From positions 6,739,802 to 6,803,801 of the forward strand of contig NZ_CP160680.1 of NCBI RefSeq assembly GCF_040784935.1: a stretch of 64,000 nucleotides of DNA, in the 5' to 3' direction. Positions 1-64,000 of this stretch are shown piece after piece. The notes beneath the pieces are model-generated. The model saw only the letters and a list, made by a program, of their open reading frames with translations. It had not been told where the DNA came from and searched no databases. Within the stretch, counting starts at the first letter, position 1, and every line of letters begins with the position of its first letter. Source of the DNA: Lewinella sp. LCG006 (GTDB lineage: Bacteria; Bacteroidota; Bacteroidia; Chitinophagales; Saprospiraceae). A program made the position numbers and the translations under genes.

Positions 1-115
1 GGAATGGCTGCTCGGGCGCTGGTGTGGGGGGCGTAAAATCAGGACGTTCCTTGTCGGTTTCACAAGCACTGCCCAGCAAAATCAAAAGACATAAAAGGGG
101 GAATATCTTTTTCAT
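1..115 (-). CDS. lipoprotein N-terminus (gene runs off the left edge)
   Basis: Only the first 38 codons are visible. They start at an ATG at 115 and read MKKIFPLLCLLILLGSAC followed by an acidic, proline-rich stretch. The short positive n-region, hydrophobic core and LGSAC lipobox predict a signal-peptidase-II lipoprotein with lipidated Cys18. The Pro/Glu-rich segment after the cysteine looks like a tether to a domain outside the window, so function cannot be named. It is transcribed divergently from the pseudouridine synthase. Confidence 0.75.
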   Translation of the reverse strand, partial: MKKIFPLLCLLILLGSACETDKERPDFTPPTPAPEQPF

Positions 116-155
116 AATGCACTGAATATTTTTTGAGTGATCTCTTTTCAAAAAC

Positions 156-196
156 TGGCGCAAAGGAGATTATAAATAAAACTCTTCTTTGCGCCA
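156..196. repeat. inverted repeat in the leader of the lipoprotein gene
   Basis: Perfect 10-bp arms, TGGCGCAAAG and CTTTGCGCCA, separated by 21 A/T-rich bases. The arms are much richer in GC than their surroundings. The hairpin lies 41 bases upstream of the lipoprotein start. It could be a 5'-leader structure or an operator; there is no U-tract in either direction, so it is not a convincing terminator. Confidence 0.5.
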
Positions 197-300
197 TGTG
201 TACAATGTCCTAAATTTAAACCACTACAAATATAAGCGTAAATTTTACATTTATTTAATATACCTGCTTTTTATAAGGCATAATAAACCACCGAATCAAC

Positions 301-308
301 TATCTTTG
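301..308 (+). promoter_or_regulatory. -7 promoter box (TATCTTTG)
   Basis: TATCTTTG matches the Bacteroidota -7 consensus TANNTTTG. It would place the transcription start near 314, about 38 bases before the TTG start at 352. No clear -33 TTTG is seen at the usual spacing, so this rests on the -7 box alone. Confidence 0.4.
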
Positions 309-351
309 TGCATCCATTATGTTACTGTAAATTAGTAAAGCCTGCTTACTT

Positions 352-2046
352 TTGTCGAATCGTTCCTCTTTACCCACTTTGTTCACTGCTTTTCGTTCAG
401 CTATTTCCAGCATTGAACTTCCTGAGAAGTTTACCTTCCCCTTTTATTACGAGCCACATCCTCTGGCTTTAATCGCTGCAAAAGAACTTCAGGAACATTT
501 GTTGACTCAAACCGATTGGACCCATAATTTCGGCAGTGACGACAACAAACAAGATAATGCTATTGGCAAAATGTTTGGGGTACTGGTGGTCAAAGATCAA
601 TCAGGAACATTGGGCTACCTCTCCGCTTTTTCTGGAAAATTGGCGGAAAGCAATCAACATCCCGGCTTTGTGCCACCGCTTTTCGACATGCTCAACGAAG
701 GAAGCTTTTTTCTGACTGGCATGGACATTCTCAATCAGATCAATGATCAAATTGAGCAATTGGAAAGGGCTCCAGCCTTGGAGCAAGCCCGCCAGGCATT
801 GGCCCAGACGCAGGACGAAGCGACCGAGAAGGTGGAAGGTTTCCGCGCACAAATGAAAGCTGCTAAAAAAGCTCGCAAAGTAAACCGAGAGAATGCACGA
901 ATAACCATGGAGGCGAAGGAGTTTGTGGCATTTAACGAGACCTTGCGACAGGAAAGCCTTCAGCACCAGTTTTATTTCAAAGACCTCGTAAAGCACTGGA
1001 CAGAAAGAGTAGCCCAAGCGCAGGAACAGCACGATCATTATCAATCAGAGATCGACAAGCTCAAGGAGGAACGGAAAAACCGCTCCAACGCCTTACAGCA
1101 GTTGCTTTTTGCCGAATATCGATTTTTGAATCAAGCTGGAGAAACACGCAGCCTACAAGATATTTTCAAGCATACCGCACTGAAAAAGCCACCTGCTGGT
1201 GCCGGCGAATGTGCTGCTCCAAAATTATTGCAATATGCTTTTGAGCACCAGCTGCAACCCGTGACTATGGCCGAATTTTGGTGGGGGCAGTCGCCTAAAT
1301 CAGAAGTTCGAAAACATGGCAATTTTTACCCTGCCTGTCGGGGTAAATGCGAGCCTATTTTAGGTCACATGTTGGCGGGTATGGCGTTGGATGACAACCC
1401 CATGCTCAGCAACCGTAATCAGGTGCAAGACATTCCAGTCGTTTATGAAGATGAACACCTGCTGCTGATCAACAAACCTCCTGAATTTCTTTCGGTTCCC
1501 GGCCGCCACATACAAGATTCTATTCAGTGGCGGATGAAACAAAAATATCCTGAAGCGACTGGACCCATGGTTGCTCACCGGCTAGATATGTCGACTTCTG
1601 GTCTGATGATTATCGCCAAGACCATGGATGTTTACAAATTTCTCCAGCGCCATTTTATGAAACGTACGGTTAGTAAACGCTACGAAGCACTACTAGATGG
1701 AATAGTAGCGGAAGATGAAGGAACCATTGATCTTCCGCTACGACTCGATATTGACGACCGCCCTCGGCAGATGGTTTGTTATGAGCACGGCAAAGCTGCA
1801 CGAACGCACTGGAAAGTAATAGATCGGAAGGACGGAAAAACCCGGGTACACTTTTTTCCCATCACGGGCCGTACCCATCAGTTGCGCGTCCACGCAGCGC
1901 ATACCCTGGGCCTCAATGCCCCCATTATCGGTGATGACCTTTACGGACAGATAGGGACTCGCCTACACCTGCACGCCGCCGCCATCACTTTCAAGCATCC
2001 GGTGACCAAGGAGATGGTGAGTTTTGAGGTAGCTGCGGATTTTTGA
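352..2046 (+). CDS. RluA-family pseudouridine synthase with long N-terminal extension
   Basis: Isomerises uridine to pseudouridine in RNA. The C-terminal ~200 residues form the RluA catalytic domain: HRLDMSTSGL at 409-418 contains the family motif HRLDxxTSG with catalytic Asp412, and GRTHQLRVH lies near 498. The first ~360 residues are not part of the core fold; residues ~125-250 are rich in Ala, Glu, Gln and Lys and look like a coiled coil. At 564 residues it is about twice the minimal family length; long versions of this kind are known in the family. The start is a TTG because the upstream frame is closed at 328-330 and no earlier ATG exists; the next in-frame ATG would lose conserved sequence. 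The RNA target cannot be read from sequence. Confidence 0.85.
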   Translation: MSNRSSLPTLFTAFRSAISSIELPEKFTFPFYYEPHPLALIAAKELQEHLLTQTDWTHNFGSDDNKQDNAIGKMFGVLVVKDQSGTLGYLSAFSGKLAESNQHPGFVPPLFDMLNEGSFFLTGMDILNQINDQIEQLERAPALEQARQALAQTQDEATEKVEGFRAQMKAAKKARKVNRENARITMEAKEFVAFNETLRQESLQHQFYFKDLVKHWTERVAQAQEQHDHYQSEIDKLKEERKNRSNALQQLLFAEYRFLNQAGETRSLQDIFKHTALKKPPAGAGECAAPKLLQYAFEHQLQPVTMAEFWWGQSPKSEVRKHGNFYPACRGKCEPILGHMLAGMALDDNPMLSNRNQVQDIPVVYEDEHLLLINKPPEFLSVPGRHIQDSIQWRMKQKYPEATGPMVAHRLDMSTSGLMIIAKTMDVYKFLQRHFMKRTVSKRYEALLDGIVAEDEGTIDLPLRLDIDDRPRQMVCYEHGKAARTHWKVIDRKDGKTRVHFFPITGRTHQLRVHAAHTLGLNAPIIGDDLYGQIGTRLHLHAAAITFKHPVTKEMVSFEVAADF

Positions 2047-2089
2047 AAGATCAATGAAATAAACATGATACTCAGTAAAAACAATAGAA

Positions 2090-2123
2090 AACCCCTCTGC
2101 CCGATAATACAGGCAGAGGGGTT
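2090..2123. terminator. bidirectional terminator-like hairpin
   Basis: Perfect 12-bp stem (AACCCCTCTGCC / GGCAGAGGGGTT) with a 10-base loop, lying between the convergent pseudouridine synthase and DUF1508 genes. A/T runs flank it on both sides, which fits shared transcription termination. Confidence 0.7.
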
Positions 2124-2160
2124 AGTGCTAATTTGATAGCAAAAATCAAGAAGGCATATT

Positions 2161-2493
2161 TTAAACCGTCAAGTCCTTCACTGCTGCATCAGCAGTTGCA
2201 TTTTTCTTAACAGACTCAATACCATTCTCCATAGTAGCTACTGCTTTGTACATCTGGCTTTTTCCGATAATCTGGCCATTAGAAGCCTTCAAGGTAAAGA
2301 ATGGAGAACCATCTTTTGCTTCCTTACGCTCAAAGTTTGCATCGTCTTTTGCGTGGTTGATCACCGACTGAACGCCGTTCATTGCACCCGACTTGGCAGC
2401 ATAACCTTGGCTGGAAAGAATCACCTGACCGTTGGTTGCTTTGAGATTGAAATAGAATTTTCCAGAATCATTTTTGAATACTTCGAAAGCCAT
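2161..2493 (-). CDS. DUF1508 (YegP-like) tandem-repeat protein
   Basis: A 110-residue protein made of two copies of the ~50-residue DUF1508 unit. Each copy has the pattern F-x-F-x-L-K-A-(T/S)-N-G-Q-x-I then a Gly/Ser-Gln-x-Y segment and a helix with I-x-S-V; the first spans residues ~8-55 and the second ~60-105. The family (E. coli YegP) is small, soluble and of unknown function; many members have exactly this double-repeat layout. No signal peptide. It stands alone, convergent with the pseudouridine synthase. Confidence 0.85.
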   Translation of the reverse strand: MAFEVFKNDSGKFYFNLKATNGQVILSSQGYAAKSGAMNGVQSVINHAKDDANFERKEAKDGSPFFTLKASNGQIIGKSQMYKAVATMENGIESVKKNATADAAVKDLTV

Positions 2494-2795
2494 AATTAAT
2501 ACTTTATCTGTGAATTAAAAGTGTTTTTCTAATGGTATCCTTTTAGGAATACGCTCTTGAGACGGAAGAATCTTTGCCAGGTAACGATACTTTGGCAATA
2601 TTCTTTTTAAAAAGCTTAAAAAAAGCTATTCTGTTCCGCACCGAATATCTGAATTTTTTAGCAAACTCAAGGCAAAACAAACACACTATATTTTCCTTCA
2701 TCTCATGATGCTTGCTTTCCCTTTTGCGCTTTTTGCCACTTATCCCCTTTATGTAACCGTTGACGGTTTGAAAGCTCCTCTTAGCCCCGGTGTAA

Positions 2796-3065
2796 CTGTT
2801 CAACGCGTGGAAGCCACTGCTGTACATTCGAAGTTCCGCCAAAGCAAGAAGTACCGAACAACAAATACGGGAAGCCCTCGAAAGGACTTCCCGAAACCAT
2901 CATTATTTTCGCATCGATCCTCCGCTAATAGGCACTAACACCAGCATGGATGATGCTTCTCTCAAACAAGTAAAAAATCTCCGGGAATTGGCTAACCAGC
3001 ATGTGGAACAGGAACAAGCACAACTCCAAAAATTGGTTAAACACTTGTTAGATACGAGTAATTGA
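2796..3065 (+). pseudogene. decayed C-terminus of a patatin-like phospholipase
   Basis: Read in one frame, this stretch is open for ~89 codons up to the TGA at 3063. It contains HYFRIDPPLIGTNTSMDDAS followed by an amphipathic Leu/Gln-rich helix. This resembles the C-terminal segment of patatins, where an 'NYLRVQ...GTTTEMDDAS' pattern precedes a helix with LLVQVGENLL. The upstream frame is closed by a TAA at 2793 and I find no GxSxG lipase motif or Asp catalytic region in any frame upstream, so the catalytic part is gone. The last 39 codons (from the ATG at 2946) could still be translated. Its end overlaps the stop end of the convergent lipoprotein gene by 18 bases. The family assignment is by eye. 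Confidence 0.55.
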
Positions 3066-3587
3066 ATAAGTCACTTGAACAAATTGTCCGCTTGAGTCAT
3101 TCAGTACGATATCGTAAGTTACTGAAGAAGTGATACTACTCAATGGTGTAGTAATTGCTTCTTTACCCAAGTCTTCAGGGGCATTAGTGCCGCCACCATC
3201 ATAATCGAACAAGTCCGCTTCAACTATGAGATTGCTACTTGCTATATTCGCAGTTGCTACGGTATAGGTAACAACAGCAGACAAAGGATAGTCACTCAGT
3301 CCTACTGGAAGAGCTTCCGTATCTGCTTGTGTCCAGAGGGGATTGTCTTCCGTAAGGTTGCCTCTGACCAATTTCGAGCCTATTTTCCCATAAATTTCCA
3401 GGTTATCGCCCTCTCCTTCCTTGATTTCAAGTGCCCTTATTTTTAGTAGCTCGACTCTGAAGGTAACTTCTTCCTCTACTGGCGTATCGTCATCCTTGTC
3501 TACGACACAAGCCGTGAAGGTCGAGAAAAAGGCTACTAATACCAGGGTCTTCAGTGCTTTGGTAAAAATTAAATTACGCTGTTTCAT
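3048..3587 (-). CDS. lipoprotein of unknown function
   Basis: A 179-residue exported protein. The n-region is basic, the hydrophobic core is followed by STFTAC (lipidated Cys at ~27) and then an acidic tether (DKDDDTPVEEE). The rest is predicted beta-rich. A Gly/Asp-rich stretch near residue 125 (DYDGGGTNAPEDLG) could bind a metal. I do not recognise a family. It is a single gene. Confidence 0.7.
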   Translation of the reverse strand: MKQRNLIFTKALKTLVLVAFFSTFTACVVDKDDDTPVEEEVTFRVELLKIRALEIKEGEGDNLEIYGKIGSKLVRGNLTEDNPLWTQADTEALPVGLSDYPLSAVVTYTVATANIASSNLIVEADLFDYDGGGTNAPEDLGKEAITTPLSSITSSVTYDIVLNDSSGQFVQVTYSITRI

Positions 3588-3779
3588 AATTAATATTTTT
3601 GTGGTTTTGAATTTGTTGCAACTTACTACCGATCAGTCTGCAGCCCAACCGGCGTAAGTCACCACAAATTTTTGGTGTCAATATTTGACTAGCCAAAACT
3701 ACCTCTGCTCTTGCCCAAAGTCCTAATTTTCAGCATGGACAAAAGATGGACAGCCACAAAAACAGCTCACAAAAAAAAC

Positions 3780-3815
3780 AACAGGCTTCTAGGTAAGTCC
3801 ACCTAGAAGCCTGTT
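3780..3815 (-). terminator. intrinsic terminator of the haloperoxidase-like gene
   Basis: Perfect 15-bp stem (AACAGGCTTCTAGGT / ACCTAGAAGCCTGTT) with a 6-base loop, 25 bases after the stop codon of the 3840-5321 gene. On the minus strand it is followed by a run of T residues, as expected for a Rho-independent terminator. Confidence 0.85.
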
Positions 3816-3839
3816 GACAAAAAACTTTATCTTCAAAAA

Positions 3840-5321
3840 CTACATCGCAGTCTTTTCCTCTTCTCCGATATGCTTAAGGTAGAATTTCCATACTTCACCA
3901 GCAACATCACGACCTAATTGGAGGCCTGCAACGTTATCTGCCTGAATGTGGTAGCCACCCATTACGCGTGACCAGCCCGCCATTTCAGCCGTTTCCGTAA
4001 ATGTAGGAAACTCGATGACGACGGTATCGCCAAGGTTATCTGGCTCCGTGAGAGCACCCGCAACAAGCGTCACGCTGCTGCCAAACTCATCACTGCCCGT
4101 CCAACGCTTAAGGGCCTCACCGCAGCCACCACTGATCGTACTATGACCAGAAGTGTAACTAGGGAATGGAGGACACAAAAACGTTTCTGGTGAATAGGGA
4201 CGCCACTGCTGACCGTCCATCTCTACAATACCTTTGCCTTCGCCACCCCAGGCTTTGATCTTTTGATCTTCGTAATACTTGTGTACCAATGCGTAAGGAC
4301 GTGCGTAATCATAAAACATCTTGGAATCCCAGGAAGCAATGAAGGCATCCATCGCAACCACTTGATTGTAAAAGAACATCTTCACATCTTCGTCCAAGGT
4401 GTGATTATCACGACGAGAAACTTCCTGTGCGAATTTCAGCCAGTGACCAGCCTGCTGTACCGATTGGGGGCCATCACGCATAAATTCTACGAGTGCTTTG
4501 TCTTTGTCCGTCAGGTTTGCCTGAAGTTCCATTACTTCTTTCACCTCAGCCTCCAATTGCTCTGATCCAATCATTGGTGGAGGACCAGGGCGAAACTGAT
4601 CGCCTGATTTAAGGGCTACAGGCTGAACTTTATCCCAGTAAGGCGTTAGGCATTCGGGCGCAAAGCGACCTCCTTTTCCATCCGCAAAGTATTTGGGCTG
4701 CCAACGGTTGGGGTCTACATTCTCGTCGGCAGAATTGACGGGAGCATAGCCTACGTAGTTGAAATAAGGTTGGCCATTAGAGCCTTCTTCTTCACCATAT
4801 TGATTAGACCCATCACCTTTACGCGCTTCAATAACGGCTTTAGCGGCAAGGTTGCCAATACCAATCGGTGAAGTTGGGTCTGTAGACATATCGTCAGGAT
4901 CAAGACCTAGTTCACGCATGTAATTAGCAAAAATTTCCTTATCCGTAAAGTAGTATTCACTTAGTGTACGGAAAGCTGCGTAGCTGATGGCAGTTTCCTT
5001 GTTTTTAAGATCCTGCTCGGTGGCAGGCCGACGCTCAACTCCACTAAGATAAACAGGGGTCGCTTTTTCGTCATAACGTGACCAAGCATCAAAAATGGAT
5101 ACAAAAATCAAGCCCAAATAACGCGAGGTGATGGTTGGCCGGGGCTTGAAACGATCGGTATCATTGGCCGTTCCCAGTATAGCCATTTCACTCCACTTAT
5201 AGGCGATATTTTCAGCGCCACGTGGCTCCACCGTAGTTGCTGGCTGGTCAGCTGTTTCTGCCTTTCGGCAGGAAACAAGTACTGCCAGAAGCATTGCAAA
5301 TAGTAAAAAATAGTTTTTCAT
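3840..5321 (-). CDS. vanadium-dependent haloperoxidase/PAP2-superfamily lipoprotein
   Basis: A 493-residue outer-membrane or periplasmic lipoprotein (lipobox LVSC, Cys18). It matches the vanadate/phosphate-binding signature K-x6-RP ... SGH ... SR-x5-H-x3-D: K334, R341-P342, S391-G392-H393, S451-R452, H458 and D462. In vanadium haloperoxidases these residues hold vanadate, and the second histidine bonds to the metal; in PAP2 phosphatases the same set binds phosphate. Length and the PPFPSYTSGHS context favour the haloperoxidase branch that is common in Bacteroidota. Whether it halogenates or hydrolyses phosphate esters cannot be decided from sequence. It is a single gene with its own terminator. 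Confidence 0.85.
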   Translation of the reverse strand: MKNYFLLFAMLLAVLVSCRKAETADQPATTVEPRGAENIAYKWSEMAILGTANDTDRFKPRPTITSRYLGLIFVSIFDAWSRYDEKATPVYLSGVERRPATEQDLKNKETAISYAAFRTLSEYYFTDKEIFANYMRELGLDPDDMSTDPTSPIGIGNLAAKAVIEARKGDGSNQYGEEEGSNGQPYFNYVGYAPVNSADENVDPNRWQPKYFADGKGGRFAPECLTPYWDKVQPVALKSGDQFRPGPPPMIGSEQLEAEVKEVMELQANLTDKDKALVEFMRDGPQSVQQAGHWLKFAQEVSRRDNHTLDEDVKMFFYNQVVAMDAFIASWDSKMFYDYARPYALVHKYYEDQKIKAWGGEGKGIVEMDGQQWRPYSPETFLCPPFPSYTSGHSTISGGCGEALKRWTGSDEFGSSVTLVAGALTEPDNLGDTVVIEFPTFTETAEMAGWSRVMGGYHIQADNVAGLQLGRDVAGEVWKFYLKHIGEEEKTAM

Positions 5322-5388
5322 AATTCACGGTGGTTAAATAAGAATGGTTCTAATCGCTAAACTAGTGATCATTCCTTTTTAATCGTTT

Positions 5389-6582
5389 TCATCGATAAAA
5401 GAATAATTCGTGTACAGTACCTGCGGGAAAATGTTGCTGCCCTCTTTCCAATCGAATAAAGGCATCACCATGTAGAAGGTTGGCTAAATCTCCCGATCCA
5501 TGTCCTTTTCTGGGGTAAGCGAGAATCTGACCTTGCTCGTTATAACTGATTTTCACTTCTAACAAATAGGTAAGGTCGGGTGTAAATGTCACATCATCCT
5601 GAAGAATACCGTAGGGGCGCTTTGGAATGAGCATCCCCAAGGAGGCACGTAGCCAATCCAACAAATACACCTGGGTACACATAAAAGATGAAACCGGATT
5701 GCCAGGAAGGGCAAAAACCGTCGCTTTGAAATCAGGGTCATGACCAAACCAGAAGGGTTTCCCTGGTCGCTGAGCTACCCGATGGAATAATTTAGTGACG
5801 CCTAAACGATCAAGTGCTGTAGGTAAATAGTCGAATTTGCCTTTGGAAACACCTCCGCTGAGAACAATCAGATCGTAATCTCGCAAAAAGCCTTTCAACT
5901 TCTCAACGATCTTCTCTTCGTCATCTACTAAATGAGCCGTATCAACAGGAACACTTAAATGTTGTAAGCTCGCTTGCAAACGATAGACATTACTGCGCCG
6001 AATTTGGTGAGCAGCTGGCTGCTGGTCGATCTCTACCAATTCGTTGCCCGTAGAAACAATGATGGTTTTAGGTAAACGTGCAACCGTAATTTTTGCTTTC
6101 CCAATACTTGCTCCTACTCCTATTTCACTGGCCGAAAGTAGCGTTCCTTTTTCTACCAAGAGTTCACCTTTTGCTCGATCTTCTCCCCGGTAGTGAATAT
6201 TCTGCCCTTTCTCGTAAGCTACATTGATCCTTGCTACACCGTCAACGATATCCACGTCTTCGTAACGAATAACCGTATCACAGCCGCGAGGTAGCATGGC
6301 TCCCGTCATGACTTCCAAGCATTCCGCAAGATTAGTAAGTTCTGACTCAGGATCCCCTGCTGCCACAACACCTGCTACACGAAAATGATCCAATTGAACA
6401 GCAGTATCATAGTGAATAGCTATGCCGTCCATTGTGATACGATCATAGGGAGGCAACTCCCGATCGCCATGCCAGTCTTCTTGCAAAACCCTACCAATGC
6501 CCAGCGCCAAGGGAATAGTTTCGGCACCAAAACCATGTGCGTTATTCTGGACAATTCCATAAGCTTCAGCAAGACTAATCAT
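5389..6582 (-). CDS. moeA: molybdopterin molybdenumtransferase MoeA
   Basis: Inserts molybdate into adenylylated molybdopterin, the last common step of molybdenum-cofactor synthesis. At 397 residues it has the normal length. Recognisable parts are the N-terminal PPYDRITMDGIA segment, the TGAMLPRGCDTVIRYEDV segment, the central MoaB/Mog-like domain with IIVSTGNEL and LSGGVSKGKFDY, and the FALPGNPVSSFMC loop. It stands alone here; other cofactor genes must be elsewhere. A likely client, a xanthine-dehydrogenase-family enzyme, is encoded at 60735-63376. Confidence 0.95.
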   Translation of the reverse strand: MISLAEAYGIVQNNAHGFGAETIPLALGIGRVLQEDWHGDRELPPYDRITMDGIAIHYDTAVQLDHFRVAGVVAAGDPESELTNLAECLEVMTGAMLPRGCDTVIRYEDVDIVDGVARINVAYEKGQNIHYRGEDRAKGELLVEKGTLLSASEIGVGASIGKAKITVARLPKTIIVSTGNELVEIDQQPAAHQIRRSNVYRLQASLQHLSVPVDTAHLVDDEEKIVEKLKGFLRDYDLIVLSGGVSKGKFDYLPTALDRLGVTKLFHRVAQRPGKPFWFGHDPDFKATVFALPGNPVSSFMCTQVYLLDWLRASLGMLIPKRPYGILQDDVTFTPDLTYLLEVKISYNEQGQILAYPRKGHGSGDLANLLHGDAFIRLERGQQHFPAGTVHELFFYR

Positions 6583-6710
6583 TTGACCCTATTTATTGCC
6601 CATAAAGTTACAAACAAACAGCAAAAAGGAAGCATAACATTTGTCACTATAAAAGTCTCGCTACTACTCATAGTGATAGTGTAGCTACACGTGTCTCCTT
6701 ACTCTTTGAG

Positions 6711-8990
6711 TTAAATCATCTGCGCGTGAATAGCTGCGATACCTACCATATCGACAATTTGCCGAACACTGGCACCAATCTGTAAAATATGCACAGGCTT
6801 CTTCAAGCCCAGCATTACTGGTCCGATGATGTCCATTCCAGCGGCATTGCCCAATAAGTTATAAGCAATATTGGCAGCCGAAAGGCTGGGGAAGATCAAG
6901 GTATTGGCGCGCTCATTTCCCAACTTGGAAAAGGGGTAATACTTCTGCCGCAATTGAGGATCTAGTGCCATGTGAACTTGCATTTCACCATCCACCATCC
7001 ACTCGGGATGCCGTTTGTGAACAATGGCGGTAGCTTCGCGCATTAGGATAGCAGACTCTCCGTTGGGCACAGAACCGAAATTGGAGTAGGTCACCAAACC
7101 TATTTTTGGGGTAATATTAAAGGTTTCTACTTGCTCTGCTACAAGCTCGGTAATGTCCGCAATGTCTTCCGGGCTGAGGAAATGGTTAACGGTAGTATCG
7201 GCGAGGAAGAGTGGTCCAAAACGTGTCTGTAGAATATGCGTACTCGCTACTTTTTTCACACCTTCACGGGGGCCAATAATTTGTAGTGCCGGCCGAAGTG
7301 TATTAGGGTACTTACGACTCAAACCACTGATCATGGCGTCGGCTTCGCCCGTTTCTACCATCATCGAACCATAATAATTCTTGTCCTGCATCAGCTCTTC
7401 CGCTTCCAGAATAGTGACGCCTTTACGTTTGCGTTTCTCGTACAACTTCTGAATGTAAGCGTCACGAGTTGCTTTTTCTTTTTCATCAACGGGCTGGCGA
7501 GGATCGATGATGCGAATGCTTTGCGGAATTTCGATACCGTGTTCCTCCGTAATAGCACGAATGACTTCATGGTTCCCCAACAGGATGGGCTCAGCTATTT
7601 TGTCTTCAATGACGACCTGCGCAGCCTTTAATACCGACACATTTTCCGCATCGGCAAAGACGACTCGTTTGCGATCTTGACGAGCTTTGGTTTCAATGAT
7701 TTTCGATAGCGTATTGTCATTGCCCAAGCGTTTTCCTAACTCTAATTCGTAAGCTTCCCAGTCGGTGATCGGATATTTTGCCACGCCCGAATCCATGGCA
7801 GCTTTGGCCACTGCCGGAGCAACGGTCGTGATCAAACGAGGATCAACCGGCTTGGGTATGATATAATCGCGACCAAAGGTCAAATTGGTACTGCTATATG
7901 CAAGGTTGACAATTTCCGGCACCTGCTTCTTTGCCAGATCCGCCAGCGCACGAACAGCCGCCAGCTTCATCTCTTCGTTGATTTCCGAAGCTCGTACATC
8001 GAGCGCACCCCGAAAGATGAAAGGGAAACCAAGAACATTATTCACCTGATTAGGATAATCCGAACGCCCAGTAGCCATGATACAGTCTGGACGGGCTGAG
8101 GTGGCATCTTCGTAGCTGATTTCTGGAGTTGGATTGGCCATAGCAAAAATGACAGGGTTAGCGGCCATGTCCTTGATCATCTCCTTGTTCAAAACATTTC
8201 CTCGTGATAAACCGATGAATACATCTGCACCATTGAGGATATCTGTCAGGGAAGTATCGGCCGGCATAGAACCATTGACAAACTCTGATTTTTTTCCGTC
8301 AAGATTATCACGATCAGGGTGAATGAGTCCCTTGCTATCGTACATGAAGATGTTTTCCTTCTTGGCGCCCAAGGAAACATAGATACGGGTACATGATATC
8401 GCCGAAGCGCCAGCTCCGTTAACAATAATCCGAACTTCGCTGATGTCTTTTTCCACAATTTCCAGCGCATTCAGCAAAGCCGCTCCACTGATGATAGCTG
8501 TGCCGTGCTGGTCATCGTGCATCACTGGAATATTCAACTCCTCTTTTAAGCGCTCCTCGATTTCAAAACAATCAGGAGCTGAAATATCCTCCAGATTGAC
8601 ACCACCGAAGGTAGGCTCCAGCAACTTTACTGTCCGGATAAACTCATCGACGTTCTTGGTATTCAATTCCAAATCAAAACAATCGATATCGGCGTATATC
8701 TTGAAAAGCAGTCCCTTTCCTTCCATCACTGGTTTGCTGGCTTCGGGACCAATATCTCCTAATCCCAAGACCGCAGTACCATTGCTGATAACAGCTACCA
8801 GGTTGCCTTTTGCTGTGTATTTGTAAACATCATTGACGTCCTTTTCAATCGCCAGACAAGGCTCGGCAACGCCAGGAGAATAGGCCAAGGAGAGGTCTCG
8901 CTGGTTGGCCGTTTCTTTGGTAGGAATGACCTCTATTTTTCCGGGTCGTCCTTTGGCGTGGTAGTGTAAGGCTTCTTGCTTGATATCCAT
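6711..8990 (-). CDS. maeB: NADP-dependent malic enzyme fused to a phosphotransacetylase-like domain
   Basis: Oxidative decarboxylation of malate to pyruvate with NADPH production. The first ~430 residues are the malic enzyme, including SLAYSPGVAEPC, IDIGPEASKPVMEGK-type binding segments and the NAD(P) site GAGASAISC. The remaining ~330 residues are the PTA-like domain (e.g. GLVTYSNFGS, FPSLSAANIAYNLLG), which in MaeB enzymes is regulatory rather than catalytic. The 759-residue length is standard for MaeB. It is a single gene with a good -7 box 79 bases upstream. Confidence 0.95.
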   Translation of the reverse strand: MDIKQEALHYHAKGRPGKIEVIPTKETANQRDLSLAYSPGVAEPCLAIEKDVNDVYKYTAKGNLVAVISNGTAVLGLGDIGPEASKPVMEGKGLLFKIYADIDCFDLELNTKNVDEFIRTVKLLEPTFGGVNLEDISAPDCFEIEERLKEELNIPVMHDDQHGTAIISGAALLNALEIVEKDISEVRIIVNGAGASAISCTRIYVSLGAKKENIFMYDSKGLIHPDRDNLDGKKSEFVNGSMPADTSLTDILNGADVFIGLSRGNVLNKEMIKDMAANPVIFAMANPTPEISYEDATSARPDCIMATGRSDYPNQVNNVLGFPFIFRGALDVRASEINEEMKLAAVRALADLAKKQVPEIVNLAYSSTNLTFGRDYIIPKPVDPRLITTVAPAVAKAAMDSGVAKYPITDWEAYELELGKRLGNDNTLSKIIETKARQDRKRVVFADAENVSVLKAAQVVIEDKIAEPILLGNHEVIRAITEEHGIEIPQSIRIIDPRQPVDEKEKATRDAYIQKLYEKRKRKGVTILEAEELMQDKNYYGSMMVETGEADAMISGLSRKYPNTLRPALQIIGPREGVKKVASTHILQTRFGPLFLADTTVNHFLSPEDIADITELVAEQVETFNITPKIGLVTYSNFGSVPNGESAILMREATAIVHKRHPEWMVDGEMQVHMALDPQLRQKYYPFSKLGNERANTLIFPSLSAANIAYNLLGNAAGMDIIGPVMLGLKKPVHILQIGASVRQIVDMVGIAAIHAQMI

Positions 8991-9068
8991 TAATTTGGAA
9001 TTTGGTCAGTTAGGTAATACGTCTACGAAACAAGCATTCCTGGGGAAAGTTGTTTCTGGTACAGCGCG

Positions 9069-9076
9069 CAAATATA
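9069..9076 (-). promoter_or_regulatory. -7 promoter box of maeB (TATATTTG)
   Basis: TATATTTG on the minus strand fits TANNTTTG and lies 79 bases upstream of the maeB ATG. A T-rich segment replaces a clear -33 TTTG. Confidence 0.4.
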
Positions 9077-9185
9077 GGTCTAATTGCTCCGAAAAAGGAG
9101 ATCACTACCGCAATTTTTAAAACGATTGACGCTACAGATCAAACCGTAGGAAAGTGATCGGTGATGTTATTACTTTGCTGGATAT

Positions 9186-9629
9186 TTAGCGGGGATACCT
9201 CTGTTCCATAAGATAAAGATCATAACCAGGTGCCCAGTAATCTTTTTCTATATACGTTGTTTTGAAACCTGCTTTGCTAAAAAAGCCTTCTACTAATTGA
9301 GAAGTTCGAACGATGACTTTTTGCATTTCCTGATGCTTCCCCAACTGATCCAGACAGAAATTCAGGATTTGTCGCCCAAGCCCCCGTCCTTGGTATTCAG
9401 GATGAAAGACAAACCAGGAAACTTGTCCGGTGCAGGTATCCTTCTGATAAGCAAAGCCAGCACAACCCACTATGATGGCATCTACCTCCATGACGTAAAA
9501 ATCAGTGGGTGCGCTTCTTAAGAAAGTCTCAAAATGTGCCAATTCCTCTTCTCCAAAATACTGGGGGGTATTCCAACGAAAGAGCTGTAAGAGTCGCTCA
9601 ATATCGACAAGCTGAAATGGACGAATCAT
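9186..9629 (-). CDS. GNAT-family N-acetyltransferase
   Basis: A 147-residue acetyl-CoA-dependent acetyltransferase. The V-F-H-P-E-Y-Q-G-R-G-L-G-R-Q-I segment (residues ~74-88) contains the acetyl-CoA pyrophosphate-binding motif Q/RxxGxG/A; the final third has the FFSKAGFKTTYIEKDYW strand-turn typical of the fold. No signal peptide. The substrate is unknown. It is a single gene between maeB and a secreted protein on the same strand. Confidence 0.85.
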   Translation of the reverse strand: MIRPFQLVDIERLLQLFRWNTPQYFGEEELAHFETFLRSAPTDFYVMEVDAIIVGCAGFAYQKDTCTGQVSWFVFHPEYQGRGLGRQILNFCLDQLGKHQEMQKVIVRTSQLVEGFFSKAGFKTTYIEKDYWAPGYDLYLMEQRYPR

Positions 9630-9667
9630 GAAGGAAGAATTTTCTCGAAAGTAGCAAAATAAACCTA

Positions 9668-10231
9668 CTACCGCCCTCTATCTTCTACTGCTTTTTTTAA
9701 TAAGTACCAATCTGCCATTTTAGGCACGACATTAATATTATCCAAGGCGACATCTCCATCCGTTCCGTTAATTTCAGCGCGAAAACGAATTTGATGACTG
9801 GCACTTGTAGCCGTAAATACAGCCGTGAATGGTATCCATTGATTGAGGGTTGCTGGCATGGGAAAAGTGATTGTTTCTTTTCCATCAATATCTATTGCCA
9901 GCACATGAATGCCTGGACATTGACAGTTGGCAGCTGCTGCTCCCGCGCGATAATCTCCATTGATGGTGTACTGTGTACCGATTGTTAACCCTTGAATTTG
10001 TTGAAAAAGGGCGGGATCAGTAATTCCTTCTTCTTGATTTAACCAGATGAAACCGCCAGGGTTTCCTCCCTGTAATTGACTCGCAGTACTCCGCTCTACC
10101 TGTTCAATTTGCCAAGCAGTAAAAGCAGGATTACCGTTAAAGGCACCATTGGTAACTAAATTGGTATTTTGTCCATTTAGAAAAAATATACAAACGGTAA
10201 TAAAGAGGCCAGTCAAGAGCGTATTTTTCAT
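9668..10231 (-). CDS. secreted protein with a jelly-roll (carbohydrate-binding-like) domain
   Basis: A 187-residue protein with a clear signal peptide (MKNTLLTGLFITVCIFFLNG). It starts after cleavage with NLVTNGAFNGNPAFTAWQ, the opening strand pattern of CenC/DUF642-like carbohydrate-binding modules, and ends with a DVALDNINVVP strand that closes such folds. No catalytic domain is attached. The C-terminal ~20 residues are helical and charged; there is no T9SS sorting motif. A role in binding cell-surface polymers is inferred from fold alone. Confidence 0.65.
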   Translation of the reverse strand: MKNTLLTGLFITVCIFFLNGQNTNLVTNGAFNGNPAFTAWQIEQVERSTASQLQGGNPGGFIWLNQEEGITDPALFQQIQGLTIGTQYTINGDYRAGAAAANCQCPGIHVLAIDIDGKETITFPMPATLNQWIPFTAVFTATSASHQIRFRAEINGTDGDVALDNINVVPKMADWYLLKKAVEDRGR

Positions 10232-10333
10232 GAGTAGTTATTGAACTATTTGTATTAATTTATGTCAATACGATCTTTAGAGGTAAGTGACGAAGGGTGT
10301 TATTTTCATATTATACACGCTAAGTACAATAAA

Positions 10334-10368
10334 AAAGCTCGCCAAGTGCCATTGACTTGACGAGCTTT
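10334..10368 (-). terminator. terminator of the T9SS-cargo gene
   Basis: 14-base arms (AAAGCTCGCCAAGT / ACTTGACGAGCTTT) with one mismatch and a 7-base loop, 27 bases past the stop codon of the 10395-12854 gene. Six T residues follow on the minus strand. Confidence 0.75.
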
Positions 10369-10394
10369 CTTGCTGTTTCAAAAGGTGAGACCTT

Positions 10395-12854
10395 TTACTC
10401 TTTCACCACTTTCGAGGAATAAATTACGCCATCAGCGTAGATTTTAAGCAGGTATAATCCGGCTGGCTGTGCGGCCAAATCAATGGTATTTTCTACGGTG
10501 GTACGCTTTAATACCAATTGCCCGGTAGCGTTATACACTTCTACCCTATCCATAGCTATTTGAGGCAACTGCAACTCGCCGCTCGTTGGGTTAGGATACA
10601 CTTTTAAGTCCGTACTGGCCAAGTCTGTAACGCCTACAGACTCCAACAAAGTCACTTCCAAACAGAAACTACCTATAGCACTGTAATCGGCTGCAGCCAC
10701 GTAACCATCCACCATGAGTAGGTATTCAACCCCAGGTTCGGTAACGATCTCCAGGTAAGAATTATAAACCTGGTTATTAAAATCCTCATCATCGTTACAT
10801 GCTACGGCTGTAGGGCTTGCGCAATCACCGCTGTAAAGGGCAAACTGGGTGTCCGTATTGATCATGGGATTTATGGTGTCACACTGGATAGAACGAATAC
10901 TGTATTTTTCCCCATCGCCGGTAAAGGCATACCAAATGGTGTTGTTCAGTAAGGGTTCATCACCAAACCAGCATTCGTAGCCAGCACCAGGGTCATTGTC
11001 GGGATTGTAACCCGTATTGTCCTGGATAGTGGAAACCAAGGCTTCATTTAAAGGACCGTCGAACAGCGGATTAATATCAATAGCATCTACGCAAATATCG
11101 CCCGCCAGTTGCACATCCGTGACGGTGATCACATCGCTCTGGTTGTCAGAACAGCCATTACCATCCGTAAATGTGTAGGTAACAATCACTTCCCCCGCTC
11201 CCGCTGCGGCTGGATCAAAAGAGAAGCTCAGGCCGTTACCTTCGTCCGTGACGCCGGGACCACTGTAGGCTCCGCCTGCGGGGTTTCCACCTGAGATGCT
11301 CGTCTGTAAGCCAGCATCTACACCCACTGTGCTAAGACTGCTGGTGAACATAACGGTTGGAAGAGCAGCGACCGTAAGTGTGCTACTAGCGGTGGAGCTC
11401 CCTATAGTATAGCTTAGGCTGGTCGATCCTACCCCGGTGATACCAGGATCAAAGGTAAAGCTGGTTCCATTGCCATTATCCGTGACGCCGTTGCCGCTGT
11501 AAACACCACCTACTGGTGTAGCACCACCAGTTATGGTCTGAATACCAGCACCTTCACAAACGGTTCCCAGTGCAGGAAATGTGATGGAAGGGGCTACTAC
11601 GGTTACAGATACAGAGGTGCTAAAGTTACTGCCACAGGCTCCACTAGCAGTAGTGTAGGTAATACTGTGTGGGCCAACACCAGCCACAGCTGGATCAAAG
11701 GAAAAAGTCATCCCATTGCCATCATCTGTTACACCGGGACCGCTGTAAGTGCCTCCCACTGGAGTAGCCCCACCCAATCCTGTTTGGATACCATCCAATT
11801 CGTTATACGTTGTCGTAGCTAAGCTGAAGACAGGTATACCTAATAGTTCTGACGGAACGAAGCTATAGCAAACTTGCTCCGCTTGACATGAGCCTATAGA
11901 AAAAATAACAAATGAAGCTGTAGGGGGGAGAAAACTTAACTCTATAGATTCGGTAAATGTTAGCTGAGGAATGTAATTACCACAAGTTGCTGATTCTGTA
12001 CTAGTGGCTCCCCAAGCCGTAGCACCATTGAGCGCACCATCTACACTAAACGTAAAAACCCCACTAGGGTTATCTGGACATTCAATAACGGTTATTCCGT
12101 TGATCACCGGCATACAAGCACTACTCAAATCCACCCCTCCCGTAAAAGGCACCGTCGACAGGGCCAGGTTGGCTGCGGGGTTTTGAATGTTCCAGTTGGC
12201 CAAATTCATAATGGCCATGGCATCTGCCGGGTTACTGCGCAAGCTGGGGTTGTATTCTCCATCTGAAGCATTTAATATTGTCACTACTGCATTGGGGAAA
12301 TCAGCACGGGGGTCATCCCCGATGAGGTCGCTCCCATCAAATACATCCGTGAGGTTCAAGGCCGCATAGATGGCACTCACATTGTCCAATGGATCGACAG
12401 GATTAGAGGTATCAAAGGCAAACAGGACATCACTGGCCGACAATGAGAAACCGCCATTGCCCCCTAATGAAATAGTGCCTCCTGCGCCGGTTACGGTAAG
12501 TACATCGGTACTGGTTTCACTGACAAAGACCACATCTCCCGCAGCTAAACCTCCCGTCGGGGAGGTATAGATCATATAAGGTTCCCCATCGTCAACAAGC
12601 TCACAGAGGTTGTCAAAGTGGAAAGCGCCACATGTGCTGCGCCATTCTTCATCGGTAAAGTAAATAACCGTCCCCTCGGCGATGGCTTCTCCCGCTACAA
12701 AAGAAAACCCGTCGGGGCTACTGGTTCGGGTAACACCCACAAAAGCAACTTTAGGTGTTTGAGCCTGGAGGCTAATGGATGTGATCAGCATTAAGATCAC
12801 CACCAAAGCAGCACTGCGCTGCATGATGGAATTGGTAAAAGTAAATAACTTCAT
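10395..12854 (-). CDS. secreted repeat protein with C-terminal T9SS sorting domain
   Basis: An 819-residue exported protein. I chose the ATG at 12854 (MKLFTFTNSIMQRSAALVV...); an in-frame ATG at 12905 would add 17 non-hydrophobic residues, and one at 12824 also gives a signal peptide. The N-terminal domain (FVGVTRTSSPDGFSFVAGEA...) resembles regions common in Bacteroidota surface proteins. Residues ~350-590 hold three ~80-residue repeats with G-G-x-x-P-x-G-G-x-Y-S-G-x-G-V-T-D-x-G-N-G and an SFDP-x-x-x-G turn. The last ~75 residues are a type A sorting domain: KVYPNPTSGELQ, VEVYNATGQLV, GLYLLKI and a basic end (SSKVVKE). It is therefore expected to cross the outer membrane by T9SS and be attached or released at the surface. 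Confidence 0.85.
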   Translation of the reverse strand: MKLFTFTNSIMQRSAALVVILMLITSISLQAQTPKVAFVGVTRTSSPDGFSFVAGEAIAEGTVIYFTDEEWRSTCGAFHFDNLCELVDDGEPYMIYTSPTGGLAAGDVVFVSETSTDVLTVTGAGGTISLGGNGGFSLSASDVLFAFDTSNPVDPLDNVSAIYAALNLTDVFDGSDLIGDDPRADFPNAVVTILNASDGEYNPSLRSNPADAMAIMNLANWNIQNPAANLALSTVPFTGGVDLSSACMPVINGITVIECPDNPSGVFTFSVDGALNGATAWGATSTESATCGNYIPQLTFTESIELSFLPPTASFVIFSIGSCQAEQVCYSFVPSELLGIPVFSLATTTYNELDGIQTGLGGATPVGGTYSGPGVTDDGNGMTFSFDPAVAGVGPHSITYTTASGACGSNFSTSVSVTVVAPSITFPALGTVCEGAGIQTITGGATPVGGVYSGNGVTDNGNGTSFTFDPGITGVGSTSLSYTIGSSTASSTLTVAALPTVMFTSSLSTVGVDAGLQTSISGGNPAGGAYSGPGVTDEGNGLSFSFDPAAAGAGEVIVTYTFTDGNGCSDNQSDVITVTDVQLAGDICVDAIDINPLFDGPLNEALVSTIQDNTGYNPDNDPGAGYECWFGDEPLLNNTIWYAFTGDGEKYSIRSIQCDTINPMINTDTQFALYSGDCASPTAVACNDDEDFNNQVYNSYLEIVTEPGVEYLLMVDGYVAAADYSAIGSFCLEVTLLESVGVTDLASTDLKVYPNPTSGELQLPQIAMDRVEVYNATGQLVLKRTTVENTIDLAAQPAGLYLLKIYADGVIYSSKVVKE

Positions 12855-12953
12855 AATGGATAATTTTGAATATGAGACAAGGTGATTGTTGTTCCAAAAT
12901 AGCATTTTGAATTGATCTTATCCTCTGGTTGTTGAACAACTTTCATTGTTTTA

Positions 12954-13424
12954 TCAAGCCCTATCTAAGCCAAATAGCATTTTTAATCCTTTGAAGATGT
13001 GGAAAAAGGCTCTTTGCGGGCCTGCGATTGGTGTTATAGAAATTTCAAATACTCCCTGATCTATCATTACGTCCCCTGTAGCTTCACTGGTGTACGGAGT
13101 TGTAGCATCCAGAAATTCTACTTCTACTTTGTAAGGAAGATTTTTCATACTAATTGACGGGTTCAACCAGTTTTGATCGCCAAATGGTGCAATAATCGGC
13201 AGCTTTGGCTCTTTCACCTCACTTTTAACCTGCAATACAGTGACGTAGTCTTTTTTAGGTGATACGGTATTATCAGTAATTGTAATCGTTATATTAAGTT
13301 TACTATCAAAAGGCGTTCCATCTTCGGTTTCCAGAAAGCAACCAAACCCTGGATCGGCTGCTTTGGGTTGAACGACTTTAACTTTCTTTTTGTCTCCTTC
13401 ATTGAATACAGGATCGTTGGCCAT
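12954..13424 (-). CDS. hypothetical protein
   Basis: A 156-residue protein without signal peptide or membrane segment. The N-terminus is charged (NEGDKKKVKVVQPK); the middle is predicted beta-rich with repeated I/V-T alternation (LNITITITDNTV, VEVEFLDATTPY). The C-terminal 25 residues are amphipathic and hydrophobic (FFHIFKGLKMLFGL). I do not recognise a family. It lies on the same strand as the CHAT gene, 237 bases downstream of that gene's stop, with a long imperfect palindrome between them, so co-transcription is doubtful. Confidence 0.55.
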   Translation of the reverse strand: MANDPVFNEGDKKKVKVVQPKAADPGFGCFLETEDGTPFDSKLNITITITDNTVSPKKDYVTVLQVKSEVKEPKLPIIAPFGDQNWLNPSISMKNLPYKVEVEFLDATTPYTSEATGDVMIDQGVFEISITPIAGPQRAFFHIFKGLKMLFGLDRA

Positions 13425-13487
13425 TGGTTTGATTATTTTATAGTGTATGAAATAAATCAGATGAATGATTCAAGTACGCTGGTTAGT

Positions 13488-13611
13488 GACGGATTAAAAA
13501 TAACTGCCCCCATTTTTGATTCGCTAAAATTTTCTAAGCAAGCGACTAAAAGGAGCTTGCGTGAAAATATTCGCGAATCGGTAGAAAAAATGGGGGGCAG
13601 TTATTTCCGTC
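13488..13611. repeat. 124-bp imperfect palindrome
   Basis: The outer arms pair GACGG with CCGTC, then AAATAACTGCCCCCA with TGGGGGGCAGTTATTT, then GCGAATC with GATTCGC, interrupted by a 7-base bulge and a 5-base AATAA insertion. The tip is an A/T-rich loop that also contains a shorter complement (GCAAGC / GCTTGC). It lies between the 12954-13424 gene and the CHAT gene. The CCGTC arm is followed by five T residues on the plus strand. Whether it is a MITE-like element or a structured RNA end is not decided by this single copy. Confidence 0.7.
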
Positions 13612-13661
13612 TTTTTACTTAATGTACCTGGCAAGCTATAAGGTAAGTCCCAATGCGGTTT

Positions 13662-16508
13662 TTATTCCAAAAGCACAAACCCTGCCCATAGAAAAGGATC
13701 CTGGTAGCGTGCTCGCATGTAAGCTTGTGCTGCGCGAAATGCTTCCGGAATAGACTTTCCTTCCTCCAACCACGCTATGTAAAAAGTAGTCATAAAAGCC
13801 TGGGCCTGATAATCAGGCACTTGCCAGAGGGTCATAATAAGGTAGCGCGCTCCGGCAATTTTGAAGGCACGCTGTAGGCCATAGACGCCTTCTGTGCTTT
13901 TAATATCTCCCAAGCCTGTTTCACAGGCTGAAAGAATGACCAGTTCGGTTTCCCTCAGATTCATTTTGCTCACTTCGTAGGCCGTCAGTATGCCATCTTC
14001 TCCGCCTTGCGCTCTGGGGCGGCCAGTGCTCCAGGCGTAATTGCCGTCGGCCAGCACCAATCCAGAACGAATCATCGAGCGTTCCGAGCTACGGAAAGCC
14101 AGCTCATCTACGCCAGGAATTTGTTCGGGGTCCGGAAAAAAGAAGCCGTGCGTCGCCAGGTGAAGAATGCCAGGAGACGGCCTGGCTTTACCAAAATCCT
14201 TCAGGGAGGCCTCTGTTGCGTCCTTTCCCATCAGTACCCTGGTTGGGTAGCCTGCTTCTACGAGCAAGTCTTTGCCCATCGTTATTTCTACTTCCGTCCA
14301 GGGAAGTTCCTGCCAATAGGCACCCTCCTTATCGTTTTCAAGGGACTGGTTTTGCGGGCCCCATAGGTGCCTTCCTCTACTTGAGGTACTGTTCATATCC
14401 GGGGTGACCTCCTCTTGCTTAGTATCTCCATAGTTAATCCCGCCGTACAGCACTGCTGCGGACATGGCCTCTTCCGTACTTGTTTTTCTTGACACAACCA
14501 ATTGCCGCGTACTTCCCAGCGTGTACCATTCAAACTTTCGTGACAAGCTAACACCATCAGGCGAAGGGATAGCTCCTAAATTGACTCTATGCAGCAAGCC
14601 AGAAGGAGAACAATAAATGCGTTTGATACCGCTGTGTTTGTCCAAAGCCTCTGCTATTGGTTCCCATATTAGTTGGTACAACAAATTTCCTATAGCGTCC
14701 TTGCTGTACATGGCGTTGATCATAGCAGCGTTAGACACTGATTTACTATGAAGTAGGCTGTCTAAACTGCTTTCTGAAAACAAAGGGATAAAGAGGGGCA
14801 ACTGCGAATTTTGGGCCAATAGTAAGGCGGCATATTTCATCGACTTCTGGCCATCACTAGTGCTCAGGTACTGAATAAATTCGATAGCCACCTCTTCTGC
14901 TTGAAGTTCATTTTGTACTTCTTTCCAGGTAACTTGCTGTAACGCACTGCCAAAGTCTGCCGTTCTTCTGATCAATGCTTTTTCAAGCCAACTTGCCTCC
15001 ATTTCCAGTTGCTCCACATTTTCTTGCTCCTCCAATGGTGAGGCATACTGCGCTGCCAACTGCTGGTGAACGCTCCGTAAGTCTTCATACATAGCATTGG
15101 TCGCACTGTCTACGGTGGTCAATTGGTTCAACTGAAGTGCAGCCTGTAAAAGGAAGCCCTTATAGACCATGATTTTATCATAAGCCAAGTCGGCGAGCAG
15201 TGGATATTGTTCCGCAAAAGCAAAGTAGTAGTACAAGTTCTTTTTGTAGTCCTCGGTGTAATTGGCCAATTCCTCTTCAGAGAAATGCCGGGTGGCACTG
15301 GTGAGACCTTTTTCTTCCAGTTCACCTAAAGCTCGCAGGGCTTCAGCAGCGGCTTGGTAATCTTGTAAAGCCTGTTCACTTTCGGCAAGTGATTTTAAGC
15401 CGCGTAAATAGCGCGGGTGATTTTTGCTCAAATGAAAGGCTAGCATCGTCAATGCCTGTAGCTGCGTTTCTTTGCTTAATTGAATCTTGCCTTGAGCAAA
15501 ATAGACATCTCCCAAATTCTGTAAAAAGTAACCATAATCCACCCCATTGGCTTGGCCATTATTGGTCAGAATAGCTAAAGCTTGATGGAGGTATTCTTCT
15601 GCCGCCGTTAGTCGCCCGGTATATTCATAAATGACGGCCAAGCTATTGAGAATGGTGGCATAATCCTGATGGTCGGTGCCAATGTATTCGCTTTCCAGGC
15701 TTTTGGCCTCATTGTAATACTGTTCAGCAAGTTCAAGCTCGTTCAGCTGAAAATACAAAGCCCCTAGATTAAGAAGTAGATCAGTATAAGTGTAAAGGTC
15801 CAGTTCTTCTTGGGCCTCGTAGATGGCCTTGGCTTCCAGGTAAAGATTTTTGGCTTTTGCATTATTACTGGTGAGGTAATACAAGTTGCCTAAACTGATC
15901 AGACTCATGCCGTAGTCAGGGTGAGAGGTGCCTAACAGTCGTTCTCTTATTTCTTTAGCCGATAATCCATAAATTTCTGCTTGTTCATAATCCCCCAAAT
16001 TCATGTAGAGGCCCGACAAATTGAGCAGGGTATTGGCGTAGGTTAAACTTTCACGACCTGCACTCTGCTCCCGAATCCGTAAAACCTCCTGGTAGATGGG
16101 TGCTGCTTGCTCAAACGCTCCCATCACATCATAGACGATGGCTAGATTATTCAGGCTTTTACCATAATCCAGATGCATGGTTCCCAATAATTCCGCCCTC
16201 AATTCCTTTGATTGCAGGTACCAGGGAATAGCTTCCTGGTTTTGCCCCATGAAATAGCGTATCCTCCCCTCGTTAAAACAATAACTCGCATAAGCCACCG
16301 AATGCTCCCCACAGCAGGCCATGGCCATCTCCCCAGCAGCAGCCGAAGCGGCAAAGGCCAATTCAAATTCCGCCTCCGCCGTGTAAGCACGTGAAACCTC
16401 GATAAGGCTATCAATAGTTGGTGGAGTAACGGTAGGCTGAGCAATAGCCAAAAAAGGGAAGAACAGCTGTACACACAGCTGAAGTAAAAGGGATGTAGGG
16501 GTTTTCAT
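13662..16508 (-). CDS. secreted TPR-CHAT protein (putative caspase-like protease)
   Basis: A 948-residue protein with a signal peptide (hydrophobic to ~23, ending AIAQ). Residues ~30-420 are tandem TPRs with the W/L-G-Y-F-P pattern (e.g. LNNLAIVYDVMGAFEQAAPI, LNSLAVIYEYTGRLTAAEEY). After a helical linker comes a CHAT domain: ILHLATHGFFFPDP with His787 and LVILSACETGLGD with Cys862, the His/Cys dyad of clan CD proteases, then MTLWQVPD and the closing PFLWAGFVL. Known TPR-CHAT proteins act as regulated proteases (e.g. Craspase), but exported versions have no established role. The dyad is intact. It is monocistronic as far as I see; a small-RNA-like leader lies upstream at 16620-16722. Confidence 0.85.
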   Translation of the reverse strand: MKTPTSLLLQLCVQLFFPFLAIAQPTVTPPTIDSLIEVSRAYTAEAEFELAFAASAAAGEMAMACCGEHSVAYASYCFNEGRIRYFMGQNQEAIPWYLQSKELRAELLGTMHLDYGKSLNNLAIVYDVMGAFEQAAPIYQEVLRIREQSAGRESLTYANTLLNLSGLYMNLGDYEQAEIYGLSAKEIRERLLGTSHPDYGMSLISLGNLYYLTSNNAKAKNLYLEAKAIYEAQEELDLYTYTDLLLNLGALYFQLNELELAEQYYNEAKSLESEYIGTDHQDYATILNSLAVIYEYTGRLTAAEEYLHQALAILTNNGQANGVDYGYFLQNLGDVYFAQGKIQLSKETQLQALTMLAFHLSKNHPRYLRGLKSLAESEQALQDYQAAAEALRALGELEEKGLTSATRHFSEEELANYTEDYKKNLYYYFAFAEQYPLLADLAYDKIMVYKGFLLQAALQLNQLTTVDSATNAMYEDLRSVHQQLAAQYASPLEEQENVEQLEMEASWLEKALIRRTADFGSALQQVTWKEVQNELQAEEVAIEFIQYLSTSDGQKSMKYAALLLAQNSQLPLFIPLFSESSLDSLLHSKSVSNAAMINAMYSKDAIGNLLYQLIWEPIAEALDKHSGIKRIYCSPSGLLHRVNLGAIPSPDGVSLSRKFEWYTLGSTRQLVVSRKTSTEEAMSAAVLYGGINYGDTKQEEVTPDMNSTSSRGRHLWGPQNQSLENDKEGAYWQELPWTEVEITMGKDLLVEAGYPTRVLMGKDATEASLKDFGKARPSPGILHLATHGFFFPDPEQIPGVDELAFRSSERSMIRSGLVLADGNYAWSTGRPRAQGGEDGILTAYEVSKMNLRETELVILSACETGLGDIKSTEGVYGLQRAFKIAGARYLIMTLWQVPDYQAQAFMTTFYIAWLEEGKSIPEAFRAAQAYMRARYQDPFLWAGFVLLE

Positions 16509-16619
16509 ACGGGTTAATACGGCTGCTTTTGTTCAGCTGATCACAAGATTGCAAAAAATCAGGGAAGGGCAAAATGAAGCTTGAGCATGATGAGGTGGGC
16601 CGCAATAACCATGAAGCAC

Positions 16620-16652
16620 AAAAAAAAGCCCCGTTAGCGAACTGCTAACAGG
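16620..16652 (-). terminator. Rho-independent terminator ending the 16.6-kb RNA
   Basis: On the minus strand: CCTGTTAGC, loop AGTTC, GCTAACGGG, then GC and a run of T residues. One pair is a U-G wobble; all others are canonical. It ends ~110 bases before the CHAT start codon, so it either ends an independent RNA or attenuates that gene. Confidence 0.8.
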
Positions 16653-16722
16653 ACCCAAAAGTCATCCCTATGATTAATTCGTTAGCGTAATGGATATTAC
16701 GCAATAGTCTTAGCGTAATCGC
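16620..16722 (-). ncRNA. candidate ~100-nt structured RNA or attenuating leader
   Basis: The segment has its own consensus promoter upstream and an intrinsic terminator at its end. Between them are two copies of ATTACGCTAA (minus strand), one on each side of TTGCGTAAT, so the middle strand can pair with either copy. The GCTAAC of the second copy can also pair with the GTTAGC of the terminator's 5' arm. This gives mutually exclusive foldings that include or disrupt the terminator. No long ORF lies inside. It could be a trans-acting sRNA or a switchable leader of the TPR-CHAT gene. I do not recognise a known RNA family in it. Confidence 0.5.
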
Positions 16723-16727
16723 TGTAA

Positions 16728-16758
16728 CAAAAATAGCTTTCCTTTTTTCATCAACAAA
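16728..16758 (-). promoter_or_regulatory. consensus Bacteroidota promoter (TTTG-N19-TATTTTTG)
   Basis: On the minus strand TTTG (16758-16755) is separated by exactly 19 bases from TATTTTTG (16735-16728). This fits the -33/-7 consensus of the Bacteroidota primary sigma factor at every fixed position and predicts initiation near 16722. Confidence 0.65.
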
Positions 16759-16955
16759 ATAATCCCGTCTTCCTTTACGAAACGTACCCTAAACCAACGG
16801 GAACGGTGATTTTATGACTCAATTTTGTAATTAATACTTCACAATAGTATTTTTTAGAAAAAATATTCACTCCGAGCAGCGTTTTCATAACATAAGGCAT
16901 CTAGCCCTTATACACGAGTTGATTTTCAGAGCGAACCTTTAACAGATTTTCCTTC

Positions 16956-17001
16956 AAATGAAGCACCACTCAGCACAATGCGAGTGGTGCTTTCTTCATT
17001 T
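16956..17001. repeat. inverted repeat, terminator-like
   Basis: A 9-bp GC-rich stem (GCACCACTC / GAGTGGTGC, 10-base loop) extended by AAATGAA / TTCATTT with a 4-base bulge. It lies in the 594-base gap between the CHAT gene and the S46 peptidase, 100 bases before the latter. No plus-strand gene precedes it, so what it would terminate is unclear. Apart from this and the RNA at 16.6-16.7 kb I see nothing else in the gap. Confidence 0.5.
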
Positions 17002-17102
17002 ATAGTCCTCCCAGCCCCCCTAAAATACGGATCAAGTCTACCCATATCCTTTCATATTGTTCTTATCTTGCGGTAAAATTTCAAGTAAACCAATTTATCT
17101 AT

Positions 17103-19277
17103 ATGAGATCTTTTCTTTTGACCGCATTAATGGTCATCACCCTCAGCGTTACCAGTTTCGCGGGAGAAGGTATGTGGCTGCCCCTCTTGCTTGGCCAGCT
17201 CAACGAATCCGAGATGCAGGCCATGGGCATGAAAATGACTGCGGAAGACATTTACAGTGTCAATCAGGGTAGTCTTAAGGATGCTATTGTTCACTTCGGC
17301 GGTTTTTGTACCGGAGAAGTAATTTCCTCAGAAGGACTCTTACTCACCAACCACCACTGCGGCTTTGGCCAAATCCAATCTCACTCTAGCTTGGAGAACA
17401 ACTACCTTGAAGATGGCTTCTGGGCCATGAACAAAAGCCAGGAGTTAGCTAATCCGGGTCTTTTCGTTACTTTTATTGTTAGAATCGAGGATGTAACTGA
17501 GGCCGTAAAAGCATATATTCCCGAAGGGGAAGAAGCAAAAAACAGTGATCTTGCCAAAATTCTAGAAGAGGTGACCCAGCGTATGAAAGGGGATATAGAA
17601 AGAGAGGATTACCAAGACATTGTCATCCGGCCTTTCTTTAATGGCAACCAGTTTTTTGCTTTTGTTACCGAAACCTATAATGACATTCGTCTGGTCGGAG
17701 CCCCTCCTTCCAGCATTGGCAAATTCGGTGCCGATACCGACAACTGGGAATGGCCAAGACATACTGGTGACTTCTCCTTGTTCCGTATCTATGCTGGCCC
17801 CGATGGCAAACCAGCAGCGTATAGTGAAAATAATGTTCCTCTTAAACCTCGCCATTACTTGCCGGTGAGCATGGATGGCGTCAAGGAAGATGATTTTACG
17901 TTGGTATTCGGTTTTCCTGGCCGTACCAATGAATACCTTCCTTCGGTCGCTATTGATCAAATGGTCAACACCCTCAACCCGATCCGCATAGGCATTCGCG
18001 ATCGATCACTACACGTGCTCGACATAGCCATGAGAGAAAAACCTGAAGCTCGAATCCAGTATGCTGCCAAGCAAGCCAGAATTGCCAATAGCTGGAAAAA
18101 ATGGAAAGGAGAAAGCCAGGGAATCATCGCCACTGATGCTATTACCAAAAGAGTTATGATGGAACAAGCATTTCTGGCAGCCGTAAAGGCTGATCCCAAC
18201 CATCCCGCAGAATACAGTCAATTGTTGAAAGAATTTGATTTCCTCTACAATAAGATTGAGCCCTTTGCCGTAAGTCGGGATTACGTCAATGAGATCATGT
18301 ACGTCAATATTGAGCTGTTTCGCATGGCCAATAGCCTCAATAAATACCTGAATATCTACAAAAGCAATGGCCTCAAAGCATTAGAGGATAGAATTCCTGC
18401 ACTCACGGCCTCCCTGGAAGGATTTTACAAGGACTATGACGCAGAAATTGACCGTACCATCGCCAGCTCGCTCATGGGCGTCTATTATACCTCTTTAGCC
18501 AAAGAACACCAGGCTACCTACGCCACTGATCAATTGGAATATGCTGGTGGCAACGTAGAGGTACTGATGAATAAAATTTTTGGGAGTTCTTTTCTTACTA
18601 AAGGGGATTTAGCATTGAAAATTTTGAGCGAAAACCCAGCTAAGTTTTTTGAACAGCTGCAAGGAGATTACGCATTTCAGTTTGTCAACGAAATTCTCGG
18701 TTTCTCTAATAAAGCCATCTTCAACCCCTACAACGAAATCAACGACCAAATTCAGGATGCTCAACGCCGCTACATGGCAGCATTAATGGAGGTCTTCCCG
18801 GATCGCCGCTTTTACCCCGACGCCAACAGCACCCTGCGGGTGACGTACGGCAAAGTGGAAGGTTATACCGTGAGTCCTACGGAATCTTATGATTTTGCCA
18901 CAGACCTGGATGGCGTAATCGCAAAATACGTTCCCGGTGACTATGAATTCGATGTTCCTGCCAAACTGCGCGAACTATACGAAGCAAAAGACTTTGGCGA
19001 ATATATCAATGACGAAGGTCGGGTACCCGTCTGTTTCCTCGGCTCCAACCATACGACCGGCGGCAATTCCGGTTCTCCAGCCATCGACGCTTATGGTAAC
19101 CTCATCGGTCTCAATTTCGACCGCACCTGGCACGGCACGATGAGTGATATTAACTATGATCCTGACATCTGTCGCAATATTATGGTGGATGTAAAATACA
19201 TCTTGTTCATCATTGACAAATTTGCGGGTGCCGGGCATCTGGTGGAAGAGATGACTTTGGTACATCCCAAGGGGTAA
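17103..19277 (+). CDS. S46-family dipeptidyl-peptidase, DPP11-type (Asp/Glu-specific)
   Basis: Removes dipeptides from the N-terminus of extracellular peptides. It has a signal peptide (cleavage near residue 20) and 724 residues, the usual S46 length. The serine-protease triad is present: His85 in LTNHHCGFG, Asp223 in RHTGDFS and Ser656 in TGGNSGSPA. Eighteen residues after the serine is Arg674 (GLNFDRTW). In characterised enzymes Arg at this position gives Asp/Glu preference (DPP11), whereas Gly gives hydrophobic preference (DPP7). The specificity call rests on that one residue and on the GLNFDR context. It is monocistronic and followed by a hairpin at 19307-19345. Confidence 0.9.
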   Translation: MRSFLLTALMVITLSVTSFAGEGMWLPLLLGQLNESEMQAMGMKMTAEDIYSVNQGSLKDAIVHFGGFCTGEVISSEGLLLTNHHCGFGQIQSHSSLENNYLEDGFWAMNKSQELANPGLFVTFIVRIEDVTEAVKAYIPEGEEAKNSDLAKILEEVTQRMKGDIEREDYQDIVIRPFFNGNQFFAFVTETYNDIRLVGAPPSSIGKFGADTDNWEWPRHTGDFSLFRIYAGPDGKPAAYSENNVPLKPRHYLPVSMDGVKEDDFTLVFGFPGRTNEYLPSVAIDQMVNTLNPIRIGIRDRSLHVLDIAMREKPEARIQYAAKQARIANSWKKWKGESQGIIATDAITKRVMMEQAFLAAVKADPNHPAEYSQLLKEFDFLYNKIEPFAVSRDYVNEIMYVNIELFRMANSLNKYLNIYKSNGLKALEDRIPALTASLEGFYKDYDAEIDRTIASSLMGVYYTSLAKEHQATYATDQLEYAGGNVEVLMNKIFGSSFLTKGDLALKILSENPAKFFEQLQGDYAFQFVNEILGFSNKAIFNPYNEINDQIQDAQRRYMAALMEVFPDRRFYPDANSTLRVTYGKVEGYTVSPTESYDFATDLDGVIAKYVPGDYEFDVPAKLRELYEAKDFGEYINDEGRVPVCFLGSNHTTGGNSGSPAIDAYGNLIGLNFDRTWHGTMSDINYDPDICRNIMVDVKYILFIIDKFAGAGHLVEEMTLVHPKG

Positions 19278-19306
19278 TCCAAGCATAATTTAGTTAGTAG
19301 AGCGTA

Positions 19307-19345
19307 AAATATTGATTCTCTTTGTCTCATTATTTTATGCTCTAC
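19307..19345 (+). terminator. hairpin after the S46 peptidase gene
   Basis: 14-base arms GTAGAGCGTAAAAT and ATTTTATGCTCTAC with one mismatch and an 11-base loop, 30 bases past the stop. A second small perfect hairpin (TAGCTTTT CTA AAAAGCTA) follows at ~19347. There is no long T-run, so efficiency is uncertain. Confidence 0.5.
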
Positions 19346-19376
19346 CTAGCTTTTCTAAAAAGCTAAAATTCTCTCT

Positions 19377-20618
19377 ATGTTAAAATATCGCGCTTCTATC
19401 TTAGTTTGTTTAACGCTCTTTTTTTCTTTGAATAGCCTTCTATCGAAAACCCTATTCATTTCTGCAAGTTATCTTAATTACAACCAGCCTTCTTATCTCC
19501 TCCTTCATCACCAGGATGGAAGCTTAATAAATTGCTACGAAATAAAAGCGAGGGATTTTCGTCGAGGTGTACAATTGAAATATGAAGTACTTAATGAATC
19601 TCCTATTGTCTTGACAACAATGAGAGTTGAGGAAGACAACGAAAATATTGGCTTTTCTAACATGAGTTTTGTTGATATTCCCGACGGATATGTTCTGAAC
19701 TTTGAGCCACATATTACTAGCTTGAAAGGGGAATTAGGGGCAATTGAGGTATTGGCGAACGTTACCAACAGCGTTCATTTTGGCCAAATATCGTTCGTTA
19801 ATGCCACCTCTTTTTTCAAGCAAACTCAGTCAAATGAGCACTCCCTTTCTTATCGAACGAACTTACTTCCGAAAACACCTTTATTTATGGCCATTGAAGC
19901 CGAAAAAGCAAGCTGGTATTATTTGCAACATGACTCGATATTACAGACACAGAATTTATTACACTCGCTGGATTTTGATGATTTCCATGAGTTCACGAAC
20001 TACCATACGTTGACATTAGATGAGGATATATATCACCTTCAGGTGCGATTATTTAGCGAAAAAATGAGGTTGCCGATTAATCTAAGTTTTCCTAAAGTTG
20101 AGAAAAACATTCGGATACCTGATCCTCTTGAACTTAAATGCGACAAATATGAGATGATTATTGATCGTGTGGATAAAGAAAACAATCGTTTAGTTATACA
20201 GCATTTTTCAGGGCCTACTTTCCCGACAAATATCGAACCACAAATCAAAGAATACTCAACTTCATTTGATGGTGATTTATTTCAACTATCTGCAGATAAA
20301 GACTTCAAATTTTATAATGCCGTCATGACATTACAAGACTCTGATCGCAAGATTAGATCTCACTGGATGATTTACGGTAAAGTTGAGCGTGAAAATAAGT
20401 TCACGCTACCAGAGATACCTACCAAAATCGTCAATAAGTATCCATTTATCCGTACACAGATTAATCCGACGTCTTATTTATGCTGGCTCATTACTGCTGA
20501 TAATGACTATTCTTTAAGCGACTTTTCGTCGCCATTTCAGATAATGGACGTAAATTGGTGGCTCGCCAACAACTCACTGGTAATCAGGCAGTCTACAGCG
20601 ACTACAAAAAAAGAATAA
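19377..20618 (+). CDS. secreted hypothetical protein, AT-rich
   Basis: A 413-residue protein with a signal peptide (MLKYRASILVCLTLFFSLNS...). The rest has no transmembrane segment, is rich in Asn, Ile, Tyr and Phe and looks like a beta-sandwich. No catalytic motif or sorting domain is visible and I do not recognise a family. Its codon use is clearly more AT-rich than that of the neighbouring S46 and aroF genes, which may point to recent acquisition. It is convergent with aroF, with a gap of only 21 bases. Confidence 0.65.
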   Translation: MLKYRASILVCLTLFFSLNSLLSKTLFISASYLNYNQPSYLLLHHQDGSLINCYEIKARDFRRGVQLKYEVLNESPIVLTTMRVEEDNENIGFSNMSFVDIPDGYVLNFEPHITSLKGELGAIEVLANVTNSVHFGQISFVNATSFFKQTQSNEHSLSYRTNLLPKTPLFMAIEAEKASWYYLQHDSILQTQNLLHSLDFDDFHEFTNYHTLTLDEDIYHLQVRLFSEKMRLPINLSFPKVEKNIRIPDPLELKCDKYEMIIDRVDKENNRLVIQHFSGPTFPTNIEPQIKEYSTSFDGDLFQLSADKDFKFYNAVMTLQDSDRKIRSHWMIYGKVERENKFTLPEIPTKIVNKYPFIRTQINPTSYLCWLITADNDYSLSDFSSPFQIMDVNWWLANNSLVIRQSTATTKKE

Positions 20619-20639
20619 AGGTATCCAGTTCAAAAAACA

Positions 20640-21644
20640 CTACTCCTGCAACCATTCCATCCGTTTGAGTTGCTGATACAGCTTCTCTGCTTGCCCAAAA
20701 CTCAACGTTTGCTGGCCATCACTGAAAGCTTTTTCCGGTTCGTGATGAACCTCCATGATAATACCATCTGCTCCTGCAACGGCTGAGGCTAGCGCTATTT
20801 TATCAACAAAACGGCGAACACCGATGCCGTGGCTAGGGTCGGCAATCACTGGCAAGTGGGTCTTCTCTTTGAGCATTACCAGTGCATTGATATCGAAAGT
20901 ATTGCGATAAGCTGTCTCATATGAACGAATACCCCGTTCACAGAGCATGATTCGTTCGTTGCCGTTACTGAAGATGTACTCTGCCGAGGCCAATAACTCG
21001 TCGATGGTGCCAGAAATACCTCGCTTTAGCAACACCGGGCGATCTACTTCACCCAAAGCATCTAACAAGTTGAAATTCTGACTATTACGAGCTCCCACTT
21101 GAAATACATCTACATAGTCATACATCTCTTCAATTTGGTCCACCATCATCACTTCTGTAATGATTTTGATACCTGCCTCTCTGGTCTGCTCGTGCCACAT
21201 TTTCAGGCCTTCAATACCCAAGCCTCGGAAGCTATAAGGAGAGGAACGAGGCTTGTACACCCCACCTCGCATAATACGGATGCCATTCTTTTTCATATGC
21301 GCTATCGTGAGCGCTACCTGCTCCTCCGACTCTATACTACAAGGGCCAACCATCATCGCAGGTGAGCCCTCCCCTATCCGAATACCGTCACCCAAATCAA
21401 TAACGGTATTGTCTATGCGCCATTTTTTGGAGACCAGTTTGTAGGCATCACTCACGCGGTGAATGTCTTTGATCCCGGGTAAAGTGCCAATAGATCGGAT
21501 GTCAAATTTTGTCTTCCCTACTCCTACCAAATAGTTGGCGTATTGGGTTTTCACCGGATTTAAGGAGTACTTGATTCTGGTCAGCTCTTTTTCCAGCCGA
21601 GCCAGTTGTTCTTGATTGATTTGGGGTTCTAATTGAATGATCAT
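20640..21644 (-). CDS. aroF: DAHP synthase (3-deoxy-7-phosphoheptulonate synthase), type I-beta
   Basis: Condenses phosphoenolpyruvate and erythrose-4-phosphate, the first step to chorismate. The catalytic barrel contains VGPCSIES, RGGVYKPRSSPYSF, LLKRGIS, LCERGIRSYET and ADPSHGIGVRR. About 90 N-terminal residues form a small ferredoxin-like regulatory domain, as in Thermotoga-type enzymes; there is no chorismate mutase fusion. It is the last gene of the trp cluster, 15 bases after trpA, so the trp attenuator should also control entry into the shikimate pathway. Confidence 0.92.
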   Translation of the reverse strand: MIIQLEPQINQEQLARLEKELTRIKYSLNPVKTQYANYLVGVGKTKFDIRSIGTLPGIKDIHRVSDAYKLVSKKWRIDNTVIDLGDGIRIGEGSPAMMVGPCSIESEEQVALTIAHMKKNGIRIMRGGVYKPRSSPYSFRGLGIEGLKMWHEQTREAGIKIITEVMMVDQIEEMYDYVDVFQVGARNSQNFNLLDALGEVDRPVLLKRGISGTIDELLASAEYIFSNGNERIMLCERGIRSYETAYRNTFDINALVMLKEKTHLPVIADPSHGIGVRRFVDKIALASAVAGADGIIMEVHHEPEKAFSDGQQTLSFGQAEKLYQQLKRMEWLQE

Positions 21645-21659
21645 AATTTCTTTGTTTTA

Positions 21660-22433
21660 TTAGCCTCTTACCATGGCTACAAATTGATTCGTTGTTGTTG
21701 TCACATCATCACCCGCAGCGAGTGCTTTGATGTAGGCACTTCCTATAATGGCACCAGCAGCGTACTTGCAAGCCGTAGCATAAGTCTCATGATCCGAAAT
21801 ACCAAAACCAATCAGTCGAGGGTTGTGCAAATCCATCGCTGCTATCCGTTCGAAGTAGGTGATTTGCTGATCTGAAATACCACTTTTAGCTCCCGTAATC
21901 GCTGCACTCGACACCATGTAGATAAACCCATCACTCAATTCATCTACTTTCTTTATGCGGTCATCCGTCGTTTGCGGCGTGATCAAAAAGCTCATACTGA
22001 GCCCTGCCGTTTCTATCTTCTTTTGGTAATGCTGCTCATATTCATAAAGCGGCAAATCCGGTAAAATAAGGCCATCTATCTCCGCCTTCAGGCAATCTGC
22101 CAGAAAACGATCAAATCCATACTGCAATACCTGGTTGAAATAGCCCATCAATACCAAGGGTATATCAACAGATTGCCTTGCTGCCCGGAGCTGCTCGAAT
22201 AAAAGCGGCATGGTCAAACCATTGCGCAGCGCCTGGGTGCCACTTTCCTGAATAGTAGGCCCATCTGCCAAGGGATCACTGTAAGGCATACCTACTTCTA
22301 TCAAGTCTACCCCAGCGGCTGCCAAAGCCTTGATGATGGTCACCGTGTCTTCTTTCTGAGGGTATCCTGCCGTAAAATAGATGTTCAGGATATGCTCCTG
22401 CTTATTTTGAAAAAGTTGTTTTATGCGATTCAT
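21660..22433 (-). CDS. trpA: tryptophan synthase alpha chain
   Basis: Cleaves indole-3-glycerol phosphate to indole and glyceraldehyde-3-phosphate. The 257 residues from the ATG at 22433 (MNRIKQLFQ...) match family length. The NIYFTAGYP, IEVGMPYSDPLADGPTIQ (catalytic Glu) and GLILPDLP segments are present, as are the phosphate-binding GFGIS and IIGSAYIKAL. The frame stays open for 51 codons upstream, but those codons run through a palindromic repeat and read as low-quality sequence, so I reject the longer start. It lies 205 bases after trpB instead of overlapping it. Confidence 0.93.
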   Translation of the reverse strand: MNRIKQLFQNKQEHILNIYFTAGYPQKEDTVTIIKALAAAGVDLIEVGMPYSDPLADGPTIQESGTQALRNGLTMPLLFEQLRAARQSVDIPLVLMGYFNQVLQYGFDRFLADCLKAEIDGLILPDLPLYEYEQHYQKKIETAGLSMSFLITPQTTDDRIKKVDELSDGFIYMVSSAAITGAKSGISDQQITYFERIAAMDLHNPRLIGFGISDHETYATACKYAAGAIIGSAYIKALAAGDDVTTTTNQFVAMVRG

Positions 22434-22453
22434 TTTTTGTTGTTTTTGCTCAT

Positions 22454-22627
22454 CCCGAATTCTCGGGACTCGCGGGGTACTCCTCCCGAAGCCTCGGGAT
22501 TCGTGGAGGTGCTCTCCCGACAAAAGGTCGGGATCGTGGTTTTTTCTACCACCTAGTAGCATCAAGCTCGTAAGCGCAGCGAACACAACCGTGAGTCCCG
22601 AGGCTTCGGTATGAGCACTCCGCGAGT
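22454..22627. repeat. composite palindromic insertion between trpB and trpA
   Basis: Outer arms of 39 bases, 22468-22506 and 22589-22627, are imperfect inverted copies that share CGAAGCCTCGGGA exactly. Smaller hairpins are nested inside or beside them: CCCGA/TCGGG at 22454-22467, CCCGAC/GTCGGG at 22516-22532 and GTGGT/ACCAC at 22536-22552. The element fills nearly all of the trpB-trpA spacer. Confidence 0.7.
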
Positions 22628-22638
22628 GCAGCGAGCAC

Positions 22639-23823
22639 CTATCTATCCAAATATTTCATATAAGTATCCAAATCTTTATCCCCTCGTCCGGAAAGACAAA
22701 TGACTAAGACGTCGTCGGCGTTGTACTTCATCTTGTCTAAAGCGGAGAAGGCGTGGGCGGTTTCCAAGGCGGGGATAATCCCTTCTGTTCGGCTGACATC
22801 TAAGGCTGCTTTGAGTGCTTCTTCGTCGGTTACATGGATCGCTTCGGCACGGCCTGTTTTGATCAGGTGGGCATGCATAGGGCCGATACCTGGATAATCC
22901 AGTCCGGCAGAGATGCTGTAGGGTTCGATAATCTGACCATCTTCTGTTTGCATCAGCAGCGTGCGGCTGCCGTGGATCACGCCTTCTGTTCCCAGAACGC
23001 TGGTGGCAGCAGATTCTCCCGAGTCAATTCCAAGACCAGCAGCTTCAACGGCAATCAGGCGTACCCGTTCGTCATTGAGGTAGTGATAGAAGGCTCCAGC
23101 AGCATTACTCCCTCCTCCTACACAGGCAATCACTGCATCGGGATAATCTCTTCCGGTATGTTCCTCCAACTGGTAGCGCATCTCTTCCGAAATCACCGAC
23201 TGAAAACGGGCGACCATATCCGGATAAGGATGGGGCCCCACCACCGAGCCAATGATGTAATGCGTATCGGTAGGATTGTTGATCCAATCGCGGATGGCCT
23301 CATTGGTAGCGTCTTTGAGGGTGCGGCTGCCACTCATGGCAGGGCGAACTTCAGCACCTAGCATCCTCATTCTGGCTACGTTGGGAGCTTGTCGGGCAAT
23401 GTCTACTTCGCCCATGTAGACGATGCACTCTACGCCCATCAGTGCACATACTGTTGCGGTAGCTACACCGTGCTGGCCAGCACCCGTTTCGGCGATAATG
23501 CGCTTTTTGCCCAAACGTTGGGCCAGCAGAATCTGCCCAATAGTATTGTTGATTTTGTGGGCCCCTGTGTGATTGAGGTCTTCACGTTTCAGGTAGATGG
23601 TCACTCCGTAGCGCTCACTCAGTCGCTTTGCGAGGTAAAGCGGTGTGGGCCGCCCGACGTAATCGCGCAGCAAATGCTGGAAATCCCTTTGGAATTTTTC
23701 TTCCTGCATCATGCTCAAGTAAGTTTGGCGCAATTCTTCCACGTTGGGGTAAAGCATTTCCGGGATGTAGGCTCCGCCAAAATCACCATAATACCCATGC
23801 TCGTCTACTGCTATTGTTTTCAT
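22639..23823 (-). CDS. trpB: tryptophan synthase beta chain
   Basis: Condenses indole with serine using pyridoxal phosphate. It has 394 residues, the standard length. The PLP lysine is in NHTGAHKINNTIGQ; the phosphate-binding glycine loop CVGGGSNAAGAF, the AETGAGQHGVA segment and the C-terminal CLSGRGDKD are all present. It sits 14 bases after trpF in the trp operon. Confidence 0.96.
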   Translation of the reverse strand: MKTIAVDEHGYYGDFGGAYIPEMLYPNVEELRQTYLSMMQEEKFQRDFQHLLRDYVGRPTPLYLAKRLSERYGVTIYLKREDLNHTGAHKINNTIGQILLAQRLGKKRIIAETGAGQHGVATATVCALMGVECIVYMGEVDIARQAPNVARMRMLGAEVRPAMSGSRTLKDATNEAIRDWINNPTDTHYIIGSVVGPHPYPDMVARFQSVISEEMRYQLEEHTGRDYPDAVIACVGGGSNAAGAFYHYLNDERVRLIAVEAAGLGIDSGESAATSVLGTEGVIHGSRTLLMQTEDGQIIEPYSISAGLDYPGIGPMHAHLIKTGRAEAIHVTDEEALKAALDVSRTEGIIPALETAHAFSALDKMKYNADDVLVICLSGRGDKDLDTYMKYLDR

Positions 23824-23837
23824 TGTTTCTTTTTTGT

Positions 23838-24491
23838 CTATTTAAACTCTCCTAAAAATTTCTCCAATTGATCGACATCTTTCAGGCCAGGTGCTAATTC
23901 AAATTTGCTATTCAAATCAATTCCCACCATTGCGGCATGATGGACTGCTTTTATCGATTCGGCATCCTCCGGGCCAATGCCCCCACTTAGTAGAAAAGGC
24001 GTCTTTCCGGTATACCGGCTAAGGATATCCCAATCAAACTTGTGACCAGTGCCTCCATATTCCTGTCCTTTGGTATCAAATAAGAAGTAGTCACAAAAGG
24101 GTTCATAGTCTACCGTAATACCAAAATCAAAAGCTCGACTGACGCGAAATGCACGGATGATGCCTGCCTTACGGATGCTGCTATCTCGCCAGAGTTCTTG
24201 TAGCGTAGCGCAGTAAACCGCACTTTCGCCACCATGCAATTGCACATAATCGAGTTCGTATTCGTGCACTGCTTCCAGGAGTTCGTTAAATTGTGCATTC
24301 ACAAAAACGCCCACGCGTTTGGGTCGCTGTTCCGTTTGGGCCTCCGCTTGGAGAAAAGCTTTCAGGTTCGCTTGCTCGCCGATAAAGCGAGGAGATTTGG
24401 GATAAAAAATCAATCCGATCCAATCTACCTCTAAGGCACTGACGGCCCTAATGTTATCCGGTTCGCGTAAGCCACAAGTTTTAACAATCAT
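23838..24491 (-). CDS. trpF: phosphoribosylanthranilate isomerase
   Basis: Amadori rearrangement of phosphoribosylanthranilate. The 217-residue beta/alpha barrel starts with IVKTCGL (catalytic Cys) and has VGVFVNA, VQLHG, FLFDTK (catalytic Asp) and LLSGGIGPED, with the final phosphate site VGIDLNSKFE. It lies 47 bases downstream of trpC and directly before trpB. Confidence 0.93.
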   Translation of the reverse strand: MIVKTCGLREPDNIRAVSALEVDWIGLIFYPKSPRFIGEQANLKAFLQAEAQTEQRPKRVGVFVNAQFNELLEAVHEYELDYVQLHGGESAVYCATLQELWRDSSIRKAGIIRAFRVSRAFDFGITVDYEPFCDYFLFDTKGQEYGGTGHKFDWDILSRYTGKTPFLLSGGIGPEDAESIKAVHHAAMVGIDLNSKFELAPGLKDVDQLEKFLGEFK

Positions 24492-24538
24492 CTTCTTTGA
24501 TTAAATGGAGGCTTGGAACCTCACTAAAAACACAAAAT

Positions 24539-25354
24539 TTAAGCAATAGCTCCGTCCAGTAATGCTTCCAGTCGTTGGATGCGCTGAATAAATGCTCGGC
24601 AATCCTCACCTGGATTTTCCTCCCGCATGAAGTGTTCTCCAATGAGGAAGCCCTGGAAACCTGCTCTGCGCAATTCTACTATCGCCTGGGCATCGTTCAA
24701 ACCACTTTCCGAGATCTTCACCATCTCGGTGGGAAGCAGCGGGAAGAGTTCCAAAGAATGCGAGATACTCACTTCAAAGGTTTGTAGATTTCGGTTATTG
24801 ACACCTACAATATTGGCCAACGGGCTCAGCTTATCCAGCTCCTGTGGGCCGTGCAATTCCACCAACACTTCAAGCCCCAGATTTTGAGCAAAACTCGCCA
24901 GCCGGTGGAGTTCTTCTTTTTCCAGACAGGCTGCAATCAACAAAATGGCATCGGCACCAATACTGCGTGCTTCCACAATCTGGTATTCATCAATGATAAA
25001 ATCCTTGCGCAGGATGGGGCAATAGTTGAATTTACGGGCTTCCGTCAGATCAGCGTTTTTGCCTCCGAAGAAGTGCTCATCCGTCAGGATCGACAAAGCC
25101 GATGCGCCGGCTTGCATGTAGCCGATACTGACCTCTTCTACTTTTGCGTATAAGTTGATCGCGCCCTTGGAGGGGCTGCGGCGTTTGAATTCAGCGATGA
25201 TTCCCTGCTTGTCTTCTCTTTGCAGGTATTTGCTCAGGCTCACCGTTGGGGTCTGAAAGTAAATGCTGTCTTCCAGTAATTTCACGGGAAAGCGTTCTTT
25301 GCGTTCTTTTACTTCCTCCCTTTTGTGGGCGATTATTTTGTCAAGGATATTCAT
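24539..25354 (-). CDS. trpC: indole-3-glycerol phosphate synthase
   Basis: Ring closure of the Amadori product to indole-3-glycerol phosphate. A 271-residue barrel with IIAEFKRRSPSKG (catalytic Lys/Glu), ALSILTDEHFFGG, ILRKDFIIDEYQI, VGVNNRNLQTF and KISESGL. It is monofunctional (trpF is separate). A palindromic element of ~120 bases separates it from trpD upstream. Confidence 0.95.
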   Translation of the reverse strand: MNILDKIIAHKREEVKERKERFPVKLLEDSIYFQTPTVSLSKYLQREDKQGIIAEFKRRSPSKGAINLYAKVEEVSIGYMQAGASALSILTDEHFFGGKNADLTEARKFNYCPILRKDFIIDEYQIVEARSIGADAILLIAACLEKEELHRLASFAQNLGLEVLVELHGPQELDKLSPLANIVGVNNRNLQTFEVSISHSLELFPLLPTEMVKISESGLNDAQAIVELRRAGFQGFLIGEHFMREENPGEDCRAFIQRIQRLEALLDGAIA

Positions 25355-25370
25355 AATTTAGTATTGCGCA

Positions 25371-25493
25371 GAAAATAAAATGCGATTTTTTCGGGGTTTC
25401 CCAAATAGCTAACACACTTGAAGTGAAGCGTTTAGTTAACTATTTGGGAAACAACCACGTAGTAGACGCGAAGCGAAATCGCATTTTATTTTC
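25371..25493. repeat. 123-bp nested palindrome between trpD and trpC
   Basis: Perfect 18-base outer arms (25371-25388 and 25476-25493, GAAAATAAAATGCGATTT and its complement). Inner 18-base arms (25396-25413 and 25435-25452, GTTTCCCAAATAGCTAAC) differ from perfect complement at one position. No target-site duplication is evident. It fills the spacer between the two genes and would fold into a long stem in the trp mRNA. Confidence 0.75.
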
Positions 25494-25503
25494 GTGCTGT
25501 TCT

Positions 25504-26496
25504 TTAATTGATTGAAGTTATCTTATAAAGCTTGGCCAGGGCACTCCCGGTTTCAATGCTCTCCCTAGCTTCCTGGACACAGTCGAGCAAGGATTTTTCC
25601 GGGCAGAGCGTATGAATAGCTAAACCTGCGTTGGCACAAACGACGGCCTTTTGCGCTGGGGTAGCCTGATCGTTGAGCACATCCAGAAAAATAGACTTTG
25701 CTTCCGCTGCTGTTTCACCGCCGTACAAGGCTTGAGGCTTGATGTAATACATTCCGAAATCATCGGGCGTAAGCAGTTGCTCACCACGAGAACTGTGCAC
25801 TTTTGCCAATCCCGTAAGGCTGATTTCATCGTAGCCATCCAAAGCAAATACGATAGCATACGCCCTTCCGGACGCCTGCATGATGTAATGATACAAACGG
25901 GAAAGCTCCTGCGAGAAAGTGCCGTACAACTGGTGGCTTGGCTGTACGGGGTTTACCAATGGGCCCAGCATATTGAAGAAGGTCTTCATACCCAGTTGTT
26001 TCCTAACGGGTACCACCGCTTTCAGCGCTGGATGAAACAGCGGCGCGTGCAAGAAGCAGATATTAGCTTGGTCCAACTGCCGGAGCAAGACGTCAGGATT
26101 ATTGGTAAATTCGTACCCCAGTTCCATCAGCACATTAGAGGAACCCACTGCCGAGGACACACCGTAGCTCCCGTGCTTCGTCACCTTGTAGCCAGCACCA
26201 GCTACTACCAAACAGGAACAGGTGGAGATATTGAAAGTGTTTTTACCATCGCCGCCGGTACCAACGATATCTATGGTCGTTTGGCCCTCTACATCCAGCG
26301 GCACCGCCAATTCCAAGAGGGCATCCTGAAAGCCTTGTAGTTCAGCCATTCCGATGCTCCGCATTTGAAAAACGGTCACAAAGCTGGCTACTTGTACGTC
26401 ATTGTATTCCTCGCGGGCAATGCCCAGCAATAGCTGCCGAGCTTCCTCGCGGGTCAGTTGCTCGTGGGTGAAAAGTTTTTCTAAGGTCTTTCTCAT
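25504..26496 (-). CDS. trpD: anthranilate phosphoribosyltransferase
   Basis: Transfers phosphoribose from PRPP to anthranilate. It has 330 residues with the glycine-rich PRPP loop VGTGGDGKNTFNIST, KHGSYGVSSAVGSSNVLMELG and FFNMLGPLVNP. Its start overlaps the trpG stop by 4 bases, indicating translational coupling. Confidence 0.95.
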   Translation of the reverse strand: MRKTLEKLFTHEQLTREEARQLLLGIAREEYNDVQVASFVTVFQMRSIGMAELQGFQDALLELAVPLDVEGQTTIDIVGTGGDGKNTFNISTCSCLVVAGAGYKVTKHGSYGVSSAVGSSNVLMELGYEFTNNPDVLLRQLDQANICFLHAPLFHPALKAVVPVRKQLGMKTFFNMLGPLVNPVQPSHQLYGTFSQELSRLYHYIMQASGRAYAIVFALDGYDEISLTGLAKVHSSRGEQLLTPDDFGMYYIKPQALYGGETAAEAKSIFLDVLNDQATPAQKAVVCANAGLAIHTLCPEKSLLDCVQEARESIETGSALAKLYKITSIN

Positions 26497-27089
26497 AGCG
26501 CGACGGCACGTTTTTCTTTAACAAAGGCAAAGAAGTTTTCCAGCATCTGGTGGCCCTGGGGCGTCATGATGCTTTCGGGGTGAAACTGGACACCAAAGAG
26601 TGGATACTCCCGATGGCGGATGGCCATGATTTCGCCCGTCTTGTCGACTGCCGTCAGTAGAAATTCTTTAGGCAGCGTATCCTTTTTGATGACCCAGCTG
26701 TGGTAACGCCCCGCGCGGAATTCATTGGGAATATTTCTAAACAAGACGGAATCTTCTGCCGTCTGTAGCATATTGGTTTCAATACCATGGTAAACTTCAG
26801 CCAGGTTTTCCAGGCTGCCACCAAAAGCTTCTCCTATCGCCTGGTGGCCCAGACAAACGCCGAGGATGAATTTCTCGCCCGCATAACGCTTGATCAGTTG
26901 GGGCATAATGCCGGCCTCTTCCGGTAGGCCTGGCCCGGGAGAAAGGATGATCACATCGTAAGCCGCCACTTCCTCCACGGTGATGGCATCGTTGCGGATG
27001 ACGTCTACTTTTTGCTCCAATATCTCCTGTACATATTGTACCAGGTTGTAGGTAAAGGAGTCGTAATTATCAAGGACTAAAACTTTCAT
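26493..27089 (-). CDS. trpG: anthranilate synthase glutaminase subunit
   Basis: Supplies ammonia from glutamine to TrpE. The 198 residues starting at the ATG at 27089 (MKVLVLDNYDSFTYN) match the family start; a longer ORF to 27128 only adds sequence overlapping the trpE end. The class I amidotransferase triad is visible: nucleophile in LGVCLGHQAIGEAFGG, and His/Glu in GVQFHPESIMT. It lies 10 bases after trpE. Confidence 0.95.
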   Translation of the reverse strand: MKVLVLDNYDSFTYNLVQYVQEILEQKVDVIRNDAITVEEVAAYDVIILSPGPGLPEEAGIMPQLIKRYAGEKFILGVCLGHQAIGEAFGGSLENLAEVYHGIETNMLQTAEDSVLFRNIPNEFRAGRYHSWVIKKDTLPKEFLLTAVDKTGEIMAIRHREYPLFGVQFHPESIMTPQGHQMLENFFAFVKEKRAVAL

Positions 27090-27099
27090 TTTTATATTT

Positions 27100-28512
27100 T
27101 TATAATTTGGTCGCTTCTTCCAACGCACGCTTCAAAGCGCCCAATTTATTATTGACTTCTTGTAATTCTTTTTCTTCATCACTGGCCACTACGATGCCCG
27201 CTCCGGCCTGGTAAAACAGCTTATTGTTTTGGCTCATGAAGGAGCGGATAACGATGGCCTGGTTCATTTCGCCATTGAAATCCACATATCCTAAGGCACC
27301 GCCATAGAAGGAGCGATTTTGGTTTTCGTAACGATTGATCAGTTCAATGGCCTTGTACTTGGGTGCCCCCGAGAGCGTCCCCGCCGGGAAAGTATCCCCA
27401 AAAATCTGGATGGGGTTGCTATCCGGGCCCAACTCGCCCGTGACGGTAGACACCAGGTGAATAACGTGGCTGTAATAGTGAATGTCTTTCAATTCCCGCA
27501 CCTGCACATCGTGGGCATGACGCCCCAGATCGTTCCTGGCCAAATCCACCAGCATGATGTGTTCGGCATTTTCCTTGGGGTCTTTACGAAGATCCTCCGC
27601 CGCTTGTGCGTCTGTTTCCATATTGCCCGTGCGGCGGTAGGTGCCTGCTATAGGATTGACCCTGGCCTGCCCGTGGCGGATAACCATCTGTGCCTCCGGC
27701 GAAGAACCAAAAATGCGATAGTCGCCATAATCGAAATAGAAAAGATAGGGAGAGGGGTTGACGGAACGGAGAACGCGGTAGACCTGAAATTCGTCGCCCT
27801 GAAAAGCTTGCTGAAACTGGCGACTAAAAACAATTTGGAAGACATCACCGCGCTGGCAGTGGTGCTTGCCGATGCGTACCAGCTCTTTGAATTCATCGTT
27901 GGTCAGGTTGCTGGTTTCCTCCCCCTGGAGTGCGAATGGATGTACGCGGAAGCGGTGGCTTTGGATGCGCGTCTGTAGCTCATCCAGGCGGCTTTCTTCA
28001 CCTGGCAATCGGTTTTCCAACAAGTACAATTCATCCTTGTAATGATTGATGGCCAGGATGAAGCGGTAGAGGTGGTAGCGCAGGTCGGGCAGGTCAAATT
28101 TGCGCTTCTCGGCAGGAAAATCCAGGGTATCAAAATACTGTACTCCATCAAATCCGGTGTGCCCAAAGAGCCCATTGAAGCCGCGGAATGGTGCATCTCC
28201 CTGTGGCTCAAAGTGGCTGAGGAAAGCTTTGAATTCTCCTGCCACGGTTTGGGTGCCAGTCAAAGGGCGCGTTTCGGTTTCCTCGCCGGGAAACTGGGTT
28301 TTTATCCTCCCCGCCTGCACCTGAAAGCTGGCCAGGGTATCAAGGCCGATAAAGCTGAAGCATTCTTCTTTATTGCTGATATCATTGCTTTCCAGCAAAA
28401 CGGGATCCGTATAATGATCTCGCAACCGGAGATACAAGGAAACGGGCGTAAGCGTATCCGAAAGCATTTTGCGGACACTCACCTTTAAGGCTATTTTTGT
28501 GATTGTGGACAT
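27100..28512 (-). CDS. trpE: anthranilate synthase component I
   Basis: Converts chorismate and ammonia to anthranilate. It has 470 residues with the chorismate-binding core: GDVFQIVFSRQF, FGSSPEAQM, PIAGTYRRTG, LVDLARNDLGRH, TFPAGTLSGAPKYKA and YQAGAGIVVASD. The start at 28512 is 18 bases after the attenuator T-run; an internal ATG at 28467 is an alternative. It is the first structural gene of the operon and lies immediately downstream of the leader attenuator. Confidence 0.95.
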   Translation of the reverse strand: MSTITKIALKVSVRKMLSDTLTPVSLYLRLRDHYTDPVLLESNDISNKEECFSFIGLDTLASFQVQAGRIKTQFPGEETETRPLTGTQTVAGEFKAFLSHFEPQGDAPFRGFNGLFGHTGFDGVQYFDTLDFPAEKRKFDLPDLRYHLYRFILAINHYKDELYLLENRLPGEESRLDELQTRIQSHRFRVHPFALQGEETSNLTNDEFKELVRIGKHHCQRGDVFQIVFSRQFQQAFQGDEFQVYRVLRSVNPSPYLFYFDYGDYRIFGSSPEAQMVIRHGQARVNPIAGTYRRTGNMETDAQAAEDLRKDPKENAEHIMLVDLARNDLGRHAHDVQVRELKDIHYYSHVIHLVSTVTGELGPDSNPIQIFGDTFPAGTLSGAPKYKAIELINRYENQNRSFYGGALGYVDFNGEMNQAIVIRSFMSQNNKLFYQAGAGIVVASDEEKELQEVNNKLGALKRALEEATKL

Positions 28513-28537
28513 ATTGATCTTGAGGTTGGATAAAATA

Positions 28538-28573
28538 AAAATCGGCTTGCCGAGTGAACGACAAGCCGATTTT
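28538..28573 (-). terminator. trp attenuator terminator hairpin
   Basis: Perfect 12-bp stem (AAAATCGGCTTG / CAAGCCGATTTT) with a 12-base loop, followed on the minus strand by TTTTTATTTTA and then the trpE start. The loop carries TTCACTC, which is complementary to GAGTGAA in the 3' part of the leader reading frame (within 28602-28610), giving an alternative antiterminator pairing. A small pause-type hairpin (GTGTA TTGTT TACAC) lies at 28576-28592. Confidence 0.88.
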
Positions 28574-28599
28574 CAGTGTGTAAACAATACACGAGCAGC

Positions 28600-28662
28600 C
28601 TATTCACTCTGGTCAGAATGTTTAGAATGCCACCACCAATTGTTTTGCTTACACAGATTCAT
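28600..28662 (-). CDS. trpL: trp operon leader peptide with three consecutive Trp codons
   Basis: A 20-codon ORF, MNLCKQNNWWWHSKHSDQSE, ending in TAG. The three TGG codons occupy 28638-28630. Trp is normally about 1% of residues, so a run of three in a 20-residue ORF directly upstream of trpE is not accidental. A ribosome stalled on these codons would leave GAGTGAA (codons 18-20) free to pair with TTCACTC in the terminator; a ribosome that reaches the stop would cover it and let the terminator form. Confidence 0.9.
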   Translation of the reverse strand: MNLCKQNNWWWHSKHSDQSE

Positions 28663-28680
28663 TGTAAATAATTATGCCGC

Positions 28681-28712
28681 CAAATATAAGGGAGGAAAAT
28701 TGACTTATGCAA
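28681..28712 (-). promoter_or_regulatory. trp operon promoter
   Basis: TATATTTG (28688-28681) fits the TANNTTTG -7 consensus, with TTG (28712-28710) 21 bases upstream as the -33 element. Initiation would fall near 28675, a dozen bases before the leader-peptide ATG. Confidence 0.6.
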
Positions 28713-28753
28713 GGATGAGGGGGGTTTTCTTGAAAATAATCATTTTTGTGACC

Positions 28754-29764
28754 CTACACATGCAAAATCCGCCAAGTCATCTCCTTGAGTAGCTCCCCCT
28801 CCGGCTTGCCCGTAGCGTTGTAGCCCACACCTTTACTTTTGAGGTCAAACTCGCGGAGGATGTGGATGACTTCTTGTGCTTTGCTGAGCGGGTAATGGCG
28901 GGCCGCACTGCGGTATTCGCGTAAGAAAAAGCTCGAACGAAGGCCCATGGTAGCCAGGATTTCCGGCTCGGATGAGCGGGCTACCGAGTGAAAGAGGTAG
29001 ATCTTGCTGTAATAATTGTACAAACTGCCAATGATGACCTGAATGGGGTTCTTTTTGGGGTTAGCGATAAAGTATTGGACCATCCGATTGGCTTTGAGGA
29101 CATCTCTTTCACCAAGTGCTTTTTGAAATTCAAAGACATTGTAATCCTTGCTGATGCCGATGTGTTGCTCAATAAGCTGTTGGGTAACTTCCGAACCGGT
29201 AGGAATATTGAGGGCCAGTTTGTCGAGTTCATTAACGACTTTAGAGAGATCACTTCCCAGGTACTCGGCCAACAATTCCGACGCGGCGGGGCCCGCTTTC
29301 AATTGCTTGCTACGGAGGTAATCGGCTATCCAGTCGGGCACCTGGTTGTCGTAGAGGGGTTTGGCTTCAAAAACCTCACCTTTGGCTTTTACTGCTTTGC
29401 CAAACTTGGAGTTGAAATTGTATTTCTTGTGCTTATGGCAAATCACGAGCACGGTGGTTGGGCTAGGTTTTTCTACGTAAGTAAGGAGCTCTTTGAGCGT
29501 TTTCATCTCCTTGGCTTCCTTGATCACCACCAGCTGGCGCTCAGCCATCATCGGAAAGCGGCGGGCAGCATCTACTACTTGCAAGTGATCGGCTTCCTTG
29601 CCGTAAAGAATGGTTTGGTTGAAGGCGCGTTCATGCTCAGCCAACGCATGTTCTTCAATGGTATCGGCGATCAGGTCAATAAAGTAGCTCTCCTCGCCAT
29701 GCAGGAAATACACCGGAGCAAATTGCTTCTTTTTGACGTCGTTCAAGATTTTCTGATAGCTCAT
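28754..29764 (-). CDS. holA: DNA polymerase III delta subunit
   Basis: Clamp-loader subunit that opens the sliding clamp. The ATG at 29764 (MSYQKILNDVKKKQFAPVYFLHGEE) gives 336 residues, the family length; the ORF extends 13 codons further upstream without conserved sequence. PVYFLHGEESYFIDLIAD is the degenerate AAA+ N-terminus; the middle has LEKSLGSDLS-like DLSKVVNELDKLAL, and the C-terminal domain is all helical. It stands alone between the trp operon and the asparaginase gene on the same strand. Confidence 0.9.
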   Translation of the reverse strand: MSYQKILNDVKKKQFAPVYFLHGEESYFIDLIADTIEEHALAEHERAFNQTILYGKEADHLQVVDAARRFPMMAERQLVVIKEAKEMKTLKELLTYVEKPSPTTVLVICHKHKKYNFNSKFGKAVKAKGEVFEAKPLYDNQVPDWIADYLRSKQLKAGPAASELLAEYLGSDLSKVVNELDKLALNIPTGSEVTQQLIEQHIGISKDYNVFEFQKALGERDVLKANRMVQYFIANPKKNPIQVIIGSLYNYYSKIYLFHSVARSSEPEILATMGLRSSFFLREYRSAARHYPLSKAQEVIHILREFDLKSKGVGYNATGKPEGELLKEMTWRILHV

Positions 29765-29845
29765 GCTTGTTTTATCAGCGTGTTTAATTACTGGGTATAG
29801 CATCTATTTCAGGAATTCAAAGTCCCTATACCAAGTACCTGATAC

Positions 29846-29903
29846 TGTGAAATTTGCCTTGCCCCCCCATGCTTTTCGGTAACACAAGAAGGAAAATTTC
29901 ACA
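29846..29903 (-). repeat. imperfect inverted repeat after the asparaginase-like gene
   Basis: TGTGAAATTT-GCCTT pairs with AAGGA-AAATTTCACA across a 27-base loop containing seven consecutive C residues. It begins at the stop codon of the 29904-30395 gene. No T-run follows, so it may be an RNA-stabilising end rather than a terminator. Confidence 0.45.
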
Positions 29904-30395
29904 TCATTCAATTTCTTCAAAAAAGCCCGTCTTCAGGTTTTTGCGCACCTTGTCCCAATTAAAGTACCGGCCGTTCATTACCACATAAATCCCTGGTGGC
30001 AACATTTGGGCGAAAGCCAAAGCACTTCCCAAGTTAAAAAAACCATCGCTGGAAGTACCAAAAGCGTAGGGAATCATAGCTCCCGTCAGCACAATGGTCT
30101 TGTCCTCAACTCCCTCGTGCGCCAGGTAGGAGGCCGTTGCCACCATCTTGTCCGTACCGTGCGTAATGAGGATGTTATTGCTCTTGGAACGGCGGCAATT
30201 GTGTAAAATGATACTGCGGTCATCGTCGGTCATTTCCAGACTATCAACCATCATCAGGGTTTTCAAATCGATGTCAAGGGTACAACGGCCGCGTTCAAAC
30301 ATACTTTTCAGATGGGTATCCTTGAAAAACAACTCCCCGGTAATCATATTGTACTCTTTGTCAAAAGTACCACCGGTCACAAAAATTTGGATCAT
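29904..30395 (-). CDS. single-domain asparaginase-like protein
   Basis: A 163-residue protein covering only the N-terminal domain of L-asparaginase. Both active-site motifs are present: VTGGTFDKEY near the N-terminus and ITHGTDKMVATA near residue 78, followed by VLTGAMIPYAFGTSDG. The ~330-residue enzymes also carry a C-terminal domain that is absent here. Similar one-domain proteins are widespread, so this is probably a natural family and not a truncation; the reading frame ends cleanly with a polar tail (KTGFFEEIE). Whether it hydrolyses asparagine is not established by sequence. Confidence 0.8.
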   Translation of the reverse strand: MIQIFVTGGTFDKEYNMITGELFFKDTHLKSMFERGRCTLDIDLKTLMMVDSLEMTDDDRSIILHNCRRSKSNNILITHGTDKMVATASYLAHEGVEDKTIVLTGAMIPYAFGTSSDGFFNLGSALAFAQMLPPGIYVVMNGRYFNWDKVRKNLKTGFFEEIE

Positions 30396-30535
30396 TGGCT
30401 TGTTGGTTAGTTGGTTAGATGGCTGTGGAGACGCGATTCATTGCGTCTGTACTTTCTCTGATGGTTTGATGGTTGGTAGCGAAGGTAGTTTTTGTGGCTA
30501 AGAAATGAAACTAATCCCTCTTTTATCACTTTTTT

Positions 30536-32602
30536 CTACTTCACTTTAAAAACCTGGTCGGATATTCCCTGGTTGAGTTGCAAGCTCGTCACCTTGAAAA
30601 GTAAAGGCTCTTCAAAAAAATCCGTCATAATGATTTGATGAGGAAATTTGATCCCATCTACTGCGCGGTACTCCCTGTAGTCGGTCACCAGTCCTTCTTC
30701 TTCACGCTCTCCTGTGGAACGAAGGAGAAAACCACTGCGGGCATCAAAATAATGGTTAGATTTTCTTCCTGTCGGGTTGGTCACTTCAACTATATAGACG
30801 TTTTGCTCATTCAACACCGCCGAGCCCGTCAGCTTCAGCGACCAGCCCTCCTCGTGGTATTTTAGTTGAGGGAAAATCGTTGACAAAGAACGACACATTT
30901 CCAGGTCCTCTTCTGTTATTTCTTTGGCGATGTTTGTTCGAATAATGAGCGCATTGTTTCCATCAAAAACAACCTTAGCAAGCTCCAATTCGTCGATGCG
31001 AAATTGCCCAAAAAACTTTTCATCGTTTTTCTTGGTACGCGTCATCACCATGGTTGTTCCCTGGATTTTAGCTCCTGCCTCCAGGTGAAAATCCTTGATT
31101 TCATTCAGCCGTTCGCGACCGCCAATAGCTGCCAGATATTTTTCTATCACCGCTTCCGCTGTAATGTCTTCGGTAGCAAGCTCCAAGCCCATGGCTTCGA
31201 TCTCCTTGCCTTCCCTGGTGTAATAATGAACTTTACCATCTCCAGCAAAATGCGCTAGAGAAGGCGCGATAGCCTGATCTCCTGCTACTACGATATGCGC
31301 ACGCCCGGGCAAAAGGTATTCGCGAGCGACCTCCAATATGTCTCCAGCAGTTATCTCATTGATGCGCTGAGGATCATTATCGTAATAATTGCGAGGCAGT
31401 TTGAAACGAAGGATAGAAAGTGCTTCATTGGCTTTTCTATTGGAAAAAGACAAGAAATTAGGAAACCTAAAATCCTTCGCAAGCAAGTTAGCCTTCGCGG
31501 TCGCCAAGTCTGTTGGAGCCACGAGTTCCTTTCTCAAAAGCCCCAATGCGCCTAAGATATCCCCGATTACTTCTTCCGCCATTGCTGGAGGAAAATCATC
31601 GGCATGGATACGAAAGAGACCGATGTGTGGATTTGCCGAGAAGACCAGCTTCTCACTATTTTTATTCCAGGAAGCCTGATTCAAATGTATTGCTAGCAGC
31701 TCCTTGAGCAAGGCTACTTTTAGCTCATCATCAGTACCTGGTCGTAAAGGAATAGTGTAGCCAAAATCAAGGCTAAGGTCTGAAGCTCCAGGTACATGTA
31801 CGAAACTTAGCCGGGTACTGAGCGGCAGTGGAGCAGGATTATAAAATGCAGAAAACATGGCACCTTGAACCTGCCAGTTCCCAAAGTATTTTTCCACCAG
31901 AAAACGTACTTCTTTAACCTGAATGTTACCCGTCACCACCAGATAAGAAACGACGGGGCGATAATATTTTTTATAAAACTGCTGGCAGGTTTCCGACGAG
32001 ATTTTTGCTAGACTTTCCAGCGTCGTTCTTTCTCCGTACGGATGATCTGCGCCAAAACTCAGCTGGTTGGACAGTAAGGTAGATTGGGCAAATACCGAAT
32101 TTTCAGCTTCCGCTATGCTGCGCTGTAATGCTGCCTTTGGCTGTACCAGTTCATCTGCTGGAAAGGTGGCTTGTTGGACCAATTCGGCGAGGAGTGCTAA
32201 TACAGTTTCCCGCTCTTTCAGGGGTGCCTCAATTTTCAATTGTCGTGGCACGGTCGCATCAAGCGTACAATTTGCGGAACGTAGTAGCGCATCGATCTCT
32301 GCCTTGGAATGTGACTTGGTCCCTGCGCTTAAGTTTTGATTCACCAAGGTCCCCACCCCCTTTTGCTCTCCTTCGAGTACCAGGGGATAGTCAACCAGTA
32401 AATCGGCTGTAAAATACTGGCTCGCAGTATCTTTTATCACGATAACCCGCAGGCCATTCTCCAACTTAAAATCGATAAAATCAACCCCGGTAAGTGGCTG
32501 CTTTTGCGACCATGTCATTTGCGCCAAGCAACTAAAGAAGAAAAATAAACCCACTAACCTGAGCGAGGGGTGAGTTATTCCACATTTAAGTCGCATAGAC
32601 AA
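30536..32602 (-). CDS. non-catalytic M16 (insulinase-like) protein with extra C-terminal domain
   Basis: A 688-residue protein with an N-terminal signal segment (LVGLFFFFSCLAQ...). Two M16 modules are visible: FKLENGLRVIVIKD with YPLVLEGEQKGVGTLV in the first, and the second from ~residue 240. Where active members have HxxEH, this one reads VGTLVNQNLSAGT, so the zinc site is lost. Residues ~490-688 form a beta-rich domain like those of LolA-type lipoprotein carriers (EKYLAAIGGRERLNEIKDF). In other Bacteroidota, inactive M16 subunits pair with an active one; no active partner is adjacent here. It lies immediately upstream of the end of pyrB on the same strand (gap 6 bases). Confidence 0.8.
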   Translation of the reverse strand: MSMRLKCGITHPSLRLVGLFFFFSCLAQMTWSQKQPLTGVDFIDFKLENGLRVIVIKDTASQYFTADLLVDYPLVLEGEQKGVGTLVNQNLSAGTKSHSKAEIDALLRSANCTLDATVPRQLKIEAPLKERETVLALLAELVQQATFPADELVQPKAALQRSIAEAENSVFAQSTLLSNQLSFGADHPYGERTTLESLAKISSETCQQFYKKYYRPVVSYLVVTGNIQVKEVRFLVEKYFGNWQVQGAMFSAFYNPAPLPLSTRLSFVHVPGASDLSLDFGYTIPLRPGTDDELKVALLKELLAIHLNQASWNKNSEKLVFSANPHIGLFRIHADDFPPAMAEEVIGDILGALGLLRKELVAPTDLATAKANLLAKDFRFPNFLSFSNRKANEALSILRFKLPRNYYDNDPQRINEITAGDILEVAREYLLPGRAHIVVAGDQAIAPSLAHFAGDGKVHYYTREGKEIEAMGLELATEDITAEAVIEKYLAAIGGRERLNEIKDFHLEAGAKIQGTTMVMTRTKKNDEKFFGQFRIDELELAKVVFDGNNALIIRTNIAKEITEEDLEMCRSLSTIFPQLKYHEEGWSLKLTGSAVLNEQNVYIVEVTNPTGRKSNHYFDARSGFLLRSTGEREEEGLVTDYREYRAVDGIKFPHQIIMTDFFEEPLLFKVTSLQLNQGISDQVFKVK

Positions 32603-32608
32603 AGATTT

Positions 32609-33541
32609 TTAGCGTGTAGCCGCCAGTAGGTACAAGATGGCCATACGTACCGCTACCCCATTCTCTACCTGTTGCAGGATGATGCTATGGTCTGAATCCG
32701 CTACCTCGCTGGTAATTTCAACACCGCGGTTGATCGGGCCGGGGTGCATTATAACAATAGGGTGATCCAACTCATCCAACAACGCTTTGGTGACTCCGAA
32801 ATGCTGGGCGTATTCCCGTAAGGAAGGAAAAAATTTCAGCTCCTGCCGCTCCAGCTGAATACGCAGAATATTAGCCACATCGCACCAATGTAAGGTATCA
32901 CGAATATCGTAAGAGACTTCTACGCCCAGGTCTTTGATGTATTTTGGAATCAGGGTGGGTGGGCCACAGACCCGTACTTTGGCACCAATTTTCAGCAAAC
33001 AAAAGATATTACTCAAGGCTACCCTGGAATGCAAGATATCTCCAATGATAGCGATCTTTTTCCCGGCCAGATCACCCAATTTTTCCCGCATGGAGAACGC
33101 ATCCAACAAGGCTTGGGTAGGATGTTCATGCGTACCATCGCCCGCATTGATGATGTTGGCGTTGATGTGTTGAGCAAGGAAATGGTGTGCCCCCGGAGCA
33201 GGATGGCGCATGACGACCATGTCGACTTTCATCGACAGGATGTTGTTGACGGTATCCAGTAGTGTCTCCCCTTTTTTTACGGAGGAGGACGAAGCTGAGA
33301 AATTTACAACATCTGCCGAAAGGCGCTTTTCTGCTAGTTCAAACGAAATACGCGTACGGGTAGAGTTCTCGAAAAAGAGGTTAGCCACGGTGATATCCCG
33401 CAGGCTCGGCACCTTTTTTATCGGGCGATTGATGACTTCTTTGAACTCTTCTGCCGTTTGGAAGATAAGCTCTATATCTGCTGCCGTGAGGTATTTGATG
33501 CCCAGTACGTGCCGGGTGCTCAATTGCTGAATCGTAGCCAT
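32609..33541 (-). CDS. pyrB: aspartate carbamoyltransferase catalytic chain
   Basis: Forms carbamoyl-aspartate, the committed step of pyrimidine synthesis. It has 310 residues with the carbamoyl-phosphate loop FFENSTRTRISFELAEKRL, the SSVKKGETLLDT loop, MRHPAPGAHHF, and HPGPINRGVEI. It directly abuts pyrR (pyrR stop and pyrB start are adjacent), so the two are co-transcribed with pyrR first. Confidence 0.95.
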   Translation of the reverse strand: MATIQQLSTRHVLGIKYLTAADIELIFQTAEEFKEVINRPIKKVPSLRDITVANLFFENSTRTRISFELAEKRLSADVVNFSASSSSVKKGETLLDTVNNILSMKVDMVVMRHPAPGAHHFLAQHINANIINAGDGTHEHPTQALLDAFSMREKLGDLAGKKIAIIGDILHSRVALSNIFCLLKIGAKVRVCGPPTLIPKYIKDLGVEVSYDIRDTLHWCDVANILRIQLERQELKFFPSLREYAQHFGVTKALLDELDHPIVIMHPGPINRGVEITSEVADSDHSIILQQVENGVAVRMAILYLLAATR

Positions 33542-34096
33542 TTAGTCCTCTGCCGGTTTTTGTGGAAAAAGTACAATTTGGTCTAGTCCTTGGTGCTTTT
33601 GGTATTCTACACTGACGTAAGCATCGTCGAGGGCGTCTACCCGCATACCGACGAAATCAGGCTGAATAGGCAGGTGCCGATTAAACTGACGATCAACCAT
33701 GGCAAGCAAGGTTACCGAACGGGGGCGTCCGAAATGGTTGAGTGCGGTGAGCGCTGCCTGAATGGTACGACCGGTATACAAAACATCATCAATCAACACC
33801 ACCTCTTTGTCTTCTACCAGGAAAGGCATTTCCGTGGGATTGGCTTTCAGTGGCTTTTCGCGGGTACGGAAATCATCTCGGTAGAAGGTAATGTCCAGTT
33901 TACCAAATTTGAGGTCATCAATGCCCAGCAGTCGGAGTTCTTCGATGATTACTTCACCGAGCCAAACACCACGGTGTTGCACCCCTACCAAACAGGCACT
34001 GGAGAAGTCATCATAGCGTTCGATCAGCTGATGACACAAGCGACGAATGGTGAGCCCAAAGCGTTCGCTATCCATTATTACACGACTATTATCCAT
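33542..34096 (-). CDS. pyrR: PyrR-type uracil phosphoribosyltransferase/regulator
   Basis: A 184-residue type I phosphoribosyltransferase. The PRPP motif VVLIDDVLYTGRTIQAAL is intact, as are LVGVQHRGVWL and the MVDRQFNRHLPIQPDFVG segment. In Bacilli the protein binds pyr mRNA to attenuate; in many others it only makes UMP. I see no anti-antiterminator structure upstream, so an RNA-binding role here is unsupported. The ATG at 34096 gives the family length; the ATG at 34075 is a serious alternative because the predicted transcription start lies almost on 34096. Confidence 0.9.
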   Translation of the reverse strand: MDNSRVIMDSERFGLTIRRLCHQLIERYDDFSSACLVGVQHRGVWLGEVIIEELRLLGIDDLKFGKLDITFYRDDFRTREKPLKANPTEMPFLVEDKEVVLIDDVLYTGRTIQAALTALNHFGRPRSVTLLAMVDRQFNRHLPIQPDFVGMRVDALDDAYVSVEYQKHQGLDQIVLFPQKPAED

Positions 34097-34102
34097 GTGG
34101 GG

Positions 34103-34131
34103 CAAAGGTAAGTGTATATTGGGAAATTCAA
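34103..34131 (-). promoter_or_regulatory. pyrR-pyrB promoter
   Basis: On the minus strand TTG (34131-34129) is followed after 18 bases by TACCTTTG (34110-34103), a full match to TANNTTTG. Initiation would be near 34097, adjacent to the ATG at 34096. Confidence 0.55.
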
Positions 34132-34155
34132 TAGTTCTGCACAAAGAGAAATTAC

Positions 34156-34163
34156 TACCTTTG
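34156..34163 (+). promoter_or_regulatory. -7 promoter box of the PgpH gene (TACCTTTG)
   Basis: TACCTTTG ends only 4 bases before the ATG at 34168, so transcription would begin at or just inside the start codon. It is the divergent twin of the pyrR box 46 bases away. The -33 match is weak. Confidence 0.45.
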
Positions 34164-34167
34164 TTTA

Positions 34168-36261
34168 ATGGATAATAGTAAACGCAGCACCATCCAGCGG
34201 TTACCCGCAGCTTTTCGTCCGCTAGCTTTTGTGCTCGTAGCTGTCGTTATCAGTTTTTTGTTCCCTGCCGACTTGCGTTTCAAGTACCAATATGAAAAAC
34301 AGCAAACCTGGCGCTATGAAGACCTAGAGGCTCCTTTTGATTTCGCCATCCGCAAGACCGACGATGAGTTGGAGGCAGAGCGCAAAGACGTTGTCCAGCA
34401 TTCTGCCCCCGTTTTTGTGCTGGATGCGACGATTGCACGAGAAAGAAAAACGGCTTTTTCCGACCAGTTTCAACAACAACTGGAGCAAGCAAAAAAAAGC
34501 GAACAGTTCCGGGACGTTCCTCGCCAGCCGCAAAAATACCTCAACTATGGGCTGGCATTTTTGGATCGTATCTTCCAACGCGGGATCATCAAACTAGACG
34601 GTAATCAGCTTGATATTGCCGAAGACCAGATCATTACCGTACTAAGGGGAAACACCTACCAGAACCAGACGCTGGAGAATTTACTTGACCTCCAAGACGC
34701 TACCGAACTCATTACGGACTCTCTACCCTACAGCGGCTTGTCGGAGCCAGAATTTTTACTTCCCCTCCTACAAGAGCAGCTTCAGGCCAATCTTTTTTTT
34801 AGTCGTGATCGTACCCAACAGATGCTTGATGATGCCCTGGGAAAAATTGTCACCTCCAGAGGATTGGTGCAAAAGGGCGAAGTAATCATTACTAAAAACA
34901 GCATCATCACGGAAGACCTTTACCAAACCTTGTACTCTTTCGAGCAGGAATACCAGGATCAGGTCATTTCCAAACGCTCGATTTCCAACATCTTTTTCGG
35001 GTACCTTCTTCTCACTATGCTGGTTTTGGTTTTGTTGGCGCTTTATCTTCGCAAGTTTTCTCCGTTGGTGTACAATCGCCTACCCAAGTTGATTTTCATC
35101 CTGGTCTGGCTCATCATTTTCAGTTACCTCGTTTACCTGATTGAAAATACGGAAGGGCTGAACAGTTACCTGATTCCCTTTTGCATTGTTCCAATTGTAG
35201 TGAAGACCTTTTACAACGAGAGGCTGGCGCTCTTTACGCATATCATTGTGGTATTGCTCACGGGTTTTCTTTTCTCTTTGGGCTTCGAATTTGTTTTCCT
35301 TCAGCTATTGGTGGGCATGGTGGTTGTCCTGAGCAATATCAATACCCGTGACTGGTCAGGCTTCTTTTTCGCCATTTTTTACATTTTTGTTACCTACGCT
35401 ATTGGCTACCTCGGCTTAGCACTTATTCGAGAAAACAGCCTTAGCGTTATCGACTGGTCGATTTATACCTGGCTATTTCTCAATGCTTTTTTGACGCTCC
35501 TTTCTTATCCATTGATCCCTTTATTGGAACGCATCTTCGGTTTTGTGTCCCCTATTACTTTAGTAGAACTGATGGACATGAACCAACCGCTCCTGCGCGA
35601 TCTTGCCCTCAAAGCACCTGGCACCTTGCAACACTCACTCCAGGTAGGCAACCTTGCGGAAACTGCGGCACGCCGCATCGGAGCCGACCCATTATTGGTA
35701 AAAGTCGCTGCACTTTATCATGATATTGGGAAAATCAAAAATCCTACCTTCTTTATTGAAAACCAATCGGGCCGTAATCCTCACGAAGACAAAACACCGC
35801 TGGAAAGCGCCGAAATCATCATCGACCACGTCATTGAGGGTGTGAGAATGGCTAAAAAAGCAGGGCTTCCTCCCCTATTGATCGATTTTATTCGCACCCA
35901 TCACGGGGATACCCGTACAGAATATTTCTATCGTAAACACCTGGACGAGGAAGAGGAAGAAAATGGCCCGAACGAAGAGCCTCAATTTCACTACCCAGGG
36001 CCACGCCCACGCAGCAAAGAAGAGGCGATCTTGATGATTGCCGACTCAATAGAAGCCGCGTGTAAAAGCCTTAAAGATCCCTCTAAGGACGAACTTTATA
36101 ACCTGATCGATAAAATCATCGAGGGCAAATTAAAAACCGGTCAGCTCAAAGATGCCGTACTCAGTTTTCGAGAACTGGAACAATGCCGCCTGGTTTTCCA
36201 ACAGATTATGAAGAGTGTTTACCATGTGAGGGTGGCTTATCCGGAGGAAGAGGAGGAGTAG
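34168..36261 (+). CDS. pgpH: 7TM-HD membrane protein, PgpH-type c-di-AMP phosphodiesterase
   Basis: A 697-residue inner-membrane protein. One N-terminal membrane helix (~15-33) is followed by a ~240-residue extracytoplasmic 7TMR-HDED domain, then seven closely packed membrane helices (~275-480) and a cytosolic HD domain. The HD residues are visible: HSLQVGNLAE, LYHDIGKIKNP (HD plus IG) and IRTHHGDTRTEYFY. In characterised members (Listeria PgpH) this domain hydrolyses c-di-AMP. It is divergent from pyrR and followed by a repeat region. Confidence 0.88.
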   Translation: MDNSKRSTIQRLPAAFRPLAFVLVAVVISFLFPADLRFKYQYEKQQTWRYEDLEAPFDFAIRKTDDELEAERKDVVQHSAPVFVLDATIARERKTAFSDQFQQQLEQAKKSEQFRDVPRQPQKYLNYGLAFLDRIFQRGIIKLDGNQLDIAEDQIITVLRGNTYQNQTLENLLDLQDATELITDSLPYSGLSEPEFLLPLLQEQLQANLFFSRDRTQQMLDDALGKIVTSRGLVQKGEVIITKNSIITEDLYQTLYSFEQEYQDQVISKRSISNIFFGYLLLTMLVLVLLALYLRKFSPLVYNRLPKLIFILVWLIIFSYLVYLIENTEGLNSYLIPFCIVPIVVKTFYNERLALFTHIIVVLLTGFLFSLGFEFVFLQLLVGMVVVLSNINTRDWSGFFFAIFYIFVTYAIGYLGLALIRENSLSVIDWSIYTWLFLNAFLTLLSYPLIPLLERIFGFVSPITLVELMDMNQPLLRDLALKAPGTLQHSLQVGNLAETAARRIGADPLLVKVAALYHDIGKIKNPTFFIENQSGRNPHEDKTPLESAEIIIDHVIEGVRMAKKAGLPPLLIDFIRTHHGDTRTEYFYRKHLDEEEEENGPNEEPQFHYPGPRPRSKEEAILMIADSIEAACKSLKDPSKDELYNLIDKIIEGKLKTGQLKDAVLSFRELEQCRLVFQQIMKSVYHVRVAYPEEEEE

Positions 36262-36264
36262 GAA

Positions 36265-36392
36265 AAGTCGGAAGTCGGAAGTACACCAGGACACACGCAA
36301 CCCTTTCAGAAATAGTCCTGAAAGGACGACATATACTGGCGTGGGACGCAAGTCCTACGCTCTAATAAAGTCGGAAGTCGGAAAGCGGAAGT
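36265..36392. repeat. two hairpins framed by direct repeats of AAGTCGGAAGTCGGAA
   Basis: AAGTCGGAAGTCGGAAGT at 36265-36282 recurs at 36368-36383 (AAGTCGGAAGTCGGAA, with AGCGGAAGT following). Between them lie a perfect hairpin (CCTTTCAG / CTGAAAGG, 8-base loop) and a near-perfect one (GCGTGGGAC gcaa GTCCTACGC). The same 18-mer, inverted, lies at 49578-49595 where the IS1634-like element inserted. It looks like a dispersed palindromic-repeat family of this genome. Confidence 0.65.
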
Positions 36393-36397
36393 AAACA

Positions 36398-36841
36398 CTA
36401 TAACCAATATATTTCCTGATTTAATGCTATTGCACTTTCCAATAAGGAAATAAATTGATCCAATCGGTGATGAAATTTTTCCTCCTCCCTAGTCTTTAAA
36501 TCTTCAATTTCTTCTATTGCTTTCTTTTTGTCATACTCGCTAGAGACATATTCATCGTGACTTGGTAGAAACAAATCCAGATTCGGATATTTATGCTCAT
36601 ACTTCTTCTTTAAGTAGGATTTCCATCCGATAACAGATTGCGACATTGAAAATTCAAGAGCAATCATGTCGTGCTCACAAAATTTCCACAAATCATAGCT
36701 TTTTTCTAATGCTGTATCTGATGAATAATCAGGTTTTATATCGAGGATTCCATTTCTGACATGCAATTTCGCAATAAATGGCGGCGTATTTATTTGCTTA
36801 TTTTTGAGACAATTACAAGGAACGTATACAGCGAAACTCAC
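36398..36841 (-). CDS. hypothetical protein, AT-rich
   Basis: A 147-residue cytosolic protein with no signal peptide. It contains three cysteines within a CNC and later KFCEHD context, and a Lys/Glu-rich C-terminal third (KKKAIEEIEDLKTREEEKF) predicted as a long coiled coil. The DNA is distinctly more AT-rich than its neighbours, and it sits beside a repeat element. I do not recognise a family; acquired accessory gene is a reasonable guess. Confidence 0.5.
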   Translation of the reverse strand: MSFAVYVPCNCLKNKQINTPPFIAKLHVRNGILDIKPDYSSDTALEKSYDLWKFCEHDMIALEFSMSQSVIGWKSYLKKKYEHKYPNLDLFLPSHDEYVSSEYDKKKAIEEIEDLKTREEEKFHHRLDQFISLLESAIALNQEIYWL

Positions 36842-36874
36842 TGCTTGTCTAATTTTCTCAGGCAGTTTTTCTCT

Positions 36875-37042
36875 CTAGTAATTTCCACCAAACTTCCTAC
36901 ACACAATCACCCTCCCCTCCTTATAAGGGCAATTCCGGCAATCGTTGCCACAGCAATAGCCACGTTGTTGGAGGAAATAGGCCGTCAGGACCATTAATCC
37001 GTTTTCCAGATAATAATCACGGCCTTCTACCAATGAGGACAT
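36875..37042 (-). CDS. DUF5522-type small Cys-rich protein
   Basis: A 55-residue ORF (ATG at 37042, TAG at 36875). It reads ...DYYLENGLMVLTAYFLQQRG then YCCGNDCRNCPY and ends with a basic tail. The R-G-Y-C-C-G-N-x-C-R-x-C-P-Y pattern is characteristic of the DUF5522 family, whose four cysteines probably bind a metal. Its role is unknown. It lies 11 bases downstream of the DUF6580 gene on the same strand, so the two are likely one transcript. Confidence 0.8.
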   Translation of the reverse strand: MSSLVEGRDYYLENGLMVLTAYFLQQRGYCCGNDCRNCPYKEGRVIVCRKFGGNY

Positions 37043-37053
37043 AAGGGGGATGC

Positions 37054-37605
37054 TTAAGCCAGCAATGCTGGATACTGCTGACGAAACCAGGCGTAAGCAC
37101 CAAAGATCACACCGCAGTAAAACAGGTCACCAGCTACCGTACTCCAGAAAAAAGGAATACCTGCAACAATCGCCGCTACAAAACCCGTAAAATCTTTGGT
37201 GTACAAAGGAGAAACCTGCCAAGAGGCGGCATTGGTTAAAAGGAAGAAAACAATTGAGGCGGTAAGGCTAGCCGTTATCACATTCCCGGTGTTTACCCGG
37301 TCTCTCAACCACCAACCGATACCCAGGATCATGGCAAAAGCGACATAGACAAAAGGACTGATTTTCCAAACAAAGCTTTCGTAGAAATCAGCATATACGA
37401 TGTTGTTGATAAACAGGTCGCTTAGGTAAAGCGCAACGATAGGAACCAACAACGCCTGCCACTTATCTTTCAGTTGCGAAGCACCGAATAATGCTACTGC
37501 TCCCAAGGCTGTAAAGTTTGGATAATGAGGAATGATCCGGCTCAAAACAGCGAAAAGGATCAATACAGTGGCCAGAATTAAACTTTTGGAGGGCTGATTA
37601 TTCAT
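37054..37605 (-). CDS. DUF6580-type integral membrane protein (putative transporter)
   Basis: From the ATG at 37605 (MNNQPSKSLILATVLILFAV) the protein has 183 residues and about five membrane helices. RIIPHYPNFTALGAVALFGA and the SDLFINNIVY segment are characteristic of the family, which resembles small-molecule or vitamin transport membrane components. The ORF continues 63 codons upstream, but that part is charged, unconserved in look and includes the predicted promoter, so I reject it. The substrate is unknown; I see no riboswitch upstream. Confidence 0.75.
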   Translation of the reverse strand: MNNQPSKSLILATVLILFAVLSRIIPHYPNFTALGAVALFGASQLKDKWQALLVPIVALYLSDLFINNIVYADFYESFVWKISPFVYVAFAMILGIGWWLRDRVNTGNVITASLTASIVFFLLTNAASWQVSPLYTKDFTGFVAAIVAGIPFFWSTVAGDLFYCGVIFGAYAWFRQQYPALLA

Positions 37606-37633
37606 AATACTAAGCATACAAAATGGTTCGGGG

Positions 37634-37641
37634 CAAAGATA
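37634..37641 (-). promoter_or_regulatory. -7 promoter box of the DUF6580 gene (TATCTTTG)
   Basis: TATCTTTG on the minus strand, 28 bases upstream of the ATG at 37605. No strong -33 TTTG. Its position supports the short start. Confidence 0.4.
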
Positions 37642-37850
37642 CTGGATTCTATGACAATTTTTGTGCTTGAAGTCCATCGAAAACAAAAATAAGCCCTCTA
37701 GACGGGTCGCTCGGGATGTTCGTTTAAGCCCAGTGATTAAAATCGCCACAGAAAAGCACACCTCAAAGCGAGCATGAAAAATGAGGTGATCCAATTTGTT
37801 TTAGCTGGATTACTTAAAGTCTTCCTGTAAAAATACTAAAATGAAAAGTT

Positions 37851-37858
37851 TACCTTTG
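37851..37858 (+). promoter_or_regulatory. -7 promoter box of the solute-binding protein gene (TACCTTTG)
   Basis: TACCTTTG, 49 bases upstream of the ATG at 37908, in the ~300-base divergent gap. Apart from this box and the minus-strand box at 37634 I see nothing else in the gap. Confidence 0.4.
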
Positions 37859-37907
37859 CCCTGGCTAAAGAATTTCTAAAAACGCATTCCGGCACATCGT
37901 GAATTCT

Positions 37908-38951
37908 ATGAAAAATGTTTTTCTCTTACTCCTTGTTTACTGTCTGTTTACTGCTTGCAAGCCAGAAACGGCAACCAATACGCCACCTGTACAAACGGGC
38001 CCTAACCCCGACAATATATCCTTGATATCTCACCGCTATTTAGTTCAGGACCAACAGTTGCTGAATACCTTCCGAGTGAGGGCTAATAAGGCGGTAGACG
38101 TCTATATCAACGAAGGCAAAGACGTGGTGAAGATGGCGCAGACAGGCCAAATAAAAGGCGATGTAGTACTGCTGGAAGATCTCTACCATGCCCATCTGTT
38201 GAAGAAAGCAGGTGTTTTATCCCCTTATAATGCAGGTACTTTTGGCGATTTTGTTCCCTCTCGTTACGTCGATAACGAAGGTTACTGGGGAGGCGTAACA
38301 CGTTGGACAATGAGCTTTGTTTACCGTGCAGACAAAGTCGACTTGATGCAAATGCGTAAGTACGGTGGCATCCTGGATCCTCGCTACAAAGGCCGTGTAG
38401 CGATGGCCCACCCCGACAGCAGCGGCCTCATCAGTATGGTCGCAAGCATGATTGCCGCTCATGGGGAAGAACCCGCACAAATTTATCTGGAAACACTCAA
38501 AAAGAACCTTTCCAGCGCCCCCAAAGGAGGTGATTGGGAGGCAATTTCCGCCGTCCTGCGTGGCGATGCTGATATTGCCCTGGTCAATGGTTCCAAGTTT
38601 CTCCGCTATCAACATTCTGGTAATCCTGAGATGTTTAAAGCCCTTTCGGAACTGGAGATGGAAATTCCTACCGACAATGAGGAGAACAATTATTACAACA
38701 TCTCCACCATGAGTATTTTAAACAATGCTCCTTACCGCAATTATGCTATCAATCTTGTGGAATTCTTTACGATCGAAGAAAACCAGGGCATCTTTTCCGA
38801 AGCCTACTTTGAGTTTCCTGTTAACGTTTTTTCACCCTCTGGAGAATTATTGAACAATACTTTCAACCTACCCCAAGGGAAGATCACCTCAGAAATGACA
38901 GAAAATCAACTAGATAAGGCTGCTGATATGGTTCATCAGATTTTCCGCTAG
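37908..38951 (+). CDS. iron-type ABC transporter solute-binding lipoprotein
   Basis: A 347-residue lipoprotein (MKNVFLLLLVYCLFTAC, Cys17). I prefer this ATG over the GTG three codons upstream because it leads directly into the signal peptide. The fold pattern is that of FbpA/FutA ferric-binding proteins: GDVVLLEDLYHAHLLKKAG, YWGGVTRWTMSFVYRADKV, YKGRVAMAHPDSSGLI, DADIALVNGSKF and a C-terminal NLPQGKITSEM. The permease and ATPase genes are not adjacent, which is unusual. Ferric iron is the likely ligand by family only. Confidence 0.8.
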   Translation: MKNVFLLLLVYCLFTACKPETATNTPPVQTGPNPDNISLISHRYLVQDQQLLNTFRVRANKAVDVYINEGKDVVKMAQTGQIKGDVVLLEDLYHAHLLKKAGVLSPYNAGTFGDFVPSRYVDNEGYWGGVTRWTMSFVYRADKVDLMQMRKYGGILDPRYKGRVAMAHPDSSGLISMVASMIAAHGEEPAQIYLETLKKNLSSAPKGGDWEAISAVLRGDADIALVNGSKFLRYQHSGNPEMFKALSELEMEIPTDNEENNYYNISTMSILNNAPYRNYAINLVEFFTIEENQGIFSEAYFEFPVNVFSPSGELLNNTFNLPQGKITSEMTENQLDKAADMVHQIFR

Positions 38952-39032
38952 TCACTTTTTCCTCGTCTGTCCTCTTTAGGACGTATTAAAAAGCATTTTT
39001 AAACGTTAAGGTAAAAAAGCAACACAATAAAT

Positions 39033-40895
39033 ATGGGCTTTATAAGACTACTCTACTCTTCTCTTTTTATTCTCCTTGGTTCTTCTCTACTCTTCGCACA
39101 GTCTAACTACTGGCAACAGGCCGTCAAGTATAACATGGACATAGACTTTGATGTTAGCAAACATCAATTCACTGGAGATCAGACCATTATCTACACCAAC
39201 AATTCTCCGGATACTTTAACACGCGTTTTTTACCATCTTTACTTTAATGCTTTTCAGCCAGGCAGTATGATGGATACGCGCTCCCGAACCATTCGGGATG
39301 CAGATTCCAGGGTAGCTGACCGTATCAGTAGTCTTAAACCCAATGAAATTGGCTACCAGGAGGTAGCATCCCTCACCCAGGATGGCAGCCCTACTTCTTA
39401 TGAAGTGGCAGGAACCATCCTCGAAGTAAATCTTCCCAAGCCTATTCTTCCGGGAGCTAGTACCGAATTGAAAATGAAATTCCGCGCTCAGGTTCCTCTG
39501 CAAATCCGGCGCTCGGGCCGCGACAATCGCGAAGGCATATCCTACTCTATGGCGCAGTGGTATCCTAAACTAGCGGAATACGATTACCAGGGCTGGCACG
39601 CCAATCCGTATGTAGCTCGCGAATTTCACGGTGTATGGGGTGACTTTGATGTCAACATTACCATTGATAAAGATTACCTCATTGGAGGTACTGGATATTT
39701 ACAAAACAAGGAAGAAATAGGCGGCACTTATAATGACGGGAAACCGGGTACCGCAACAGGTAAAACACGCACCTACCGCTTTTCAGCTCCGATGGTGCAT
39801 GATTTTATGTGGGCTGCCGACCCTGATTACAAGCACACTACCCTCACCCGCGCTGACGGAAATGTTCTCCACTTCTTCTACCAGGAAGGCGATGCGACCA
39901 CCACCAACTGGGAGCTTCTTCCAGGCATTATGGACAAAGCTTTTGATTTTATCAATGCCAATTACGGTTACTATCCCTATAAAAAATATTCCTTTATTCA
40001 AGGAGGTGATGGAGGTATGGAATACCCTATGGGTACGCTGATCACCGGCGAGCGCAGCCTCAATAGCCTGGTGGGTGTTTCGGTGCACGAGTTGATGCAC
40101 TCTTGGTACCAAATGGTATTGGCTACCAATGAAAGCCTTTACGCCTGGATGGACGAAGGATTTACCAGCTACGCCTCCGACGAGGTGATGAACTACCTGC
40201 GCCAGCAAGGCTTGATCCAGGGAGATGCCGTTGCTGATCCTCACTTGGGCGATGTCACGGGCTTCCTCAATTTTGTTCAATCAGGCATGGAAGAACCTTT
40301 GAGTATTCACGCCGATCACTTTTCTACCAATGCCGCTTATGGCGTAGGTTCTTACGTAAAAGGCTCCCTCTTTTTGTACCAATTACAGTACATTTTAGGT
40401 CAAGAAACTTTCAAAGCGGGTTTATTGCGTTACTTCAATACCTGGAAATTCAAGCATCCTAACCCTAATGACATGATCAGGGTCATGGAAAAAACATCAG
40501 GTTTAGAATTGGATTGGTTCAAGGAGTACTTTGTGTATACGACTCGCTTGCCTAATTATGGTGTGGAAAGTGTAGCCGAAGGAGACAAGAAAAAAACAAC
40601 CGTTATTGCCTTGAAGAACTCAGGGACAATGCCTATGCCCGTAGATGTCACCGTGACGATGACCAATGGGGATAAGGCTTACTACACTATTCCACTCGGT
40701 ATCATGCGTGGTGCTAAACAGGCAGAAGGCGGAAAAACCTATCAGGTTGCTCCCGATTGGCCGTGGACTAACCCAACTTACGAGCTGACCCTTGATACCC
40801 CTGTTAAGCAGATTCGTTCCGTTGAAATAGATGACAGCCGTAGAATGTTGGACACTGACCGGTCCGATAACATCTGGCAAGCAGATAGCAAGTAG
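39033..40895 (+). CDS. M1-family zinc metallopeptidase (aminopeptidase)
   Basis: A 620-residue secreted peptidase (signal peptide to ~residue 23, LLFAQSNYW). The zinc site is intact: VSVHELMHSWYQ (HExxH) with the third ligand in AWMDEGFTSYAS 18 residues on, and the substrate-binding GGMEYPMGTLI stands in the GxMEN position. There is an N-terminal beta-saddle domain and a C-terminal part with helical and beta segments. It probably trims exported or environmental peptides, as the S46 peptidase does. It is monocistronic. Confidence 0.88.
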   Translation: MGFIRLLYSSLFILLGSSLLFAQSNYWQQAVKYNMDIDFDVSKHQFTGDQTIIYTNNSPDTLTRVFYHLYFNAFQPGSMMDTRSRTIRDADSRVADRISSLKPNEIGYQEVASLTQDGSPTSYEVAGTILEVNLPKPILPGASTELKMKFRAQVPLQIRRSGRDNREGISYSMAQWYPKLAEYDYQGWHANPYVAREFHGVWGDFDVNITIDKDYLIGGTGYLQNKEEIGGTYNDGKPGTATGKTRTYRFSAPMVHDFMWAADPDYKHTTLTRADGNVLHFFYQEGDATTTNWELLPGIMDKAFDFINANYGYYPYKKYSFIQGGDGGMEYPMGTLITGERSLNSLVGVSVHELMHSWYQMVLATNESLYAWMDEGFTSYASDEVMNYLRQQGLIQGDAVADPHLGDVTGFLNFVQSGMEEPLSIHADHFSTNAAYGVGSYVKGSLFLYQLQYILGQETFKAGLLRYFNTWKFKHPNPNDMIRVMEKTSGLELDWFKEYFVYTTRLPNYGVESVAEGDKKKTTVIALKNSGTMPMPVDVTVTMTNGDKAYYTIPLGIMRGAKQAEGGKTYQVAPDWPWTNPTYELTLDTPVKQIRSVEIDDSRRMLDTDRSDNIWQADSK

Positions 40896-41017
40896 ATACA
40901 CTGTTATCCCTTGCACCTCCCAAAAGCTAGTTAAGCGAAAAGAGGACCATGGTGGAATTGCCCAACCGGAATCCTCTTTTTCAAATTTCCTCAGCAACTA
41001 TCGTACAAAGCCAAGGC

Positions 41018-42229
41018 ATGAAGATTCTACTACTCTGCAAAAAATTCCCATATCCGCTCAAAGACGGAGAATCTATTGCGGTGCATACCCTTAGCAGTGC
41101 GCTCAGTGACTTAGGTTGCGAGGTTAGCTTGCTAGCGATGAATACCAGCAAACATTTTTATAAATCAAACACTTATCCTCCAGAAGCCAGCCATTTTAAG
41201 ACCATAAGAACTGTTGCTGTTGATAATCAACTCAAGGCTAGTGCGGCTTTTTTCAATCTCTTTTCTGACGAATCCTATCATATCTCCCGCTTTGTATCTC
41301 CTGCTTTCGACCGAACCCTGGCGGAAATGTTGCAAGCTGAAAATTATGATATCGTTCAATTAGAAACCCTGTATCTCGCTCCGTATATTCCTACGATCAA
41401 AGCCAAATCTCAGGCTCTGATTAGTATGCGTGCACACAATGTAGAACACGAAATTTGGGAGCGTATCACCAGTCATACTACCAACGGTCTAAAACGGTGG
41501 TACCTTCGGCACCTGACCAAAAAATTGCGTCGTTTTGAGACCCAGGCCTTGCACCATTACGATATCCTGTTACCCATCACCGAAAGAGACCTGCGCTATT
41601 TCCGAAACCTTGGCAGTCAGACTCCAGCAGTCGTAACACCGATCGGCATTTCTGCGGAAAAATTCGTCCAGGCAGAACCTATTCATTATAAAACGCCTAG
41701 CATCTCTTTTATTGGAAGCCTCGACTGGATGCCCAACCTGGAAGGTTTGGAATGGTTTATTCAGCGCGTTTGGCCGATGATCCTCAAAGAATTTCCACAA
41801 ATCGAACTTCATATAGCCGGAAGAAATACACCAAAATCACTGCTTCAATTAAAGAAAACCAACATTTTTGTCCACGGCGAAGTGCCTGATTCGGCTGCTT
41901 TTATCAATCAACACCCAATGATGATCGTACCCCTGCTCTCGGGCAGTGGTATGCGGGCAAAAATTCTTGAAGGCATGGCGCTGGGTAAGGCTGTCATTTC
42001 CACCAGCATTGGCCTGGAAGGAATCAGTGCTACCCACCGGGAAGACGTCTTGATCGCAAATACCCCCGATCAATATGTTGAGAATCTCCGTTATGCACTA
42101 GCTTCTGAACAACGCTTAAGCGAGATTGGCCAACAAGCCCAACGATTTGTGTGCGAAGCCTACGAAAGCCTCAACATCGCAAATCGAGTGATGGAGGCCT
42201 ATACTAATCACCTGGTGGAGACCGTGTAA
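41018..42229 (+). CDS. glycosyltransferase, GT4 type (GT-B fold)
   Basis: Starts at the ATG at 41018 (MKILLLCKKFPYPLKDGES), which is the usual GT-B beginning; the ORF's upstream 23 codons are not conserved in character. The 403-residue protein has the N-terminal Rossmann half, an HNVEHEIWERI segment and the C-terminal donor-binding half with ISFIGSLDWMPNLEGLEWF, VPLLSGSGMRAKILEGMALGKAV (E-x7-E region). It belongs to a three-gene set with the GT2 gene (4-base overlap) and ribBA. The acceptor, probably a cell-surface glycan, is unknown. Confidence 0.85.
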   Translation: MKILLLCKKFPYPLKDGESIAVHTLSSALSDLGCEVSLLAMNTSKHFYKSNTYPPEASHFKTIRTVAVDNQLKASAAFFNLFSDESYHISRFVSPAFDRTLAEMLQAENYDIVQLETLYLAPYIPTIKAKSQALISMRAHNVEHEIWERITSHTTNGLKRWYLRHLTKKLRRFETQALHHYDILLPITERDLRYFRNLGSQTPAVVTPIGISAEKFVQAEPIHYKTPSISFIGSLDWMPNLEGLEWFIQRVWPMILKEFPQIELHIAGRNTPKSLLQLKKTNIFVHGEVPDSAAFINQHPMMIVPLLSGSGMRAKILEGMALGKAVISTSIGLEGISATHREDVLIANTPDQYVENLRYALASEQRLSEIGQQAQRFVCEAYESLNIANRVMEAYTNHLVETV

Positions 42230-43428
42230 TGCTTATGTCGCTGTTGCTACAATGGTTATTCTGGTCGAGCCTCTTCGCGCTCTTGTATACCTACCTGATT
42301 TATCCTGCTACTTTGTCTATCCTGGCAAAAGGGAAACAACTGGATACACAGCAGTACGACAACTCCGATCAATTCCCTCAGGTATCCGTACTGATGGCCG
42401 TTCACAACGAGGAGGCCGTCATCGAGGAAAAACTCAATAGCCTTATCGGGCAAGCTTATCCTGTGGGAAAAATTAATATTTTCATCGGCTCCGACAACTC
42501 TGGAGATCGTACCAATGAGATCATTAGCACATTTGCCAAACAACATCCACACCTGCATTTTTTTCCTTTTCCCAAACGCCAGGGAAAACCCGGTGTCATC
42601 AATCAATTGGCAGCAACAGCAATTTCTCATTTTCCAGCGTCGGCAGCTCATGTATTTGTTATTACCGATGCCAGTGTGATGATGAGCCCGGAAGTATGTG
42701 CTGCTTTGGTCAAACACTTTAAACATCCAGATTTGGCGATTGTCGATGCCCAAATGCTCCATACAGGCATTCAGGAGGTAGATATTTCTGGATCAGAGGA
42801 CAGCTACATTTCCTGGGAAGGGCGCCTAAAGTATTATGAGGGAGTGCTGTGGAAAAAAATGATCGGTCCATTTGGTGGATGTTATGCACTACGGTCCGAC
42901 TTTTTTGTGCCTGTTCCCGACAACTTTTTGGTCGATGACTTTTACATTACGTTGCAAGCTTTTCGGCGGGGAGGCCTTGCTATTAAAGAACCTGGAGCAC
43001 TGTGCTATGAACCTGTTGGCCACGAGTTAAAGGAAGAATTTCGGCGCAAAGCCAGAATTTCGGCGGGTAACCTCCAAAACATGTTTTCCTTCGTTGATTT
43101 GTGGCTCCCTCCTTTCGGATTACCCAACTTTCCTTTCTTTTCTCACAAAATACTGCGGTGGCTTGGGCCAATATGGTTAATTTTGCTCTGGCTTACGGCG
43201 GGATTATTGTCTCACAACCAATTTTATGCCTTGCTGTTTGTACTAATAACCGCCCTGTATACACTTACACCACTCCTTGATGAAGGACTCAAAAAGTGGA
43301 ACAAACATTGGGCATTATTGCGCAACGTTCGCTATTTCCTAACCATGAACCTGGCCTTATTGGCTGGATATTTACGCTATGTTAAAGGTATCAAATCCAA
43401 TGTCTGGCAACCACCCAAACGACAATAG
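42229..43428 (+). CDS. membrane glycosyltransferase, GT2 family
   Basis: A 399-residue protein with one N-terminal membrane helix and three or four near the C-terminus (~300-385). The GT-A core has VSVLMAVHNEEAVIEEKLNSL, IGSDNSGDRTNEII (nucleotide-sugar DxD-type region), VITDASVMM and DDFYITLQAFRRGG followed by the FRRKARISAG element (Q/RxxRW-like). It is likely to add sugars at the cytoplasmic face for an exported polysaccharide. The start ATG overlaps the stop of the GT4 gene; a second ATG lies two codons later. Confidence 0.85.
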   Translation: MLMSLLLQWLFWSSLFALLYTYLIYPATLSILAKGKQLDTQQYDNSDQFPQVSVLMAVHNEEAVIEEKLNSLIGQAYPVGKINIFIGSDNSGDRTNEIISTFAKQHPHLHFFPFPKRQGKPGVINQLAATAISHFPASAAHVFVITDASVMMSPEVCAALVKHFKHPDLAIVDAQMLHTGIQEVDISGSEDSYISWEGRLKYYEGVLWKKMIGPFGGCYALRSDFFVPVPDNFLVDDFYITLQAFRRGGLAIKEPGALCYEPVGHELKEEFRRKARISAGNLQNMFSFVDLWLPPFGLPNFPFFSHKILRWLGPIWLILLWLTAGLLSHNQFYALLFVLITALYTLTPLLDEGLKKWNKHWALLRNVRYFLTMNLALLAGYLRYVKGIKSNVWQPPKRQ

Positions 43429-44554
43429 AGAATTTCATCTCCATACCATCGAAGAAGCGATTGCAGCTATTAAAGCAGGCGAAGTCATCATCGTTGTAGA
43501 TGACGAAGATCGTGAAAATGAAGGCGATTTCATTTGTGCCGCCGAGTGTGTCACACCAGAAATCATCAACTTCATGGCTACTCATGGCCGTGGATTGATA
43601 TGTACTCCCATCGACGAAAATAGAGCCAATGAATTGGACTTGCCGATGATGGTAAATTCTAACACGGCGTTACACGAAACGGCTTTCACCGTATCTATAG
43701 ACCTTATTGGGCGAGGCTGTACCACCGGCATTTCTTCCTACGACCGAGCTACCGGAATTAAAGCCATGATCGACCCTGAGATCAGGGCTACCGATTTTGC
43801 CCGACCAGGGCATATTTTTCCGCTGCGTGCTAAAACGGGTGGTGTTTTACGGCGTACTGGACATACGGAAGCAGCCATCGATCTTGCCCAAATGGCTGGT
43901 TACGCCCCCGCTGGCGTATTGGTAGAAATCCTTAATCCCGACGGCACCATGGCCCGCCTGCCACAGCTCATGGAAATAGCCAAGAAATTTGGCCTCAAAA
44001 TCATTGCGATCAAGGATCTCGTTGCCTACCGTATGCGTAATGAACGTCTGGTAAAACGAGAACTGACGACTGAACTGGACACCCGCTTTGGTAAATTTAC
44101 CGTCATTGCGTACCGTCAACTCACCACCGATGATCTCCACCTGGCTTTTGTGAAAGGTGGAAAATGGTCAGCTGAAGACGAGGTACTCGTGCGGGTGCAT
44201 TCAGGAATGGAAAGCAGTGGCCTGCTCAACCTTTTGATGGGAGACAGCTATGTGAGCCTGGAGAAAGCACTTCATAAAGTTGCGGAAAAAGGAGAAGGTG
44301 TCGTGTTGTACATGAGACATAGCGAAAAACACGATGATATCCTCCAACATCTTTCAGAACTCAATGACAGCAAGCCTAAGAAAGAAGAGATTACGGATAA
44401 TCACCACAATGTAGAGCAGCGTGACTTTGGGGTAGGTGCCCAAATTCTGCGCGATTTAGGTTTAGGTAATATCGTTTTGCTGACCAATCATCCCCGCCGT
44501 CGGGTAGCCATTGATGGTTACGGACTGGAAATTGTAGGCCACGAAGAGTTATAG
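43400..44554 (+). CDS. ribB: 3,4-dihydroxy-2-butanone-4-phosphate synthase with degenerate GTP cyclohydrolase II domain
   Basis: Riboflavin synthesis. The first ~215 residues are DHBP synthase: [48 protein letters not shown] are intact. The second half aligns in layout with GTP cyclohydrolase II, but the zinc site is gone: after RVHS the family has CxxxDxxxSLRCDC, whereas this protein reads [14 protein letters not shown], with no cysteine. So only the RibB reaction is expected. The start ATG at 43400 lies inside the GT2 gene (29-base overlap); the ATG at 43379 would extend the overlap without conserved sequence. The stop codon borders a MITE-like element. Confidence 0.88.
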
Positions 44555-44709
44555 TTCACCAATTCAGGGTTTGTGAAAAAATGACGCCGCTATTTTTTTG
44601 ACTCGCAAGGCGAAAAACGCAGGCAACGCAGCGCGTTGGCGAGGCTTTTCAACGCAGCGAGGCGGAAAAAGAGCAAGTCAGAATTCACAAATCCTGGGTT
44701 GGTGAACTA
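44552..44709. mobile_element. MITE-like element with 24-bp terminal inverted repeats and TA duplication
   Basis: 158 bp (154 bp between the flanking TA dinucleotides). Terminal repeats GTTCACCAATTCAGGGTTTG and the complement of CAAATCCTGGGTTGGTGAAC differ at three positions. Both ends are flanked by TA. No coding capacity; the interior is GC-rich and partly palindromic. TA duplications are typical of IS630/Tc1-type transposases, so it is likely a non-autonomous derivative. The left TA plus the first G of the element form the ribBA stop codon. Confidence 0.7.
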
Positions 44710-44738
44710 TATAATCCGCAAAAGCAAAAAATAATCAA

Positions 44739-45371
44739 TTGCGATACGAGAGGAAATACCGGATCGAGGGCTTATCGCCACCTTGGGTAAACCAGGCCCT
44801 GCGTAGCCATCCGGCTAGCTTTAGACCATTATTTCCTGACCGTCAGGTTAATAATATCTATTTTGACACGCCTGCCCTCGATGAGTTTTATCAAAATGTA
44901 GCGGGTACCCCCCATCGGCGAAAGCATCGCCTTAGATGGTACGGTACCGTTAGCGAACAGCTTTTAAGTCCTGTTTTTGAAATCAAAATCAAGGATGGAG
45001 AGTTGGGTAGCAAAGAAAGCCAAGCCTTACCCACTACGCCCTGGAGTGAATTGCGGACCTTGTTCCGGCAGGTACCAGCATTGAAGTATCTCCCGCTGCG
45101 CCCCGTGTTGATCAACAGCTATCAGCGATCCTACTGGGGCTCCGCTGATGGTCGCTTCCGGATTACAATTGATTCGGAGTTGAATTTTGCCCCATTCTCA
45201 TGGAGTCATCCCCCCGTCAAGACCCAATTCTTCGACGACATGGCCTGTGTCTTAGAACTCAAATACGAACAAGAGGACGACCAGGCCGCACAAGCTATTT
45301 TTGCGCACCTGCCTTTCCGTCTCACCAAGAATAGTAAGTACGTGATGGGCGTGAATATGGTGATGGGGTGA
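44739..45371 (+). CDS. VTC-domain protein (polyphosphate-polymerase-like)
   Basis: A 210-residue cytosolic protein. RYERKYRIEG at the start, NNIYFDTPALDEFYQNV, HRLRWYG, VFEIKIKDG and LELKYEQ give the basic and acidic residues that line the tunnel of VTC4-type polyphosphate polymerases and the CYTH superfamily. Bacterial members occur near CotH-like or membrane genes; a CotH-type gene is encoded 10 kb away, too far to call linked. Activity on ATP/polyphosphate is inferred from the family. Confidence 0.8.
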   Translation: MRYERKYRIEGLSPPWVNQALRSHPASFRPLFPDRQVNNIYFDTPALDEFYQNVAGTPHRRKHRLRWYGTVSEQLLSPVFEIKIKDGELGSKESQALPTTPWSELRTLFRQVPALKYLPLRPVLINSYQRSYWGSADGRFRITIDSELNFAPFSWSHPPVKTQFFDDMACVLELKYEQEDDQAAQAIFAHLPFRLTKNSKYVMGVNMVMG

Positions 45372-45426
45372 GGCGAGTCTTGACCAATAAAAAATCAGCA
45401 TCAAGCTAATAAACCAACCAGGACCA

Positions 45427-45675
45427 ATGACAAAAGAAGAACTTTCCCAGTTAACCGATCAAGAGTTGTTGAATGAAGCAAAGAAAATGAAATCAGCCTC
45501 CATCATGAGTGCGCTGGTCATTGGGATCATGATTGGAGTTATTGTATGGAGTATCTTGAAAAACACGGTTGGGCTTTTTACCTTAATCCCTCTGTACTTT
45601 ATTTGGAAAATAGCAAACGGTTCTAAAAACAACAAAGCTTTAGAAAAACTGCTAAAAGAAAGAAATTTGAAATAA
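45427..45675 (+). CDS. small two-helix membrane protein
   Basis: An 82-residue protein. A charged helix (KEELSQLTDQELLNEAKKMK) is followed by two membrane segments (SIMSALVIGIMIGVIVWSIL and GLFTLIPLYFIWKI) and a basic tail. Similar small proteins are common in Bacteroidota but I know of no function. It is convergent with the MBL-fold gene. Confidence 0.6.
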   Translation: MTKEELSQLTDQELLNEAKKMKSASIMSALVIGIMIGVIVWSILKNTVGLFTLIPLYFIWKIANGSKNNKALEKLLKERNLK

Positions 45676-45687
45676 GCAGCCATGTGC

Positions 45688-46542
45688 TTATGCATTAAAC
45701 CCACTCAAATCCATTAGCTCCCCTACTCCCAATCGACCTTTCTCATTCCGCGCCAAGCGCGTCACTGCTAACTTTGGATCATGTTCAAAAGCAATCAACC
45801 AATCATTGGCTTCTGCTTCCTCCAGCAGGCGGGCTTTTTCTTTTAGTGTGTCCAACGGTCGAATATCATACGCCATTACGTAGGGCATATTGATATGAAA
45901 CGACGAAGGCAGCAAATCGGCTGCATACACAAGGGTCTGCCCTTGGTGCTCGATAATCGGCAACATCATGGCTTCGGTATGGCCATAAACATAACGCAGG
46001 CGAATGCCGGGCAGCCATTCCAGGTCATCTTTCTGAACATCCAACATTTGGAGGACACCATGATCTTTCAGCGGCAAGAGGTTTTCTTTCAGGAAAGAAG
46101 CAGCTTCTCTGGGGTTGGGATCAATGGCCCATTTCCAGTGGCGATCATTGGTCCAGTAGGTCGCGTTGGGGAAGGTGGGTACTGCTTGTCCGGCTGCATT
46201 GTACTTCACTGCTCCTCCGACGTGATCAAAATGAAGGTGGGTAAGCAAAACATCCGTAATATCTTCTGGCTGCAAGCCCTGTTGTGCCAAGCTCCCCAAG
46301 AGGGTATCCTCGCCATGGGGGTGAAAATGCGAGCGGAAACGCTCATCTTGCTTATCGCCAATGCCCGTATCTACCAGAATTTTTCGACCAGCGGTTTCAA
46401 TCAGCAAACAGCGCATGGCCCAGGTACAAAGGTTTTGTTCGTCGGGGGGATTCAGCCGTTGCCATAATTGCTTGGGAACGACCCCAAACATCGCTCCACC
46501 ATCAAGTTTGAAGAGGCCGGTAGGGATAAAAGTTAGTTTCAT
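45688..46542 (-). CDS. MBL-fold metallohydrolase
   Basis: A 284-residue metallo-beta-lactamase-fold hydrolase (ATG at 46542; the longer ORF starts with TTG). The metal motif TDVLLTHLHFDHVGG is intact, followed by the second His in YGHTEAM and Asp in YAADLLPSS. Layout resembles lactonase-like hydrolases (AttM/quorum-quenching family) but the substrate is unknown. It is the third gene of a pncB-nrtR-MBL operon, 11 bases after nrtR. Confidence 0.85.
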   Translation of the reverse strand: MKLTFIPTGLFKLDGGAMFGVVPKQLWQRLNPPDEQNLCTWAMRCLLIETAGRKILVDTGIGDKQDERFRSHFHPHGEDTLLGSLAQQGLQPEDITDVLLTHLHFDHVGGAVKYNAAGQAVPTFPNATYWTNDRHWKWAIDPNPREAASFLKENLLPLKDHGVLQMLDVQKDDLEWLPGIRLRYVYGHTEAMMLPIIEHQGQTLVYAADLLPSSFHINMPYVMAYDIRPLDTLKEKARLLEEAEANDWLIAFEHDPKLAVTRLARNEKGRLGVGELMDLSGFNA

Positions 46543-46553
46543 AAGTAGTAAAA

Positions 46554-47270
46554 TCAAATTTCAAAATCGACGCCTCGCTTGAGGAGATCTGGCTCCCGAT
46601 TTTGGAAAAGTTCCTGGTATTTTTCCTTATCAAAGCTGAAGAGCATCGCTGGCCGATGTGCAACATTGGTTTGCCGACCAACCTCCCGCAGCACCCCCAT
46701 TTTCATGATGCGGGTGCGGAAATTTCGTTTGTTCAGGCTCGGAACGCCCAGTACCGTTTCGTACAATTGCTGCAACTGCGAAAGGGTAAAATGCTCCGGA
46801 AGCAGCTCAAAACCAATGGGTTGATAACGGAGCTTAGAACGTAACCGGTCTAATGCTGTTTGTAAAATTACAGCATGATCAAAAGCCAACTCCGGAAGAT
46901 CATTGATACTGTACCAGGCAGCATCTTCGGCATCGGTGTCAGCCCGCAGGGTATGCTCCGCAAGGTTGACTAGCGCAAAATAAGCCACGCTGATGACTCT
47001 ACCACGGGGATCACGGCCCAGGCTACCAAAGGTGTAGAGCTGTTCCATAAAGATATTCTCCACCCCTGTTTCTTCCTTCAGCTCACGACGAGCAGCGTTC
47101 TCCAGCGACTCTTCTATTTGCACAAAACCACCGGGCAGGGCCCACTTGTTTGCATAGGGCTCCCCCTTGCGGCGAATCAACAAGACTTTGAGTTGTTGTG
47201 ATTCGTCGAGACCAAAAATTACGCAATCGACCGTTACGGAAGGTCGTGGATATTCGTACGTATATGGCAT
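46554..47270 (-). CDS. nrtR: NrtR-type regulator: Nudix domain plus winged helix
   Basis: A 238-residue regulator. Residues ~10-150 are a Nudix domain whose signature is intact ([18 protein letters not shown] then KEETG). Residues ~155-235 are the winged-helix DNA-binding part ([31 protein letters not shown]). NrtR regulators sense ADP-ribose or NAD metabolites and repress NAD synthesis genes. The gene follows pncB by 7 bases, which supports that role. An intact Nudix box means it may also hydrolyse its ligand. Confidence 0.88.
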
Positions 47271-47277
47271 ACCTAAG

Positions 47278-48729
47278 CTACTTGTTTTGAGCGATCAATT
47301 GTTGCTTTAGAGCAGCTAATTGAAGCTCTAATCCATAAACATAGGGTTTGTCAGCCCTTTTTTCCAGGCCTTCAATCTGCGTGCGACAAAAGTCTCTGAT
47401 TGCCTCTAAGGTAGGGAAATCATAGCAGAAATCGCCTTCATTGATAATGGGTAATAGGAGGTCTTTACTCTCTGCATTTTCTGAAAGCGTCACTGTACCG
47501 GCCAGATGAAAAGGCACCAATTCGGGCACCACGCCTGGCGGGCGGCCCTTTTCGTAAATGATGTCACCTATTGGTATTCCCTCCTCAAAATAGCGTCTTA
47601 CCTGTTGTGCACCGGGGTTGGAGGTCTTTATTTCCTGATCACTTAGCTTCAGGCGTGGTTCCAATTGTCCTTCATCATTCGCAATGGCCGCCAATTTGTA
47701 AACGCCGCCCAAAGCTGGCTGGTCATAGCCCGTCGCCAGGCGCGTTCCGATTCCCCAGGTCGTAATTTTCGCACCAGCTTGTTTCAGGTCCCGGATCGCA
47801 TGTTCGTCCAGGTCATTGCTGGCAACAATGGCCGCTTCAGGAAAACCCGCTTCATCAAGTAAGATGCGGGCCCGTTTACTAAGGCTGGCCAAATCTCCGC
47901 TATCGAGGCGTATTCCCAATAGACGGTGGCCTTTTTCTCTCAATTCCAAACCTACCTTGAGAGCATTCTCTACACCAGAGAGGGTATCGTAGGTATCGAC
48001 TAAAAAAGTACAATTATTGGGCAGTGCAGCTGCATAAGTTCGAAAAGCTTCCAGTTCATCCGCAAAAACCATTACCCAACTGTGCGCGTGAGTACCCTTT
48101 ACAGGAATACCCAGATGTTGTCCCGCCCATACATTACTGGTCGCATCACATCCCCCTATGTAAGCCGAACGGCTGGCGGTTAATCCACCATCTATCCCCT
48201 GTGCACGGCGTAGGCCAAACTCCAGGAGTAGATCAGCTCCGGCCGCTTGGCGCATCCGAGCGGCTTTGGTAGCAATTAGGCTGGAAAAATTAACCAATGA
48301 AAGCAAAGCCGTTTCGATTAACTGGGCCTCTGCCAGCGGAGCTTCAATACGAATTAATGGCTCATGGGGAAACATCAACGTACCTTCCGGAACAGCATAG
48401 ACCGTACCCGAAAAACGCATTCGTTGCAGGTAATGCAAAAAGGTCTCAGAAAACAAAACTCTTCCATCTGCTCCTTTCAAGCTCCCCAAATATTGAACCT
48501 CTTCCGCTGAATAACCGAAATTTCGCAAATAATCCGCTACTAACGCCAAGCCCGCAGCAACGGTGTATTGTCCCTTGAAAGGGTGGGCCCGAAAAAAAAG
48601 ATGAAAGACTGCGGGGCGTTCGTGAATCTTCTGCTGCCAGTAGCCATAAACCATGGTAAGTTGGTATAAATCAGTGAGATTCCCCCACCCTGCCCGGTAT
48701 ATTTTACTCAAATGTGAGCCTTGGATCAT
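47278..48729 (-). CDS. pncB: nicotinate phosphoribosyltransferase
   Basis: Salvages nicotinate to nicotinate mononucleotide for NAD synthesis. The ATG at 48729 gives 483 residues starting [30 protein letters not shown], the family opening; an ORF extension of 41 codons upstream runs through the promoter region and is rejected. [28 protein letters not shown] and [10 protein letters not shown], and GIRLDSGDL are conserved family segments with the catalytic His. It is first in the operon with nrtR, with a palindrome over the promoter. Confidence 0.93.
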
Positions 48730-48733
48730 TGCA

Positions 48734-48756
48734 CTTAGTTTATTTTCAAAACTAAG
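48734..48756 (-). promoter_or_regulatory. candidate NrtR operator overlapping the pncB -7 box
   Basis: Perfect palindrome CTTAGTTT / AAACTAAG (8-base arms, 7-base spacer). Read on the minus strand it contains TAGTTTTG (48754-48747), a match to TANNTTTG, and it ends 5 bases before the pncB ATG. A protein bound here would block initiation. No consensus -33 at the standard spacing. Confidence 0.55.
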
Positions 48757-48946
48757 GTATGACTTATTCTTGTAATTTGCAAAAAGCCACAACTTTTTAT
48801 GCCTTTTACCCGCCGTTCCACTTTCTGAAACCATTGCTCCCTCGGCATACAACCTCTTGGGGTAACTATTCGTCTCTACTTACGTCACAATAAATAACCT
48901 TAATTCTGGTTTAAGAAACGAATGTGACCGCAAACTGTCATCCAGC

Positions 48947-49540
48947 ATGAAGATACCATTTTCCCTCCTTTTTAGTCTTTGTCTCACCAGCCTCGTCTAC
49001 AGCCAGAACGATGATGCCCTTGACCCTCTTAAAAGCTGGGAACTAGCGGAAGCCAAGTGGGAAGAAAAAGCTCATTTCGAGGGCAAATTTCGGGTATGGA
49101 GCCCTGGTGACTTTCAGGAGAAAGTAGATAGTATTGAAACGCCTTTGGGCAAAATGATCTACCACACTTTGTACCTTGCCCCTACCAGTGAAAAAGCGGA
49201 AAACGAAGTGTACATGATCAGCTATGTTGATTACCCCGAAGGCACGCTTCCCGCTGATAGTACCGAACTGATTCAAGCGATGCTGGATGAAACCCAAGAA
49301 GCAGCCCTCGAATCGGTGCGGGGAGAGATGATGTTTTCTCAAGATGGTTTTATTCAAACCTTTCCCTACCGCTACTGGCGAATTGATTACCTCAACGGCC
49401 GTGGCAGCATTCGCACCAAAGCCATCATTGCCAACCATCGCTTTTATACCGTCCAAACCGTTACGCGCCGAGAATACGGCATGAATACTTCTACGGATCG
49501 TTTTATTGATTCGTTCAAGGTGTTTCAGCCTAAGGGGTAG
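48947..49540 (+). CDS. secreted hypothetical protein
   Basis: A 197-residue protein with a signal peptide (MKIPFSLLFSLCLTSLVYSQ). The mature part has regular alternation of strands (GKFRVWSPGDFQEKVDSIET, MIYHTLYLAP, YMISYVDYPEG) and ends with RFYTVQTVTRREYGMNTSTDRFIDSFKV. This looks like a compact beta-domain protein common in Bacteroidota, without assigned function. Just downstream is the IS1634-like element, which inserted ~60 bases after the stop and did not damage it. Confidence 0.65.
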   Translation: MKIPFSLLFSLCLTSLVYSQNDDALDPLKSWELAEAKWEEKAHFEGKFRVWSPGDFQEKVDSIETPLGKMIYHTLYLAPTSEKAENEVYMISYVDYPEGTLPADSTELIQAMLDETQEAALESVRGEMMFSQDGFIQTFPYRYWRIDYLNGRGSIRTKAIIANHRFYTVQTVTRREYGMNTSTDRFIDSFKVFQPKG

Positions 49541-49577
49541 AGGTGGTTGTTGGTTGACTATTGACCGGATGCGAAAC

Positions 49578-49595
49578 ACTTCCGACTTCCGACTT
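49578..49595. repeat. copy of the 18-bp dispersed repeat (inverted)
   Basis: ACTTCCGACTTCCGACTT, the exact complement of the 36265-36282 copy. The repeat array continues after the IS (ACTTCCGACTTTA at 51363-51375), so the IS split it. Confidence 0.6.
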
Positions 49596-49599
49596 CCCA

Positions 49600-51358
49600 C
49601 GGTCTTTTCGCGTAAGACGAAAGTGAGTTCGCAAAGCGTTTTATAAGAAAACTGTATGCTGATCAAAGCAGAGCCTGTAGGCGATCTACCGGCGATTAGT
49701 CGCCTACTCCAATCGACCGGTTTGTCCCAGCGCGTGGACAAGCACTATCCTACTCATCATTTGTGGCAGGGAACCAGTATTGGCAAGACATTGGAGGCTT
49801 TTCTGGTCTATATTCTGAGCGAGAACGATCATCGACTGTACAACGTAGAAGACTGGGCTTTGGGCTTGGAGCGCACGTTGAGTTGGCTTTTGGATGAAGC
49901 TGATTTTCAGGCTGCTTATCTCAGTGATGACCGTTTGGGTAGTCTGCTGGACTACCTGTCTAAGGACGATGAGCGCTGGATGTCCTTTCAGCGCGATCAT
50001 AACCAATCGCTAATTCGGTTTTACGATCTGGACAACGGTACTGATCAAGGTCCCCTTGATACGGTGCGTATCGACAGTACCACGGCTCAAAGTCATCGAG
50101 AAACAGAAGGCATTTTTCAGTTGGGGCATAATGCCACGGGTTTGGCCCTACCTCAGGTAAAATTGATGCTACTGGCTATAGACAAAGCCAACCTGCCACT
50201 GGCTCTGAACGTGGTAGCAGGGCAAAACAGTGACGACAAGCTTTACGTGCCAGCCTTGGAACAGGCCTGGGAACAAGGTCTCAAGTCCAAAGGAGTACTG
50301 GTAGTGGGAGACCGCAAGCTGTGTAATCAGTACAATATGTGTTTCATTGCTGACAGCGGCAACTACTACTTGGGCCCATTGGCTCAACGGCAATACTCAC
50401 GAGAGGAATTAATGCAAGCCCGTGAGTGGATTGAGCAACAACAAGAGCCCGCCGAACGCGTAATGCGTCAGGCGGCGGGAAGTAAGGATTCACAAGCCAT
50501 CGCGCTGGTTAAAGAGCTGCCCGCACGTGAAATCATCTCCGCTGACGGCACGATTCACACCCAAAGGCTATTCGGGGTATGTAGCTTGAATCTACGCAAG
50601 CGCCAAGTTGCCCAACTAGAGCAACGCTGCCAGACCGCTTGCCAGGAGGTCAGACTGCGCTTCACGCGCAACCGAGGTCGTAAAACGATCAAGTCGGTAG
50701 AGGAAGCTGAACGAACCATCAACAAGATACTGGACAAGCACAAAGTCGCTCACCTATACAGCTGGAAGATCACACTATCTCAGGACCCGGCCGAACCTTG
50801 CAGTGTGGAACTTACACTGGACGAGCAGCAAAACAACATCGAACAGCAACTGGCCGGATGGCGCGTGATGGCCACTAACGCTCCTTCGGATAGACTCTCG
50901 GCTTGCGAGGTGGTACTTTGTTACTGGGAGGAGTATCGTATCGAGCAGCATTTTCATTTGCTGTTGACCAAATGCACCTCGCTTACGCCAATCTTCCTGA
51001 AAAAAGAAAATCGCATCCAAGCCATGTTGCGCATACTAATGCTGGCTCTACAGTACTATAATCTGTGGCAATACACCATCCGCCAAACACTGAAAAGCGA
51101 ACAAAACAGCTATCTTACCAATCTGGTGCCCGGCAATCCCGGCCGCAAAGTTGAGCGACCTACCACATCGCTGGTCTTAAGCGCGTTCCGAAGCGTCCAG
51201 ATGATCTACATAATGACTGATGATCACAAAGCCAGCGTACACTTGCAGGGCATCGAAGAACATCACCTGAGGTTGCTTAAGATGATGCGATTGCCAACAG
51301 ATATTTATCGTCATCCATGGGAGGCGTGAACTCACTTTCGTCTTACGCGAAAAGACCG
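49600..51358 (+). mobile_element. complete IS1634-like insertion sequence
   Basis: 1759 bp bounded by perfect 31-bp terminal inverted repeats (49600-49630 and 51328-51358, outer end CGGTCTTTTCGCGTAAGACG). It is flanked by a 5-bp direct repeat TCCCA (49595-49599 and 51359-51363), a target-site duplication. It carries one transposase gene that ends inside the right terminal repeat boundary. Perfect ends and an intact gene suggest recent transposition. Confidence 0.92.
49656..51329 (+). CDS. transposase, IS1634/IS4-superfamily
   Basis: A 557-residue DDE transposase. TVRIDSTTAQSH holds the first Asp, GVLVVGDRKL the second, and the C-terminal YWEEYRIEQHFHLLLTK contains the Y-x(2)-R-x(3)-E-like segment with the catalytic Glu. 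Length and the N-terminal helical DNA-binding part fit IS1634 members. It is intact, with no internal stop, and ends within the right terminal repeat. Confidence 0.9.
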   Translation: MLIKAEPVGDLPAISRLLQSTGLSQRVDKHYPTHHLWQGTSIGKTLEAFLVYILSENDHRLYNVEDWALGLERTLSWLLDEADFQAAYLSDDRLGSLLDYLSKDDERWMSFQRDHNQSLIRFYDLDNGTDQGPLDTVRIDSTTAQSHRETEGIFQLGHNATGLALPQVKLMLLAIDKANLPLALNVVAGQNSDDKLYVPALEQAWEQGLKSKGVLVVGDRKLCNQYNMCFIADSGNYYLGPLAQRQYSREELMQAREWIEQQQEPAERVMRQAAGSKDSQAIALVKELPAREIISADGTIHTQRLFGVCSLNLRKRQVAQLEQRCQTACQEVRLRFTRNRGRKTIKSVEEAERTINKILDKHKVAHLYSWKITLSQDPAEPCSVELTLDEQQNNIEQQLAGWRVMATNAPSDRLSACEVVLCYWEEYRIEQHFHLLLTKCTSLTPIFLKKENRIQAMLRILMLALQYYNLWQYTIRQTLKSEQNSYLTNLVPGNPGRKVERPTTSLVLSAFRSVQMIYIMTDDHKASVHLQGIEEHHLRLLKMMRLPTDIYRHPWEA

Positions 51359-51445
51359 TCCCACTTCCGACTTTAAAATAGCTGATGGTTAGATGGTTGT
51401 AAAATAGGGCCACAGTATTTTCTTAATTAGTACCTTTAAAGGAAA

Positions 51446-54397
51446 ATGCTGAAACGAACTTGCCTACTCGTTTGCTGTACCTTTCTAATCATCCCTTTAC
51501 TGCTCAGGGCCCAATCTGACCCCTCCCTTTTCCAAAGTATGGCATGGCGCAACATCGGTCCTGCTAACATGATGGGGCGGATCGCCGATATTGATGCTTT
51601 GAATACCGATTATCGCCATGTTATCTGCGCCTCCGCTTCGGGAGGGGTTTTTCAAAGTAAGAATGGGGGGATTACCTGGGACGCAATTTTTGATGAAGCG
51701 GGTGCGGGCTCCATTGGCTCCGTTGCTTTGCACCAGGCCCAACCTGAGATTATCTGGGTAGGTACGGGCGAATCCGCCAACCGCAATAGCTCGGGTTGGG
51801 GAGATGGCCTCTACAAAAGTACCGATGGAGGGCAAAGTTTTCTACGGGTTGGATTTGAAGACAGTCATCATATTGCCGACATTGCCTTGCATCCTACCGA
51901 CCCAAACATTGCCTATGTCGCAGTAGTGGGCCACCTGTGGGGTTACAGTGGTGAAAGAGGCTTATACAAAACGACGGATGGCGGTAAAAATTGGCAAAAA
52001 CTGACCAACAACCTGCCCGAAGACGGTAAGACCGGCTGTACCGAAATTGTGATGCACCCCGATGATCCTAACACCCTTTTTGCTGGATTTTATCACCGGC
52101 TAAGGCAGCCTTTTTATTATACCAGTGGTGGAGAGGAAGGGGGAATGTTTCAAAGTAAAGATGGCGGAAAAACCTGGAAAAAACTCACTAGCGGCCTTCC
52201 TACTGGTGCCACGGGTATGATCGATATTTCCATTTGCAGAAAGTTTCCCAACATCATGGTTGCCGCCATTGAGGCCGACGAGAACCTGCCCAAAGGTGTA
52301 CCGGGTTCCGGCGTTTATCGTTCTGATGACGGTGGTGATCATTGGCAATTTATGTACAAACACGCCGTCCGCCCCTTTTATCACGGGCAGATAGAAATTG
52401 ATCCTTCCCGGCCAGATACCATTTATGTCGTTTCACGAGATTTTCAAATTTCCTATGATGGGGGAAAAACCTTTAAACCCCGACGTTGGCGCACCGACGG
52501 AGGGGATGATCATGCCATGTGGATCGCTCCTTACGATAGCGATATTATGTACTTGGGTACCGACCAAGGCTTGCGTCTCAGTGTAGATGGTGGAGCTACC
52601 ATTCTCTCCTACAACAACATGGCGATTGGCCAGTACTATGCCATTGGTGTGGATATGCAAGACCCTTATTGGGTAGGTGGTGGCCTTCAAGACAATGGCC
52701 TTTGGATCGGGCCTAGCAACAGTAGAGAGCCTAGAGGTATTTTGAACGAGCACAATACCTGGGTTGGGGAAGGCGATGGTTTTCATTTTCAGGTTGACCC
52801 TACCGATTGGCGAACAACATACCTGGTGAATCACGTAGGTTTTGCCGTAAGGATCAATCGCGAAACCAGGGAATACGAGTACATTACGCCAAGTCCGCAA
52901 ACCATCACCAACTATCAGGAGCACTTCGATCCGCAGCGAACAGACCCCTTGATTGAATACACGATTGACCCCGGTGAGCACTGGTTTTTTTACGAAGAAA
53001 CCGATCGCCAGAAGCTTCCTCCTCAATTTCGGTTCAACTGGAGTAGCCCGCTGGTGCTCTCTCCTACCCTGCCGCAACGGGTCTATTTTGCGGGTAACCA
53101 CGTTTTTCGTTCCGACGATAAAGGAAAAACCTGGCGGATCATCAGTCCCGACTTAACGGCGAATGATCCAGCCTGGCGTAATCCTTCTCAGAGTGGTTAC
53201 CTCACGCGTAGTGTAACTGGCGGAGAAAATCATTTCACGGTCGTCACTATCGCCGAATCACCGATGAATACCGATGTCGTTTGGGCGGGCACCGATGATG
53301 GCTATCTGCACGTCACACGAGATGGGGGTTATCATTGGGAAGAAGTAGGCATTCATCTCCCCGAGGTACCGCGCCGTGAAGCTGCTCCTGGCAAAACCTA
53401 CGGAGGAACCGCATGGGTGAGTAGAGTGGAACCCTCGCGGCACCAACCGGGGCGATGTTATGTCACCCTGGACAATCACCGCTACGATGATATGCAGCCC
53501 TATGTTTTTGTGACGGAAGACTATGGTAAAACCTGGCAAGCACTGCATCAAAACCTGCCAAAGGAGTGGAGCTGTTACGTTGTCAGGGAAGATCCACAGG
53601 TAGAGAATCTCCTATTTGTTGGTACAGAAACGGCCGTACATTTTAGCCTCGACCGGGGAAAGCAGTGGCAAAGTCTGCGCAATAACATGCCTAAGGTAGC
53701 CATCCACGACTTGGTGATTCATCCCCGCGAAGGAGACCTTATAGCTGGCACCCACGGTCGAAGCATCTGGATACTCGACGATCTCAGTGCGCTACGTGCA
53801 TTGGCCCAACCAGGCAGCAAAGGCGAATTCAGCTTCCTTCCCAGTCGGCGTTCTACCCGATGGCAAAGTATCAATACGGGCCGCAAACAGCCTTATTTCC
53901 AATTCATTGGCGAAAACCCTCGCGATGGTGGCCTCCTCCAATGCTGGGTAAGTGAGGCCACAGCTGGCGATTCTCTGACCGTCACCGTGAAAGGCAATTT
54001 GACAGAAAACCAGCAATGGAAGGTTGCGGCTCAGCCAGGTCTTAACCGCATATATTGGGAGATGAGTTTCCCCCCAGTACCTCCCTTAAAAGAGATAGCA
54101 GTGATGTTGGCTACGATTAACCAACTAAAACCCCAAATAAAGGACAAAGTAAAACAGCGCCAATTAAGCGAACTGGCCGACGGATTTGAGAAGGTCGAGC
54201 AAAACTACGACGAAGATCGCTATCTGGAATTATGGGACATCATGGCTGCTGATTACGGACACTATGGGTATCCGCTGGGTGCCAGACCTCGCCCCATCGC
54301 CGCCAGCGCCGGACACTATTCCGTAGAAATCGAGTACCGAGGGCAGCTTGTCAGCGGGCAGGTAGAACTAAGAGACGACCCAATACTTGATAAATAA
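51446..54397 (+). CDS. secreted Asp-box/VPS10-like beta-propeller protein
   Basis: A 983-residue exported protein (signal peptide ending near LLRAQ). Residues ~30-760 hold many Asp-box turns of the S/T-x-D-G-G-x-T/S-W type (SKNGGITWDAI, STDGGQSFLRV, TTDGGKNWQKL, SKDGGKTWKKL, SDDGGDHWQFM, SYDGGKTFKP, SDDKGKTWRII, TRDGGYHWEEV, TEDYGKTWQAL), building sortilin-type propellers. The C-terminal ~200 residues are beta-rich then helical. Such proteins are very common in Bacteroidota and unassigned in function; the fold also occurs in sialidases, but the arginine triad cannot be confirmed. No T9SS sorting domain. Confidence 0.85.
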   Translation: MLKRTCLLVCCTFLIIPLLLRAQSDPSLFQSMAWRNIGPANMMGRIADIDALNTDYRHVICASASGGVFQSKNGGITWDAIFDEAGAGSIGSVALHQAQPEIIWVGTGESANRNSSGWGDGLYKSTDGGQSFLRVGFEDSHHIADIALHPTDPNIAYVAVVGHLWGYSGERGLYKTTDGGKNWQKLTNNLPEDGKTGCTEIVMHPDDPNTLFAGFYHRLRQPFYYTSGGEEGGMFQSKDGGKTWKKLTSGLPTGATGMIDISICRKFPNIMVAAIEADENLPKGVPGSGVYRSDDGGDHWQFMYKHAVRPFYHGQIEIDPSRPDTIYVVSRDFQISYDGGKTFKPRRWRTDGGDDHAMWIAPYDSDIMYLGTDQGLRLSVDGGATILSYNNMAIGQYYAIGVDMQDPYWVGGGLQDNGLWIGPSNSREPRGILNEHNTWVGEGDGFHFQVDPTDWRTTYLVNHVGFAVRINRETREYEYITPSPQTITNYQEHFDPQRTDPLIEYTIDPGEHWFFYEETDRQKLPPQFRFNWSSPLVLSPTLPQRVYFAGNHVFRSDDKGKTWRIISPDLTANDPAWRNPSQSGYLTRSVTGGENHFTVVTIAESPMNTDVVWAGTDDGYLHVTRDGGYHWEEVGIHLPEVPRREAAPGKTYGGTAWVSRVEPSRHQPGRCYVTLDNHRYDDMQPYVFVTEDYGKTWQALHQNLPKEWSCYVVREDPQVENLLFVGTETAVHFSLDRGKQWQSLRNNMPKVAIHDLVIHPREGDLIAGTHGRSIWILDDLSALRALAQPGSKGEFSFLPSRRSTRWQSINTGRKQPYFQFIGENPRDGGLLQCWVSEATAGDSLTVTVKGNLTENQQWKVAAQPGLNRIYWEMSFPPVPPLKEIAVMLATINQLKPQIKDKVKQRQLSELADGFEKVEQNYDEDRYLELWDIMAADYGHYGYPLGARPRPIAASAGHYSVEIEYRGQLVSGQVELRDDPILDK

Positions 54398-54512
54398 ACA
54401 AGTCTTTCCTTAAGAAAAGAAATGGGTTTTGGCTTGCAGGGTTGAAGAAAAGTTTCTTTCTTTGCGTTCCCCGAATGAAAGGCACTTCTTTTATGGTGTT
54501 TTCGTTCTTTTT

Positions 54513-54586
54513 CGGGATGTAGCGCAGCCCGGTAGCGCGTTCGCCTGGGGGGCGAGAGGCCGCAGGTTCAAATCCTGTCATCCCGA
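54513..54586 (+). tRNA. tRNA-Pro (GGG)
   Basis: The acceptor arms CGGGATG / CATCCCG pair perfectly. D arm GCGC-AGCCCGGTA-GCGC, anticodon arm TTCGC-CTGGGGG-GCGAG with anticodon GGG, variable AGGCC, and T arm GCAGG-TTCAAAT-CCTGT are all present; discriminator A at 54586. CCA is not encoded. A terminator follows within 4 bases. Confidence 0.95.
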
Positions 54587-54589
54587 CTT

Positions 54590-54621
54590 AAAGCCTGTTC
54601 TTCGGAACGGGCTTTTTTTTT
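54590..54621 (+). terminator. terminator of tRNA-Pro
   Basis: AAAGCCTGTTC, TTCG tetraloop, GAACGGGCTTT with one G-U pair, followed by more T residues. A textbook Rho-independent terminator. The remainder of the gap to the YciI gene (54622-54769) holds nothing I recognise. Confidence 0.9.
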
Positions 54622-54769
54622 GAACCACATGAGGCAAATAAGGGCACAGGAGGATTTTGAAAAACAGCATTAGATATCTACGCTCTATCGACGATGGGCA
54701 TTTTTTAAGGGCATAGACACAAATAATTTTCAATACCTTAGTGAGTTCTCTCCATAAAACGGTCTATCA

Positions 54770-55051
54770 ATGTGGTATTTACTTGTTTATCAATTGGTTG
54801 ATAATTACCTGGAGGCACGGGAAGCTTATCGGGCTGAGCATTTCCAGCACGTCAAAGCATCGCAGGCTAAAGGAGCTTTTTTTCTGGGAGGAGCTTTTGA
54901 GGGTGGCAAAGAGGCTGGCTTACTCTTCAAGGTCGAAGACATTAAGGAAATAGAAGAATTTGTCAATAATGACCCTTACTATCTAGCGGGCCTGGTGACC
55001 CGCTGGGAGGCAAAGCTATGGCACGTCGTCATTGGTCCGGAACGGGATTAA
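54770..55051 (+). CDS. YciI-family protein
   Basis: A 93-residue small soluble protein. It has YRAEHFQHVKASQAKGAFFLGGAF, ending the first half with the conserved His of the YciI/ferredoxin-like fold, then VEDIKEIEEFVNNDPYYLAGL. The D-P-Y-x-x-A-G-L segment is diagnostic of the family. Function of YciI proteins is mostly unknown. Monocistronic. Confidence 0.88.
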   Translation: MWYLLVYQLVDNYLEAREAYRAEHFQHVKASQAKGAFFLGGAFEGGKEAGLLFKVEDIKEIEEFVNNDPYYLAGLVTRWEAKLWHVVIGPERD

Positions 55052-55140
55052 GTGGTCGGCTTGTAGCGACAGGAGGATTTTCTTTATCTTTCCCCATTAT
55101 TTAAAACAAACTTGTCTACTGGGCACAACTTGGGTCTGTT

Positions 55141-56574
55141 ATGAAAAAGATTTTCTTACTCTTTGGGTTTGCATTATTATTGGTCATCAGCTGTAAAAAA
55201 GACTCTTCCGATGGACCGGGACCGATAGGCCCAGTTGGTACTGACAGTGAGCTACCTTATGTGGTCATCACCACAGCATCAGACATTGAAAACGAACCTA
55301 AAGTACCGGGTCAACTCCGAATTTATCAGCAAGATCAAGAGGTCTTTACGAGTACCATTGGCATCGAGTACCGAGGCTCGACTTCTTTTCGCCTAAGCGA
55401 TAAAAAGTCTTATGGTTTTGAAACCTGGGATGACAATAACAATGATGAAGCCAAAAGCATCCTGGGATTTCCTGAAGAGGAAGACTGGATTTTAATGGGC
55501 CACGTCTTTCGTGCTAGTGAGGGCATCATTTTTGATCCCACCCTGATGCGCCATCATATTGGTTATGAGCTGTATCGCTCCATGGGTAATTATGCCAGTC
55601 GTAGCCAATTCATAGAACTGACAGTGAATGGTAACTTCAGGGGAACCTATCTGCTGATGGAGAAACTAAAGCGGGATAACGACCGTATTGACATTGCCCG
55701 CCTGGAGGAAAGTGATAATGACCCAGAACAAATCACCGGAGGTTATATTCTAAAAATAGATAAGACATCAGGGGCAGATGTAGCCCCTAATCAACCCCTC
55801 TCCTATTACGAATCAAACTGGGATGATGATGCGCGTTATAACGAGACCATCAGTTTCAGGTCTAATTATGGTGTGGATGGCTCTACCTTAGACTTTGAAG
55901 CTTTCCGTCCGCCTTATCATGCTCAGCAGTATTTAGAGACCTACTTTTTGTACGAATATCCCCGAGCAGACCGGATTACTGCACAGCAAAAGGAATACAT
56001 TCAAGGGTATATGGAGTCGTTTGAAACGGCCTTACTCAACGATGACCTTACTTCGAACGAAAGAAGCTACACCGATTACATAGAGCTCTCCAGCTTTGTT
56101 GATTACTTCATCCTCAACGAATTGGTAAGCAATGTGGATGCCTATCGTATCAGCACCTACTTGTTCAAAGATCGAGGAGAAAAGCTGCATATTGGTCCCG
56201 TTTGGGATTTGAATATTGGCTACAACTCACAAGACCGTGTGCCCTCCAATGACTGGATTGCGAATTACAATGACTATGTACCCGGCGATGCCTGGCTGGT
56301 CCCCTTCTGGTGGGATCGCCTGCTAGAAGACCCTGTTTTTATTAATCTACTAAAACAACGCTGGAGTTCCTTGAGGGCAAACGTACTCGCAACGCAAAGA
56401 ATAGAAGACCTTGTTCGTGAAACCTCGGCCTACCTGGTCGACAATGGCGCCATTGAACGCAACTACGAACGCTGGTCGGGAATAGAAGTTGATTATGCCA
56501 ACGAGATAGAGGCAATGATCAACTACCTCAAAAATAGATTGGCTTGGATGGACGAAACGATTCCTAATATGTAA
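55141..56574 (+). CDS. CotH-kinase-family lipoprotein
   Basis: A 477-residue lipoprotein (LLLVISCKKDS, Cys18, with a Pro/Gly-rich tether). Core motifs of the CotH family are present: EYRGSTSFRLSDKKSYGFE, a predicted ATP-binding TYLLMEKLKRDNDRIDIARL, ITGGYILKIDKTSG, and the metal-binding VWDLNIGYN. Spore-coat CotH is a protein kinase; CotH-like proteins of Bacteroidota sit at the surface and their substrates are unknown. It is convergent with the GH3 gene across a palindrome. Confidence 0.85.
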   Translation: MKKIFLLFGFALLLVISCKKDSSDGPGPIGPVGTDSELPYVVITTASDIENEPKVPGQLRIYQQDQEVFTSTIGIEYRGSTSFRLSDKKSYGFETWDDNNNDEAKSILGFPEEEDWILMGHVFRASEGIIFDPTLMRHHIGYELYRSMGNYASRSQFIELTVNGNFRGTYLLMEKLKRDNDRIDIARLEESDNDPEQITGGYILKIDKTSGADVAPNQPLSYYESNWDDDARYNETISFRSNYGVDGSTLDFEAFRPPYHAQQYLETYFLYEYPRADRITAQQKEYIQGYMESFETALLNDDLTSNERSYTDYIELSSFVDYFILNELVSNVDAYRISTYLFKDRGEKLHIGPVWDLNIGYNSQDRVPSNDWIANYNDYVPGDAWLVPFWWDRLLEDPVFINLLKQRWSSLRANVLATQRIEDLVRETSAYLVDNGAIERNYERWSGIEVDYANEIEAMINYLKNRLAWMDETIPNM

Positions 56575-56637
56575 AATGGGTACTTGGTACGGTGTACTTG
56601 GATTAAAAAGGTGTTCTATCTGACTACCTAGTACTGT

Positions 56638-56707
56638 GAGGTTTACCTACGGTGCTGCCGGCCCGCCTGCTGTACCACCATGGCCAGCAGCACCGTAGGT
56701 AAACCTC
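56638..56707. terminator. 21-bp perfect palindrome between convergent genes
   Basis: Perfect 21-base arms (56638-56658 and 56687-56707; outer end GAGGTTTACCTACGGTGC) with a 28-base spacer, midway between the convergent CotH and GH3 genes. Its spacer (56661-56687) carries a copy of the dispersed 27-mer also found at 60540-60566. It could act as a bidirectional terminator but has no clear T-run, so a repeat element is equally likely. Confidence 0.6.
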
Positions 56708-56728
56708 AGCTTATTTAGTCTTACATTA

Positions 56729-59056
56729 TTACAGTACCCCCTTCACCTTCTCTACCAAGATTTCATTGGCTACCGTAAAGTTCTTCTTAAGGCGAATATC
56801 CGTACTGGAAGCGCCAATTTTCACTTCGTAGTCACCAGGCTCCACCATCCAGGCAGCATTCTCGGTTGCGAATGAAGCTAAATCTTTAGCCGTAAGGACA
56901 AAAGATAGTTTTTCTGTTTCACCTGGCTTAAGGGTTTTGGTTTTACCAAACGCCTTCAGCTCTAAGGCAGGCTTTTCCATTGATTTCCCTGGTGCAGTAA
57001 GGTAGAGCTGCACGACTTCCTTACCGCTGTATGCTCCGGTATTTTTCACCGTCACTTCTACCGTAAGTTTATCGGAAAAGGAGGAAGCACTTAAAGACAA
57101 ACCACTGTACTCAAAGCTGGTATAAGACAAGCCAAAACCAAAAGGATAAGCGGTGGGCTTTTGGTAAGTATGGTAGTATCGGTACCCGACCATGATGCCT
57201 TCATCATAGCTGATTTTCATGTCTTTACCCATACTCATGGGACCTACCATTTTTTCTTTTCCACCGGGAATCTCTTCTCCAGGAAAAGTAGCCGCACCAG
57301 GAACATCGTCATAACTTATTGGAAAAGTAGTTGGCAATTTTCCTGAAGGCGTCACTTTTCCCGTTAACACATCAGCCAGTGCATTGCCTGCTTCTTGGCC
57401 ACCTTGCCAGGCGAGCACAACAGCATCCACCTGATCGCGCCAGCTAGCCATTTCGATAACGTTGCCAATATTGAGTAGTAGTACTACTTTTTTCCCCGCT
57501 GCGTGGTAGACCTCTGAGACCGCTTTTATCATTGACTTTTCAGCGGCCGTGAGGTAGAAGTCTCCTTCTTGTTTACGGTCCTGAAATTCTCCAGAATTAC
57601 GGCCAATGGTGATAAAAGCCATTTCTGTAGCGGCAGCCGCCTTTTCTATTTCCGCCTTTTCGAGTGGTTTTTCCGTGATTGGAGGCAATAACTCAAAAAA
57701 GAATTTTTTCTCCGGCAAATTGGCCTTCTCGTTTGCAATGTAAGTTTCGTAACTGTCCTTGAGCGGGGTATCAATGGTGATGCCTGCATTTTCCAATCCT
57801 TCTACCAAGGATACGGTATAGGCTTCATTGACATCTCCACTTCCCGATCCACCAGCAATAAATTCATAAGAACCTATCCCGAAGGCTGCTACCTTTTTTG
57901 TGTTTCCAGAAAGCGGTAAAGCCTTGTCCTGATTTTTTAGCAACACAATTCCTTCAGCCCCTGCTCGACGTGCTATTTCCGCGTGCTTCTTCAGATCAGG
58001 ATTATCACTATAGGCGTATTCCTGGTAAACAGGAGACTGCAACAAAATGCGCAAAATACGTCCTACATTTCTGTCCAGTATTGATTCCTCCAATTCACCT
58101 GCTTTTACCGCTTGTAAAATGGCAGCTCTTTGCTCAGGCACACCCGGCATGATGAGGTCATTGCCTGCTTTCATTTGTGCCACCGCATCATCACCGGCAA
58201 ACCAGTCGGTCATTACTAAGCCTTCGAAGCCCCATTCTTCCCGTAGGATGGTCTCTAATAATTCACTGCTTTGTGAGGTGTAGGTGCCATTTACTTTATT
58301 GTAGGAGCTCATTACCGTCCAGGGCTGTGCATGCTTTACAACGATCTCAAACCCTCTTAGGTAAATCTCCCGCAAGGCACGAGCACCTACCTCCGTATCC
58401 AGCATCATCCGGTTGGTCTCGCTATTATTGGCTACGAAGTGCTTGATACTTGTTCCTACACCATTTGATTCTACCCCATTTACGATGGCTGCTGCCATGT
58501 ACCCACTCAAATAAGGATCCTCAGAGTAGTATTCAAAATTGCGGCCTGCCAACGGATTGCGATGTATATTAAGTGCCGGAGCCAGTAGGATATCTGCACC
58601 GTACTCCTTTACCTCTTTCCCAAAAGCTTTACCTAATTCCTCAACCAATTCCGTATCCCAGCTTGATGCCAGCAGCGTAGCAATAGGGAAAGCAGTGCAA
58701 TAAAAGGTCTTGTCGGTACCTTCTCGGGTTGGTTCAATACGAAGACCAGCAGGGCCGTCAGAAAGTACCATGGAAGGTATGCCTAGTCGTTTCACTTCGT
58801 AGGTGCTGCCCGCCGCTCCAGGCACCTTTTCGGGCTGCTCAGCTTCTGTCAATCCGGGAACATTCATCCCCATTCCAACCACTAGATTCACTTTCTCTTC
58901 CAGTGTCAATTGGGCGATCCAATCTTTTACCTGCTGATCAATCGCAGCATCAGTCGACTCATTTTCAGGCGATTTGCTTTCTTCCATGGTATTGTTTTTG
59001 TTTTCGCACGCTAATAAAATAAGCGAAAAAAATAAGACGGCAAGTATTTTCTGCAT
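56729..59056 (-). CDS. GH3 beta-glycosidase lipoprotein
   Basis: A 775-residue lipoprotein (LILLAC, Cys17). Domains in order: GH3 barrel (~45-360) with catalytic nucleophile Asp284 in [13 protein letters not shown] at ~205 and the substrate-binding [10 protein letters not shown]3 C-terminal domain (~385-620) with [12 protein letters not shown] that contains the general acid region; and a fibronectin-III-like domain at the end ([13 protein letters not shown]). Beta-glucosidase or xylosidase is the likely activity; specificity is not determined. It is divergent from a Nudix-like regulator, with a palindrome on the promoter. Confidence 0.9.
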
Positions 59057-59071
59057 GGCTTTAATGCTTTA

Positions 59072-59090
59072 TTGTGTCACAATGACACAA
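59072..59090. promoter_or_regulatory. candidate operator in the GH3/regulator divergent gap
   Basis: Perfect palindrome TTGTGTC ACAAT GACACAA, 16 bases upstream of the GH3 ATG. It overlaps the GH3 -7 box by three bases and covers its predicted start. The regulator transcribed away from it is the obvious candidate binder. Confidence 0.6.
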
Positions 59091-59095
59091 ATATA
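59088..59095 (-). promoter_or_regulatory. -7 promoter box of the GH3 gene (TATATTTG)
   Basis: TATATTTG, full match to TANNTTTG, 32 bases upstream of the GH3 ATG. No clear -33 TTTG. Confidence 0.45.
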
Positions 59096-59121
59096 GAGAA
59101 TTATTTCTCCGCTTTATTAAT

Positions 59122-59129
59122 TATCTTTG
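59122..59129 (+). promoter_or_regulatory. -7 promoter box of the Nudix-like regulator (TATCTTTG)
   Basis: TATCTTTG, full match to TANNTTTG, 50 bases before the ATG at 59180. It would start transcription near 59135, after the longer ORF's TTG start, which supports the short start. Confidence 0.45.
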
Positions 59130-59179
59130 ATTTTATTAATAGCTGCCCTTTTTATATCGCCCACATCTCTTTACAAAAA

Positions 59180-59923
59180 ATGAATCCGTCTAATTATCTC
59201 CCTTCCGTATCAATAGATTGCGTTATTCTCGGATTCCATGACAATGAGCTTAGAGTACTCCTGTTAAAGTTGAAAAACCAAGCTATCTGGGCTTTACCAG
59301 GAGGCTTTGTAGAGGTGGATCAAGACCTTGATTTAGCGGCTACTGCTATTTTGAAAAACAGAACGGGTTTACAAGATATTTTTTTAAAACAGTTCAAGGT
59401 TTTTGGCGCCGCCAACCGTACCCAGAGAGAAACCGTAGACAAGATGGTAAAGGATGGGCTACTTCCGGAGTCGTCACGAGCATGGTTTGCGCAACGCTTT
59501 ATTTCTGTTGGTTACTATGCCTTGGTAGAGTATTCTAAAGTAGTAAAACCACAACCTGATTTCACCTCAGAAGTATGCGAATGGGTCCCCTTGAATCATC
59601 TTCCTCCGATGATTATTGACCATGCTGAGATAATTCAGCATGCACATGTGACCCTTAAAAAGGAATTGAACCATCAACCCATCGGCTTGAACCTGCTACC
59701 TGATGAATTCACGATTCCAGAGTTGCAAGCACTTTATGAAACCATTCTGATGCGTAAACTGGATCGTCGTAATTTTCGACGCAAAATTCTAACCTACGGC
59801 ATTCTCGTAGATACTGGTCAGCGCCGCATGGGTGCACAAAATAGAGCCCCGATTATTTATAAATTTGATGAGAAAGCCTACCAAGAGGTCTTGACGCGTG
59901 AACTAGAAAACGGGGTGTTTTAA
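59180..59923 (+). CDS. regulator with degenerate Nudix domain and winged helix (AraR/NrtR-like)
   Basis: A 247-residue protein from the ATG at 59180 (MNPSNYLPSVSIDCVILGF); an upstream TTG at 59072 would include the operator and is rejected. It has the same architecture as the NrtR protein at 46554-47270, but its Nudix box is destroyed: GGFVEVDQDLDLAATAIL then KNRTG replaces the REUxEExG core, so hydrolysis is not expected. The winged helix is retained (ELQALYETIL, DRRNFRRKILTYGIL). In Bacteroidota such inactive-Nudix proteins include sugar-responsive regulators (AraR type). Position beside a GH3 gene suggests sugar-responsive control of glycosidase expression. Confidence 0.85.
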   Translation: MNPSNYLPSVSIDCVILGFHDNELRVLLLKLKNQAIWALPGGFVEVDQDLDLAATAILKNRTGLQDIFLKQFKVFGAANRTQRETVDKMVKDGLLPESSRAWFAQRFISVGYYALVEYSKVVKPQPDFTSEVCEWVPLNHLPPMIIDHAEIIQHAHVTLKKELNHQPIGLNLLPDEFTIPELQALYETILMRKLDRRNFRRKILTYGILVDTGQRRMGAQNRAPIIYKFDEKAYQEVLTRELENGVF

Positions 59924-59932
59924 AAACTACTT

Positions 59933-60289
59933 ATGACTATCACTTGCCTTTTTTCACTGATCTTGATGGCAACGGTATACATCGTTGCGGGTATTACTCA
60001 TTTTCGAATTCCAAAATTCTTCCTGAGTATCACCCCAAAATGGGTGCCTGCCCCTGAGGTTGTCAACAAAATAGTGGGTGCTGGAGAGATTTTACTAGGC
60101 GTTTTTTTATTTTTCCCTGCTACGCGAACCTACGCAGCTATTGGTATCATTGTCTTGCTCATCGCGGTATTTCCAGCCAATGTCTACCATTTTCAAAAAG
60201 CACTAAAAAAGCAAAAAATGGTCTGGGTGACAGCGCTACGGCTTCCCGTGCAGCTGCTTTTGATTTACTGGGCTTATAGTTTTGTGTGA
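59933..60289 (+). CDS. DoxX-like membrane protein
   Basis: A 118-residue protein with four membrane helices. It has GITHFRIPKFFLSITPKWVPAP, then KIVGAGEILLGVFLFFPAT and a basic HFQKALKKQKM loop before the last helix, as in DoxX/MauE-like small membrane proteins. It lies 9 bases after the regulator gene and is probably in its operon. Function is unknown. Confidence 0.75.
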   Translation: MTITCLFSLILMATVYIVAGITHFRIPKFFLSITPKWVPAPEVVNKIVGAGEILLGVFLFFPATRTYAAIGIIVLLIAVFPANVYHFQKALKKQKMVWVTALRLPVQLLLIYWAYSFV

Positions 60290-60371
60290 ACGTTAACCAG
60301 AAGCAACTTACGGAACAGCTCACCGTTGGTGCCTTCGGCACTAGTAGATGTACATCCTTGAAGGTTTGGCC

Positions 60372-60430
60372 GTAGCTTGGGCTTCCAGCCCGAGCATAAT
60401 CTTCACGCTCGGGCTGGAAGCCCAAGCTAC
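60372..60430. repeat. 24-bp perfect palindrome
   Basis: Perfect 24-base arms (60372-60395 and 60407-60430; outer end GTAGCTTGGGCTTCC) with an 11-base A/T-rich loop. It is one of two structured elements in the 445-base gap between the DoxX-like and molybdenum-enzyme genes, which are convergent. No T-run flanks it. Confidence 0.65.
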
Positions 60431-60539
60431 AGTATCACCCAAACAGAAGGACGAAGCAGAAAGGCGAGCAGTTTACTGAAGAAATAGAACATTGGTTGTC
60501 AGTAAATGATATATGTTTTGGACAAAAGCCCACCCCGAA

Positions 60540-60566
60540 GCCCGCCTACTGTGCCAGCATGGCCAG
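60540..60566. repeat. second copy of the 27-bp dispersed repeat
   Basis: GCCCGCCTACTGTGCCAGCA followed by TGGCCAG. It matches 56661-56687 at 24 of 27 positions. The remaining ~165 bases up to the molybdenum-enzyme gene hold nothing I recognise. Confidence 0.55.
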
Positions 60567-60734
60567 ACGGGAGCAGTGCAGCTCAACCACTTTAAGATCG
60601 GTATAGAAGGTAGAGGAAAAAGTAAGATCAGGAATGAATTCCCAACTTAAAGCCCCTCTACCATCTACCTTAGGGACGCGCAGCGGACCGCATCCCTTTT
60701 CGGTTTTCGCTGAAGGTCCAGCTTATACCAATGA

Positions 60735-62897
60735 TCAAGCCAACTGCAAAGGCATCTCCCGCAGGCGCTGCCCCGTCAGTCTAAACACTGCATTGGCTAC
60801 GGCTGCGCCGATGGGGCCCATCGGTGGTTCACCCACTGCACCGGGTTTATCATCATTTTGTAGCAGCACCACTTCTATCTCTTTGGGGGCATCTCTCATC
60901 AGCGCCATCTGGTAGGGGCCGTAGATGGTAGGTGTCAGAGCGCCATCTTTCACTTTCATTTGCTCGTACATGGCGGCGCTCATGCCCATGATGATGGAAC
61001 CTTCACACTGCGCGCGCACCTGATCGGGGTTGACGGCAATACCGGGGTCCATGGCACAGGTTACTTTATGAACTTTGATCTCTCCATCTTCGATAGACAC
61101 TTCTACTACGTGTGCACAAGGCGTATTGGCATCCGTAGAAGCGGCAAAGCCCATGGCTCTACCGTTTACCACCTCATCTTTCCAGCCTGCTTTGTCGGCA
61201 GCAGCATTGATGACGGCTTTGAGGCGTTGGCCCGCCTTGTCGTCCTGAATTTGCGCCAAGCGAAACTGCACCGGATCTTTCCCTGCTTTGATGGCCAATT
61301 CATCCATAAAACTTTCGATGGCAAAGGTATTGGCTAGCAGGCCAAGGCTACGCCACCAGCTGGTGGAAAAAGGTAATTTCACCCGCCAGGACACTGCCCG
61401 AAAATTCGGGATAGCTCGGTACTGAATCATCCCTCCGCGCCAGGCTCCAATATCTGCTCCTACGATAGGACCAAGCAAATCGGGTAGCAATGCCGAGCCA
61501 AACATCACATCACCACTGGAGATATTGTGCTCAATGGCTTCAATAAGGCCATCCTCTGTAAGCTTTGCTTTTAAAACGTGGTGAGTAGGTGGCCGGAAAG
61601 TATCATTTTGGAACTCTTCCTTGCGATTGAAGAAACACTTTACGGGCTTTCCTACCGCTTTTGAGAGTACGGCCACCTGGATCGCATTCGGCGTATGCAG
61701 ACGACGACCAAAGCCACCACCCAAAAAAGTAGGGATAATATTCACCTGTTCTTTGTCCAGGCCCAGTCGATCGGCCACTTCCTTACGGGTGATGTCTACG
61801 ACCTGGGTAGAGATCATTACCGTTGCTTTATCTGCTTCTACAAAAGCGACGGCACCATTAGGTTCCATTTGAGCATGCGCGCCGATGGGACTCTTAAACT
61901 CCGAGACGATCAGCCCTTCCTCGTCGGAGAGGATGTCCTCTGCCTGGCCGGTTTTCTGAATTTCCACGGGGTCGCCCTGCCCTACCTGGATCATTGCTTC
62001 GATATCCGCCGACTGCCAGGTGCGGCTAACGTCCCAATCTACGACAATAGCATTTTTGGCGTTTTCGGCTTCCATGCGCGAAGTGGCTACTACGCCTACG
62101 AAATCGGGTTCTTTGACAATCTTCACGACGCCGGGCATACCCTCAGCTTTGCTGGTATCAGCCCCTTTGTACGTAGCTCCAATTAAGGAAGACCGCACGA
62201 CGGCCCCGTAAAGCATATCCGGCATGATGGCATCCATACCAAAGATAGGTGCACCAAATACCTTATCCGCCAAATCTACCCGAGGAATGGGCTGGCCCAC
62301 GTATTTATAGTCCTTAATATCTTTAAGAGGAGGCACATCAGGGATTTCCCACTCCTGTACGCCGGCTGCAACCTCGCCGTAGGTCATCTCTTTACCACCG
62401 CCTGAAATAACACCATTGTTCAGTTGCAAAGTAGCGACATTGGTATTCAGTGCTTTGGCCGCTTCGTTTTTAAGCATTTCACGCATTGTCGCGGCCAATT
62501 CGCGCAAGGGCATCCACAAACTGGAAACGGAGGTACTACCACCGGTGGATAAGCCATCAATATTACCGGTATCGCTAGCGGCATGCACCACCTTGATACG
62601 GTCGATAGCTACTTCCAGCTCATCAGCAGCTATTTGCGCCAAGCTCGTAAAGGTCCCCTGGCCCATCTCTACCTTAGGTGAATACAGAATGATCTGGTTT
62701 TCAGCCGTCACCTCAAACCAAAGCGGGGGCGTTTTGGTATCCCCTAAATAGGAGGCATCCAATGTATTGGCCATATCGGCAATGCTGCGCCGCCAGATGG
62801 AACGTGTCAGATAACCCGTGCCTAAAATCACGCCAACGCCCACAGCACCACGTACCAGGAACTTGCGTCGCGAAAAACCTTTTTTCTCTTTGCTCAT
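60735..62897 (-). CDS. molybdenum hydroxylase large subunit (IorB/xanthine-dehydrogenase family), Tat-exported
   Basis: A 720-residue molybdopterin-cytosine-dinucleotide-type hydroxylase subunit. The N-terminus has a twin-arginine signal, FSRRKFLVRGAVGVGVILGTG. Conserved parts include VEMGQGTFTSLAQIAADEL, STGGSTSVSSLW, GAHAQMEPNGAVAFVE, LGGGFGRRLHTP and the C-terminal PPMGPIGAAVANAV, where family members have the catalytic-Glu region G(E/V)xxxxxxP. Relatives include isoquinoline 1-oxidoreductase and periplasmic aldehyde oxidases. The substrate is unknown. It is encoded directly after the 2Fe-2S subunit (gap of 2 bases) and downstream of a dihaem cytochrome c. Confidence 0.88.
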   Translation of the reverse strand: MSKEKKGFSRRKFLVRGAVGVGVILGTGYLTRSIWRRSIADMANTLDASYLGDTKTPPLWFEVTAENQIILYSPKVEMGQGTFTSLAQIAADELEVAIDRIKVVHAASDTGNIDGLSTGGSTSVSSLWMPLRELAATMREMLKNEAAKALNTNVATLQLNNGVISGGGKEMTYGEVAAGVQEWEIPDVPPLKDIKDYKYVGQPIPRVDLADKVFGAPIFGMDAIMPDMLYGAVVRSSLIGATYKGADTSKAEGMPGVVKIVKEPDFVGVVATSRMEAENAKNAIVVDWDVSRTWQSADIEAMIQVGQGDPVEIQKTGQAEDILSDEEGLIVSEFKSPIGAHAQMEPNGAVAFVEADKATVMISTQVVDITRKEVADRLGLDKEQVNIIPTFLGGGFGRRLHTPNAIQVAVLSKAVGKPVKCFFNRKEEFQNDTFRPPTHHVLKAKLTEDGLIEAIEHNISSGDVMFGSALLPDLLGPIVGADIGAWRGGMIQYRAIPNFRAVSWRVKLPFSTSWWRSLGLLANTFAIESFMDELAIKAGKDPVQFRLAQIQDDKAGQRLKAVINAAADKAGWKDEVVNGRAMGFAASTDANTPCAHVVEVSIEDGEIKVHKVTCAMDPGIAVNPDQVRAQCEGSIIMGMSAAMYEQMKVKDGALTPTIYGPYQMALMRDAPKEIEVVLLQNDDKPGAVGEPPMGPIGAAVANAVFRLTGQRLREMPLQLA

Positions 62898-62899
62898 GG

Positions 62900-63376
62900 T
62901 TACGAATTTTGGGTATTAACATGATGCAGTTCTGCGGCCCGGTGGATGGCTTTGCGCATGCGATAGTAGGTCCCACAGCGACAAATATTAACGATGTTGG
63001 CGTCAATGTCCTCATCGGTAGGATTGGGGATTTTCTCCAACATAGCGGCGGTAGCCATCATGAATCCTGGCTGACAATAACCACACTGTGGAACCACTTC
63101 TTCCATCCATGCCTGCTGCACAGGATGTGGATGGTCGGCGTTGCCCAAACCTTCGATGGTGGTAATGTCTTTGCCTTCCGCATATTTCACTGCGTAGGAA
63201 CAAGAGCGAATGGCTTCCCCATCAACGTGGAGCGTACAAGCGCCACATGCGGCTTTCCCACAACCAAACTTGGTCCCCTTGAGGTCGAGTACATCGCGGA
63301 CCACCCACAACAAAGGCGTATTTTCATCAACATCTACCGATTGGGGTACTCCGTTGATTTGAAAGGATATCTTCAT
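62900..63376 (-). CDS. 2Fe-2S subunit of the molybdenum hydroxylase (IorA-like)
   Basis: A 158-residue two-cluster ferredoxin subunit. The plant-type cluster is formed by KFGCGKAACGACTLHVDG and the following SCSY; the second by VPQCGYCQPGFMM and NICRCGTYYRMRKAI. It carries electrons from the molybdenum site towards the cytochrome. It lacks its own signal and presumably crosses the membrane with the Tat-tagged large subunit. Confidence 0.93.
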   Translation of the reverse strand: MKISFQINGVPQSVDVDENTPLLWVVRDVLDLKGTKFGCGKAACGACTLHVDGEAIRSCSYAVKYAEGKDITTIEGLGNADHPHPVQQAWMEEVVPQCGYCQPGFMMATAAMLEKIPNPTDEDIDANIVNICRCGTYYRMRKAIHRAAELHHVNTQNS

Positions 63377-63399
63377 GATTATTTGTTTTTAGCAATAAC

Positions 63400-63993
63400 T
63401 TATTCAGCGGGGATATAGGCACCGGTGGCAGCCCATTTCTTAACCGCGGCGATGTATTCCTCTTTGGGCACCGGTGGTTTTTCCCGGGGTGTTCCATTGG
63501 CATCTACACCAGGTTCCCATGCCCAGAGTACGAGTTCGTGCTCAGTGAGGTGTTTTACTGTTTCCTCCAGGTTACGTCCACCATTGATGGCAGGATTTAA
63601 AATTGATTTAGCGATTTCTACCCGATTTAGACCTTCCCAAGCCATGCTGAGAGGAGCCAGACTCCATTCCGGCGCACCGGGAACACCAGAATATGGATTG
63701 TTCTCGTGCTGGTGGCAAGTTTCACATTGAAGTGCGGCTACACCATGATTGTCGGGTCCTCGGCGCACCCCGAAATTATGAACGTGGCTATCTTCCCCTT
63801 GATGGGGCCGATCACCGGCTGGATGGCAATTGACACACCGCTTGTGGGTGAGCACCTTCATCATGGTATTAAATGCCGCTAAGGAGGTGTCTTGATCTCC
63901 TGGGGTCAAGGTTACTGCAAGTGTTTCAGATAGCTCTTCCTCTCCTTTTTCGCTGTAGCCGAAGCCTATACTTACGCTACCAATCAAGACCAT
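63400..63993 (-). CDS. dihaem cytochrome c, probable electron acceptor of the Mo hydroxylase
   Basis: At least 197 residues with two haem-binding motifs, RCVNCHPAG (~residue 53) and QCETCHQHE (~residue 90). The remainder has IPN-like SILNPAINGGRN and a C-terminal KKWAATGAYIPAE. It lies 23 bases upstream of the 2Fe-2S gene on the same strand. The visible start has a hydrophobic segment but no positive n-region, and the frame is open to the window edge, so the true start is probably outside. Confidence 0.8.
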   Translation of the reverse strand: MVLIGSVSIGFGYSEKGEEELSETLAVTLTPGDQDTSLAAFNTMMKVLTHKRCVNCHPAGDRPHQGEDSHVHNFGVRRGPDNHGVAALQCETCHQHENNPYSGVPGAPEWSLAPLSMAWEGLNRVEIAKSILNPAINGGRNLEETVKHLTEHELVLWAWEPGVDANGTPREKPPVPKEEYIAAVKKWAATGAYIPAE

Positions 63994-64000
63994 AATTAAA

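Follow-up and report, generated by a model that had tools for sequence, protein, structure and literature searches.

What controls the tryptophan biosynthetic genes of Lewinella sp. LCG006, and, in particular, is the short open reading frame with three consecutive Trp codons that precedes trpE the sensor of an attenuator? The enterobacterial trpL region, the classical case, encodes a leader peptide with tandem Trp codons, its transcript can form the mutually exclusive helices 1:2, 2:3 and 3:4, and a terminator stands before trpE. A first-pass annotation, made from the sequence alone, supposed that the same logic operates here.

The leader and the genes behind it

The features of the locus are listed in Table 1, with coordinates in the window, that is, the whole 64,000-nucleotide stretch of DNA that was analysed. 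Read along the minus strand, they come in the order promoter, leader frame (MNLCKQNNWWWHSKHSDQSE), strong hairpin with a T-rich tail, and trpE, whose open reading frame begins 18 nt past that tail. In these respects the first-pass annotation was right: direct reading finds the TTG and TATATTTG elements upstream of the leader frame, the frame has its 20 codons with Trp-Trp-Trp, and trpE follows. The two elements resemble TTG/TAnnTTTG, which I take to be the promoter consensus of Bacteroidota; the TATATTTG promoter is absent from the output of a sigma-70 scan of the window. No Shine-Dalgarno sequence is expected before a leader frame in Bacteroidota, unlike that of the enterobacterial trpL.

Table 1. 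Features of the trp leader and gene cluster, given as positions in the window.
Feature	Position	Strand	Description or basis
Promoter, Bacteroidota-type	28681..28712	-	TTG 28712-28710, spacer 21 nt, TATATTTG 28688-28681; read from sequence
Leader ORF, 20 codons	28600..28662	-	MNLCKQNNWWWHSKHSDQSE and stop; ATG 28662, TAG ends 28600; sequence
Regulatory codons TGG TGG TGG	28630..28638	-	codons 9-11; sequence and chance controls
Segment 1	28633..28656	-	codons 3-10, including two Trp codons; pairs with segment 2
Segment 2, proximal part	28591..28613	-	around leader stop codon; antiterminator 5' strand, holds GAGTGAA
Segment 2, distal part	28576..28599	-	1:2 protector helix; pairs with segment 1
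Segment 3	28549..28569	-	antiterminator 3' strand; terminator 5' arm and loop (TCGGCTTGTCGTTCACTCGGC)
Intrinsic terminator (3:4)	28531..28575	-	stem 28575-28536, loop TTCACT 28558-28553, T-rich tail to 28531
trpE, anthranilate synthase component I	27100..28512	-	best NCBIfam match TIGR00564 trpE_most, 406.7 bits, below cut-off 517.7; heads trp cluster
trpG	26493..27128	-	TIGR00566, above cut-off
trpD	25504..26496	-	TIGR01245, above cut-off
trpC	24539..25354	-	NF001377, above cut-off
trpF	23838..24491	-	best match NF002298, E 6e-44, below cut-off
trpB	22639..23823	-	TIGR00263, above cut-off
trpA	21660..22586	-	TIGR00262, above cut-off, match from residue 59
DAHP synthase gene, final gene of cluster	20640..21644	-	NF006421 and TIGR01361, above cut-off

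TrpE and TrpF are named by their best matches, which fall under the curated cut-offs, and the other six genes pass theirs. The true start of trpA probably lies about 50 codons inside the listed frame. The cluster does end with a DAHP synthase gene, as had been claimed, and since the gap before it is 15 nt, this gene would be carried on the same transcript. Some 150 nt (25355-25503) separate the trpD and trpC frames, and they contain only a weak terminator-like hairpin.

Conservation of the Trp run and of the pairings

The first-pass annotation had suggested looking in the trpE leaders of related genomes for conserved Trp codons and a covarying pairing. Both are there. The set compared was the best 80 of 561 confirmed trpE loci, mostly from Saprospiraceae, and a leader frame with a Trp run (adjacent Trp codons or Trp-Arg-Trp) precedes trpE in 78 of them, among which L051 and L057 have such a leader with a TTG start only; the antiterminator pairing, for its part, is kept with compensatory changes, as detailed below. 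The two misses are L065, whose upstream sequence is limited to 2 nt, and L071, a testable locus without a leader by the criteria used. Short frames upstream of trpE with an ATG start and two adjacent Trp codons occur in 70 of the 80 loci as against 18 of 1580 dinucleotide shuffles. Those with three occur in 56 of the 80 and in none of the 1580 shuffles, none of 80 reverse strands and none of 80 same-length stretches within trpE. The Trp run is therefore not the product of chance, an explanation that these three controls rule out.

Outside the Trp run the leader peptides vary, and the position of the stop codon shifts relative to the motif GGGTGA or GAGTGA, which keeps near the stop codon, whether within the frame, spanning the stop, or just past it. 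A variable peptide, with a stop that moves about a fixed motif, is what would be expected of a constraint on the RNA and not on the peptide.

For the study of structure, 74 leaders were parsed, those of the window and of 73 of the 80 loci. Left out were the two misses and five loci (L042, L048, L051, L053 and L063) where a leader is present and the terminator failed the filter. In the 60 nt before the leader ATG, TAnnTTTG is found in 46 of the 74 (0.04 in mononucleotide shuffles) and the shorter TAnnTTT in 61 (0.26 in mononucleotide shuffles).

The hairpin and T-run before trpE are present as the first-pass annotation described them, except in length: there are not 12 base pairs but 15, with a 6-nt loop (28573-28538), or 17 according to the terminator scan (28575-28536). 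Because the terminator is longer than was thought, TTCACTC (28558-28552) takes in the 6-nt loop and one further base, the first of the 3' arm. The pairing of this sequence with GAGTGAA (28609-28603, codons 18-20) is real, but the antiterminator is longer, 28613-28591 with 28569-28549, and has this pairing as its core. An antiterminator confined to the terminator loop was thus rejected, the pairing reaching into the terminator 5' arm. Also rejected, by reasoning alone, was a pseudoknot of GAGTGAA with the loop of the intact terminator, since no nucleotides would remain to bridge the helices. A third helix, 1:2 (28656-28633 with 28599-28576), had gone unmentioned; in the folds it is this helix that keeps the switch off in ribosome-free RNA.

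The leader of the window folds with a z of -6.4 (200 shuffles). Its 1:2 duplex has a predicted energy of -18.0 kcal/mol (shuffle z -3.7) and its 2:3 duplex one of -18.5 kcal/mol. Taken for the window alone, the 2:3 duplex has only a moderate advantage over shuffles (z -2.2, matched by 11 of 200), and a control in which region 2 was paired with the 5' UTR did better (z -3.2, 1 of 200). Over the 74 leaders, segments pair more stably with their own partners than with partners swapped from other leaders, with means of -13.5 vs. -8.8 kcal/mol for 1:2 and -19.2 vs. -16.6 kcal/mol for 2:3 (0 of 2000 permutations in each case), and among 41 non-redundant leaders the same comparison gives z values of -12.4 and -5.9, respectively. 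When the partners were shuffled instead, the median z was -2.4 for 1:2 and -2.6 for 2:3, as compared with 0.1 and 0.3 for two unrelated control pairings. Taken singly, 29 of the 74 leaders (1:2) and 37 (2:3) beat all but 2 of 200 shuffles. A candidate second protector, segment C (after the Trp codons) with D, gave z values of -3.7 and -4.6 and was set aside, with failed-fold energies at some loci.

Covariation was counted in an alignment of 48 leaders, drawn from 57 non-redundant ones. Nine divergent leaders (L005, L035, L052, L062, L064, L069, L072, L074 and L078) lie outside the alignment, so that the covariation counts and the model built from the 48 rest on the more alignable part; the nine are included in the comparison of own and swapped partners over 74 leaders. 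The counts are of sequences, not of independent events. On that basis, the core of the 2:3 antiterminator has 35 cells with two-sided compensatory changes, e.g., from GAGTGA/TCACTC to GAATGA/TCATTC, vs. 5.1 in shuffles, and the number drops to 4-5 when the columns are slid by one to three; these columns are common to 3:4, and terminator pairing constrains them as well. One of five covariation measures, the number of further pair types in 2:3, gave 16 vs. 15.1 in shuffles (179 of 500). Within the terminator, 99.6% of cells are paired, 13 of the 16 stem pairs show two-sided changes, and such changes number 56 vs. 10.7 in shuffles. Neolewinella, outside the alignment, has GAGCA at the stop codon facing TGCTC in the terminator, as judged by eye.

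Ribosome position and competing explanations

To represent a ribosome on the leader, a block of the RNA was masked, and the RNA was ended before the terminator 3' arm. In the leader of the window, the antiterminator pairs number 16.6 with the ribosome at the Trp codons, 0.2 in ribosome-free RNA, and 0.0 with the ribosome at the stop codon, this last value being partly a matter of construction since the mask covers region 2. Six or more antiterminator pairs form in 70 of the 74 leaders when the ribosome is stalled and in none when it is at the stop codon; in 21 the antiterminator forms in ribosome-free RNA too. Once the 3' arm exists, the complete terminator wins at equilibrium in every ribosome state according to the folding predictions, and the switch must therefore be kinetic.

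The equilibrium result, with the terminator most stable whatever the ribosome state, would also fit a terminator that acts as a constant brake or that ends some unrelated short transcript, the Trp-run frame being a coincidence, and one locus alone cannot show regulation. But over dozens of species all three pairings (1:2, 2:3 and 3:4) have been kept together with the Trp run, which makes this explanation very improbable. A shade less probable still is an arrest peptide like TnaC, which would sense free tryptophan in the exit tunnel, in place of codons that sense charged tRNA-Trp. The resemblance is that a Trp-containing nascent peptide precedes an operon of Trp metabolism; however, this operon is biosynthetic, it has an intrinsic terminator with a matched antiterminator, and, apart from the start Met and the Trp run, the residues of the leader vary (compare MNLFITWRWRFSSSKG, MINLLNKGWWQNSLPK and MQMTNTNWWWLNRTPE), no arrest residue of the TnaC type beyond Trp being constant, by eye, in the leaders of the relatives. 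On a par with the arrest peptide in improbability is some other Trp sensor on the same leader, a T-box, a TRAP-like protein or a riboswitch such as control trp genes in Firmicutes, for neither the window, searched at Rfam gathering scores, nor the leader, searched at E up to 10, has a T-box or riboswitch match, and the Trp-codon frame would be left unexplained.

The locus is very probably, then, a ribosome-mediated transcription attenuator of the trp operon with the logic of enterobacterial trpL. This was the proposal of the first-pass annotation, and it stands as the best reading, the Trp run and the pairing both being kept in relatives. The predicted sequence of events is as follows. In a leader free of ribosomes, segment 1 would pair with segment 2, leaving segment 3 free to form the 3:4 terminator. 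If the leader is translated while charged tRNA-Trp is ample, the ribosome would proceed to the stop codon and mask the proximal part of segment 2, again permitting the terminator. If charged tRNA-Trp is scarce, the ribosome would halt on the three Trp codons, mask segment 1 and so free segment 2, which would pair with the 5' arm and loop of the terminator to give the 2:3 antiterminator. Provided that ribosome and polymerase are coupled, the polymerase would then read through, in a Trp-dependent manner, into trpE-G-D-C-F-B-A and the DAHP synthase gene.

The leader shares with enterobacterial trpL the tandem Trp codons, the exclusive 1:2, 2:3 and 3:4 helices and the intrinsic terminator before trpE, and it differs in having three Trp codons where trpL has two. 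RF00513, which I take to be the Rfam number of the enterobacterial trp leader, is absent from the Rfam matches of the window and of the leader. Trp attenuators predicted in Actinobacteria (PMC1262725) also have double or triple UGG with a terminator and antiterminator before trp operons; they belong to another phylum and possess a different conserved core, gGCC-rGCy-GGCC.

Occurrence in Bacteroidota and relation to RF01692

The phylum was sampled through 158 genomes, of which 146 have a TrpE-like match, and 60 upstream stretches were fetched. Thirty-four of these are same-class stretches, comprising all full-length matches in the same family, order or class (four further genomes of those ranks, with weak partial matches only, fall outside the 34). 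The remaining 26, of 107 from other classes, were hand-picked to span families. In one of the comparisons L091 and L098 had been cut at the wrong place and were left unused, and L111 lies on the same contig as L077. A scan of L081-L102 that was not oriented to the trpE strand found WWW in at least 9 of 22 and was left unused. All 34 same-class stretches have a Trp-run leader (29 WWW, three WW and two WLW), as do 15 of the 26 from other classes. In the other 11 no Trp-run leader was found upstream of the TrpE-like gene, and the trait is thus widespread, not universal. Five or more antiterminator pairs were predicted in 30 of 33 parsed same-class leaders with the ribosome stalled, in 12 ribosome-free, and in one with the ribosome at the stop codon. 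The corresponding counts for 14 leaders of other classes are 8, 5 and 0, which means that, under this crude masking model, the switch is less clear in those classes.

The first-pass annotation thought a full peptide-based Trp leader worth documenting here. The kind is on record for this phylum: Rfam already has RF01692, Bacteroid-trp, the "Bacteroidete tryptophan peptide leader RNA", and the motif appears in a table of 2010 (Weinberg 2010, PMC2864571). RF01692 aligns with the window end to end (1-131 of 131 at 28682-28560), and the two, from the same phylum, agree in register at the UGG codons, at the terminal GGCUUGUC and over parts of the 1:2 helix. The model stops with GGCUUGUC, which is the 5' arm of the terminator, so that the 3' arm and the 2:3 antiterminator are both outside it. 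The score, 21.7 bits, is below the gathering score of 49; by the rule of Rfam the leader of the window is not a member, and the threshold misses it. It and RF01692 are probably the same ancestral element, the leader having diverged to below the Rfam cut-off.

Other leaders are in the same position. The gathering score is reached by RF01692 in 4 of 20 same-class stretches (hand-picked from the 34), in none of 20 trpE loci of relatives (hand-picked from the 80), and, with stricter filters, in 12 of the 158 genomes of the phylum. Searches of whole genomes gave no RF01692 match at E up to 1 in the genome of the window and one genome over the cut-off among 40 relatives; of the nine matches listed in those 40 genomes at E up to 1, six are the trpE leader. 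With a model (R1) made from the 48 aligned leaders, the best match is the trpE leader in 19 of the 40, at E 1.3e-6 or better, a figure that serves as a gauge and not as an independent test, since several of these 19 genomes supplied leaders to the model. Rfam's Bacteroid-trp, with 1 of 40 over the cut-off vs. 19 of 40 for R1, therefore misses nearly all close relatives. The leader of the window is an ordinary, well-conserved example of a switch already catalogued for the phylum, and what is added here is the full three-helix switch, its support from covariation, and its spread below the Rfam threshold.

Within its own genome (G000), R1 has six matches, including the trpE leader and the reverse strand of that leader. 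The others are not copies of the attenuator: 68500-68634 and, on the opposite strand, 68467-68537 are terminator-like hairpins without a Trp frame, as is 5049775-5049847, and 2846943-2847052 (E 0.08) lies inside a long open frame. Also in the window, Rfam's Acido-Lenti-1 RNA matches 36314-36359 on the minus strand (49.3 bits, cut-off 37), a motif entered under Acidobacteria and Lentisphaerae in the 2010 table (PMC2864571).

Leaders before other genes were seen as well. In three genomes of one other family (G177, G119 and G138; L175, L176 and L177), trpD is on a different contig from trpE and has its own WWW leader, with an RF01692 match below the cut-off. Elsewhere in the genome of the window (G000:C1, near 2545796, minus strand; L185), a frame with a His run, MNLTFVHHHHSGFAFAANGDLMRA, lies just after a tRNA-Phe gene; between it and hisG stands a terminator-like hairpin, and the whole is probably a histidine attenuator. 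R1 also matched a His leader, MNYNTSHRHHHASLLR, before hisG in G013 (L184), where the terminator, of the GCGGCTTATC type, is very like the trp terminators. Peptide-based attenuation is thus probably not confined to trp, and simple patterns found no such leader around ilvB and ilvD.

A literature search turned up no study devoted to trp attenuators of Bacteroidota and no dedicated study of ribosome-polymerase coupling in the phylum. Lopatovskaya 2010 (Mol Biol 44:128), known here as cited in PMC4833913, may cover Bacteroidota. In two other reports, Flavobacterium psychrophilum is said to offer strong clues for leader-peptide attenuation before amino-acid operons (PMC9723704), and leader-like short frames are mentioned for Bacteroides (PMC7366714).

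At the locus considered here, classical attenuation is now the likely control of the trp operon, and the natural variants of its leader supply ready compensatory pairs with which to test ribosome-polymerase coupling in Bacteroidota. It is conceivable, though I put it at somewhat under an even chance, that a single trp attenuator of the ribosome-mediated kind was already present at the base of Bacteroidota and persists in most of its trp operons. If so, ribosome and polymerase would be tightly coupled, at least at leaders, throughout a phylum whose leader frames are expected to be without Shine-Dalgarno sites.
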